Source: Ectocarpus siliculosus
Taxonomy: Eukaryota > Sar > Phaeophyceae > Ectocarpales > Ectocarpaceae
Reading direction: 5' to 3'
Length of the DNA: 57,485 nucleotides
NCBI GenBank assembly: GCA_000310025.1
Contig: FN648718.1
Span: 7,466-64,950, forward strand
A program made the position numbers and the translations under genes. How positions within the stretch are numbered: position 1 is the first letter of the stretch; every line of letters starts with the position of its first letter. Below are positions 1 through 57,485 of the stretch, in pieces. The notes below the pieces were generated by a model. It saw only the letters and a list, made by a program, of their open reading frames with translations, was not told the DNA's origin and ran no database searches.

Positions 1-1
1 G

Positions 2-25
2 CCCCCCCCCCCCCCCCCCCCCCCC
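2..25. repeat. Poly-C run at window edge
   Basis: A run of 24 C opens the window. Similar homopolymer runs flank both internal gaps and the right edge, so this probably marks a contig edge or low-quality read end rather than biology. Confidence 0.8.
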
Positions 26-92
26 AAGTTAAGCCCCGTACCCCCTCTCCCCATGATATTCGCATCTCCACGTAATCCAGACGACTCTGACC

Positions 93-1640
93 ATGCCCCC
101 GGTGACCGGATGGATCAAGAACATCAACGACCACGCCATCCACGGCGGCGATCAAACGCCGAGGTCGGACGACACTCGCGCCAACGCTAACGCTAGCGCC
201 GCCAACCTGTCTTTTACCCCCCTCCTGGCCTCGCTGGCGTCGGGCTTGCGCGGGGACCCCGCGTACCCGTGCTGCCCACGGCGTGGGCGTGGGGTAACTA
301 CGGGAGCGGGTGGCGGGGGCAGGGGCAAGGGCGAAGGCGACGACGCTTTCGGTGACTTGGCCGCGGCCGCCGCGCTGGCGCCGCTGCCTGGCCGGGATCC
401 CGCCGTGCGGTCGAGGCTCCGGGAGGGCCTGAGGCAGGAGATGCTCGGCGACCGGAAGCTCCGCGTCGCGCGGTTCTTGTTGGAGGCCGCCGTTGTCGGT
501 GGCAGGGCACCGCCACCGCCGCCGACGCTGCAGGACGACGGCGGCGGTGGTGGCGATGTGGTGGCGGGGACGGAGCTCCAGCGTGTGCGGCAGCAGCTGC
601 AGCAGCAGCAGCAGATGGCCCTTTCCGTTAGCAAGACCGGCCGGCTCCTGGCGCTCTTGGCGGGCGTGCTTGGTCGCCGCCGATTGGACGACGACGGCGG
701 CGGTGGTGACGCTGACGCTGACGGCGGTGGTGGTGCTGCTGGCCGCCACCATGGCGCCGCTGCCGGCCCTCCATCGCGGTCGCCGGTCTCACGGCAACAA
801 CCACCGCCGGGGCGGCCGCCGCTTAGCGTCAAGAAGGACGTCCTGGTGCTGATCCGGCCGGTGTACGCGCTCCTCGGGGAGGCTCTCCTGGGGGAGAAGG
901 GGCTGGCGCGACGCTTGACTCGCGAGATCCTCGCCGTCGCCTCGGCGCTCGCCGTCGCCGGCCTCGACCACACCCTCCCCGCAACTGCAGCCACCATCAC
1001 CACCACCACGGAAGCAGCGGCAGCGGCAGCGGTGCAACAGCGGCAGCAGCAGTACGGGCAAGGAGAAGCCACTGGCGCAACGGCACCGGGAAGGGGAGCG
1101 GTAGACGTCGTCGGTGCCGGGGTAGAATCGCCGGCGGCGGCGGCGATCGAGCGGCGAGCGGTGGAGTGCTTCGCGGAGGCGGTGGTTCTCGCCGTGTCGA
1201 CGAGCCTCGGGGCGGTGGTGGCGTCCGTCGCGGGCGGCGGCGACGACGACGGCGACTGCGGCGGCGGCGGCGGCGGGTTGGCGGACCTGGGGCCCTGCGA
1301 GTCTGACCTCGAGCGGCTCCTGGTGAGCCTGGGGGCGTGGGAGTCCCGCGGCGGGGGCGGGGGTCGAGGGTGGCCGCACAGCGCACCCCCGCCAGCGACG
1401 TCCCGGGAGGGTTCAGGAGGAGGAGGAGGAGGAGGAGGAGGAGCTGGAGGGCAGGATGCCGTTGTTGAGGACATTGACATGCCGCTGCCGGAGCTCCTGG
1501 ACGATGCCGAGAAACTTTCGGCCGCGGTTCGGTCGGCGGCGACGAAAGGAGGAGCAGGTGGCGCTAGCGGGGCGATCGTGCGGCGGTTGGACGGTGCGCT
1601 GGTGCCTAGGATCAAGGCCTGCCGAGCCTTCTGTCTGTAG
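93..1640 (+). CDS. Unrecognised GC-rich protein, probably a terminal exon
   Basis: An uninterrupted 515-codon frame ending in TAG. I do not recognise the family. Well-ordered parts include an amphipathic helical stretch near residues 245-300 (KKDVLVLIRPVYALLGEALL), a second near 345-375 (AVECFAEAVVLAVSTSLGAV) and a C-terminal helix near 460-510 (PLPELLDDAEKLSAAVRSA). Between them lie Gly-, Ala-, Gln- and His-rich low-complexity linkers typical of brown algal proteins. The frame is also open upstream of the ATG to a possible acceptor (CCAG, ends 80), so this may be the last exon of a gene starting outside the window. An antisense frame of similar length exists only because of extreme GC content. 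I prefer the plus frame because it gives coherent alternating hydrophobic and charged helices. It is convergent with the HtrA gene. Confidence 0.5.
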   Translation: MPPVTGWIKNINDHAIHGGDQTPRSDDTRANANASAANLSFTPLLASLASGLRGDPAYPCCPRRGRGVTTGAGGGGRGKGEGDDAFGDLAAAAALAPLPGRDPAVRSRLREGLRQEMLGDRKLRVARFLLEAAVVGGRAPPPPPTLQDDGGGGGDVVAGTELQRVRQQLQQQQQMALSVSKTGRLLALLAGVLGRRRLDDDGGGGDADADGGGGAAGRHHGAAAGPPSRSPVSRQQPPPGRPPLSVKKDVLVLIRPVYALLGEALLGEKGLARRLTREILAVASALAVAGLDHTLPATAATITTTTEAAAAAAVQQRQQQYGQGEATGATAPGRGAVDVVGAGVESPAAAAIERRAVECFAEAVVLAVSTSLGAVVASVAGGGDDDGDCGGGGGGLADLGPCESDLERLLVSLGAWESRGGGGGRGWPHSAPPPATSREGSGGGGGGGGGAGGQDAVVEDIDMPLPELLDDAEKLSAAVRSAATKGGAGGASGAIVRRLDGALVPRIKACRAFCL

Positions 1641-3355
1641 CCGACGCTGCGGCCTCTGCAGCAGCCGCAGCCGCAGCAGCAGCAGCGAGACAACGGTGTG
1701 GACACAAATTGACAGCTTTTTCAATTTTTCAGAAAGAGACTTTTAAGAGCTACGGCGGTGGTACCAAACAGACGGCGCAGGGATTGTACAACTAACTCCC
1801 GAGAGAGGTGTTAGATCTACTCGTGGAGTGCCTGCTGTGTTGCTGTTGCTTGTACGACGCCGTGTAGCCAAAGCGAACGCCTTCGAGTGTAGTTGTGCCC
1901 GAGGGGGGACAACGGCTTGGTCGCTCCTTTCGTGCTGACGGCCGGCCGCAGAGAAAACGCCGCACACGACTCGACAACTCCCTCCCTACAGGTTGTGTTG
2001 CATCGCGCGCGAAGAGGACAGATTGGGCAGTCGTTGTGATATATACATACTTCTATAGTCTACCCCGCTTCCCTTGCTGTCCAAGTCTTCTCAAGCTGGT
2101 GTTGGCAGTGAGCTTGTTGGGGCTACCCGGATCCGCCCGGGGAGGTCACCGGTCCAGCTATTATTGTCTGTTGGCTGGCTGTCTCGATTGGGATTTGCGG
2201 TGCTCCTGGTTTGCTCTGCCGCCCGCCGCAGCCGCGTCTGGCACGATGTAGCTACGCGTGCGATTTTTTTTGGGGGGCGGGAGTGGTGCGAAATGTTTCT
2301 GTCGCGTGGGATGACCGGATTGGACCGGCGCGCGACGCTGCTTAGCATTGGGTCGCCATGTGATGTCGTCATGAGATGCTTGGGGCTGATGGCCCGCAGG
2401 GATCTGTTTTCCTATAGATGTAGACTGTCGATTGTATGTGGCCCTGTACATCGTACCCCAACTTCTGCTGCGCGTTGTGCGATAAACCAGCCTACTAGCG
2501 TTGTTCTTCCTTTTAACTCTGACGAGGTGCCTGATGTTGTTGTGCCCGGCATTTGTGTATGAAAACGTCGAAACGAGGCACAAGAGAAACAAAAAAAAGC
2601 ATCCCATGGTGCAGGTGTCTTGCCGCAACAACGTTAACACCTGTTTTCTGTCCGGGCCCGGGAAGGAAGGCGTGCGGAGCCATGTTGAGGGAAACAACCG
2701 ACGGCGAGAAAGAAGGCGTTTTTTGTGTTCTGAGAGACACGTTAGTTTTGTTTCCCCGCGAGATGAGGGAGTATCTCGCTCGGCCGAAACAAACAAGTCT
2801 CTTGCGATCATGCGTGTATCGTACCCCGCGAGAGCAGTAGAGCAGGCAAAGAATTGCTTTGGTGGTGATGGTGTGATGATCTTGTCATGTGTACTTGTGC
2901 CGTTGCGTTGTTCACAGAATCCGACTTGCATCGCGCCGGGGCGTCCGGGGGGGCGGAGCATTTGTGCATCTGGTCGTTGAGAGACAAATGTTTCCGCGGC
3001 GCATGCATGCCCAAGGCAGCAAATAGAGCCACAGGTGTACAGCAAGTAGATCATCTCGTGTGCTTGCTTCCTTGCACTCTGTAGAACAAGCTTTCGCCTG
3101 CGCGTGCCAGGCCGCCGTCTCCGAAACCAGCTCGAAATTCAAGACCCGACAGACAGGGTGTTTCAGACCCGTAAAGCACACCTTCTCCCCTCGACGGCTA
3201 CATCAACAACCCATTGCACGTACAGCCGTACTCCCCCCTTCTCTCCCCCGGCCAAGCCCATCTCTCGACCAAAGCGAGCGAAAACACGTGGACACACGAC
3301 ACACACACACCGTCCAAACAAAAACAGCCGCCGCGCCGCTGCTGCTAAGCCGCGG
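1641..3355. other. Convergent intergenic region, probable overlapping 3' UTRs
   Basis: About 1.7 kb between the stop of the plus-strand gene and the stop of the minus-strand HtrA gene. It is lower in GC than the flanking exons. The open frames here (for example minus 2161-3054) are Cys/Arg-rich, match nothing I know, and look like chance. Most likely it holds two long 3' UTRs. Confidence 0.5.
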
Positions 3356-5391
3356 TCAGCGTCGTTCGCGGTGCAGCGGCAGGCTCGGCGAACAAGAAGA
3401 ACTCGAAGAAGGGGCGGCGGCGGAACCGGAACCGGAACCGGCACCGGCACCGGCACCCGAACCGGCGGCGGCGGAGCCCGAACCGTTGGCGGCGGCCGGC
3501 GGCGACCGCGGCAGGTCCGACTCCGTCACCACCGTCACGCGGCGCGGTGGCGGCGGCGGCGTCTCGCTCTCCTCCGGGGGGTGACCGGGGTCCGCCACCG
3601 GCGGTATCGCCGCTACGACGGTCATCGGGATCGCCCGCCCGACCTGGTGGCCGATGAGCTGCAGCACCTGACGACGAAGACGACGACAGCGGATGGGATG
3701 ATGATAAGGCGACAGTCGGGCGTTATAAATCGGTGGAATTGGAATCATGGAGGGGCTGCGTGAGGGGGGCAAGCATGGATAGAGATCCTAGAGGGAGAGA
3801 GCGAGACGAAGAGACAGAAGGAGGGACGGAGAGGGAGAGAGAGAGACATGCAGCACGGGTGACGTGCAGGCCGTGGTAGCGAGATGGTGGTTGGCGTATG
3901 CATCAGAGCAGCAGTCGTAGCGACCGTATTTACTATTTACTGACCTGACCGGTGACATGCACAAGACAAGAGACGGAGGGCAGGGGATAGAGGGAGAAAT
4001 AACTACTGTCCAACACAAACGCCAACATTCCACGACGTCGCAAAACCAAGCGGGAAAAAACAGGCTTGCTGGCGTAGCTGACACAAGAGTGAGAAGACAG
4101 ACAGAAAAAAATAGAAAATAGAGGCACAATGAGATAATTGTTGCCGACTCCGGTGTTGGTCGGAGGTCGCGGAGCACACCCACAATTCTAATTGCTGTAC
4201 AAGTAGCGGTCGCTGGTTCGTAAACCAGATCAGTGGACGCAACCGCAACCACCTTCGACACCATATCGAGCAACAGCAACAGGTAGAGAAAAAAAAAAAG
4301 AGGAATGACACGATTCTATCCGAACGTGTGCGCCCCGTTCTGCATGCAGACTTAAAAAAAAAAAAAAACAACGTCAAACACAGAAAAAAAATATCTGCCT
4401 CAGCTCAACTGGGAAAGCCTCAACCAAACTCGTCTGCTCTGCACAGAGGACAAGAGGTTGATCCAACCGGTACCTCACGAGCACACGTATGCACTTGGAG
4501 TCGAACATTAGACGACGAACTTGCCACACCAACAACAACGACGACAACGACTCTGACAGCAGCTGTGAACAACGTATCGACACAGGCACCCATCACCGAA
4601 CCAACTCTCAACTATAATACTCTACTTACGCTACACGCATCAACCTTACAAACAGAAGAAACATACTGTAGGTTCAGGTGGGCCAATCACCTCGGTGGTG
4701 GTTGTCACCGCCTTCCCATCGAACTCAGTGATGAGGTCGCCGAATCGCAAGCCGGCCCGGTCCGCCGCTCCCCCCGGCGTCACGCTCAAGATCTACGTTC
4801 GGGCAGCAGTTGGTTCGGGTCACATCAACAAGGTGCACAAACAACTCTATTAGTTTCGTTTTGAAAATCTGTTGTCATCTCGGGGGTGCTGAATTTTGAA
4901 TCAACGGGGTTATTGTTTCGACAACCAGATCACACGCGCGTGCCCTCGGTGACACGATAGACAGCAAGCCGTGGCTAGGTGGTTGCGTTGGGAACATCGG
5001 GAATATGAAAAAGACTCGTGGTCCTAGGTTATGGATGTTGTTTGCGTCGTTGCCGAAGTTTGCCTCTATTCTAGTGCTCAAGCCCGGGCAACAGCAAAAA
5101 GCCTAGCCTCCTCTATCAGCCAAAAATAACGAGAGAGAGGGAGAGGGAGCGAGAGAGAGATGGGCACGACTATTATAGGCGACGGCACTAGAGAGCAGTA
5201 GGGGTGAAAATGCGGCACCCGTAGTGAACTTTTAAGATGGTACGAGCACCTCCCTCCCGCCCTCCCTTCCTACGGACCGTCCTCACCATGACTCCACTCG
5301 ATTTTCCCTTCTGGTTGTCCGTGGTGACGAGGCGCATGCCCAGCTGTGGCCGGTCCACCCGCCCCTGTGTGCGCAGATCCTCGATAACCTG

Positions 5392-5428
<37 letters not shown>

Positions 5429-8400
5429 TATCATCATCATCGTTGGCGTTGCTGTTGCAGTCATTACCAAAGGATTCCGTTGTCATTCTAAATGCTAGTT
5501 TTCCGCGCAGTCTTCAAAATTCCCGGCCGTTTCCCCGCCATTACTGTGGAACGAGCAACATTGTTTCGCAGTTCTGAGTCTCCAAGAGGTTTGTCACAAC
5601 GTCAAACGTCCATGCAATTCCCCAAACTATGTATAGCGCCTCAAAAATATGGGCCGGGTCTTACTGGTGGAGCCGTGAAGCGGGTAGGAGGCACATCACA
5701 CACTTCTTCGCCAAGACAGGATTGTGCCTATCATAGAATATGCTGTAGCGGTAAGGCAAAACACAAACAAAAAAGAAAGGCCAGGCCAAGAATTCACAAA
5801 CCACGACGACGGTATTTGACTGGAGAATATTTTACCTGCCATGCTGTGTCGATCGGGATGGCGAACCCGACTCCGTCCGTACCGCTGAGCTTGAGGGTGT
5901 TGATGCCTTTGGTGAGGTTGCAGCAACAGCAACAGCGGCAGATAAGCAACAAAGTTAGCATCAAGGAGGAAAATGACCAATTGTAAAGCATCTTCCGGGA
6001 GAAGAAACGCACGGGCATAACAAGTCTCACGCGGCATGTGTGGCCTTCCCTGCCGGGTCGCGTTACCTCGGCTGGTGTGTCGTAAAAAAAGAATCCCAAT
6101 GGTGCACTGAAACTGACAGTCCAGAACACGCGAGGATGACAACACTTAGTCTTCTCTCTGTCACATACATTGCAGTGAGCGCTGATTTGAAGTGAGGACA
6201 AAAAACAAAACAAAAAAGCATTCAACATCAACAGCGAAACAACATGACAATCGAGGACGCGCTAGGCCAAGCGAAGAAAACTTGGTGTAGTCTTCGAGGG
6301 GGGGATAGTGAGTAGTACCCTGTCGTGAAACACAACACCCCCGAAGAAATTCAACATGCACGGTACCCCCCCTCCCCGACCGAACAGTAGTTTCTTGCCC
6401 GCTCCCCCCTCCAATGCAGAATGCACATCAGGAATGCGACGAAGCACAAAAAATGGAAGGAAGGCATCATTGCCCTTTCGTTGTCGCTGCACCTGCAACA
6501 CCCCTCGTTCGTTCGATGGTGTTCGGTCTCGTCTGTCTGACGCGCCCGAGGCATGCGTCAATCACGTACCCGTCAGCGCTCTCCCGCGCACACCAACACC
6601 ACCGTCACCTCGCCAAACACAACAACCACCGATCACAAGAACAAGAGAGACGAGCAACACCCCACAGCAGTACCATCGTTCTGCGAGACTAACCGATTAC
6701 TCTCCCATCCAGGTCGATGAGAGGGCCACCCGAGTTGCCCGAGGCGATCGCCGCGTCCGTCTGGATGAAGTCCGTGGAATCGCTCATGATCGTCTCTGTT
6801 CTCGCATCAGCCACTGTTGGGCAGGGACACAAGCAAAGAAGGAAGGCAACACGGACGACACGGCGGACGAAGGGAGGTCTTACGCATCAAAAATGCAACA
6901 ACACCTTCTGTCGAAAGCATGCAATACATACCGCGTACGCGACACCGAGCGTGTGTGCCTCTTGGTCTCATCTAATCTGGGCGACAACATGCACCTTTCG
7001 GAATATGTTTGATGCATCAGACAGCGTCATGCAGAAGGAACACAAACACTGAGGTCTAATATCATTGCTCTTCCCATCCCGTTCCCCTTGCCGTGCTTGC
7101 GTTCGACAAAAAAAGCGACAAGTTTTCAGCATTCCCGTCGCTCCTACACTGCGACACTATCAAATAGCGGTGGAGTATTTAGAGACAAGCGCAGACTGCA
7201 ATGACCAACAGAAGAACGGTTGCGGTTGTGTCTGCACCAAAAACAACCAAGGGCGGGGGGTTGCAAAGAGGAACGGAGCTGACCACGTTCAGCGATGCAA
7301 GCAGCAGTGCAACAAGCCCTCTCGCCCAAGGAAGGAGATCGCTGGTCTCCCTCTCCCTCCCTCCCTCCCTCCCTCCCTCTCCCTCTCTGTCTCTCTGTCC
7401 CTCTGTCTCTCTCTCTTTATCTCTCTCCCTCTCCCTCTAGCGGCCTCCCTCCCCTCACCGAGCTCGCTCCTGCGCCGCGTGGTAGCGCTCACGATCCCCA
7501 GGGTGCACGACTTCGACAAGCCCTGCGGACTCCCCATGGCCACCACGAACTCCCCGGCCCTCAGCGTCACCGAGCGGCCTATCTTGGCCACGGGCAGCTC
7601 GTGACCGGGGGGCACATCGACCTTCAGCAGGGCTAGATCGAACCTCCGGTCCATCGCTTGCACTTTTCCCTTCTCGACGAGAGAGACGGAGAAAAGCACA
7701 AACGGAGAGATCAAAACGGGGGTCTCGTCGGAAGGGAGGGGACCAATATGCATGCACTAAATGAACTCCGGATACCGCGCGCGTGGGGATGTGCAATCTG
7801 GACGACGACACAGCAGCACTAGTTGAATCGTTGACCCCGAGTAAACAAAATTGCGGGTGTGAGATCATCTGCTGACAGCCTCCGGCCGTCGTCTCTTACG
7901 TATATTCAGAGAACACCGAGACAACTTGAAGAGAATATTCCATCCGTGCCACACGCGATTTCGATGCAGGGCACTGTTACTGCTGGTGTACCGGGCGGCG
8001 GCACTATTTTTCGATCGGCAATACTTGCACTACATACCGCGAGCTCAGTGCTCCTACATGCACACCCTCACAAGAAAATGGTACACCATTTACCTTCAAC
8101 CGACCGGCACCACTGCTATTGCCAATCTAGCGCTCCTACGTGCACATTCTCACACAAGAAAAGGGTTGTGCAATACCAATGTATTCCGCATGTACCTTCA
8201 GTTTCTGCCCGCCGTCGAGGGTGATGACCACCGCCCCGTCCGCGAACCTCTCCACCACGTGGGCGTTGGTCACCACCAGACCGTCCCCGGAGATGACGAA
8301 GCCTGACCCCATGTTGCGCACGCCGTCTGAGTCCCACTTCATCGCACCGCCAGCCTCTTCTACCACCACCACCACCACCACCACCACACCGGAAAGGTAA

Positions 8401-10700
8401 AGGCATTGAAAAGGAAACGAGAAGCCGCGAATACTTTGAGCTTTCTATCATCTGTGTACCTCATTTTGGTTCAGCTTTGCGACGCGGAGGAAATATTCTT
8501 TGCTATGACTTTTGTGAAGGGTACCGGGGAGGAGTTAACTGGATAGAGGGTAAGCCAATACACGACCGCGACCAAGAGCAGCAGCAGGTGCGCCTAGTAC
8601 AACAACAACAGCAGCAGCAGCATGTGCCATGTTTGTGCGTGTGGAGACAGGAGACAGGGAGAGAGCGAGAGGGGGGGGGGGGGGGGGGAGAGTGTATCGT
8701 GTGTGTTTCTTTCGAAGCATCAACCGCGCTGAACGGCTGACCAAGACAGAAGCGCATGTATAAAATCTTCCTCGGACCACTCAACAGTTGACCACATCTC
8801 CGTTAGGCGATGGCGCTACACGACTTACAGCAGTAACAAGCGGGTTCGCCCTCACTGCTGTGGTAATAGCCTGCGCCGCAACTTCGTGAATAGTTACTGC
8901 TAGCGGACGTGTACCGAGAGGGAGGGTCGGGGGAGACGGGCACCCTAAATTCGTTTCCGTGTAGTCTCGCAGGACTCATGAGTCCACCTATCAGCTGAGC
9001 GTGAGCATCGTTCTCATGGTACCGTTCCAGCTACAAGTGGAGCCGTCTTCCACTGCTGTTCGATCGAAATGCAGGGTCATCTTGACCCCAACGCATTGTA
9101 TATAACGGATCCTGAACCAACACATGATGCCACCAATTTCCGACTTCCGGGACCCCCAAAACTGCAGATGTGATACTCTCTCGAAGAGGTAAAGAGTCTT
9201 TCTTTTGTACCTGTAAAACTGCGACTTTCCAGGACAGCATCTATCTGTCTATCTCAGGTACTGCTGTAAGTAGTCCATGAACGGCAGGGCACCCTCACGG
9301 GGACGGGAGGAGGGTTGCTCACTGTGCTTACCCGCGGACATTCCCGATCCCGAGACGATGTTTACCACCCACGGCGAGGCGCTCTCCACGGCATCCGCCA
9401 CCGCATGCCGTCCGACCGGCAGCTCTCCGACGGGTGCTCGATTTCGTCGTGATTGTTGTCTCATCGTCCCCCCAGAAGCAGCAGCGGAGGCGGCCTGACC
9501 GTTTTATCGCGCATGCTTGTTAGAGGTTAGAGGCGTTATTGCCGGGAGAAAGAAGGGGCGAGGCGGGGGGAATCGGTAGGTCGGTCCGCACGGCGCTATT
9601 GTTGCCCTTGTTGTTTTGATTTCTTGTATGCATACTCGTCGCTACTGCTGATGCTGTTCCCTTGTTCGCTGTTGCGAACTTGTCGATATTGCTGAGTTTT
9701 CTGCTGCTGCTACGGCCGCTGCTGCTGCCGCTGCTGTCGTTCGTCGGTCGATGGCAACTTTCTGTCCACGCCGTGGCTAGACAAGGCTGGGCTCGCACAC
9801 AGACAAAGCCAGCAAGTCAACTAGTTACGCTTAAGACACTCCTACAGCGTGCTTGAGCATCCACCGTCCTGAACTTGCAGCAGCAGGATGGATTGTTTTG
9901 TCTTGGATTGAGAGAGGGATGTGTGAGGTCCTGTAGTCTCCGTAGAATGCTGGTGGAGACACGCCCCGGCCGCTTCTCTGTGCAACAGCTGCCAGTCAAC
10001 AGATTTTTTGTTGCGCAGCTCTTTCCACCTGGCCATACGTGCATCTTGTGCGTGAACACTACAGGTGCTCCCTCAATTGATTTGAACATCTCAGTCGAAA
10101 AAAGGGACCCTTTATCTACGCAAGAACCCCTCGAGGGTACGGAGAGACAGCAGCAGACAGCAGCGACGCCTGCCGCCTGCCGGGAACAACGCGCACCTGA
10201 CACCAGTTGTTAACTTGACAAGCTTCTAAACCAACACCGCATGCTACGTTTTCATGGCACACACACACACACATTTGGCGCTGAAGGCGCCTGGTTATGC
10301 CAGCCAGCAGGTCAGACACCGCCAGGCTGCGGCCGATGCGTATTTTGCTCACCTGCTTGGTGTCGGCCCCATCGGCCCCTTGCGCAGCCACCGTGGCCGC
10401 CGCCGCGAGCAAGCCCCCCCACACTCGGAACACGTTATCGCCGCCGTCTTCTCCGTGTTTCCGACCATGTCGGGGCACCGCTGCTGCTGCCCGCAACAAT
10501 CCCTGGGCAGAGGCCACCTCCCGTTGCCCTGTCTGGTCGGCTGCCGGTGCTGCTGCAACCCAAGTTGATGCCGCAGAGCGACGGAACGACGTGCTGCGGG
10601 AAGCCCGGGCAGGCGGGCCACGAGAGGCTTTTTCGCGCAAGACACGGGCCACGATCCCTGGAGAAGATCTCATGCCAGCAAATATAGCGCTCGAAAACAT
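3356..10700 (-). CDS. HtrA/DegP (Omi-type) serine protease, organelle-targeted
   Basis: ATP-independent serine protease/chaperone of the HtrA family (S1C), 531 residues. Exons, all phase-consistent: 10700-10353, 9494-9332, 8359-8196, 7672-7459, 6813-6694, 5906-5836, 5388-5287, 4792-4691, 3667-3356. Residues 1-50 are Arg/Ser/Ala-rich with few acids, like a mitochondrial presequence. A hydrophobic segment near 92-108 ([14 protein letters not shown]) recalls the membrane anchor of HtrA2/Omi. The protease domain shows His204 (VVTNAHVVE), Asp237 ([11 protein letters not shown]) and Ser324 ([10 protein letters not shown]). It is followed by INTLKLSG...GFAIPID and one PDZ domain (about 361-450: [23 protein letters not shown]). 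The last 75 residues are Pro, Ala and Gly/Ser-rich and unlike animal Omi. Exon 5 runs through a decoy GTAATC to the true donor GTTAGT, restoring DGRVIGINT. Mitochondrial location is inferred from the N terminus only; a plastid is not excluded. The gene is divergent from SPT4. Confidence 0.93.
5392..5443. repeat. (TCA)n microsatellite abutting an HtrA splice acceptor
   Basis: About 15 TCA units, with one TTA interruption, lie directly against the acceptor of HtrA exon 7 (minus-strand view: ATG repeats then ACAG). It takes the place of a polypyrimidine tract. Confidence 0.85.
7350..7440. repeat. CT-rich microsatellite in HtrA intron 4
   Basis: CCCT and CTCTCT tracts on the plus strand (GA-rich on the HtrA sense strand), starting about 20 bases inside the intron after the donor at 7458. 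Confidence 0.8.
8361..8392. repeat. (ACC)n microsatellite at an HtrA splice acceptor
   Basis: A run of ACC units (GGT on the sense strand) ends immediately before the TAG acceptor of HtrA exon 3, so this intron also lacks an ordinary polypyrimidine tract. Confidence 0.8.
8670..8688. repeat. Poly-G run in HtrA intron 2
   Basis: A G homopolymer next to GAGA repeats and a CAG/CAA tract (8577-8622). Intronic simple sequence. Confidence 0.75.
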
Positions 10701-10969
10701 CCCAGAGCAGCTAGTGCGTGTGTCTACGGCAGAGATGCCAGCTACAACAAGAGCGTACCTGCGACTTGCTGATTGCTGATTGCGCCAACAAGCACCGGGG
10801 GTTTCGCAGATTGTATACCTCCTACCCACCAGCATTGCCGTCACCCCCAGGTTATACCGCACCCGCAGGAACAGCTCCCCACTCACTCCAGCTTGTGACT
10901 TGTGTACACCCTGTACGGCGTTGTTGGCGACATTCACAGTGACAGCAGTGGACAGGCGCACGTAGGTCC
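10701..10969. promoter_or_regulatory. Shared head-to-head promoter region, HtrA and SPT4
   Basis: The 269 bases between the HtrA start codon (minus) and the SPT4 start codon (plus) must hold both core promoters and both 5' UTRs unless a non-coding first exon lies elsewhere. It contains a short tandem TTGCTGATTGC (about 10767-10782), but I see no convincing TATA box. Assigned by position, not by motif. Confidence 0.5.
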
Positions 10970-13306
10970 ATGAGTTACAACAATTACGGCGATGGATTGG
11001 ATCTGGAGGAGGAGGGGCTCGATGAGTTTGCCGGGGCAGAAATCCCGACGAGCCTGAAGGGGCTTCGGGCCTGCAAGCGCTGTTCCCTCGTAAAAGGCAA
11101 CGACCAGGTGTGTCAGTGTGTGTGTGTTGGGTTGTGTGTGTTGCGTGCCATGCATACGCTTACAGATACGAAATAATAACGATTCCGTCCCTTCGTTGCA
11201 CTTTCCTCCCTTATCGGGTGCTCTGGAAGAGAATTTTGAGACCTGCTTGTAGGGTGTACGAACTACTTGTACAGGCCTTGTTGAGTCTACAGAGGTACAT
11301 GTCTACAGTATTACAACACGTGTTAACGTGTAGCCCCCGGCATCGATAGGCATCGGCGCCCGATATCCGACCCCTTCGACGTCGGAAGACGGTCTGACCA
11401 TGGAGGTGTCGGACGACGCTTTCCCGCAGTTCGGGCTGGTATGAGCACCCCCTCCTTGTAGCGGGATAGGTGCCAACCAGACAGGCAGGCGGATCGGAGG
11501 TGGAGGGGGGGGTGGTATACCGCCCCATTCACGGTTTCCGAAATTCGAAATTCGTAAGCGGGATGAACGTAAGCGGGATGAATTCTAGGGTTTTTGGGTT
11601 CGTCTGCACGTTTGGAAGTGGATTTGAGTATCGAAGAGCCACCGCCATGTGTACTCTGTTTTGACGCGAAGACTGCAGAGTCTCCGCCCCCCTTCTTGAA
11701 CCTGTGGGTACAAAGTGTTTTCATTCCTTCCTTTGGTCGGGCATGTGGTACTCAAACCAGAGGCAGTACGACGGGGTCCGCCTACCCTATTCTACACCAC
11801 GGACGGAAGCACTTGGCGCTTCGTTGAATTTGATTCTTGTGGCCACTCGGGATTCGTTCGAACGTGTGACCTTGGACCATCTATCCATCGCCTCTCCCCC
11901 CCCTGCCCCGCCGTATGTAGATGTCTTTGTCGCCGCCGCTGCTGCTGCTGCTGCTGCTGGCGGATTGACTGTACCTCTCTTTACCCACCGCCCGCTCGCT
12001 TGCTTTGTGCAGTTCGTGAACCACGGGTGCGAGAACTGCCCGTTCCTTCAGATGGAGAGCGACCAGGCCCGCGTTCAGGATTGCACAACCACATACTTTT
12101 CGGGGTGAGAGTGAGAAGGAGAACGCTTCCGCGTCCGTCGTCGTGAACACATGACGCAAACGAGTGTTTTCCGTGATTGTGTAACCTCTGCATACATCTA
12201 AATGAGAAGGGAGCAGCTGGTTCTGTCATAAACGATTTTTTCTTCCTTGGTGTTGAAGATTCCGTAGTTCGGACGACGACTTGGTTTACCTCCCGATTCA
12301 GTGGACCGTGACAAGCATATTTCGCGCTACACGCGCTCGGTCGGATAGCTCGAGTAGCACGAGTTGTGCTGTGCACTTCAAACCAACCGAGAAGCTCGAT
12401 GATGAAACACACGGCATAAACCGGACATGGCCCATCGATTGTGAGCGTTGCGCCCGTTTCTGTCTGTCCGTGGCATATTACTCTCAAATTCCAGCCCGCC
12501 GCCTTGTGGTTTTTGTACCACTCCACCTGCCACCCAACCCGCCAGCCCGGTCTCATGTCTTCTTCCTTGTTTCATCTTGGTCGTGTATCTCCACCATCAC
12601 CCCGGCGATGACCGCCACAGGCTTATCGCGATGATGGACCCTGAGTCCAGCTGGGTAGGGAAGTGGCAACGAATCAGTGAGTGGAATAGTGACGCCTTCG
12701 TTGCTGTTTGGTACAAAGGACATTGCCGCGCGGTACTGCTGCTGTTGTTGTTGTTAGTGCTCTCGTCGTTTTTTTACCCACCGTTAGTTCGCCCAAAAGA
12801 TAACCACAGCCCTTGAGCAGTTGCTGTCCGAAGCTGTGCACACGCGGCAATGGTACAGTAGTCTTTCGTAGAACGTGGAACGTGATTCCTCTCCGCCAGT
12901 GCGTAAGCGGCGACGGTAAACTGACTGACCCCTGCCGTTGGCCTCGCATCTCCGGTACGTCGTTTCGTCACACACCACACGCTTATCCTTCAATCAACAC
13001 AACCATAGAGGGCGTGCTGTCTCTCTGTCCCCCAGAGTGCGCAGGTTTGTTGATTTTCAGTACAATGTGCCGAAATCTTGTCATTTTACCACCACCCCCC
13101 TCCCAAATCTCCACTCGCGCCCTCTCGCCGCAAACGACTAATGATGGCCGGGGGTAATTCGTTGGTTGACCGATACTGCTGTAGGCGAATGTCGACCTGG
13201 AATGTACGCGATCGAGGTTGTGGGCGAGCTCCCGGGGGAGGTGCTCGAGTTCCTGGAGCAGAAGCGCATCCCGTTCCACTGCAAGCCGCCAGACTCCGCC
13301 AAGTAG
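10970..13306 (+). CDS. SPT4: Transcription elongation factor SPT4
   Basis: Small zinc-binding subunit of the Spt4-Spt5 (DSIF) complex, which binds RNA polymerase II and aids elongation in the nucleus. Four exons (10970-11107, 12013-12104, 12621-12676, 13185-13306) join in phase to 135 residues; family members are usually 100-120. Residues 1-30 are an acidic, Asn/Tyr-bearing N-terminal extension. The four-Cys zinc site is Cys35 and Cys38 (LRACKRCSLVK) with Cys52 and Cys55 (NHGCENCPFLQM). Then come CTTTYFSG, the hallmark MMDPESSWVGKWQRI, and GMYAIEVVGELP before a basic tail ending at TAG 13304. Every exon contributes family-specific residues, so the model is secure. The partner Spt5 is not in this window. 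The gene is divergent from HtrA and convergent with the MYND gene. Confidence 0.96.
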
Positions 13307-14325
13307 AGAGAAATATCGAGGGGGGGGGGGCATGGGTACTTGTTTGCATGCGTGCCCCCGTTTCGCTGGAGCACGTGTGGTGGTTTGGGCGGGGAGGAAA
13401 TACGGGAATACGGCAAGCATGCGCTATGGCTTTAGTGGAGCACATACGGTCGTGCATGTAGCATGGCAATGCCGTTGTTGCGTCGTTGTGAGGGCAGTTT
13501 TGCTCATGTGGTTGAAAAGAGAAACAGAACGTGCTGGGTACGGTGGTCAAGTAACTCCGAACCGTGACTACGTTCTGGAGTTGGTGTTTGTGTTGGGATC
13601 GTTTTGTTAAGTGTCGCGACGTGGTTCCGGCGCATGTTGCGGAAGGAACATGGGTGGTGGTTTTGGATGTTATACCCCCTTTCGGCTATCACGTCCGTTG
13701 GCCACTGGTCACCCCCGCCGCCCCCTCAACGTCACGCATCAGAGGCATTCCGCTGTCTGTTAGTGTCGCTCAGTCCCTGACAGCGACAATGTGCGGATGT
13801 CTTCCATGTGCTACGGTGACACCCTGGTCATCAGAGAGAGAGAGAGAGAGAGCGAGAGAGGACGAGAGGCAATGCGGTGGGGACTTAACGGACAGGCGCA
13901 CGTGCCGTTGTGTTTCGTAACACCTATATAGCTGACGGCCGTTCGCTGTTGGTCAGATCTACGGAACCAGCAGCTGTACAGAGAGGATGTGTCCGAAGCA
14001 ATAGATAGCAAGTAGTCTCAACATGCCTACCACCCGACACCATGCGGACTACTTAAGCGAGGAGGCACCTTTTCCCTCCGTCTGTCCTCGTTTTTGCCGC
14101 TTTTTGGTGCTGTGCCCAATTCCCTGTGACCACTGGATATGTCAGCTTGCGGCTCGACTAGTGCCCGCAATGGCTTTGCTCCGAAGAGGTCAGAAAAAAT
14201 GGCAAAGCGTCAGCCCCCGTCCTCAGTCAAGTGCAACTGGTCCGCGGTTTGTGTGAGGCTCTCCCGTCTAATGTGTTCCCCGTGAAGCGACGGAAAGATC
14301 CCGTCATTTGGGATGTCATAAGCGT

Positions 14326-14425
14326 NNNNNNNNNNNNNNNNNNNNNNNNNNNNNNNNNNNNNNNNNNNNNNNNNNNNNNNNNNNNNNNNNNNNNNNNNNN
14401 NNNNNNNNNNNNNNNNNNNNNNNNN
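14326..14425. other. Assembly gap (100 N)
   Basis: Exactly 100 N, a conventional placeholder of unknown true size. Confidence 0.99.
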
Positions 14426-14540
14426 GGGCAAATGGTTCCCGGTTTTTGGGGGGGTTTCCCCTTTAAAGGGTTCCCCCGGAAAGGGGCGAAAAATTCCCTT
14501 TTTGGGAGTTTATGGGGGCCCCCCCCCCCCCCCCCCCCGA
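14426..14540. other. Low-quality duplicate of the sequence before the gap
   Basis: From 14428 the sequence follows 14233-14325 base for base in outline (GCAA.TGGT..CGGTTT ... TTCCCC ... TTTGGGA.) but with bases smeared into G, C and T runs, ending in about 19 C. This is what an unmerged, badly called read end looks like, not a real repeat. Confidence 0.8.
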
Positions 14541-15487
14541 ATTCTATGCGCACACCCCACTGCCATGATAGTCAAGACCACCGCGGCGACCGAATTTCTT
14601 TCAAATGAAGGGGGGGGGCGATAGCAGGCAAAAGGAAGAATTCTGCCTCTTGCACGCAGTCTCCATGGAGGGCACGCAGCAGTGTGCCTATTCTCGTTTT
14701 GGGTTCTCGATTCAAGTGGGAAGAGTGAACACGCGCCAGGACCATGTGGTGCAATCAATCGTGGGCATGACAATCTCCCCCGGGGGTAACAAGCGACAAC
14801 ACGAAGAAAGGACACATCTGATAATAAGCACCGCTTTCGGGGTGGAGGTCGTGGTCGAAGGAATCTGTAATACTAGGTCGCCCTACTTCGATGGAATTGC
14901 TCTTTTCGCCAACTGCCTGTTCTCCATTGGAAGCGGAGGTACAATAAAATCCTGCTGTCGTCACGAAACGCAAGAAGGAAGAGAACACCCAATCAAACGG
15001 GTAACACGGCAACACACAAACTGCGCACAACAAAATACATGCCGTACATCCTCTAACTGCAACACACCACACCACAGGAACCGCACTGGCCTCTACCCTC
15101 GTGAAAAAGGCAAACCACTATACTACAATAGGGAGGGCTACCTACTAACATTTCAGGAAGCGGCACCACCGCCACTGGTCCCCGCGCCCCAAACCCCAGG
15201 CTCTCGCGATGACGAGGAGAATAACAGGAGCGTCACCGGCAGCCGCTGACACTACGACGTCGGATGTCTGGCGTGTCGACCGAGAAGGGCAGTCGGAATC
15301 CCACGGCCGGACGCTTGCCCTCGACACCACACCAGAGTGTACACCTCCTCCTCGGTGCCCCGCCCCCCCCCGCGCGCCCATGCCGGATACATACACACGC
15401 AAGCGCAATGTGCCTGTTACCCCGGCGCGATCTGATTTTATGTGATTGTTCCATCAAGAGACAATAACGACTACGAAGTACTATTTA

Positions 15488-18400
15488 TCAATCTGTGTCG
15501 TCGAGATTGAGCTGCAGCGCGTCCTTTTCCTTGTACTCCAGCCCCAGCTGGCGGCACACGGCCCACCCCGGCACGAGCGGCACGACCACGACCGCCATGT
15601 AGCCGCAGCGGGCCCTGAACAGCACCACCATCTCGGCCTTGGTGTCGTAAGACTCCACGGCGGCCTCGAGGGGACTTCTGATCACCTAGAAAAGATAAAA
15701 CATTTCATGACATATTCATTCTCATCGTCAAACATTCCATCACATATTTTTTGGTCAAAGCTTTGAAACGAGAGACGTACCTTACCTGAGAGGCGCAGTC
15801 CCAAACGGGGACGGCACCCGGAGGATTGATTGCTGCGAAGAAAACAAGCTTAAAAGGTGTGGCTAGCTAGGTATTGTTGCTGCTATTCACTAAAAAGGAC
15901 ACGTCGCCAAAAAAAAAACGTCCGACCTCTCGACTGGGAAGAGCCGTACTTGCAAGACACGAGAAAAAATACAACCTTTGATTCTCGCCAGTTGCTAACT
16001 TGTTGGCGGATATTGGCGAGGCACGCAGGGCGGAAAGAGGCGGCCTCCCCGATAGAGGCAGGGGGGAAGGAGGAGGCGTGGCAACGCTTTGGTGGCCGTG
16101 GAAGCAGACTACACGCAGCAGCACAACTTCAACCACGACCACCACCACCACCAACAATAGCAACGGCGACAACCAGGGCATGGGAAAAGGGGCGCAAAAC
16201 ACGTAGGACAAGGGCTTCACTCACCCCGAGTTCAAAGTCGTCCTGCAGAACGGCGTCCACGAACTCTCCCATGCTCAGGAAGTGGAGGATGATGCTGCGG
16301 TCAAGCCTGCGCCCGTTGCTGTTGACGGGTCGCAAGTACTCCAGCTCCAGCACGGGGTTCGGTGTCTGCTTCGGCAAGACGGAATAGGAATGGGCCGGGT
16401 CGGTGGGCTGTGTGACCTACTAATACATGTATCACAGCACCTGCTCCCCTCCTTACCACCACATCCCTCCGCTGTTCCACCTGCTGTTTCGTTGAGCACG
16501 ATGCCCCTACCCCCTCCCGTGCTTTCCTCTTCGCGCGAACGCGCCGCCGCTGCCAACGCCTTGCCTCGTCTTGAAGCAGCCGAGCTTCGCAACCGCCACC
16601 TCCTCGACCTCATCACTCGTTCAACCATGGTCACCACCGACGCCCGTGGTCAAGCTGGGGACCATTCCTGTTGCATCCCTTACGCTACATGAGCAAAAGA
16701 CACAGATGAAACCCGAACGCTCAGAAGGCGCAGGGCTTGCCGAAGGATAGTCTGACGGACCGACCCTACGGTGAGACACATGTACCAAGCAAACGAAAGC
16801 AACGCGCAAAAGCTGTGGCTGACGAGCAAGCAAGGGCAGCAACTTGTTCAAAAAACAAGCAACTTACACCAAGCAGACACGAAAAATAGCACCAGAAAGC
16901 GCAACTCCGTATGCCGATAACGCCAAGTGTAACAGAACTAAGGGCGATCTGGAAGACCCGTGATGAAGAACCCATCTGTACTACAGTAGCTCGTGTGGAA
17001 CAGCAGTGCAGCTGTTGCCCTGTCAACCGGTAGGAACGACACCGGTGGGGCAGGATCGGTTCCCTCAAGCAGGGGCTACTGGATCCTGTCCCCTGATTCG
17101 TCCTTCCATCGGGGAGTTACACCTCCCCGCTCCTTCTAGAAGGAATGGAATCCCTTCTACGTTTTGCATACAGAACCCTAAACTCAATACCCCGCAACGC
17201 AATGGTTGTGCGGTCGCGCAGCAGTAGATATGCGTACAATCGTCGCAGAAATTCGAAAAGTGTACATAAGATTTCACTCCCATATGACGTGTGCACAATA
17301 TGCTTCTTTGACCTTGACGTGTCAGTGGGAGGCAGTGGTACTGTACTGCACTGTAGCAGTTCGTTTTCAACCCAAAGAGAAAGCAAAAAAACGTGGAAGA
17401 GAATTATGACGTCACCGATTGTTTTACCTGTACGAAAACGAAGCCTCTACCGAGCGCCTCCCCGTGGCACACCGCGAACGGACACAGGTAGAGCCGCACC
17501 CGCCCGAGAACCCTCGCCACCACGCTCTGTCTGTCGAGCGGCGCCCGGCCACCCCCCGCGTCCCCGCCTCGCATCTCCTTCAGCTGGCCGCACATGGCCT
17601 TGTGATCCTTCTTCCAGTCGATCACCTTTCGCGACATTTTTCACCACGTGCACCACCGAAAGAAAAGGAAGCGAATTGAAGAATGCCGCGAGAGAGTGAC
17701 GCCATTGTCGAAGTACACGATAGTATCTAAACGGGCGTTTTTTTTCATGTCTTCGCCGGAAAATCTCATCCATAGAGCGATATTGTTGGTAGCAAGCTGG
17801 GATTCCCAAGCGGGATGAGTCCACCAGTGTCAGCACTAGAGCCGCAGCACTAGAGCCGCAGCAGTAGTGGCAAACCGCAAGTGCTGTGACCGCGAGGCCA
17901 GAGCCCGGGGGCGGGGGACGGGTGGTAGGACGTGGAAGGTATCTAGGATACGGAGAAGGTGTGAATACTTTAGTCACCTGACACTCCCGGCTGCAGTACT
18001 TGGCGCCGCACTTGGAGCAGCAGCAAAACGGACGCCCCGTGGGCTCCTCCGTCTTGTTGCACGCAGCACGTTGACAACTCGCCAAGCATAGCCCCGGCGG
18101 AGCGCGTGCGGTGGCCTTCTCTCCTGCCAGCTGAGCAAAAAAAAAGAAAGAAGCCGGAAGGAGACGGAATCGAGATAAGTGTGGCGCGGTTGGGCAGCCA
18201 GCTGGGGGTACGTGTTGGCGGCGTAGTGTGCTGTGCCGGTCGCGTCGATATTTCCGACGATTTGATGATTTCAGCTAAAATGGAAAGGCGCGCGAGGAGT
18301 TGCTGTGCACAATGCTACACTGGGCTGCTGTGACTATTTAAGCATTTTATGCGATTGGCTGGTGGACTCCAAGAACGGATCATGCATGGAGGCCGACAGA

Positions 18401-19387
18401 CACAAGCTTTCGATTTGACCCCCATCACACGTTGGTCGTACGTGTTTGACGGTGACGGGTGCGCGTGTAACATTGTATGATGAACCTGCTTAGGTCTCCA
18501 TGCAGGCTACATGTGTAGATACGCCTGCTTAGTTCTTATCTTTGCACTATCTATAAATGTACTGTAGATGCGCCAGCTCTACCAGCAGTAGCAGGTCCTC
18601 CTGTAGCCAACATGTTGTAGACTACTGCTGTACAGCAGTAGATACTGCTTAGGTTAACGTCGCGATTGCTCAGGTTGACCCCTTTCGAGCCGCTTCAAAA
18701 ATCTATTGGTCTTTGAGTACAAGTACAGCAAACGTAGACCGCAACGGAACATTGGGCTCGTCGGCTGCTGCCGTTCGGCTGGAGCAGTAGATAGAAAGGC
18801 GGGGCCTCTGCGCTGCTTACCGAAGCCGGCACAGAGCAGGCGACACGGACAACGACGACCGCCATGCATGATGTACATGTTGCGTGATTTGTGTGCGGGA
18901 TGGGGTTGCATATACAAAAAAGATCTGGTATTAGTGCAGCTACAGAGCTACAGAGCTGCCGTGCAATAACTACGAGGTTGGGGCCGTGGGTTCTCTCGCT
19001 TTCTCTTGTGTCTCTCTCGCCCTCTCCCTGCTCCCTGCCCCCGCCGCTTTCTCACCGCATACATGAGATCCAGCTCAAATTTAAATACCATGCCGTCCGC
19101 GCGCGTCTTCTCTATGTCGCTGATTATCCGCATGCCCTTCTTGATGCTCTCGCAGACCTCCCCCGACACAACAGCAGTCTTGTCACCCTTGACGCCCTCC
19201 TCCTCTTTGGGTTCCGTCGCTGTTGCAGACGTGGGTGTCGCCGACGTGCTACCTTGCCCTTCCGTACCCATGTCGACCTCGCTTTTTGGCACACTTTCCT
19301 CCTCGCCAGCAGACTCGTTCCCTCTGCTGCTGATTCTCTCCAGGAGCCTCTCGGGGCGCCTCTGTCCCTGTCTCTTATGGTACGTCC
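15488..19387 (-). CDS. MYND zinc-finger protein (5' end unresolved)
   Basis: Exons joined in phase: about 19387-19056, 18130-17978, 17625-17428, 16365-16225, 15848-15786, 15685-15488 (stop). The second and third exons together build a MYND zinc finger: CQRAACNK, then CSKCGAKYCSRECQ, then VIDWKKDHKAMC, with the paired Cys, the final HxxxC and the typical CS.ECQ..DWK.HK spacing. MYND fingers are mainly protein-interaction modules. Upstream is a charged, Ser/Glu-rich exon with a coiled-coil-like part (GEVCESIKKGMRIISDIEK). Downstream are about 200 residues I do not recognise, including LELEYLRPVN, LSMGEFVDAVLQDDFEL, LVFFAAINPPGAVPVW and an acidic terminus LQLNLDDTD. There is no SET motif, so it is not an SMYD methyltransferase. 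The first exon and start codon probably lie between 19.39 and 19.83 kb; the long frame there opens with GTG, not ATG. It is divergent from the deaminase fusion gene. Confidence 0.85.
18622..18641. repeat. Perfect 20-bp palindrome
   Basis: CTACTGCTGTACAGCAGTAG equals its own reverse complement. It lies in the large MYND intron among related TACTGCTGTA-type words. The same word recurs at other places, for example at the SPT4 exon 4 acceptor (about 13174-13184) and near 37490-37590. Confidence 0.85.
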
Positions 19388-19830
19388 CTCGTGACGAAAT
19401 ACCGGCAGCGGTTGGGGCAGACGGAGGGGGTGAAGAGACACCCGGGGGGAGGGGGTGTCTGGATGTCCGGTGGATGGCGTGTGACGGGACTGTGAGACGG
19501 GGCACCGTGAATCAGCGAACGACGCTCGCTCTCTCTGTCTCTCTGCTGTGCTGCGTCCCCCGCCCACTCTTTGCTCGGGAGCTCGGGAATACCGAACACG
19601 ATGCGTACGAGAGTGATAGTGCCATGAGCTGAAGCAGGCCGTTTGTGTTTTTCTCCGGGGTTCTGATCAGCCTGCCGTCGGTCTCTTAAGGAGTAACGAT
19701 ATCGATCAGTTAACCAGCCAACTCCGGAGCAGTAGCAGGTCGCAGATCGTGAAGACAGCGACGCACTAAAAAATACATACACGTGCTGTGCACATACACT
19801 GCTGTGCTGTGGAGTAGTCTTTCTGCGAAC
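19388..19830. promoter_or_regulatory. Head-to-head region between MYND and deaminase-fusion genes
   Basis: It contains the unresolved first exon of the MYND gene and the 5' UTR/promoter of the deaminase-fusion gene, whose ATG is at 19831. No core promoter motif is convincing. Assigned by position. Confidence 0.4.
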
Positions 19831-22800
19831 ATGTCACAGCAGCCGCAGCAGCAGCTTGCCGGAGCGGTTGTGGTGCTAGCCTTGTCGATCGTCACGCTCG
19901 CCGCCGTGCTTGCGAGCATGGAGCGGGGTCGGTCACGGCGGCACGCGAGAGGGTGCACCAACCATAGTCCACATGCGGCGGTTACGCGAGGAGAGGGCGC
20001 CAACCCTGAGAGTTTCCCCGCAGCGCCTGCACTCGGGTCGACTGCGGAGGGAAATGGAAAGGTCGTGGGGGTGGTGGAAGCGAGCACACCGCCCGGTGGT
20101 GGTGCTGCTGCAGGCGAGCGGACTCCTTCGGGCACGGAGGGTTCGGCGGGCCGGCGGCTGGAAATCCTGGTGCACAACATCTCGCACAAGGATATGGTTC
20201 TGTCGCTCAGAAGGACGCGAAAGGCTGCCGCCGCGATGCCTCGACGGCCTCCGACCGGGGAAGAGGCCATGAGCAACGTCATCGATGCGGTGAGTTGCAC
20301 ACAATCATTCGGAATTTTTTGCACAACATGCGCCGTCGTCCGCATTCCCTGCGACGATAGAAACAATTGTGACATGCTGTCTTTTATTCGGCTTACATAC
20401 ATGTTCGAAGCAGTTCAAGGTTTTACATGAAGCGATTCGACATTTCAAATTACATGAAGACAATCAAAGTTTCTAAATGGAAGATTCTGTTTTTCTCGCC
20501 CCACGCAAGAAACCGAATACGTGAAAAGGTGTCGCGGTCCGTACCCTGGATCTCCTCTTGCTGTTGTTGTATTTCGTTGGAATGCGTGTGGCGTTCCGCT
20601 AATCCGCTAACCTGCAACTCATGCGTACCATGAAGTCCGCAGGACTATCTTTCCGCGCGTGAGTGGCGTGGTCTAAGTCGCCGCCAGTATTTACAGTTCC
20701 ATGTGCGATCCCCGCTCTCGATCTCACTACTCTCGCCCCCGTCGCACGCTCTCAGCGCTTGCTCTCATCCAGTACTCATCTTAAGCAGTCTTCAAGACTT
20801 TGGCCTCCTCCTCCTTGAACGGAATTTTTCGACTAAAGTATCTTGGGGCCAAGTGGACCACACTGCCGCAGGCGGACTCTGGAATACAGCAGTCACACCT
20901 TCAGTACGAAAAACTTTCTCTCTATTGTATTGGCTGCAATATAACCGAACGGCTTTTCATATCACCACTACATCTCGGCCCCTCCCTTCCTACCAGCGCG
21001 CACATGCACCACGCTCTGCTCAAAAACACGCCACTATGGCGGCCGACACTTTTCACTGTACATGGTACATGCGCGGCTCGCTTGTTCGAGGTTGGCGGCG
21101 GACGCGTGCCAGCCGAAACCCTTGCACCGCTACGCGCGATCTGTTGCTTCAACGTCCGGCCGAAATCACTCGCGGAACACGAACGGTAAAACTGCTGCGT
21201 GCGTGTGCGTGTCCGCCGACAGGCCGACACGGCGCTCGCACGGCCGAAGTTCAGCCTCTTCAAGCGATCGAGCGAACTTATCCTGCACAAGCTGCAGGAG
21301 ATACGGGCGGCGGGCGGGAGGGAGCCCCCGCCGGCCGTGTGCCCGGTGTACCGCCGAGGGGAGCCCGACTTAAGGTCCGGGCCGCCCTCTGCTCCGCGAG
21401 AGAGGTGAGAAAAACGGAAAAGAACGACGGGGGAGGAGCAGCGAAAAGGAGAGAAAAACATACATTGTGTGTGTAGAGGTGTTGCGACCGAAAACGCTAC
21501 AGCGGAATTTATTTCACGGGGTGTAGGCGAACGGATCGCGCCCCCCTCTCCTGCAAACGTTCGCATACCCCAAAGCCTGGTTTCAAGATCAGAAGGGAAC
21601 AAAACGCCGCGATGCCGTCTGTTCTTGGAGCTCTTTTCGATACGTACAAGGAGGTGCGGGTTTTGAGGTTGCTGGTAAGCCTTGCAGGTGTGCTACAGCT
21701 TGGGGGGCAGACGAGACGGCGTTTGCTCAGGGGTCATGCATGCGTCAACCCAGTCGCGGTGAGTTACTTCTCCCGGACGCCGCTCCCAGTTCCAAGCGAT
21801 GGACAACACGATACAACCAACACTCAAGCTTCGCAACCACAATTGATGAACGGAACGAGATTGTTTTCTCGGGGATCTCTGTTTTTTTTTTTTTGCGCCT
21901 GGTCACTGTCTCTCGTAGCCCCGCTCACGAAACCTCGCCGCTTGGCGCCTTTCTTCGCAGCGTGTCCGTCGGGTTCGACCTGGACGACACCCCGATACCG
22001 ATCTTCGACCTGGCCGGCTACCGCGTCCGCAGCGAGGACCTAGACCGCCTCGCCCCCGCCGCCGGCCGCCGGAGCTCCTCGAACCTCCTGCGCAAGGTCC
22101 TGAACAGGAGGGATTCTTCTGGGCTGTTCCTGGCCGGCGGCGGCGGCGGCGGCGGCGGTGGCGGCGGCGGTAGCGGCGGTGGCGGTGGAACCGGTAGATT
22201 ACTCCCCGTGCAAGATCCCGGACCAAGGCAGCTGCTGCTGCAGCAGCAGCCCCAGCTGCAGCAGCTGAAGGAAGACGGGAGTGGGGACGGGGGATGCGGC
22301 GGCGGCGGCGGCGGCGGGGGGAAAGGCGAAGGGGAAGCGTTCATCAGCGGGGTGTACTTCCCGCTGCTGTCCGTCCTCATGCCCAAGTGGATGGAGCTGC
22401 TGGCCAGGAGCGGGGACGACGTGGATTCGTCCAAGACGGTGCTGCTCGTTAGCGGCGTGGGACAGCCCCGCAACGAGGAGCACCGCCTGGAGGACAACTC
22501 CACCGAGGTGAGAAACGAGCAAGGTTGCGCCGTCTTGTTTCGGCCACGATTTCACGCCCAACCAAACGTTTCCTGCCTTGTCGGCGTCTCGCGGCCGCCG
22601 TTGATTGCAGCCTGGCGAACAGCGGCGGTGCTTGCTCTTTTGTTCCGGGAGCTTTTTACCGTTGCGCTTCATCCGTCTCTTGGTGTCTTCTTGCTCGGGA
22701 TGGTCCGTGCCCTCCCCGTGCCGACTCGCATCCTCCTCCTACGTTTCCGCATGGGTGGTTCCTTCGCACCCTCTTTCTCTTCCCCCGAGTGCTGTCACTG

Positions 22801-23284
22801 CTGTCTACCGTCTTCCAAAACGATCGCTTGCCCCGAAGTCGTCCATGAGTAGTGGTAGGGCTGAAGGCCGCGTGGAGCGTGCTCCCGGTTGAAATCAAGC
22901 CGCATGCTGTTCCTTAAGGTGTCGAACCCCTTCTTGTCATGTCCTTTTCCTTTCCCCTGGGATGTCCCTTGTGCGGCTAGAGAATGGGCGCAGTGTGGCA
23001 CAGGATAACACTAAGTGCGGCTAAAATCCACTAGATAGCGACAGCGTGAACAAGAAGTGATCTCTGCTCTGCTTTGTTCCCTCGTGACCATCCCTACGCG
23101 TTTGTTTCTCTATCTCGCGTGATGGCGCGTTTAAATATCTCGGTTACGTTACGACATCACGGGCACAGGTGACAGCGGTCCTGATGGAGGCGTTCTTGAA
23201 GAGGCACTTCCCCACCGTGCGCGTCGTACGCGTGCACTCCGACACGAATATTTTCAGGTGTGTAAGTGCTGCTGCTGCTGTTGT

Positions 23285-23331
<47 letters not shown>

Positions 23332-23332
23332 T

Positions 23333-23367
<35 letters not shown>

Positions 23368-23368
23368 T

Positions 23369-23409
<41 letters not shown>

Positions 23410-23814
23410 TGTTGTGGTTGTTGTTTGTCCTTTCGTGATCTAAACTTCCAGCGGTAGGATTGTCTGCCTCTCACCGCGTAAGCTTACGTATCAGCGGTTT
23501 GAATCATCTTCGAAACGGCCGCGTTTCGTGTTCCTCTCTGCCTAGTCTAAACAACGCGTGTGTTTCGTTCATGGCATGCTCCCCGGTGATGTTGTCCTTG
23601 AAATGGATCAGGTATGACGACAACATCCGCTTCGTGAAGACGGAGCTGTTGCCCCTGCTCAACGCCGAGCGCAGCCAAATGGCGGAGAAATACGGAGAGG
23701 ACTGGCAGGTTTGGTGGTTCTGTTGTTGTAGCATTGCTTGTCATGCTGCTCTTGCTGCCGTACTTGTTTCTCGTGCTGCTCTCTTCTCCACTGTTGTTGA
23801 CTCTCCCTCTCTCC

Positions 23815-23881
<67 letters not shown>

Positions 23882-25290
23882 GCCGCCTTCATTTCTGCAC
23901 CTCTCCGGTTCCTACGCCTCCCCCGTGCGCGAAAGGACATGATGCACATCACCATGAGCTTCGCGGACGGTTCGCCAGCGCGCATTTCCTCCATCAACGC
24001 CGCCCTCCGACACTTCAAGCCCTCCTTCATCCACATCTGGGAGCTCAAAACGTTCTGGCACGAGAAGGCTATCTGCGAGGACGACGTGGAGGCGAGTCCA
24101 TGTTGTACTGTTTTTTTATCCCGATGCCCCAACGGTTCCATGTGTCCTTTTTATTGCCCCACAAGATCTTCTTGTCGCACGAGAAAAATTTTTGTTGTTG
24201 CATCTTCTGCGGGGGACAACGACGTCCGAGGGATTTTGCCTCCGAGGGCCGGCGCAAAGGATGTTTTGATTCGTTCACCGCCAGGGGGTTTCCAATGTAG
24301 GGTGTACGGCGCGGACACTCCCTGAAGGTACCATCTTCCATCTTGCACGCTATGTTCACCTTTGTTTGCGGGTGTGTGTATCGTATCGCGCATCGTTCCA
24401 GGGGATACCTTGTGCTGCAGTCCGTCCGCCGCATTGAACACGCTGGCTGCCGTTGTTGGGTGTTTTTGGGGCCCCAAAGAGGAACTGAAAATATTGCCAA
24501 GGGGTTCTGTTGTTCTCCGTTGAATGCCGGCTGTGAAAGCGAGGCTGAGGAAGCGATATTTTGTGGACCCATGAAAACAGATATGGAGCTGCTGCGTCGG
24601 CAGGCCCCACATTCAGCACAGCTATGTAGCAGTGCGTGACAAATTGTGTGTAGGTGCTCAACAACGTTTTTCCGCTTCGGACTGAAAATCGCTCGACGGC
24701 AGGGTTGCGCCTCGTCCCACACCCGCCCACCTCCCTCGGTCTCCTCAGAAATGAAACCTGCGGCGCTTACGGCGTTGCGAGGTATTCGTGCCGACACAGG
24801 GCGCATGCCAGCAGTCCTACATCGAGCTAGCCCATCACCGTGTGTGGTCGTAGCACAGGGATGATCCACACCGATTGGCTGATGGCGACGAGAACCCACC
24901 CCACATTTCCACGTGACCCGCTAATAGTTTTGTTGTTGTTGTTTGTTTGTCCAGGTGCACACGTTCGAGGACATCGACATGCAGCCCCCGATGCCGGTCT
25001 CGGAAGTGGATGCTCCGACGGCCCTGATCATCGCCGAGATGCAACGCCTCAGGGACGACCTGGAACGGGTTCTTGCGGCACCCCCCCGAGGAGGTACCGC
25101 TCACCCTCCTCCGCGTCCCCCTTCCCTGTCGCGGGCAACGCACATGTATGTTATTGTAGGAGGCGTGTTCTGTTCCGCTCGCCGACACCAACACTTGTTC
25201 TCTCTGCGGACGGAGAGAGCGTGAGATGAGAGTTTTTTACCAAGCAGCAGGCGGCGATGTGTGTTCGCTCTGTCGGGAGGTATGTTTGGG

Positions 25291-25334
<44 letters not shown>

Positions 25335-28300
25335 CTTGCTTTTGGTCTGGTCCCCTCTGTCGTGAGCGGCAGCCTACACCCGACAGGCGTTCGACGCACC
25401 AGCGGGGGATGCAAACGGGGAAGGTAAATGCGCGTCATCTTATTTCTTTTCTCCGCATGTATATATTATGGATTTTCACGCGAGAGGGGTTGAGCAGCAG
25501 CCCCTTCCCCCTTTTTGTTGTGTGCACTCACAACTATCTATGCGCTGTTCACCCCAAACGTTGCGAGGTTTTGAAGCTGGAGAGATGTGAATTCACAACA
25601 CAGAGCAAGAAAGAACGTTTTACGAGACCATGTACCAAGTTCACACCGCTCAGCCATCGAGCTCGACGGGTGATGACGTTTGTTTTTTGCTACTTCTCTC
25701 CACCGTGGTGTGTCTGTGTGTGTGTTTCCCGGTGATATCTATGATACCCATGTCTTGTCATGTGTGCTACCCATGTTTCTTGTCGTCACGGCTGGTGTCT
25801 GCAGTCAGTCGTCGTGTGTACTGATGCAGCGCTCTCTTGTTTGATGGCGTCGCCTCTCCTTCTGTGTCTACTTGCTTGCTGCTGCTGTCGGCGGCGTGAA
25901 AAAAAAAAAGCCGTGGTTGGTGGCGACACGAGAGACGACCTGGCGTCCTTCTGGCTGAGGAAGACGAAGAAGCCTGTTCTTGCGGTTCTCCTTGTGCAGA
26001 AGAAAGGAGGCCGGCCTCAGCTCTTCCGCGGAACAAACATGGAGGCGAGTTAATAAAATATGACAAAGACATCATGTTGTCGACGACCGTCGCCAGGACG
26101 CCACCCCGCTTCTCTTCCCGCTCCGCGCTCCTTCCTTTGTTTGACGCCGAGTTCCATCACGGCCTTCGTTCGTTGCAGCCACGGCAGGCAGTGTCGTTCT
26201 GGCAGAAAAAATATTCGCGCGGTAATTCTGTTTGTTGTGACCATGGTTCGGAGCTCCTACTACGCGGTGGACCCACCGTACCGTGAGCGCTGAATAAAAG
26301 TGACGGGGAAAAAAACACAAAATGGTCTAAAGCCTGTACACCTCACTCTCCGACTTCCGCCGCATCCCCCCCCCCCCGACACGCCATGCACGCGTGAAAA
26401 CATCACAATTCATTCGTGCCGGGGATATAACACACACACGCAACAAAAAAGGTTTCAATGCCCACGGGATCGCTGTGCGCCGAGCGTAACGTCATCGGCT
26501 CCGCGCTCACGTCCGACCTGAGCCTCCTCCGGAGAGACATCAAGGCGGTCGCCGTGCTGTCCGTGGCCCACCTGGGCGGACCTCCCGCCTCTACCGCCAC
26601 CACCGCGGCTGCTGTTCCCATCGACGAAAGAAAAGAAGGCGCTTCGTTGACTGGTATCACGGCTGTCGATAGTGGCGGCGGGCGGAGCGGGTGGCCAGGG
26701 GCCGCTGGAATGGGGTCAGCAGTGGGGTCCTCTTTAACAACTTCATGCGCGCCGTCGCCGCTTTCCCTGACGCCGGCGATGAAGGTGTCCCCTAAGAGCG
26801 CGTTGTTGCGGACCGAGACGGGGGCGGGGGCGGAGGACAAGGAACGGCTGGAGGGGGTTCGCCAGGTCTGTGTGTTTTTGTCCCTGCGTTCGATCAAGGG
26901 AGATTTTTTCCGATGTTGTGTTGGCCACCGTTTGTTGATGGCGTTCGTTCGCGCAACGTCGTCGTTGACAGATTCATCGCACTTGTTTGTTTTGTCTTGT
27001 TGGCTATGGTAGGGGTTGGCGAGGTGGGCACGTTAGCCGACGGACCAGGCGGTGGTACCGGTACCACCCCGCTGATCGAACGTGTCGGCCCCGTTTCCCA
27101 TCTTTTCGTGGGGGTCACTTCTACCCCCCACCCCCTCCTTCGTGAATTTATCGCACCCGCGGCCCTTAATCTTGACCCCCTGTCCCCGCCCATTCGTCAT
27201 CGGGCTGCCCTCAACAAACAAACCTGCTTTGCGAGGAAGGCACTGTTCGCAGTGGCGTCCGAGACAAGTGCTTCGCCGGCGGCTACGCCAGCAGCAGCAG
27301 CAGCACTCGGAGCAGCGGCAGCGGTAGCCGCGGAAGGACCACCCGAAAGGTCTGTTTTTTTGCGGCCGAGCTTGGACGGCACTAACACCGATAGCAACAG
27401 CAACAACAGCGTGATCGACAGTCGGCAGCGGCGGCAGCAGCAGCAGCAAGAGGTTGTTGACCCCAGTCCTCCGGCGAACCCCCGTGTCCGGTCGGAATCC
27501 TGTACAGACGAACTCCTCGCCGCTGGTGGTCGAGTCGCAACCGAAGAAGAGTTGAGGAGCCTCTCGGGTGGCGGCGGCGGCGGCCTCGGCGAGGGGGGCG
27601 GGGGGTGTTGCGGTGCCGCTGAGGGGGGAGGAGAAAATCAGGGAAGGTCACCGGCGGCGCGGAGCCAAGTGTCTCGATCGCAGAGCTTGGACCTGGGCAG
27701 GGCAGAGGGAGGGGAGCACCGACAGCCCCCCCCTGGCGGTGGTGCGGAAGAAGAACTTTCCAGGAGGAAGGCGAGAGAAGATTGTTTTTTTTATGAGGCA
27801 CGTATCTCACCAAGAGCAGATTTATTTGCGTAACGCCTGCCCCCGCCACCAATACCTCTCAGAGTGATTTCACGTAGCCCCCGCACTAATACCTCGCTTC
27901 TCCCTCACAACCCTCTTCCTACTTCGTCTTGAGAGTACACGTTGTTGTTGTTGTTGTTGTTGTTGTTGTTATCGTCTCAGGTTCGGAGGAAGACGAAAGT
28001 CGTCCGGAGTATCGCATCGACGCCGAAGCGAGGTGTTGGTAGCGGAGGCATCGCCGCCGGCGGTTGGGAAAAAAGCCCCCTCACAGATAGCGGCGGCGGC
28101 GGCGGCGGCGGTAGGGGAGATGGTGGTGGTGGAATGTACAGCGACGACCAGGGTGGCGGCGGCGGCAGCAATCACCATCGCCACCCGAGGACGAGCAGAA
28201 GCAGCATCGTCGCGCACGTGCCGCCAGAAACTCTGTGTTCCAACCCCCTCAAGCCCTGCGGCGCGTGCATGGAGTGGCTCAAGAAGATCGCGGAGGTGAA

Positions 28301-28379
28301 CCCAGACTTCAAGGTCATCACCTTCACCGACTCTCGCTGCGGAGGCGTGTACATCGAAGACGTGGCCCAGATACCATAG
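19831..28379 (+). CDS. Membrane-anchored fusion protein with C-terminal cytidine-deaminase-fold domain
   Basis: Exons: 19831-20289, 21223-21404, 21593-21653, 21688-21758, 21961-22507, 23169-23257, 23612-23708, 23936-24091, 24955-25093, 25248-25279, 25387-25423, 25911-26044, 26452-26865, about 27024-27797, 27981-28379; roughly 1,190 residues. A hydrophobic stretch (about 10-30, LAGAVVVLALSIVTLAAVLA) followed by arginines suggests a signal anchor. Residues about 400-560 alternate strands and helices (KTVLLVSGVGQPRNEEHR, VRVVRVHSDTNIF, MMHITMSFADGSP, FIHIWELKTF), a Rossmann-like pattern I cannot assign. The deaminase part begins with FWLRKTKKPVLAVLLVQK, then GTNMEVSMPTGSLCAERN (Asn666, Glu668; zinc ligand Cys677; catalytic Glu679 of the Cys-Ala-Glu motif) and, near the C terminus, LKPCGACMEWLKKI with the other two zinc cysteines and VITFTD. 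A Gly/Gln-rich insert of about 300-400 residues separates the two halves of the active site. All three zinc ligands and the proton-shuttle Glu are present, so activity is plausible; the substrate is unknown. The ends of the fourteenth exon are uncertain. Confidence 0.82.
23272..23408. repeat. (GTTGCT)n hexanucleotide microsatellite
   Basis: About 137 bases of GTTGCT units with a few GTT variations, starting 14 bases after the donor of the sixth deaminase-fusion exon. All frames through it are open (poly-Val/Ala, poly-Cys, poly-Leu) purely because of the repeat. Confidence 0.95.
23798..23879. repeat. (CT)n microsatellite
   Basis: About 40 CT units in the intron ahead of the eighth deaminase-fusion exon. 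It may serve as a very long pyrimidine tract. Confidence 0.95.
24092..24954 (+). other. Probable GC-AG intron in the deaminase-fusion gene
   Basis: The donor is GAG|GCGAGT, identical to the one at 26042-26050. The acceptor TTTGTCCAG precedes GTGCACACG. An alternative GT donor six bases upstream (GAC|GTGGAG) keeps the frame but is a much poorer match, so the call is likely rather than certain. Confidence 0.55.
25291..25333. repeat. (GTT)n microsatellite
   Basis: About 14 GTT units starting roughly 11 bases after the donor at 25280 in the deaminase-fusion gene. Confidence 0.95.
26045..26451 (+). other. GC-AG intron in the deaminase-fusion gene
   Basis: The upstream exon ends ATG GAG and the intron starts GCGAGT. 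It ends AAAAAAG before GTTTCAATG. Joining here restores the cytidine-deaminase signature NME-VSMPTGSLCAERN, and no GT donor lies nearby before the in-frame TAA, so the GC donor is well supported by homology. The acceptor has no polypyrimidine tract. Confidence 0.75.
27940..27970. repeat. (GTT)n microsatellite before the last deaminase-fusion exon
   Basis: About ten GTT units ending 10 bases upstream of the acceptor at 27980. Confidence 0.95.
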
Positions 28380-31098
28380 AAGAACGAGGAAGGCTCCGGT
28401 TTCTCTCCACCGTCGATTCCACACAGTGGTCCGCAAAGGGCACAAATCTTTGCGCAGCAGGTGGATCACATGATGATTGTTGATGCGGTCAACACAGCAT
28501 CAATGTGTACGTTGGCGCCGGGAGGCAAGCTAAACGACCAGGCCTTTGGTTGGATGCCTGCAAACAAACATGGACAGGACGCGTAGGGATATTCGCGCGC
28601 GTTGGTTGCCGGTCATGCTGTAGGGAGTGCGTTATTCCTAATACTACTGAGTGCAGTTTCTTTCGCGCTGTCGTAGTCTCCGTGTTGAATGAAATCCCGC
28701 CGAAACCTCTAGGTGCCAAGTCGGTCGGGTTGTAAATTATGTCGTTGAGTTGGAATGGAATATATGATAAGAGGAGGCGGTGATCCGCTCCTGCAAGGCA
28801 TCAGAGTACAACACCATCATCTGTCGCAAGCTGTCCACAACAACAATGCCGCTGCCGATCATTCCTCTTGCACTTACTACTTACATAGTGCCCCGCACAG
28901 ATGGTGGGGGGTGACGCAGCATGTGATTTTCGTGCCACCTTAATTCATTCGTGTTCTACAAGGGGCCCACGATTCACTATATCTTGTCATCAGCGTTTGT
29001 TTACAGAGAGAACCAACCGCTGAACGAAGTAGACTACATTGTTGTTGTTGTTGTCTTCTTCACATTGGCATGGTTACATGTATTTGATACCACCAGTCAG
29101 TCAGTCAGTATGGGGCAAACCTTCACTGAACTTTGGAGTTTCACTCCAACCCACAAATGAACGCAGGCGGCTCGATCGATGCTACTCTCGTCGTCGATTT
29201 TACATGCTCAATCAAGCAGCAACCAAGCGCGAGGAAAGAGAAGATTTACTTTGTCGCACCACGTTGCCGTTATGCCTCTTGTGTAGTAGTGTAGTACGTC
29301 TTAAAAAGAATGATTCTTATTGAGAGCGTTCCCGCACTCTTTACTACGTTGGTAATCATTACACGAACGAGATGGACCGCCCCTGAACTGCTTGCTGTTG
29401 TGTCTGTATGTATGCATGCATGCATGCGTGGTCAAGGGCGTGTTGCGGGGAAGAAGGCCGATCAGCTGGAGCGCATCAATTGCTTTGATAAATAGAATGT
29501 GCGTTGACTGCAAGTAAGCGCTGTTGCCCCGCTCCACTACTGACCCACTTTGTGAAGATGCTGTGGGTGTCGGCGAATTCAACAGTTATGACAACAAGCA
29601 TGGAGGAACATGAAACAATTTCCCAAGCAGTGCAGTCCCTGCGGCAGAGCACACAGAGCGCGCGAAAACGACGCCATGGATAAGGAGACAAGATGATATT
29701 CTTTGCCGAACAAGTTGGTGGCACTCGATGCCGCCGCCGTTTCAAATCTCGATTCATTATGACAATTATAATCTGGTTGTAGCAAGAAAGCTTCCACGAA
29801 GCGTGAGAGTGCCTGTATGAAGAGCAAAACAAGCGAAGCGTCCCACAGCACACCCGACACCCAACTGCCTCCCTCTGCAACTGAACCTCCCTCCTCCACC
29901 GTCTCAAGAGACGACTGGCTATCGTTTTCGCATCACCAGAACATCGGGAGGGCAACAAGTGCGCGCGTGCTGGTACACCGATCACAGCACACGCTATCCC
30001 ACGCACACAAGATAAATAGAAAAACGGTCGAAGAAGAGACGAATGCGTGCCGAAACGTGCACAAGACACTCGGTTGAGAAAAAGTGAGAGAATATCAGGT
30101 TCTACATGGACGGGCCGTTCAGGCCGACGTCAAGTAGCACATTCCTCCCGTCGGAACGCCGCTTCGTTGTGTTGGAGCCGCCCAAACAAACATGGTATAG
30201 ATTCAAAGGGAAAGAACAAGTAGAACAAGGAAGAGGGGCCACGTGGGGTGGTGGAGGGAGGGGCGCGCGAGCGCTATGTAGCTAAATGCCCACGCAGACA
30301 AGCCTGTTCAATACAACTAAACGTTCGGCTGTGCAAACCTCCTCGAGCCGTTCCATCCACAGTAGTATTACAGATGATTCAAGTTTTGGAGAGGGAGAGG
30401 GCAAAAGCCCAAACTCGCTCTCTCGCCAAGCGAATGAAGGCGACTCATTCGGACAAGTTCGATTTTTTTTCAACCTTCACTTGTCCGCCAAAAGCATCGT
30501 TTTCGTCCCAAGAGACAAAATCAAGTCAAGATAAAACAGAGAGATTCCGATATACTAGGGCGCAAATGCACCCCCCTGCCTCCCCATACTGTTTGTGCTC
30601 ACAGTGGCGGAGAAAAAATACCTCGACACGATCAACACGACGCTAAGCAAGAGGATCAAAGCTGTGGCAAGGGGGGGCAAGACTAATACCAGAGGAAACC
30701 ACACGCACGAAAAGGAGACAAAAAGAGGCAAGGACACCCAAGAAATAAACGTTACTAGGTCAACGGAGCACATCTATAATATCGCCAACTTGTCCGAACC
30801 CCGCCCCGCCCGCGTCTTGTATCGCGCGTTCGCGTTTGCTTCTACATCTTCTCTTCGGCATCGCTCCACCCATTCTTTCTCGCACTCGATCGATCGTTCA
30901 ATCCGACAACTAGACTCAAACAACCACGAGACGAGAACATCTTATCCACCAAACAAGCCTCACCTCTCAGATCTCCTACAATGTACCGATACAGAACCAA
31001 AGCGCAAGTCCAGTCAGCCAGTCAGTCAGTCACTCTTTCCAGCTTAAATTTTCAAAGGAGACCTATCAGATACTTCGATCGAATAGAGGACGCTTCTC
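28380..31098. other. Convergent intergenic region
   Basis: Presumed 3' UTRs of the deaminase-fusion gene (plus) and of the first Kre9/Knh1-like gene (minus). The part at about 30.36-31.10 kb resembles 49.61-50.13 kb downstream of the second paralogue (shared GATGATTCAA and TTTCAA.GG.GACCTA.CAGA), so the duplication included the 3' UTR. Frames such as minus 29476-30069 have no recognisable content. Confidence 0.5.
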
Positions 31099-34000
31099 TT
31101 AGAAGCGCACGCTCATGGACTCGCCGCCGACGATCTCGAAGGAGTCGGAGCAGCCGTACACGTCGTCGTCCTCGAAGACACCCACTCGGATCGAGTACAT
31201 GCCGGACTCGGTGCCCGAGGGGATCACCACGTCGTAGTCGCCCTCTGAAAAATGAAAAACAGGAGAGGAGGGGGTTGGGTTGGGTTGAGTTGATGAGCCT
31301 GATTAGTTTTTGATGCGCAAGAACAAACACCAAGAGACCGCTGCAAAACGACACTGCAGTGGCACTGGAAAGTGGACGGGTCCACATTGCCTCCTTGTCA
31401 ACATCGTTCCTCTCTTCGCAAGTACGAAGGACCCACGCAACCCACACAAACACAACCAAATTCCAAGCAAGTCATGAGCAAACGAGGAAACTAAGTCGGA
31501 ACACGGGAGACGAAAACCACCTTATTCCAAGGACATCAAAACCAAACCAGAACAACTTCCTGCTTCCTACGTAGTATACACAAGGCAACGCATGAAAATA
31601 ACTGGGGGACACTGTACGTACGCGAGTCCTTGCACCCGATGGAAGGCTTGTCGCAGATGGTGGTCACGTAGGTTCCGCAGTCGCCGGAGCCACCGGACGA
31701 GTAGAGGTCGATAGCGAACCGGTTCACGGAGGAGCCCAAGCCGTTGTCGTAGTCGAACTTTTTTCGGGTTCCAGGACGGCAGGGCAGGGTGGAGAGCACA
31801 TTTGTGTTGGGGTAAGCGAAAGAGGGTGAGGGGGTGCTTCTCGTCTCTCCAACACCAAACCAAAGGGTGGGGAAGCCAGCAATAATTGCACAACATCCAG
31901 GACGATGATATCGTAAACGAAAGCCAGGAAATGAGAACAAGTGTGCCCAATTTTGTCGTCACCCCCATGAGAGCACTTGTGGCACACAACATCCAACACA
32001 AAAACCGAAAAACACCGTTGTAAAGTAAACAAAACACCTTCGCGTATATCCCCTCTCGAGTGAAATATTTCAAGAGCGGAATACATACCTGTCCCGTGAT
32101 GTCAAGTGCCCTCCGAAGAGATAAAAAAACAAACAAAAACAGTCGTCGTCTAAGCAGCCAACGGCACCTCACCTCAACGGTGTACTCTCCGCCCGCCATG
32201 GCGGTGTCGCCGTCCGAGGGAGAAGTGACGGAGACGTAGGCTCCCATGTCGGTCGCGTCGGGCGCTTCCGTGGACGCGATCAGGGTGAAGTCGCCGGAGC
32301 AACCGTAGTCCGACTCGTCACTGGAGTCAGTCACCATCACCTGGGATGGTTGGGGCGAAGGGAACACCAGCACCTTTTGTCAAGCAGACCCCACTCGTAG
32401 GGGGGGGGGGGGGGGGGANNNNNNNNNNNNNNNNNNNNNNNNNNNNNNNNNNNNNNNNNNNNNNNNNNNNNNNNNNNNNNNNNNNNNNNNNNNNNNNNNN
32501 NNNNNNNNNNNNNNNNNNAACCACCCAAGGCCCCCTCCCCTCACCGGTGTCTTTTCCCCCCCCCAGGGGGGTTTCCCCTTCCGAGGGAAAAGTGAGGGAG
32601 ACTTAGGTTCCCATTTCGGTCGCTTGGGGGGTTTCGGGGGACGGGATCAGGGGAAATTCCCGGGACCACCCGTATTCCGACTGGTCACGGGAGTCAGTCC
32701 CCTTCCCCGGGGAGGGTGGGGGGAAGGGGAACCCCACCCCCTTTTGTCAAGCAGCCCCCATTGGTGGGGGGGGGGGGGGGGGTAGGACCCCGTCAAGTTC
32801 CGAGCACATGGGTCTATTTAGGACGGCTCCACGACAACAAAAACATTACCAAATTTCACGCCTGTACTGCGTTTGGAGGGTTTTCAGCACGTTTCCTCGT
32901 GGGCAGAAGAAACACGGCTCTTCGCACCGTAGTCGTTTTGGTCTCCAGCCGTGCCCCACGCACGCCGTTGTGGCTTGTTCATCTAAATCTTCTCTCCTTG
33001 TGTCATCTACATGGTAGATGCGCTCCTTGTCCCCCGAATAATTCAATCCATGCCGTCCTACATCTACTGCTGTGGTCTTCGTCCGTCCGTTCACCCCCAC
33101 AGCAGACACACGCCACACGCATACATGTAGCGCACCTTGTAGCCGCTGGAGGTACCGTCCATGGGCTCGGGCATGACCACGTCGTAGTCACCCTGGGTGT
33201 CGGGGCAACCGTCGTCGCCGTAGGGGCAAAGGGCCGTCACCCAGTCACCGCACTCGTCCTGTAAAACGGGGAAGATAAACAGACACATTGCGGCAGTTGG
33301 TGAAGCGGGGGGGGGGGGGGCGATGTGCTCCATACGGCGTTGGACATGGCAACAACGGGTGGAGGGTGGGCTTGATGGCCTGATTCGGAGGAAAACAAGA
33401 CGCTCATCTTAAGAGACACGCAGGATACGCAGGCTTTTTTTGGAGGGTCAACATCTCCGGTACGGTACTGCAAGACAAACCTGGGAAATCCAGCCGCGCC
33501 TCCCATTGTACACGCAACAACGGACAACCACCCTGTTCACATACAAGGAACCTAAATCGGAAGAAATAGTTGTTTTGCGGTGAGCCAGTTTTTTTGCCTG
33601 TACCACCCCCACCCCCGCAAGACGCACCAGGGTGGTTGTTCATACTCGCTGTTTTTCCAAGCGGGAACCTGACGCCAATAAACAAATGAACGAAAACACT
33701 ACAAGCAGTAGATTATCAACAACTGCTGTGTCCTTACTTCCATGCACACAGAGCCGCAGTAGTAGAGGTCGATGTCGTAGCGCCCGCTGGTGGCTCCGGT
33801 CCACTCAACGGTGTATGCACTGGCAACAAGACGCACGAGAGCAAAAAAAAGGGAAAGCACAAAAACGGTCAATGTTGACCAAACATGTGCGAGGTACGCC
33901 CGTGTGGTCGCTGGTGATGAGAGGCTGGCGGATAAACTTACTACGCCTGACAACTATTTGCTACACACGTTGAATGAAACGAACAAGGTGGTGGTACATC

Positions 34001-36402
34001 GAAAATGGCGGAGGTATTCCGAAACCGGCACTATTAGTAAGTTAACCTGTGACGACGGGAATCGACCGCTTCGAGTGTTGGATCAGTACGGACATACGAA
34101 GGTACTGAGTAGAGAAGGATCGGACGTTTTTTAAATGTCAGGACAACAACTATTACGTTCCAAGTGCTGCTACTTGCTGTACAGGATGAATTAAGGAATA
34201 ATAAAAACACACACAGAAAGGCTACCCATTCGAGATATACCCACAGTCGAACGGGATGTGGTGGAGTCAGTGAGTGAAGGGAAACCGGCTGGGTACTGGA
34301 CTTATTTCGGGTCTTTTAAAGTCTATACACTGATGAATTGGTATTTCAATCTGTTGCCCAGCCAAAAACAGAAACGCACCATTCAACCTGCCCCCCCGCC
34401 CACTGCTGCATCTACATGCATACATGTTTTTGTTGTGGCATCTTTCAAAACGTAGGAGCCGAAACGGTATGTTACCCACCGCCGGGAAATAACGGATGCG
34501 CTGATGTGCTTCCTGGGAAAATGACAGGTACGTGCTCTACCAAATTATCCTGTGGACGTCCATCGGTCGACAGAGATGAAAAAAAAAATATTGTGCCAGC
34601 AAGCAGCAATAACAAACGTTCGTACATGCATAAGTCTTTGATTTGGAACTTAAAAGGAACGGGTGTACATGTAAAAGTCGGTCGGGCGTGTTGCACGTAG
34701 ATAGCTAGTCTATTAGATGCGCATGTCCGGCGCGAGATGGCCAAATATTGCACGTTTATCGGTCTTCGGTGCTATTCCGGTCTATAGTGTAGTTCCATGT
34801 GTGTTTCGAGTGCGTGGAACCGCGATGCTTAGGGCGCGAGGCTCGTCTCGGACAAGCAATCCATAGAAAGAGCATATACATACTGTATGTACACGCTGCT
34901 TGAGTGGTGTATCGTATAGAGAAACTCGAGTGGTGCTGCGCTGTTGTAACGCATACGGATATGAATTTGAATTGAGTTCGATGCTGGACCCTAACCTACG
35001 GATAGAGATGAATTCGTTGCGCACCGAAAGGAAAAAAAAATGAGCTGAGAGGAACGACAAATTTTCCTAATTAATTTTTGCTTTGGGGGAAAGAAAGGTG
35101 ATCGGTGGTTGGCGGGCACCTGGCAGAGGAATGATTTACTAATTAGCATAGTCCGCGCGACTTCATAGCAAGCAGAACAATACGGGTACACAGGCAAGCA
35201 AGCGCTCGCACGGCCTGAGGGAAATTGGCATCGAGAACGCACAGAGAGGGGGCGTGCGACAAAAAGGCGCGTTCGATGATGCGTGCACCATCAATCACCC
35301 TCATGCCGTTTGGTTGAATCGTTTGCCAGCCAGCTGTCGTGGAAGTGTGTAGCTCGCGGGGGGGGTTCTACTCTGTGCTGCCCACTACATAGATGTCGTA
35401 CGGTGGGGCGCGCCTACATGGCGCGCCTCTGGAATCTCGGTAGCTCGCGTCCATATCTCCACCGACCCCTGCTATCCATCTACACGACAGGTGCAATTGA
35501 ATGCGGCCGGGGACGGAATAGGAGATAATCCATTTCCTGGCCACCCCAACGCCAGAGTCCGAATCGAAATCCGAGAGATGTTTTCTTCGAAAATAAAACA
35601 CCGGGGAGCGTAGGGTTCTGGCCGAACGAACGCGCCCGTCCGCGCTTTGTTCTCCGCCGAAAACACACCAGCCGCCGAACAACAGGCCAACATGGACGCA
35701 CTTGTGCTGGCCGTTTTGTTCGCGCATGGGTGTGTGTGTGAGAGACGGAGCGCGCCAACTTGAGCGCGCCTCTTTTCTTCATTACAGGCAGAAAAATACA
35801 TGTTTTGGGGGTTTGGGGGAACAACGGGGGTTTTCTGTGTGGGGAAAAATGATACGCCTTCCGCTTCCTGCCGGAGAAATAAGTTACTATCAAGGAGGCT
35901 ACGGTGCGCATATGCTATGATAGCCGCTCTAAGAGTCGGGCCTGCTGCACGAGAGAGTGAGCAGTGGACGCGTCTGGCAGACGACCCTCTAACACGGCGT
36001 TGGCGCGCGCCGTGGAAACTTGGCTCTCTAATGCTGCTGTTGTTGTTAGAAACAGCCATCTCCGCCATTGCAGGAAAACGTGACATCTGTTGTTCTTCCT
36101 ATTTCTTGTTCGACAGATGGGAAGAAATAAACACCGGCCGAGAGACACGGACTGACTCCGGATCTCCTCTCACGACTGCTGCTGCTGCCGCTGCTGCTGC
36201 TGCCGAGGCTGCATATACATGAGGCAACGTCTTGCTCTCGTTGTGCGTGTGTTTCTCTCTCTTGTCTTAGTTGCCGCTTTGTTCCTGTCCTCGCTCACCT
36301 GTCAGCGACCACCATGTCCCCGGCGGCGGGCGAGACGACCTCCAGGGCGTTGGCGGCACCGAGCATGCCGAAGGCCAGAGCAGCGAAAGCAGTGCGAGCC
36401 AT
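31099..36402 (-). CDS. Secreted protein with two Kre9/Knh1-like domains, paralogue A
   Basis: Six exons joined in phase (36402-36299, 33819-33738, 33258-33136, 32340-32173, 31757-31622, 31244-31099) give 252 residues. Residues 1-19 form a signal peptide (MARTAFAALAFGMLGAANA). Two homologous units follow. Unit one (about 20-120) runs LEVVSPAAGD...YTVEWTG...IDLYYCGS...QGDYDVVMPEP...GYKVMVTDSSDE...CSGDFTL. Unit two (about 140-248) runs VTSPSDGDTAMAGGEYTVE...FAIDLYSSGG...QGDYDVVIP...MYSIRVGVFED...CSDSFEI. This beta-sandwich pattern is that of the Ser/Thr-rich, GPI-anchored Kre9/Knh1 family linked to cell-wall glucan in fungi; a wall or extracellular-matrix role here is inference. Paired cysteines suggest disulfides. 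There is no hydrophobic C-terminal GPI signal, so the protein is probably secreted free. Intron 1 is 2.5 kb. The exon structure is identical to paralogue B. Confidence 0.88.
32419..32518. other. Assembly gap (100 N)
   Basis: Exactly 100 N in intron 3 of paralogue A, between a poly-G run and the degraded duplicate. Confidence 0.99.
32519..32781. other. Low-quality duplicate of exon 4 and its intron flank
   Basis: It follows 32155-32418 throughout its length, including the ends (TTTTGTCAAGCAG.CCC then poly-G), but with substitutions biased to G, C and T runs and broken reading frames. It is best read as a failed merge of one locus, not a tandem exon duplication. Confidence 0.88.
34189..34336 (+). 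repeat. Dispersed repeat, copy 1 (inside paralogue A intron 1)
   Basis: About 148 bases from ATTAAGGAATAATAAAAACA through CTGGGTACTGGACTTATTTC to TCTATACACTGATGA. It is nearly identical, inverted, to 38228-38373. Confidence 0.85.
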
Positions 36403-37078
36403 CTTTCTTTTCTTGCGGGGTTGGGAAAAAGGAGAGAGACTACGCGCGGGCTGCTCTGGGGGTACTGGCCTTTGCGGTAGCTTTGTTTTGGCGGGTAGTG
36501 GTGATGGCGGAGTGGTTGTGAGGGCCTGGGGCGGGCGGAGGACGTGACGCAAGAACTGTGTCGAGCAAGACGCCAAAGAAGTCGATTCGGCAGGGGCCGC
36601 GGTCCGAATATAACGACTTGATTTTAATATAGGAAGGTCGAGAAAGAATCTAGAGTGCGGGCCTTTCACTCGCATGCCATTGGCTGGAATAGGACCTACC
36701 GGCTTAATTTGGCCAATCAGCAGCGTCCCGTGAGCAGGGTTCTAAAGCCGTGTTTTTTTTTTATTGTGTGCGCCTGACCCAACGCATGCACGTATGCATC
36801 CCTCTCCCGTATGCATACCAACAGCACGCACTGCATGGGAGGGCACTGGGTGTGAGGACCAGGTTTCGTCTGCCTCTTTGTCTAGTAAAGAGAAAAGAGG
36901 TGAGATGAAAAAATATGGAGACATGGAGACCAACTATTGCAACAGTGGTATCGGAACAACGGTCAACTTGTGTGACCTGTGCGCGTTTGAACCTATGCAT
37001 ATATATGATCGATGCACGCGGCGCGATGTGCACATCATCAGGTGGCCCGATTGTAAACAAAATAATGAACTCTGAGCA

Positions 37079-37106
37079 ACTGCTGCTGCTGCTGCTGCTG
37101 CTGCTG
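37079..37106. repeat. (CTG)n microsatellite
   Basis: About nine CTG units in the intergenic region. Confidence 0.9.
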
Positions 37107-38117
37107 TGTGAGGACATGGTGTTTAACCTGTTGCCCCACACCCTCCTCCGCTCGCGCGTCGTCAGCACGCAGCTTGTCTTCTGTGACGCTGGCTGTTTTT
37201 TTGCAGAAACCGCACGCGTGTTTGTTGTTTGCCATCTGGACGATCTCAAACCATCACACATTACACACTTCCACACTGCTTGTCCGTTCCGGAAACCAGG
37301 AACCGCGGCCTCTCCGTTTGTTCTTATCCATATGCACATACTCTCAGAAAATGGCAAGTACTGCTGTGTGCCTACAGTGGTACCGGTATCCAGGGGTGTC
37401 CTTCACCCTTCACTGCTGTTGTTGCGTGAAATGCAAGGTGGTTTTGGTGTACATGTAGCATAGTAATGCTGGTAGAACGTGTACCACGCTGCTGTTACTT
37501 CTGTGTAGAACGGAATCTCTGATACTATTTACTACTGCTGCTGCTGCTGTACTGCTTGTAGTACAGCAGTACAGCAGTGGTACTGCTGCAGACTTCATCT
37601 CTTGACTACACAGTCTATGCAACACAGTCTATGCAACACAGATTACACGCAGATCGATACGTAGACTGCACCGTCAAGGCACACCCCTTCCTCGCGGCAG
37701 GCCTATCACTCGCCACCTGATCCCTACGATGTACAATGTAGGCCCTACATGTACATACATACATGCAGTATCAATATGTATGTGCTTCAAAACACCATGT
37801 TACCAACAAGTAAGTGCGCAACCCGAAGAAAGGCTGGCGCCTGCAAGACCAAAAAGGAAGTTTATGTTTACTTTCTAAAAGGGCGTGTCAGCAAGTGCAG
37901 TGACCCGTGGAGGCCGCTTCGCAACGATCTCCGACAGCAGTATTTATAGCAGCGTTTTTCTTCCAGCCAGCACGGCTGCCAGGTTTTAGAGCGCCAAGGG
38001 GCAACGGTAGTAGACGTACGATAGTTCAGTATCCATGCGCCACGAAGCTTTGGCCTTTCTATGGTGCAGGCCTCAGCATTTTCAGTAGGCTGGCCTGGTG
38101 GGCAATCCCGTTGCTGG

Positions 38118-38166
38118 ACAGGGAACAGGGAACAGAGAACTCGGGATTCCCTGTTCCCTGTTCCGT
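38118..38166. repeat. Inverted-repeat hairpin built from CAGGGAA units
   Basis: ACAGGGAACAGGGAACA is followed, after a short loop, by TTCCCTGTTCCCTGTTCC. A further copy of the right arm occurs at about 38998-39016. Confidence 0.75.
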
Positions 38167-38227
38167 GTGGTTTTGTGTCCTAACATAGTACTTAGCACCA
38201 GCTGGCATCACTGGTATAAATCATCAG

Positions 38228-38373
38228 TGTATAGACTTTAAAAGACTCGAAATAAGTCCAGTACCCAGCCGGTTTCCCTCCACTCACTGAAAAGACTCCA
38301 CCACATCCCGTTCGACTGTGGGTATATCTCGAATGGGTAGTCTTTCTGTGTGTGTTTTTATTATTCCTTAATA
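38228..38373 (-). repeat. Dispersed repeat, copy 2 (inverted)
   Basis: The reverse complement matches copy 1 with only a few substitutions and a short TTTT difference. It lies upstream of paralogue A. Confidence 0.85.
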
Positions 38374-39935
38374 ATACAACACATTTCCAGGAACACGAAA
38401 CGTTTCAGCGCGCGCTTAGGCACTCGAAGGCAACAAATACAACCATTGGACGCACAAAGACGAGTGGGGGGTAGAGGAGGGAGGAGGTGGTGTAGGTTTT
38501 GAAGGAAGCTGTTGACGATCGCACATCAAACACATGTACTACGTATCGGCTAGAACAGGCGGTGCTCGCCATGCAATCCGCACCCTCGACAGTGCTCTGG
38601 AAGGCATGCTTTGTTGAGTTGTGGTCCATGGCAGCTTGCCGTCTCTTTGACACTTTATGTTCCCCCATACAACGGCTACACGCGCCTCCGCCGCCGTTTT
38701 TTCGCATGCTAGACACCTGACAATGGTGGCAAAGCCTATACGGCTTGAACCGGTAGCATGCAGCACCTGTGGCAGCCGCATGCCCGAGAGTGATCACACA
38801 CATCCCACCACTTCCTGAATTGCCACCGAAGCGCCCGTGTTCCACGTTCCCTACGGTCTGTTGGCTAATTTTAGTTAAAATTATGGTGCGGCGGAACTAC
38901 CTCAAACAGGGAACGTGTGTGTGTGTGTGTGTGTGGCATTTCTTGTTTCCAGGAAAGTTATTTTGTGTGGCTGACCAATCAGGCAATAATTCCGAGTTCC
39001 CTGTTCCCTGTTCCAGAAAATGGACGTTTAGAGAGAAACCCCCGTTCGTGTGCGGTGTGCGCCAGCCGGTTTTATCGTTTTATCCTGCCTGCTGCTGTGT
39101 TTCGCCGTCCGTAACGCAACGACCACAACCAACCGCCATTCGTTTGTGTGCGGACTCTCGGCCGCACGAACACTCCAGCTCGCCGCATCGCTTTTGCCCA
39201 CTTAGGAGTACCGCATGTCGAAAGGTATGCTTACATTCAGAAGCTTGTGCAGGTAGGTGCCGATACTCTGTGGTCTATAGATGAGATTGGTCCTACAACA
39301 GTATTTGTAGGGAGGTAACCCATGGCTGCACAGCAATAGTATGGCTTGTAGTCTGCTGCTGTACCCACGTACCAAGAAGAAGCAGGTGTGCATACGGCTC
39401 TCCTGGGCTGTAGAAGAGAGTCAGCCTGCTGCCGTTGCTGATGTCCGCGAGGTGGGCGGTGCTATTTGCGTCATCCTGCTATTGCTGTGTTGCTGCTGCA
39501 GTGTGGCAAGCCCTTTCCCCTTTGGGGGTATGTACGTGTACGCACACACGTGCTGTCCATCCGTCGGCCACCGGAGTGATACCACCTGCTTCTGTCTGAG
39601 GTGCTGCTGCGTACAACACACAAGCAAGTACGGCGGTGCTGCATACTTCTGCATTCCAGCTGCTGCCTTCTCTCCTATCTGTTGTATCGAATCAGTTGTG
39701 TGCACGTCGGACTGCCGTGCACGTGAGATGGGACTACATGCCAGACTGGGCACTGGCCGTCGCTCATGAAAACACTCGAAACATTACGTTGTAGAATCGC
39801 GTGCGGCAAACTCGCACGAACTCCGCTTCCGCACGGTCGCACGTCGCCACATAACTGACGTGTAGGGTGCCTCTTCGTTGAAAGAGGGCAATACCACTGA
39901 CATCATCGTGGAGTCTTTACAGGGAGTGGAGGAAA

Positions 39936-40045
39936 AGATGGGTAGTCTTTCTGTGCATGTATGTTTCCTTTAAACCGGCTGGGTACTGGACTTATTTCGA
40001 GTCTATTTAAGCCCATACACTGATGATTTATATCAGTGTAGAACA
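39936..40045. repeat. Dispersed repeat, rearranged copy 3
   Basis: GGGTAGTCTTTCTGTG at 39938-39955 (minus sense) sits next to CCGGCTGGGTACTGGACTTA (plus sense), ending CATACACTGATGATTTAT. The two halves are in opposite relative orientation compared with copies 1 and 2. Confidence 0.7.
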
Positions 40046-40663
40046 TATGTCTTGCGGGTGAAAGGTGACATCAGTCTGTGTGGTCTGTGTTCACGTTCCC
40101 TTGTATGTAGCCTACAATGTACAATGTACGCACATTGCTCAAGAGGTTCGAGGGGCGCGTAACATGCACGAAATATTTTTTGCATCACGAAGAACAGGGT
40201 TACTGTAAACTGTGAACATGCCTGTCCGTGTTACTTATTACGATGCCCTGAACCAATCGCCCAAGCTCGATACCTCCACGTCGAGACACGTTGCTAAGCT
40301 GAACGCGTAATTAATACAATAGTAGCTTGTCAAGAGTTTCCCCGAAACTGTTAACCGTTAGCTGCTGGCGGAGACATCGTGGGTCGACCACCAACAAAGG
40401 GGATCTTCTATCCGGTCAAGCGACAGCTGCCGTGGTTCCCGGAAGCCACGTGACTCTCACCCGCCGGCCGCTCCGGCCGTCACCCCCCCTTCCCCTGCCC
40501 CCCTTCGCATCGTCCTTTGTTTTGTTGTGTTACGTCCCAACAATTCGCCAGGGAGGCAACTAGGGTGACTTGTACGCCAACCCGACGCCTCACGACCCAC
40601 GCACGCGGTTGCATGTAAGTCGCAACCAAGACACGCCACCCATCCACCGAAGAAAGCAAAAAG

Positions 40664-43600
40664 ATGGCGACAGCCATGAAAACCGCAGCAGGCACTACTG
40701 CAGCAGTGCTCCTCAGGGGTGCAGGGAGGCGACCACTCCTTCGCATCGTCTCGACGGCGGCGGTGTTCACATCATCCCGGCTGCTACCGCCGCCGCCGCC
40801 TCGGCCGCCGCTGCAGGGGACGGAAACGGCATCGGCACGGGGCCGCTTCAACCCCTCAGCCGTGGCGCGCGGTGGGGTGACCAAGGTTGTTGCGTCTGTG
40901 ACCCTCAGTAGGTGCTCGACGACACGGCGACGCCTCAGCTCGGGAGGATCGTCGGAGGGGGGGGACGGGGGAGAGCAGGCGGGGAGAGGAGCGGCCGCGG
41001 AGACGGGGACAGCGATACCGTTAGGATCGAAGCTGGCGTTCAAAGCAATTGTAGACGGCAAGCCGATGCCCCCCGACGATTTCGAAGGCAAGGCGGTTCT
41101 CGTCGTCAATACGGCCTCTCTCTGTGGGTGAGAATATTTTTTCCCTCGCCCAAGTTATCTCTGGGAGAGACAAGGTTGAACGTGGCACATTGTTTTTGTG
41201 TGTACTTTATTGTGTGAAAACAAGGTACTTCATCTGTCGTCGACAGATTGACTTTAGCCTGTTCGATACAGACAACAGTCCCAATCAACTCGCAGACCAC
41301 CTCCTTGTTGCTGCCACCATAGTAGTAGTACCAGGTGCAAATATCCCAGGCCACCGCCGCTTTTGGGATATGTTTGTCAAGCACCCAGGTATTTAGTTAC
41401 AGGTTATATGTCCAGAAAAAAACCGCATCCGCTCGAAAAATCGCATCCGCTCATTGGGAGAGGCTGTACAGTCCCGAGGGACGAAGGCTGACTTGATTAT
41501 AGACAGAAAAGCGCCCCCCCAAATGCATGGACACTTTCTATACTGAAGCCAAGTCAGCAAATTAATTCAGTCTTATGCTATGCAGACTCTTACCATCAAG
41601 GGGACACGCGGCTTGGGAGAGACATGTGTACAGCAAGTCAGAGGCCGAGGATAGTCATCGCACAGCGTATCACACAAAGTACCACCTCACACAAGCATGG
41701 TAGACCAAGGTTTCCCACGCGCGCTTCACGGCGCAGCCTAGGGACGACTACGGTGCGGTAAACAGACGTTCGTGTCCCGCCACCTGTGCAGGCTAACGCC
41801 GCAGTTGAAAGAGCTGGAGCTTGTGCACAAGCGTTTCCGCGGGGAGGGGCTCGTCGTGCTGGGGGTACCATCCAACGACTTCGGTGCTCAAGAGGTGAGG
41901 AGGCAGGGGGGTACCACACGGCGCACCCTTTGATGAACACCCCCCCACCGATAGCGCAAGGCTTTACTTAGTTCTCTTGAGAGCCCCAAATGCTGTCTAG
42001 CACCTGAGCTTGTGACACATCTGCTAGTACACCGTGGCGTGCGATAAACACGCGAAGGGGAGCCTTTTAGGTTAACCGCTTGACTCTCCGTGGATGCATA
42101 TTGAATATTGATCAGAAGGCCTTTCCTCGAGCTAGCGGCAGCCAACGTCCTGGATCGTGTCGTTTGTCTCTAGGGTGTGGTGCAGGCGGGCCACCGTCCT
42201 TCGAACGGGGTGAAGTTGATCACTTTCCCGCCGTGTCCACCGGCTGCGGCGTTCGGTTCCGCTGTTTTCGAAACGCACTGTTTTGCTATCGCGCGCTCGT
42301 TTTTGGGGGTCCTGGGCGCACAGCCGTGGGACGAGGAGAAGATCAAGGACTTCTACGCGAAAGACTTTGGGGTCACTTTCCCACTCACGTCGAAGGTGTG
42401 TGTATGTTATGTGTGTGGCACACCTTTTGGTATGTTGTTCTGCCGCACAAATCGTGGTCACAAAGGAAGGGAGGAAGGTCACGCAAGACTCCCTGTTCTC
42501 CACCCCGAACGAGCTGCAACCGGCGTCCTGGTGGATGGTGCATCGGCTGTATCTGTGTTTTCATCTCGAGGAGGGTTGATCTGTTCCTGCTGCCTCATCG
42601 ACCGCTAAGTAGAATTTTGGTGTACACACGAATTAATCGCGTGACGCCGATTCGGGCCCACGTCCCAAACGTCGGCAAGTTGCGAGGGTGCCCCCTGAAC
42701 GGCCTGGGGTACAAGTCGCAGACCCGCTGGATTAACTGCCGTCATGGAGGACGGACCGACGGTTTTATATACAGCAAACGCCGTGAGCGGATGAATTCTG
42801 AAACGACCGTGCTTGTCGTTCCTGTCCCGTACCATTTACTACATGCACCGCATGCGGCAATGCTCCCCCCCCGCGCTCGATAGATACCCCGCTCGATTTC
42901 ATTTAAACGTCGAGAAAGATAGTTTGAGAACTGGCGCCTGCGACTCGTGTCCTCGGCGACCCTGTTCCTGTGTTGGCTACCTCTTTGTTGTGGATCAACA
43001 CAGCGTTAGCGATTGACGGACATGTGTAGAGTGGTTTCGGGACGACATGCCTTACAGTTTCATGCGTGCGCGGATAAGCATGAACGATGAGAGGTACCTT
43101 GGTAGTTCGTATGTTGCGTTCTTCGTTAGGGGCAGTGGGTACCCGAATTTCAAGTTCCATCCTTCCGTCAAACCCCGAGCTCTAACATTGTGCAGGTCTT
43201 TTGGATTCAAGCGTCTTTTGGATTCAAGCGTCGTCCTACCACCCCTTTTCCCCACCCCTGCACCCCCCCTCCTCCGACCACCCCTGCCGCTGCCGCGTGT
43301 CCCCCGCCGCTGCCATTTCGCCCAGACTGTAGTGGTAGGACCAGAGGCTCACCCGCTCTACTCGGCGGTCATCGCTGAGTTTGGCCAAGATGTTGGACCG
43401 CAGTGAGTGTTTGGTCGTGACGTCGCTGCCCGCCGTCTGGTTGCCTGATCAACGCGTTATCATTCTCTTTTGTCGCGGAGCGGGTGGGTGCGTGCTATTT
43501 TTTGCCGCGCACCGCTTGTCAGAAGGCCACGCTTCTTTTGGTCGGAGGTTGGTCCTCCCCTTTGTTAGCCTAGCGCCCGGGCTATCCATGCTGCTCAGGG

Positions 43601-46600
43601 TGCTTCATTTTGCCCGGGTCTGGTGTCTCGTAGAAGTCAGGGTAAAGAAGCGCCGGGATGGGGATGCTTGTGTCCTTTACAATAGGGCTGGCAACACTGC
43701 TAGACGGACACCACCACCCTGGGACAAGCGGTCGTGTCTGAAGGTTGAAAAGTGGTGTGGACCGGAGTGAAATCGAACCCTTCTCATGGTTCATCATCGC
43801 GTATACGCGCAGGGTCGCTGTTTCGTCTGCGATATCAAGCAGCAGCTCCTTCCGAGAAATGGACAATCCTCCAAAAATAGACCAGAGATACGTAGCTGTG
43901 CTCTGCTGTTCGCCAAGGTCGTTTTCCTTTTCTTCTCGTTCGACGTTTCCGTTTGGCTCGTGGACCGTGTTTTTTCTCCGCAGATGGAACTTTCATAAAC
44001 TGCTGGTGGGTGCCGACGGAGCTCTTGCAGGGGTGAGTGGAACCGGGTCCATAATGCTTGTGTTTGAACCGATTCCGAGACTCGCCGGGCCCTTTCTAGA
44101 TCCCAAGCAAGTAAACACAACGATTGTGGGGCAAGTGCTGCTTGTCCACTCACGGGACGTACTTCACTAGATTGATTGCCCACTGACGTGGTTGTTTATG
44201 CACGCGGGTTGACATGGGAATGGGTGCGCGTAGGCTACGCATTGTGCGGGTGAGTCAAGCGTGAGGACCGAGTATTGTTCCCGCAGGACCGATCACCGAT
44301 GGCGAATCATTCGTCCTAACTTTGCCGAAGGTGACTCAACAATGGTTCCCTGGCCTGTCAGTTCGGTCAAACATGTTTTCCTATAGATATCACTTCCCGC
44401 CTTTTCAACCCACTTCCTATGCCCCAGTACAGCTACCGTCTTCTCCTGGCTATAAACCATGCCTCACGCATCTTCTGTGCCTTCCTCCACCCAAGTCATG
44501 TACATTCTTCTCTCCTTTTGGTAAAACGGACACTCCGCAACTACATGAACCCGGTCTTCGCACTCGGAGCCAAATTCACACTTGAACTTGTCGACTTCAT
44601 CGTCTACCCTCCTATATCTTCGTCTACGTTCTCGAAGGCCGATTGTCCCCAGCCCTATTTGACCTTTTTCCTTTGTGCCTCCATCCATTGGTCTGTGTAG
44701 GTACTCCTTGAACCCTATCCCCTCTTTCAACATTCCGTACACTTCTTTCCTTAGATTCTGTTTTTCTCTCTCGGCAACAGCAACAGATATATTCTCCTTG
44801 AACCCCTGTAGACCCTCCGTTTCCAGTGTATCAACTTCGTCAATTCGAACGCCTTCCATACACCCATTACAAACTTAGCCCACTCTGTGGGTTGTCTCCC
44901 CTTGGTCTTGTTTGCCCACTTTGCCTCCCAAGCTATTTTCGGCAACTTCTCCTCTCCCGTATCGTGCAACCGGTACCACCATTTTAGCTTCACTGCGTCT
45001 CTTCCCGATGGTAGCGATTGTATGCCCAGTTCTGCAGTTACTGCTGCATTCCTTGTGCGCTTGGAGCATCCTAGGATCCCACTGCTTTAATTGTGCGCTG
45101 CCTCCAGTCCTTTCCATGCTTCTCCGGCGTACTTGGGTGGTGGGACGACTACTCACTCTTCAAAACTGCCAATTTGATGCGTGCATCGAGGTGCCGGTTT
45201 GCGAGTATCGGGTGTACCTTCCCGGCTCGCGCTTTCTCCTTTTACCTCTACTTTGGGCATGTGTGCTCTCCATGTACAGTATTTTGCGATCTATACTCCA
45301 CTCCGAGATCGTGTACTGATCCACTGCTGGAAGCTCGTCGATCCCCCACCTTCCACCTATGATACTATACTCTACTGGTCTCTCCCTGTCCTCGTTGCAA
45401 AACCTTTTACGGCACACTTCTCGACGTTGGCAGAATACTTCGCTTCGTTTATCTGCACTTGAAGTCCCTCAGGAGTATCAGACATGCTAACATTTTTTCC
45501 GCAAACAGCATTCCCGACACCGAAGTGTTCCCTGCGTTCACTGCCTTCCCAACTGCCTCTACGGCTTTCAACATGTCGTGAGGGGTGGGGGGGCATTTAT
45601 TCAGATATGCCCCGCATTTATGCTGAGGCGGGCTTATGTACCGGAGACCCGGGTTAGATGCTGGGGCGTTTTTGCTGATACTGCTACATCCCTCTGCGTA
45701 TGTATGTTACCTGGGCTGGAAACCGCCGAGAGGTGGCGGACATCCCTCAGCGATGGCCAGGCTCGTCTATGGAGGCGTCTCATGCATGCCCCGATGAACT
45801 CATTGCAGCAGTGCTCAGCACGTCGCCTGTGTACCCGAGTGTTCAGAGAAGCACTACCGTAACCTGTGTGCTTACCATTTCGGGACGTAAGTCTGTTGTG
45901 CATTCGTCGATCACACAAACCATAGCTCTAGATAATGAAGGACCTAAAAACACTTTGTTACGGTAGTTGTCGCGATGTTTTGTTCGCGTATAGAGTGGTG
46001 GGGAAATCATAACATAACATTGACGAAGATACTCCGTCGGACACAGTACCTGTGGTTGCACGCTTGGACACACTCTTCTTCGTGCCTAAATGAAAATCTC
46101 GTCGTCGCGGGTGACGTCCAATATTTAGTGCGATTTTTTGTCGCGTTAAGCAGCAAATAACGAACGTCCAAAGGTCACAAACGCTCACCGAATGGCTCAT
46201 ATTTTTTCAGTTGACTCATGGATATTTTTCGAAATCCTCCGCCCCTCCACCCCCCCTTTGGTTCCCCGCTCCGTCATGATGAAGACGCGTGGTCAATGGT
46301 CTATCTTCTAAGGCATGCAAAACATGAGTACACGCCCCCCCTGAGAGCAAATTTTTCTCTTCAAGTAGTACCCCATCTATCTGTGGAACCTTTCCACCTG
46401 AAGCAATATTGCAGCCTATACTCTTGAGTGTATCACATACGAAGCGACGCGTGCTGGGTGTGGGGCGCCTGTTGTGTACAGCCGGCCTTGAAGTATAGAC
46501 TAAAAAGTCGTGCCTGGCGGATGTGAAACGTTTGGGTGGCCGGGATGCCCAATAAACCCACGGCGTTTGTTTCTGGTTTGGCACAGCAAGTGCAAGGATG

Positions 46601-47159
46601 ATGGCCAGCTTGTGGTTCATCCTTGTGAAACGAAACGTAGCCGGCGAAACCCGGCATGTCGCTCCGTCCCGATATTGTAGGGATCACAAGGTGATGGTAG
46701 TCTAAGGAGTACGGCATGCGTTTACATGAGTACACCCGGGAACCTACAAGTAGTACGTACCTGACATTTTCATTCACGCTCACGCTCGGGGTTGTGTCTT
46801 GCTGCCAGCAATAATACGTCAGCAGAGGGCACAGAGGATGCAAACCTACACGTAGTATGCGGAAAGTACAGTAGCGCTTTAGCGCTCGGGCTCTTCGTTC
46901 CGCGCCCGTGATGTTCATCCTCGAGAGAGGTCAGATGTTGTGCACATAGGCCCACCTTCTCCGGTGGGTTTTGAGTGAAAATGTGTCGTCGTGTTGTTCG
47001 AGCCCTTGTATTGGGATCGTGTGCATTCACTCATGCAGGTGTGTGCACTGCTGTTTTTGTCCAACACAGGTGTTTGGGTCGAACCTCAGCCCGCTTGAGC
47101 CGGACATGACGGAGGCAATAGAGGACGCTCTGCCGGTCAAGCCCAAACCCGCATCATGA
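40664..47159 (+). CDS. Glutathione peroxidase-family thiol peroxidase, organelle-type
   Basis: Six exons join in phase (40664-41127, 41792-41894, 42324-42395, 43326-43402, 43984-44032, 47070-47159) to 284 residues. It reduces peroxides using a thiol donor. The catalytic tetrad is complete: Cys154 (NTASLCGLTPQ), Gln188 (NDFGAQE), Trp240 and Asn241 (QWNFHKLLVG). Cys, coded TGT, replaces selenocysteine. Other family marks are GKAVLVVN, LVVLGVPSN, WDEEKIKDFYAKDFGVTFPL, GPEAHPLY and the C-terminal LEPDMTEAIEDAL. The usual Pro-Cys-Asn-Gln before the Gln loop is here Pro-Ser-Asn-Asp. About 120 extra N-terminal residues (MATAMKTAAGTTAAVLLRGA...), rich in Arg, Ala and Ser, look like an organelle presequence, probably mitochondrial, plus a low-complexity linker. 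The start context AAGATGG is good. Intron 5 is 3.0 kb and holds a decayed LINE. The gene sits between the two Kre9/Knh1-like paralogues. Confidence 0.93.
44464..45600 (-). mobile_element. Decayed LINE-type retrotransposon, 3' part of ORF2
   Basis: The minus strand, read through several frames with shifts and stops, gives the C-terminal part of a non-LTR reverse transcriptase. It starts with SDTPEGLQVQINEAKYS and ELPAVDQYT (after the catalytic region), then LGCSKRTRNAAVTAELGI, VKLKWWYRLHDTGEEKLPKI, and finally CEFGSECEDRVHVVAECPFY near the stop at 44464. The YADD/FADD catalytic block appears lost or degraded (GMLFAEKM remains). It is a 5'-truncated, mutated insertion in intron 5 of the glutathione peroxidase gene, antisense to it. 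I did not identify a poly-A tail or target duplication. Confidence 0.72.
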
Positions 47160-50134
47160 CGGAGACATGTATGGGACCTTTTTTTGGCTCTCCTTTCTGC
47201 GGCGAAAAAGGACGGTTGGAAGGGTGTCCCGCATGGACACATATCAGCCCGCGCATGATGCCCGAATGCACAGTCAATGCGGCACCCGGGTTCCTGTTGC
47301 AACGGGAGGCAAGGTTTTAGAAGATTTAGTAGTAAGCTACGCCGCAGCCTCGGTGCGTGGCGGAACACCGGTACCGGCACGGGGGAGGAGGAACAGCTTG
47401 CTTTGCCATATCGCTTCGTTCCGATGTCAACGGATGGTGTGATAAGTGAACACAAGACAGCTCGCACGTTTGTCGGTCGGTCTGATTTCTGTTGGGATTG
47501 ACTTGAGAAGGGGGGGGATTAGTGTTGGATATCGTATCGAATTTTTCGATATATCGTATCGATTTATCGTATCGATTTATCGTATCGATATCGGATATCG
47601 AAAACATTTGAACTTTTCGATATTTCGATATTTCGATATCGATACGATAAATCGATAAATACTCCACGGAACCCCTGATGTTCCACACGGAACCCCCACA
47701 GCTGCACAGCACACAGCACACAGCACACAGCAGCCGCACTGTGTGCGCGCGCAGTGAAATGCGCGCATTCAACGAAGTAGCTGCAGCTACTATCCATTTA
47801 TCTCTCATTATTGTGCCATTTATCTCTCATTGTTGTGAGAGCTTTGCTTTTCTGCGACAAGCAAGCTTGCTTTCTGTGTTGCGGCGTGCGATACCGCTGA
47901 GGTTTCTTTAGTAGTGTAGTAGTGTAGAATAATCAACTGATAAATATGATGTTCATTTCTCGGTGTAGATGTAGATAGACTATTACCCACATAGTCTACA
48001 TACTGGTAATGTTTTTTCAAGCAGCTGGCTGTACATTGACGGCAGGTTTCGGAGGCCTATTTGCGGGTAATTTTGATGGGAAATGAAGCGAAATTGCTCC
48101 AATTTTTGGGCCTCCGGCGGCGCCTCCAGCGGGGCTCCCTTACCAGCCGGGGGGGGCCGCTTGGGCTCGCACAGCGAGCTTCCGCGCCTTCACGCGTCGG
48201 CTCACTGCTGTGCTCGCCACTAACGGCTCGCTTCGCCGCTACCAGCTAATATCGATATCGATAGCGAACACTTCACGGGCGATATCGTGTCGAATCTACT
48301 ATTGGATCAATATCCAACACTAGGGGGGATGGAAAGGTATATCGCCAATACTGCTTCTATTCTATATGGAGTCCATTTCTTGGTCTTTAACACAACCCGG
48401 GGGTAGCCCTGGCCTCGACTGAAGCCCTTTTCCTCTTTGCCAAGGGGTTGACTAAAGGAAGGACCGTCTCAAGCGAGAATTGTGGACATGTGTCATGCCC
48501 AGGTACAACTAGACGCAAGAAGAGTTTCGCTGACAATTTGTTTTCGGGGGCATTTCTTGGTTTTTCCCACGGCCGTGCGTGGCGTGGGGGGCAGGATAAT
48601 ATGAGGAATGATTCATTCCGTACCACTTTCCCGCGACGTGAACGGACTACAAAATCGAGATGAGGGAAAGCCATCCCCCGTTTTACATTATACCAGGTAT
48701 CCGATGAGCCCCATATCCGTCTGTGACGGAACAAAACCCACCCGCGATATGAACATACTCCATCCACCGACAGCTTTCTTCCCGAAAGAATGGTTTTCGC
48801 GCAGCAAGTAGGCGAAGAAACCCAAAAAAGGCATGGCGTAGTCTCGCACCCCGGTGCCTCTCGGGCCTGTCATTCCACATCGATGACGCGTGCAGCGCAC
48901 TACAAAGTCGTTTCTTACGTTGGTTCTTCGTATCGGACGTTGCAACGTCGTTTTTTTCGCATCCCCGCCACTTCCCTTCCCTCCAGCACGGTTGCTTTCG
49001 GTCTGTAACTATCTTTTCATACGCCGGTTGTACTCTCCCGGTAAGGCCACTCTCATCCGTTCCGCGGGCTCCAAGCTCTTGACCATCCTTTTCATTTGCC
49101 AGTCGTCGTTCAGCAAGAAAGCCATATCCGCCAGCGGGAGTCATCCGACTGCACCTCGTCCACGTTCATTCCCGGTCGACGAAAATATTTAGAAAGCACG
49201 GCTCTCAGTGCGCACCATGGATGGGCCGGTGATGATGCCGGAAGCGCAGGCTGGCCTCTTTTCTGTACCTCGCCCCTGCGTAACCCGACGGTATCACCAA
49301 CCATAGCTGAGGTTTTCTCCGGTTTTGTCGATGCCGTGCAGGCACGGACCCTGTGCGATCGCCGTAACGACCACCGCTTGGACCAAGATATCACGGAAGT
49401 GACGAACGCTCTAAGAACTTGTCGTGATACCGTTGGCTGCCTGCTGACTTTGAGCGCCTTGGCACTGCAGTTGTAAAAGCTTGTGGTGGTCGTCGAAATA
49501 CCTCCATCGTCCCCGATACAAAACTACTAGCTTGGCTGTCCGCCCGACGCTGCTAAACACACCCGTTGTAGGAAATGACCCCGCCCCCAATCTCTTGGAG
49601 GTCGTCTCACAGTAATGCTACAGATGATTCAACAGCAAATGTAGAGGGACAGAGCGAACCCAAACAGAGCGAACCCAAACATTGAATATTCTCGCCTATC
49701 GAATGAAGGCGGCTCCAAACAAGACAACGATTCCATTACACCACGGCGCACATGGACACCCCCCCCCGGTCCATATCGTCGCCACTCGCTAGTTCTCCTA
49801 GTCGAGGAGGAACGATACCGCAGCAGCGACATTACCAACACAACACCAAGAAGACCGGCAAGGCTGTATTGATCGGGTAAATAGCACCAGAAGCAACTAC
49901 ACGAACGAAATGGAGAAGAAAAAGGTCGGCAAAACAACGAATAACAATGACGAAAATCTATTAAACAACACATGCCTTTTTTTCTCGACTTTGTCCTGTC
50001 TCCGCCTTATGTAAGAATTCCTCTTCCACCACCAACAATCTCAAGTCTCTTTCTTTCTATCAATGACGCAAAAACAGAATTCACTCGTTCCAGCTACTTT
50101 CAATGGGGACCTAGCAGAGAAACGGGGCATTCCC
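47160..50134. other. Convergent intergenic region with a hAT-type element
   Basis: Contains the presumed 3' UTR of glutathione peroxidase, the complete short DNA transposon at 47520-48322, an unassigned stretch at 48.39-49.39 kb with overlapping minus-strand frames, and the presumed 3' UTR of paralogue B (about 49.61-50.13 kb, related to 30.36-31.10 kb). Confidence 0.55.
47520..48322. mobile_element. Non-autonomous hAT-type DNA transposon (MITE-like), 803 bp
   Basis: The ends are 13-bp terminal inverted repeats: TAGTGTTGGATAT on the left, ATATCCAACACTA on the right. They are flanked by a perfect 8-bp direct repeat GGGGGGAT at 47512-47519 and 48323-48330. An 8-bp duplication with a T/CAGTG-type terminus is characteristic of the hAT superfamily. 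The subterminal regions are packed with ATCGATATCG words that can fold back. There is no transposase frame, so it would need a partner in trans. The intact inverted repeats and duplication suggest a fairly recent insertion. Confidence 0.85.
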
Positions 50135-53100
50135 TTAAAGGCGCATCGACATGTCCGTCCTGTCGTTGACGATCTCGAAACCTTCCGAGCAGTCGAACAT
50201 CATGTCGTCCGAGAAGACGCCAACACGGACCGAGTACATACCGGCAGGGGTGTCCGACGGGATCTCCACGTCGTAGTCACCCTCTGAGGGCCCAGCGAAA
50301 ATAAGTCGTGAAAACAAATATGGCGTCGGGAGGTTGAGAGTCCGTAACTTTGGCGCAAGCACAGAACACGAGGTGGGTGCATTGTCATGGAAGTGCCACA
50401 GAGGCAGAGGCAGAGACACATACAGACAAGAGCAGTTAGTTGCGACGGTTCCACAGCATCTGCTTACCAAATCATTCGCCCTGTGGAATACGACAAAGGA
50501 CCCACGTCAATCACGCCAACCCGCGAGCGATTCAACAACTTATGGACATGCGAAGACACGGGCTTGGGACACCAACAACACATTGTAAGAACAATAATTA
50601 TCCAAAACACACTATTTACTACCAACAACGCAGAAAGTACGTACGCGAGTCGGGGCAGCCGATGCTGGGCTTGTCGCAGAGGGTAGCCACGTAGGTTCCG
50701 CAGTCGCCGGTGCCGGTGCCATAGGAGTAAAGGTCGATCGCGAAACGGTCCGTGGAGGAGCCCAAGCCGTTCTCGTAGTCCCACTGTTGCGATTGTGGCG
50801 ACAAGACACGCCGGAAGGGCAGAGTGAAGCGTAGTGCATTAGGGAAAGCGAAAGCGGGGAGAGAGGGCGAGCGGCGCTGTGGTGTTGCTATCTCTAGCGA
50901 AAAATTGGCAATTAATCCACAACATTACCATGCGAGCACGCGAAAATGTGTTCCAGTTTTTCATCACCCCGGTAAGGGGACAACGGCCGACAACAAGAAC
51001 AGCAACAATAAACGCAGTAAAGCTCATATTCTCATCTTACTACTGTATGTATAGCATGACCTTTCCAACGTAGTGGACCCCCTCCTCAGAACTGTTAGAA
51101 GCGGGTGGTCTTTTCCGGACGTCATGAATGTTGACTGAAAAGATGCACAACTTCCTCACCTCAACGGTGTACACTCCGCCCGCCATCGCGGTGTCGCCGT
51201 CCGAGGGAGAAGTGACGGTGAGACTGTACCCCACTTCGCCAGCCGCGGGTGCATCCGTGGACGCGACCAGGGTGAAGTCGCCGGAGCAGCCCATGCTGGA
51301 CTCGTCATTGGAGTCAGTTACAACGACCTAGAGGTAAGGGCGAGGACAACCAGCACGCTGTCAGCAACCACAGTTGGGACATGTGGCTAGGAAGTTCTGT
51401 TACCGAAGTTTCCTTCTTTCGCGCCCAGCATGGGGTCGCTGCCCGGCTTCAAGCCGATGGTTGTTAACCGCATCGATCGCTGAAAAATGTCGCTGGCAAG
51501 CCGTGCGGACGCATACCTTGTAACCGCTGGAGGTACCGGCCATGGGCTCGGGCATAACGATGTCGTAGTCACCCTGAGTGTCGGGGCAGCCATCCGCACC
51601 GTACGGGCAAAGGGCCGTCACCCAGTCACCGCACTCGTCCTGCAGTCACGGGAAGATAAACAGACGCATTGCGGCAGTTGGTGGAGCGGAGGCGGTGTGC
51701 TCAATAGGGCTTCAGATGTAGAACACGCGAAACTGAGGGGGCTTGACACCCTGACTTGGCATAGAAACAAACACGTTGCGAAGTACTCATGAGGGGGAAG
51801 GAAGGGTACGTTTTATCCGACATCCTGGCGGGATGATGAGGCACGTCATACTACTGTACTCTTTGCACGTTCAAACGATTTGTAATGTGAACATACCCAC
51901 CACGGTATAAAATCTTGCGCATATAATCCAGACGCTCAAGTGTTGAGATCTGCTTAGTTTTCTCGCCCGTCTCTATTTGGAAAAATGTCTTGTTGAATCT
52001 CTCGCGTTTTATATACAACAAACGACAAAACCAACACTGTACGGCACCTGATCTATATGCAGACTACGCCCCTCAAGAAAACAGTGTTGGAAGGCAAAAT
52101 ATGCCGAGCCGTCCACACCATTGCCGATGAAATAAACACCGCAACCACCCGTGCCCATGCAAGAAAGAGCACATCGTTGAGGAAGCCCGATTTCTAGTTT
52201 CCTGTGTGGGTTATTTGTACCCATCCCCGGAATACGCCCCAAGTATCAGGTACACGCACACATTAAAAAGCGGAACCCTGCGGCAAACAGTACACGGGAA
52301 AAAACCGTAATCGTACCTCCATGCAGAAGGAGCCGCAGTAGTAGAGGTCGATTTCGAAGCGACTGTCGCTGGTTCCGGTCCACTCAACGGTGTACGTCCT
52401 GGCAACAGACACGCCCGCCGAGAGCGAACGGGAAAAAACAAACCGGGCGGTCGATGTTAAACACGCATCACGGACTATGCTCGGTATACATGCGTTCATC
52501 CGTGCCGCTCGTGATGGAGGTTGGCAGATGTTCTGTGATGCGGGGGTGCCCTTCGTCCTATCCCGAGACCGTATGACCGAGTCGGCCCCTTACTCTCCCA
52601 CACGAACGGAGCACAGCAGTCTACACAACAAATCTTTCCCAACTGAGGAGTGCCACAAACCGCTCCGAAAAGAAAAACAAGCACGGCGGTTCCTGGTGAA
52701 AGCTCGCAACGCGGAGCCAAGAGGTTTATCGCGGTTATCCAAAGAGTGAAGAACGGGCCGGCAGTTAGGAAAGGCCATTTCGGGTCGAGGCTCAGTTCCC
52801 TATTTTGGGGTCGGAGAACCAGCCGAAGTCCTTTTTTCCTTAAATATCTATGAACAGGAGGAAAATAACGCAAGTACGGAAGGAAAAACAGGAATTGGGT
52901 AGGATGAGCCTCAGAAACGCCCTCCAAGACACGATCTTTTACCCAAACGAAAAAGAAAAGCAACCGGGATGCGATCGACCCCGGCCAAAAAGGGGTAAGA
53001 AATATGAAGTGCCCTTTTTGTCTTGTTCTTGCGAAGAATACAACTCCATCTCTTTCACAGACAGTCCGTGGGTAGATTAGCACTGGGCTCGCTCTTGTTT

Positions 53101-54593
53101 ATTTGCGAAAGTATATTTATTGGTATTCCGTTCCGGAGGCGGTTCGTTGTAACCCTTGACGCACCAGCCGGGGTCACACACAGAGGGCCGGCGCACAGGA
53201 GATATATTCTCAGACTACCTTCCGGAGCGCTTCCCTTGGTTGTTTTTTGTGGAGAAGGATTCATCCCTTTTTTCTCTCGTCGACCGTGTTGTCGACATCT
53301 ATTTATATATATATTTATTGAAGTAGACTTTGGGACTTCAAGCTCCAGCAAGTAGAGGGATTTAAGAAACTTAAAAAAAATACTACTTGCATGTAGAATA
53401 GACTTTGTGATACAGGCGCGCATCTTTCTTAAACCTACAAACAACAGCAGTTGATGATGAGGCCGCTATTGCCCCACAACAAGACGAAACAATCCCGTTC
53501 GAAAGTGGTCAGAATGTATCTCGAACGGGTAGTCTTTCTGTGTGTGTGTTTATTTTTCATAAGATGGCCGGGACGATTACTTAGTAGGAGGAGTTGTCGC
53601 GCGTTCAGCATGCAGGAGAAATATAGAGTTGTCTATGCGTTAGTCTCAGGTGTCAACAAGGGTGGGAGCGCCATGGGTCATCGTTGTGTGTGAGTTTGTC
53701 CCATCTATTCTGGCGCCGGTGTGCAGGCCTTTGCCTCTGCATTACACAGCCATGTACAGTAGTACATAGCTCCTTCACACGACCGCCAAATCAGGAGCGC
53801 TTTCTAAAAACTATTTCGAGGTACCAAAATACTGCTAGTCTATTTCTACTTCAAAATAATTAATCCAATCCTTGCACATGTATGTTTTGAAACGTTCCAA
53901 CGCTGACAAGCGCTGATGATATATTTGTACTCGATTGGAGTGGAGAAGAACAAGGCATTAGGTCATATAGGTCCAATATTCCTGGCCACACGGTCGGTGA
54001 GCCCGCAGGGATAACGTTCCGCTGTTGCCCATCCCGCCTCAAGCGATGATACTAAGTCTATGCAGATAGGAAAATTAAGATCCGCAGGGCGCAAGAACGC
54101 CACAATATATGGAGTTGGCAGTGCGTGTGTCAGAAGATCTACCACATGCAACGGAACGCCGAAACCACGCGGGTGCGCCATGTGCCATGGAACCTTCGCT
54201 CTGCACACCCGTCTGCGCTGGCATGAGCCCCGCAACGCGATAACTTCTGCCGCTGCTGCTGCTGAATGGGTTCTTCTGTGTTGGGTATCGCGTCCTTACT
54301 GCTGTTCTACAGATAAATAATCCGCCGGAGAGATACCTAGACTCGCTTCTTCTTCGGATCTCCTCCTCTCACCACCGCAACTGCATGGACGACTACGGCG
54401 ACGCCTTGCTCTCGCTACTGCTGTATGGTGTGCGTCTCTCTCGTGTTCCCTCACTCTTACTGCTCTTCGTTTGTGCTTTCCTCCCTCACCTGTCAGCGAT
54501 CACCGAGATCCCGGCGGCGGGCGAGACGACCTCCAGGGCGTTGGCGGCACCGAGCATGCCGAAGGCCAGAGCAGCGAAAGCAGTGCGAGCCAT
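50135..54593 (-). CDS. Secreted protein with two Kre9/Knh1-like domains, paralogue B
   Basis: Six exons joined in phase (54593-54490, 52398-52317, 51639-51517, 51327-51160, 50783-50645, 50283-50135) give 254 residues. Exons 1 to 4 have exactly the lengths of paralogue A (104, 82, 123, 168); exons 5 and 6 are each one codon longer. The signal peptide MARTAFAALAFGMLGAANA is identical to A. The two beta-rich units keep the same landmarks: RTYTVEWTG, EIDLYYCGSFC, DECGDWVTALCPYG, QGDYDIVMPEP, VVVTDSNDESSMGCSGDF, then VTSPSDGDTAMAGGVYTVE, WDYENGLGSS, DKPSIGCPDS, MYSVRVGVFSDD, CSEGFEI. The protein is acidic and secreted; a cell-wall or matrix role is inferred from family resemblance only. Intron 1 (2.1 kb) contains a repeat fragment and a 195-codon antisense-free frame of unknown meaning. 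It is a same-strand duplicate of A about 19 kb away. Confidence 0.88.
53490..53565 (-). repeat. Dispersed repeat, partial copy 4 (paralogue B intron 1)
   Basis: ATCCCGTTCGA, then TATCTCGAACGGGTAGTCTT and TCTGTGTGTGTGTTTA match copy 2. Only the outer half of the unit is present. Confidence 0.7.
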
Positions 54594-56559
54594 CTTGCTT
54601 TTCACGCGGGGTTTCAGAGATACGGGGAAAAGAAGAGAGAGGCTGCGCGCGGGCTGCTGCTCTGCGGTTGCTGGCCGTAGATTACAAGCAAGCTTGTTAG
54701 TGTTGGATTCTGAAGAAGAGGCGGGAGGAGAGTGGTTGTGAGGGGCGTGTGTGCGGATGGACCGGGCGTGGACGGCGGGGATGGGTGTGACGAGGCGGAC
54801 GACACAACAAAAAAATTCATATCATCAGTAAGCAGGGCACGCCATGGTCCGAAGAGCGCGACCTACTTGATCTTATTCGAGGGTGGTCGACAGATATTGT
54901 AGATGAAAACAGAGGATGGTCGACACCCCGATTGGAATTTAATGTAGGGAGAGGGCTGATGATGCAGCAAGACACACGCACGCAGGTCCATTGGATTCAT
55001 CCCCGTTTTCAATCGTTTTGACATACCCTCTCCCCCAAATACTACTGCCACCGACCGGTGGAACCGTTGATAATGGGATGATGAGTGGATCCATGACGGA
55101 GAGATGCTCTGCAATAGGTTTAGGTTGGGTTGTTGATGTACATCGTATGTCGCCTACAGCACAGCATGCACAAACAAGGAGAAGCGAAGGTCTGTGTGTT
55201 ATGTTTCGGCCGTGGAGAGACCAACCCCGGACGGAGAGACAGATCAACCATTATTATTATGTTATGGATGGAGACCATGTTGGAGACCACGAAAAAAAGT
55301 ACACCCGCGGTAAGCACTCTTTGTACGGAGTAATTCTTATTTTTTTTTTGCCACGGTATAAAAATCATTGACCCAACGAATCCTGTTTGTATTTTTTCTG
55401 ATGAATGCCGATCAATCGAGAAGTTTAGCCGCCGTCCTACTTGTAAACGATATGCATACATATGTATGTACCGCCGTTCGGTGCAGGCAGGTGGTCTTTG
55501 TATCGTCTGGCTGCAACATCGCTGCAAAGTGTTGAGTTAGTGTGGTTGCGTAGTTGTAGCATATCGTTTTGTTTTTTATTACGTTGGTGTTTCCATACCT
55601 CCTACCTCTCCTGCTCTTTGATTGTGACGCATTCTTCATATTATTCGAATCCACAGGGAGGGATCGGATAGGTATGTATGTTGTCAGGTTACCCTGAAGA
55701 AATTAACAAATTAACATGCATACCACATGCATATTAATGTACGCAGCAGTGAGTGGGAGAGAGACTGACACCACCTGGAACAAGCAATCGTTGATGTGAA
55801 GATCGAGCCCTCCTCAGGTATTATTAAATCTTCCCCGCGAGTCTCGCGCGTTACCCGTCCCAAAAAAAGCGTGTCCACACACACAGAGCAGACAGAGCAC
55901 CATCATCAGGTCATGCGCGCTGGTCGTGACTGCCGGCTCTCCTCGTTCACTCAATGAAACGGTTCCGTTGGCCCATTCGTTTTTTTTTTTTTTCTGATGC
56001 AAATAAACAAGAACAGCACCGAACAGACGGCCCAAGACGATATTCATCTTCGGTGTTCCTCCGCTTTCACTCTGTTACTATATATATATTTATTTTTTTA
56101 TATTTTCTGAGTACGACCGAACGAATCCATCCCTATCTAAGAAAAGAGTCTGAGATAGATCATAGCAGCAATGGATCCATAGCGCCAGTCAGCGAAAGCC
56201 TGTTTTTCCACGATTTCCCGGGCAGCAGCACACAGCAGCAGCAGCAAGCAGTCCCCCGTGGGTAACAGTTCTTTTTCTTCTCGTTTTTTTTTCAACCCGC
56301 GCAAGACTCTCACCACCACCGCGGGTTGTCTCTCGCTTCCCGAAAAATGCCATTTTTAAGAACCAATGGAAATCCTAGAACCGGTTCCGCGATAAAAGTT
56401 ACGAATCGGTGAAGAAAAAAACGATTTGTTGCGGCCTGATAAAACAATAGCCCTTTTACTATTGTATCGCCGCGCAAAGGCCGCCCTAAGGAATCCAAAC
56501 GCTTCCCTAAGTAATAAGAACCAGGCTGACCACATTCCGCTGGTCGCCCAGCTTGGACA
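54594..56559. other. Upstream region of paralogue B
   Basis: On the minus strand, a CCAATCGGG word followed by TTAAATTCCAAT-type AT-rich sequence lies at about 54925-54945 and could belong to a promoter, as in paralogue A. I recognise no gene from here to the array at 56.56 kb; the AT-rich open frames look random. Confidence 0.35.
56323..56478. repeat. Direct repeat, left copy
   Basis: TTGTCTCTCGCTTCCCGAAA followed by AATGCCATTTTT, with CGCGCAAAG about 110 bases further on, recurs as a shortened copy at 57397-57455. The two copies bracket the minisatellite array. Confidence 0.65.
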
Positions 56560-57115
56560 CAAACCTCTATGCATTTCCATGCTCTACTCAATCACGCATT
56601 CCCTTTTGCCCGAGCACGCTTACCTCGGCCTATAACTGTCGTTCCATGTCCTGCTCTTAGGCCAGAGACACGCTTACCTTGACCATGCTTCTCTCATTAT
56701 GTAGCCTTTTCATGCCCTGCTCAAGCCTGTAACATGCTTTCTCGACCTTCTGGTCTTTCCATGTCTTGCTTTCGCCAGCAACATGCATACCTCGACTTAA
56801 ACCGGTCGTTCCATACCCTGCCCTCGCTCTTAAGCCAGAGACACGCTTACCTTGACCACCCTTATCTCATTATGTAGCCTTTCCATGCCCTGCTCAAGCC
56901 AGAACATGCTCCCTCGACTTTCTGGTTTTTCCATGTCTCGCTCTCGCCAACAACATGCTTACCTCGGCTTTGTCCCTTGCCCTGCTCTGAAGCCAGAGAC
57001 ACGCTTACCTTGTCCTCACTTGTATACCATCATGTGCCTTCCCATGCCCTGCTTCAGCCTAGAACACGCTTCCCATGTCTAGCTTTCGCCCGAGACACGC
57101 TTACCCCGGCTGAAA
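56560..57115. repeat. Degenerate minisatellite array
   Basis: GAGACACGCTTACC recurs at about 56665, 56838, 56996 and 57092, and variants of TTCCATG.CCTGCTC and AACATGCTTACCTCG recur between. The higher-order period is about 160-175 bases, built from related sub-units of roughly 50 bases. No coding potential. Confidence 0.8.
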
Positions 57116-57396
57116 AGAAAAAAAAAACGAACCGACGATGCTCTTGCTCTCGTTCTCGGTCTGTCTCCTCCCCTCCGTACACTCGCTTCCGTCTTCTTCC
57201 TCCTCTGTCTCTCTTCTACTCCTCCTCTTGTTTGCTTGTTGTCTTGCTCTTTCGTTCAGATGTTTCTTCTGTTGTGAGTAAGGTGCCTCTCTTTCCTTTT
57301 TCTGTTCCTTTTCGTTATACCTGCCTATACCAGGCTCTCCTACCTACGGTGCCGTTCTGACAAAACACCAGGTTGTACTACACAACCTTCCACTTT

Positions 57397-57455
57397 GTTG
57401 TCTCTCACTTCCCCGAAAAATGCCATTATTCTTATTGTGTCCCCGCGCAAAGACC
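57397..57455. repeat. Direct repeat, right copy
   Basis: TTGTCTCTCACTTCCCCGAA then AATGCCATTATT and CCGCGCAAAGACCGGG match 56323-56478 with an internal deletion. The window ends just after, in a C run. Confidence 0.65.
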
Positions 57456-57485
57456 GGGTATTGGAGGTGGAACTCTCCCCCCCCC

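What the first reader, a model, noticed from the sequence alone, without database searches (positions are those of the whole stretch)
19831..28379. Anchored Rossmann-like region fused to a cytidine-deaminase-fold domain
The C-terminal half carries a full tetrameric-type deaminase active site (N.E, Cys-Ala-Glu, Pro-Cys-x-x-Cys), but it is split by a 300-400-residue low-complexity insert and preceded by about 550 residues I cannot assign: a membrane anchor and an alternating alpha/beta region with a Ser-Gly-Val-Gly-x-Pro turn after a hydrophobic strand (KTVLLVSGVGQP) and conserved-looking HxxD/H motifs. Salvage cytidine deaminases are usually about 130-300 residues. A nucleotide-sensing Rossmann-like domain coupled to a nucleotide- or RNA-modifying deaminase would fit a signalling or conflict role; that is speculation.
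Basis: partly seen in the sequence, partly recalled or inferred. Interest (0 to 1): 0.75.

Follow-up and report, generated by a model that had tools for sequence, protein, structure and literature searches.

The report
CRISPR-type sensor fused to cytidine deaminase
A eukaryotic gene in this window joins a sensor domain resembling those of bacterial type III CRISPR immunity to a cytidine-deaminase enzyme, and bacterial relatives with the same layout exist, one of them inside a type III CRISPR gene cluster.

The parts
19831..20289 (+). Exon 1: start, hydrophobic anchor, CARF-like strand 1 (RLEILVHNISHKD at 20155-20193)
   Evidence: aligned to bacterial VHNIGHHDLYL (weak alone, 7.7 bits)
19855..19911 (+). 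Hydrophobic anchor LAGAVVVLALSIVTLAAVL
   Evidence: hydropathy peak
21223..21404 (+). Exon 2 (ARPKFSLFKRSSELILHKLQ)
   Evidence: splice sites and phase; aligned only in the multiple alignment, no profile match
21961..22507 (+). Exon 3: glycine-rich insert, helix 1, strand 2 (KTVLLVSGVGQP at 22433-22468)
23169..23257 (+). Exon 4: helix 2 and strand 3 (VRVVRVHS)
23612..23708 (+). Exon 5: helix 3
23936..24091 (+). Exon 6: strand 4 with the pocket-position motif SFADGSPAR (23957-23983), helix 4, strand 5; GC donor
24955..25093 (+). Exon 7: strand 6 (VHTFEDI, by position only) and linker helix to the deaminase
25935..26044 (+). Exon 8: start of the deaminase, FWLRK..., TNME; GC donor
26452..26865 (+). 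Exon 9: PTGSLCAERN (zinc Cys and catalytic Glu), then low-complexity insert; its 3' end is uncertain
26569..28241 (+). Genomic span of the low-complexity insert between the two halves of the active site, intron included; a further exon at about 27.2-27.8 kb is possible
   Evidence: sequence
27981..28379 (+). Last exon: PCGACMEWLKK (two zinc Cys) and stop

Best explanation
[quoted passage not shown] Shown: the active-site letters, the homology of both halves to bacterial proteins of the same layout, the predicted CARF-like and CDA folds of two bacterial relatives, and one relative sitting in a type III CRISPR-like cluster. Inferred: the protein forms CARF-type dimers; a small nucleotide ligand at the ends of strands 1 and 4 shifts the deaminase assembly; the deaminase then converts free cytidine or a cytidine nucleotide to the uridine form and changes the C/U pools. 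In bacteria the ligand is probably a cyclic oligoadenylate from Cas10; in the eukaryote it is unknown.
Against: No CARF family of Pfam matched any of the 11 relatives or the window segments. Profile-profile comparison was weak (E 0.0021, probability 13.5% against a 4-sequence Csm6-type set; nothing against RtcR). PADLOC CARF models hit 2 of 11 members, weakly (E 0.0012 and 0.0069), and not the window. The window keeps 9 of 17 well-conserved sensor columns against 44 of 53 in the deaminase part, and TGT after strand 4 has become DGS, so the ligand may differ or be lost. The exact [DN]x[ST]xxx[RK] signature is absent. No Cas10 or SMODS match was found in the own genome, searched exon by exon. 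Only 1 of 10 carrier genomes shows CRISPR genes on the same contig, though several contigs are short. Neighbours scanned with PADLOC at four loci in G001, G003 and G005 gave nothing (8 proteins); at the G007 locus 3 scanned proteins gave only a weak Csx3 match (E 0.0091). No substrate has been shown for the clade: the authors of PMC12064671 had not identified one.
Confidence: 0.62

Rival explanations
1. A cytidine-pool housekeeping enzyme: the CARF-like half is kept only for oligomerisation or for regulation by a common metabolite, with no immune or second-messenger role.
For: The T. brucei clade member tunes CTP/UTP and dCTP/dTTP pools and is described as not essential (PMC12064671, abstract, Discussion). 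MazG-type pyrophosphohydrolase genes lie beside the gene in G003 and G005. No Cas10/SMODS match in the own genome. The sensor half diverges faster than the deaminase. Most loci whose neighbours I scanned gave no defence match.
Against: Type III cluster in G002; Wadjet JetC/JetD within about 2 kb in G008 and an MkoA-like helicase about 6 kb away in G002; RAMP enrichment among carriers. The best structural matches of the N-half are CRISPR-associated proteins, several solved with cyclic oligoadenylate bound (titles).
Confidence: 0.27
2. A nucleic-acid C-to-U editing or mutator enzyme guided by its N-terminal half.
For: Kinetoplastid members carry CCCH motifs and one moves to stress granules on starvation (PMC12064671, abstract and section 5). 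The founding survey (Iyer 2011, not held) treats nucleic-acid deaminases; I know it only as cited there.
Against: N.E pair and structural matches of free-nucleoside CDAs. No nucleic-acid-binding Pfam family over its cut-off in the window segments or relatives.
Confidence: 0.07
3. Gene-model artefact: two neighbouring genes or a pseudogene read as one.
For: No transcript data; two GC donors; the end of exon 9 and a possible extra exon are unresolved.
Against: The same two-part layout lies in one open frame in 10 of 11 bacterial relatives (the eleventh, L032, lacks its first strand behind an in-frame TAG) and in L041; nine of ten exons align in order; all junctions are in phase.
Confidence: 0.03

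Closest known systems
LmjF.36.5940-like deaminase clade (PF14421), incl. T. brucei TbCDA-like
   Same: Same deaminase family, C-terminal, long N-terminal part, eukaryotic; stramenopiles are listed as members (PMC12064671, Introduction passage)
   Different: No CARF-like half is described for the clade in the parts I read; TbCDA-like is described with CCCH motifs and as cytosolic; the window protein has a predicted anchor. I had no kinetoplastid sequence to test for the CARF-like half.
Cad1 (CARF-adenosine deaminase of type III CRISPR)
   Different: Cad1's effector is an adenosine deaminase turning ATP into ITP (PMC12669630, PMC11645235, passages), a TIM barrel (PMC4012209, passage); here it is a zinc CDA-type family; Cad1 is prokaryotic
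Can2 / Card1 / Csm6 / Sis0811 CARF proteins
   Same: Predicted N-half fold of two relatives
   Different: Nuclease or ring-nuclease effectors, not deaminases; prokaryotic
AvcD-type dC deaminase phage defence
   Same: Cytidine-nucleotide depletion as defence (PMC10511110, abstract)
   Different: AvcD is held off by an RNA antitoxin (abstract), not by a CARF-like sensor

Membership tests
LmjF.36.5940-like deaminase (PF14421) | Score over Pfam's gathering cut-off | tested here: met
   210.9 against 27.1 bits, low-complexity insert trimmed from the query
LmjF.36.5940-like deaminase (PF14421) | C-x-E and P-C-x-x-C active site | tested here: met
   CAE at 26476-26484, PCGAC at 28254-28268
CARF superfamily | Six-stranded Rossmann-like core with a strand 5-6 hairpin, in the bacterial relatives | tested here: met
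   AlphaFold models of L028 and L022; order of strands and helices and top structure matches. The hairpin itself is judged from strand order, not from coordinates
CARF superfamily | Same fold in the window protein itself | tested here: inconclusive
   Homology E 3.8e-22 to the relatives' N-halves; the spliced protein was not sent to the structure tool, whose rule takes only contiguous translations
CARF superfamily | Typical, not universal, signature [DN]x[ST]xxx[RK] after strand 4 (PMC4012209 says 'often' and names families mostly lacking the K/R) | tested here: not met
   Window has ADGSPARI, most relatives [ST]TGT or NTGT; so I call it CARF-like, not a canonical CARF member
CARF superfamily | Binds cyclic oligoadenylate or a related nucleotide | not testable with these tools
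   -
Cad1 (CARF-ADA) | TIM-barrel adenosine deaminase effector | tested here: not met
   Effector half is PF14421 and in two relatives matches cytidine deaminases
Salvage cytidine deaminase (tetrameric type, TIGR01354) | Score over the family cut-off | tested here: not met
   31.2 bits against 113.65
Type III CRISPR ancillary effector | Gene adjacent to cas10 with a cyclase motif, in bacterial relatives | tested here: met
   Met in 1 of 10 carrier genomes (G002); in the other 9 no Cas10 or RAMP match lay on the gene's contig
Type III CRISPR ancillary effector | Such a cluster in the window's own genome | tested here: inconclusive
   No Cas10-palm match in G000, searched exon by exon; control rang in 5 of 14 genomes

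The most novel reading that the evidence does not exclude
A eukaryotic lineage took over a bacterial type III CRISPR effector, a CARF-like sensor fused to a cytidine deaminase, and still uses it as a nucleotide-gated CTP/dCTP-depleting response, perhaps against viruses. The whole LmjF.36.5940 clade, trypanosome proteins included, would then be eukaryotic CARF effectors, and an unrecognised eukaryotic second messenger would await discovery.
Probability: 0.3. Interest if true: 0.95.

Novelty: new variant of a known kind. Interest (0 to 1): 0.86.

Why it matters
A 2014 survey reported that it failed to detect CARF domains in eukaryotes (PMC4012209, passage). No title or abstract start in my search listings shows a CARF-cytidine deaminase fusion (listings were capped, and most of the papers were not opened; Iyer 2011 and Makarova 2020 are not held). 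If right, this adds a new effector type to type III CRISPR signalling, gives the orphan LmjF.36.5940 deaminases a mechanism to test (ligand gating), and suggests one more piece of bacterial immunity carried into eukaryotes. The bacterial versions are short, intronless and directly testable.

Tried and rejected
Tried without result: family searches of the Rossmann region (Pfam best TrmB E 0.023, under its cut-off; NCBIfam; PDB sequences; PADLOC). Relatives in viral contigs (none). First genome-contig scan (none). hhalign of the single window sequence against Csm6-type and RtcR sets (short misplaced matches, probability 0.1-7%). Mab-21 in the own genome (control silent, so no information). CRISPR-like repeats near the G002 cluster (only two-copy imperfect repeats in the 20 kb and 16 kb stretches). 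Rfam on the window (none). A family search with PF00383 in the own genome found three other places but not this gene.

Considered and rejected: RtcR as closest CARF (a look-alike seen by eye; profile comparison gave nothing). A sensor-only paralogue in G003 (C184): its tail after the sensor part looks like a DNA polymerase (my reading, no call) and the frame runs to the contig end, so it is probably a chimera and I dropped it. Of the 82 genomes with a match, 9 have a full-length match, 1 (G166) a fragment, and 72 only partial deaminase-part matches, which I take for ordinary CDAs and did not count. L021, one of the 12 stretches, was a chance match.

Neighbours were scanned only in part. None were scanned for G006, G009, G125 and the second G004 copy; my long-ORF lists in GC-rich loci may be wrong.

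Full report
1. Gene. The window lies in a 189 Mb assembly of 492 contigs. Ten exons between 19831 and 28379 join in phase to an 863-residue protein. Seven introns are GT-AG and two GC-AG. With a 294-residue part of the protein as query, the only strong matches in the genome are its own exons; the best other match has E 1.65.

2. Deaminase. The C-terminal part is PF14421, LmjF365940-deam, E 2.4e-62. The letters N.E, CAE and PCGAC are present. The low-complexity insert sits between the two halves of the active site, where bacteria have a loop of about 5 to 15 residues. The N.E pair aligns with that of human CDA, which points to a free nucleoside or nucleotide as substrate (inference). The clade is known. 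PMC12064671 (abstract, sections 5 and 11, passages) places it in kinetoplastids, stramenopiles, chlorophytes and Perkinsus, and reports that overexpression in T. brucei lowers CTP and dCTP, while no substrate was identified.

3. Bacterial relatives. Five searches found none. A degenerate pattern for PTG(S/T)xCAERN over the prokaryote collection gave 12 stretches; 11 encode relatives, with frames of 402 to 546 residues, in 9 genomes. By record title these 9 are 5 Deltaproteobacteria, 1 Myxococcales, 2 Proteobacteria and 1 uncultured bacterium. All 11 have PF14421. Ten of 11 have the whole layout in one frame: VHNIGHHDLYL-like start, a strand like LVSTG or LLTAG, a helix, LSxSTGT-like strand 4, then the deaminase; L032 lacks the first part behind a TAG. 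A twelfth, more distant one is L041 in G125.

4. The N-half is homologous. A profile built only from the bacterial N-halves finds the spliced window at 75 bits, E 3.8e-22 among 1005 sequences with filters off; the best of 1000 residue shuffles has 4.6 bits. In an alignment with the inserts trimmed, identity to L028 is 58 of 268 aligned positions in the N-half and 70 of 119 in the deaminase.

6. Sequence-level support for CARF is weak: PADLOC CARF models hit 2 of 11 members (E 0.0012, 0.0069) and not the window; hhalign E 0.0021 at 13.5% probability, nothing against RtcR; no CARF Pfam family. The canonical K/R signature is absent. I therefore write CARF-like.

7. Context. In G002 the gene is the last of a same-strand run: Lon-like (Lon_C E 0.0052, under its cut-off), Cas10 (PADLOC E 5.4e-71, GGDD at residue 268), three Cas7/Cas5 III-D-type proteins (best E 2.7e-41, 1.3e-74, 7.1e-98), a 168-residue protein without a family, then the CARF-like deaminase, whose longest frame overlaps that gene by 4 bases; its likely ATG lies further in, so the overlap depends on the start chosen. 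No CRISPR array was seen there. In G008, Wadjet JetC3 (2e-196) and JetD3 (8.7e-83) lie on the same contig, JetD3 under 2 kb away with a Schlafen/AlbA_2 gene between; in G002 an MkoA-like helicase and a PDC-M26A match lie on the other side. A kinase beside one G004 copy matches PD-T4-6 (1.1e-14), as kinases in general may. G003 and G005 have a MazG-type gene beside it. Eight neighbours at four loci in G001, G003 and G005 gave no PADLOC match; at the G007 locus three gave only Csx3 at E 0.0091. Cas10-palm matches occur in 6 of 10 carriers, but this family also rings in E. coli; SMODS in 3 of 10. RAMP genes occur in 5 of 9 carriers and 54 of the other 368 genomes of the sample (p 0.006); genomes are related, so this is a hint.

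8. Distribution and tree. Full-length members occur in 9 of 377 genomes of the phylum of G003, eight of them known from the scan, and in 1 of 395 of the phylum of G007, the known one. In a tree of 13 sequences the window pairs with L028 (87/85) inside a five-row group (99/98); its branch is long and its place unsure. Transfer from bacteria to the eukaryote is my inference from diversity in bacteria; the tree is unrooted.

9. Mechanism. Shown: parts, homology, predicted folds of relatives, one CRISPR context. Inferred: dimer, ligand gating, cytidine-nucleotide deamination, pool change. In the eukaryote the ligand is open: no Cas10 or SMODS match was found, and only 9 of 17 well-conserved sensor columns are kept.

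10. Known or new. The deaminase clade and CARF effectors are known; I saw no union of the two in the listings, most of whose papers I did not open. Iyer 2011 (which defines the clade) and Makarova 2020 (CARF classification) are not held, so an earlier mention there is possible. The updated CRISPR classification (PMC12669027) does not hold the word deaminase in its main text. A review of CARF effectors (PMC9704534, passages) names adenosine deaminase fusions and holds no 'cytidine'; the Cad1 paper PMC11645235 holds neither 'cytidine' nor 'eukaryot' in its main text.

Noticed in passing
L076:10466-12715 (-): Lon-like protein (Lon_C E 0.0052, under cut-off) directly upstream of Cas10 in the G002 cluster, a possible second ancillary protein
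   Followed up: partly
L076:1502-2008 (-): 168-residue protein without a family between the Cas7 gene and the CARF-like deaminase
   Followed up: partly
L065:8584-8946, L066:6122-6484: MazG-type pyrophosphohydrolase gene beside the CARF-like deaminase in two genomes
   Followed up: partly
L074 (G004:C278:6602-7858): Second copy in G004 has an in-frame TAG near its start and may be decayed
   Followed up: no
L063:4620-5816: Sensor half joined in frame to a DNA-polymerase-looking tail (by eye) at a contig end, probably an assembly chimera
   Followed up: partly
window 24092-24954 and 26045-26451: Two GC-AG introns in one gene
   Followed up: no
window 23822-23877, 25292-25333, 27941-27970: Microsatellites (TCTC x14, GTT x14, GTT x10) inside introns of the gene
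   Followed up: no
window about 17400-18100, minus strand: Cys-rich stretches that look like a MYND-type zinc finger (motif recalled, no call)
   Followed up: no
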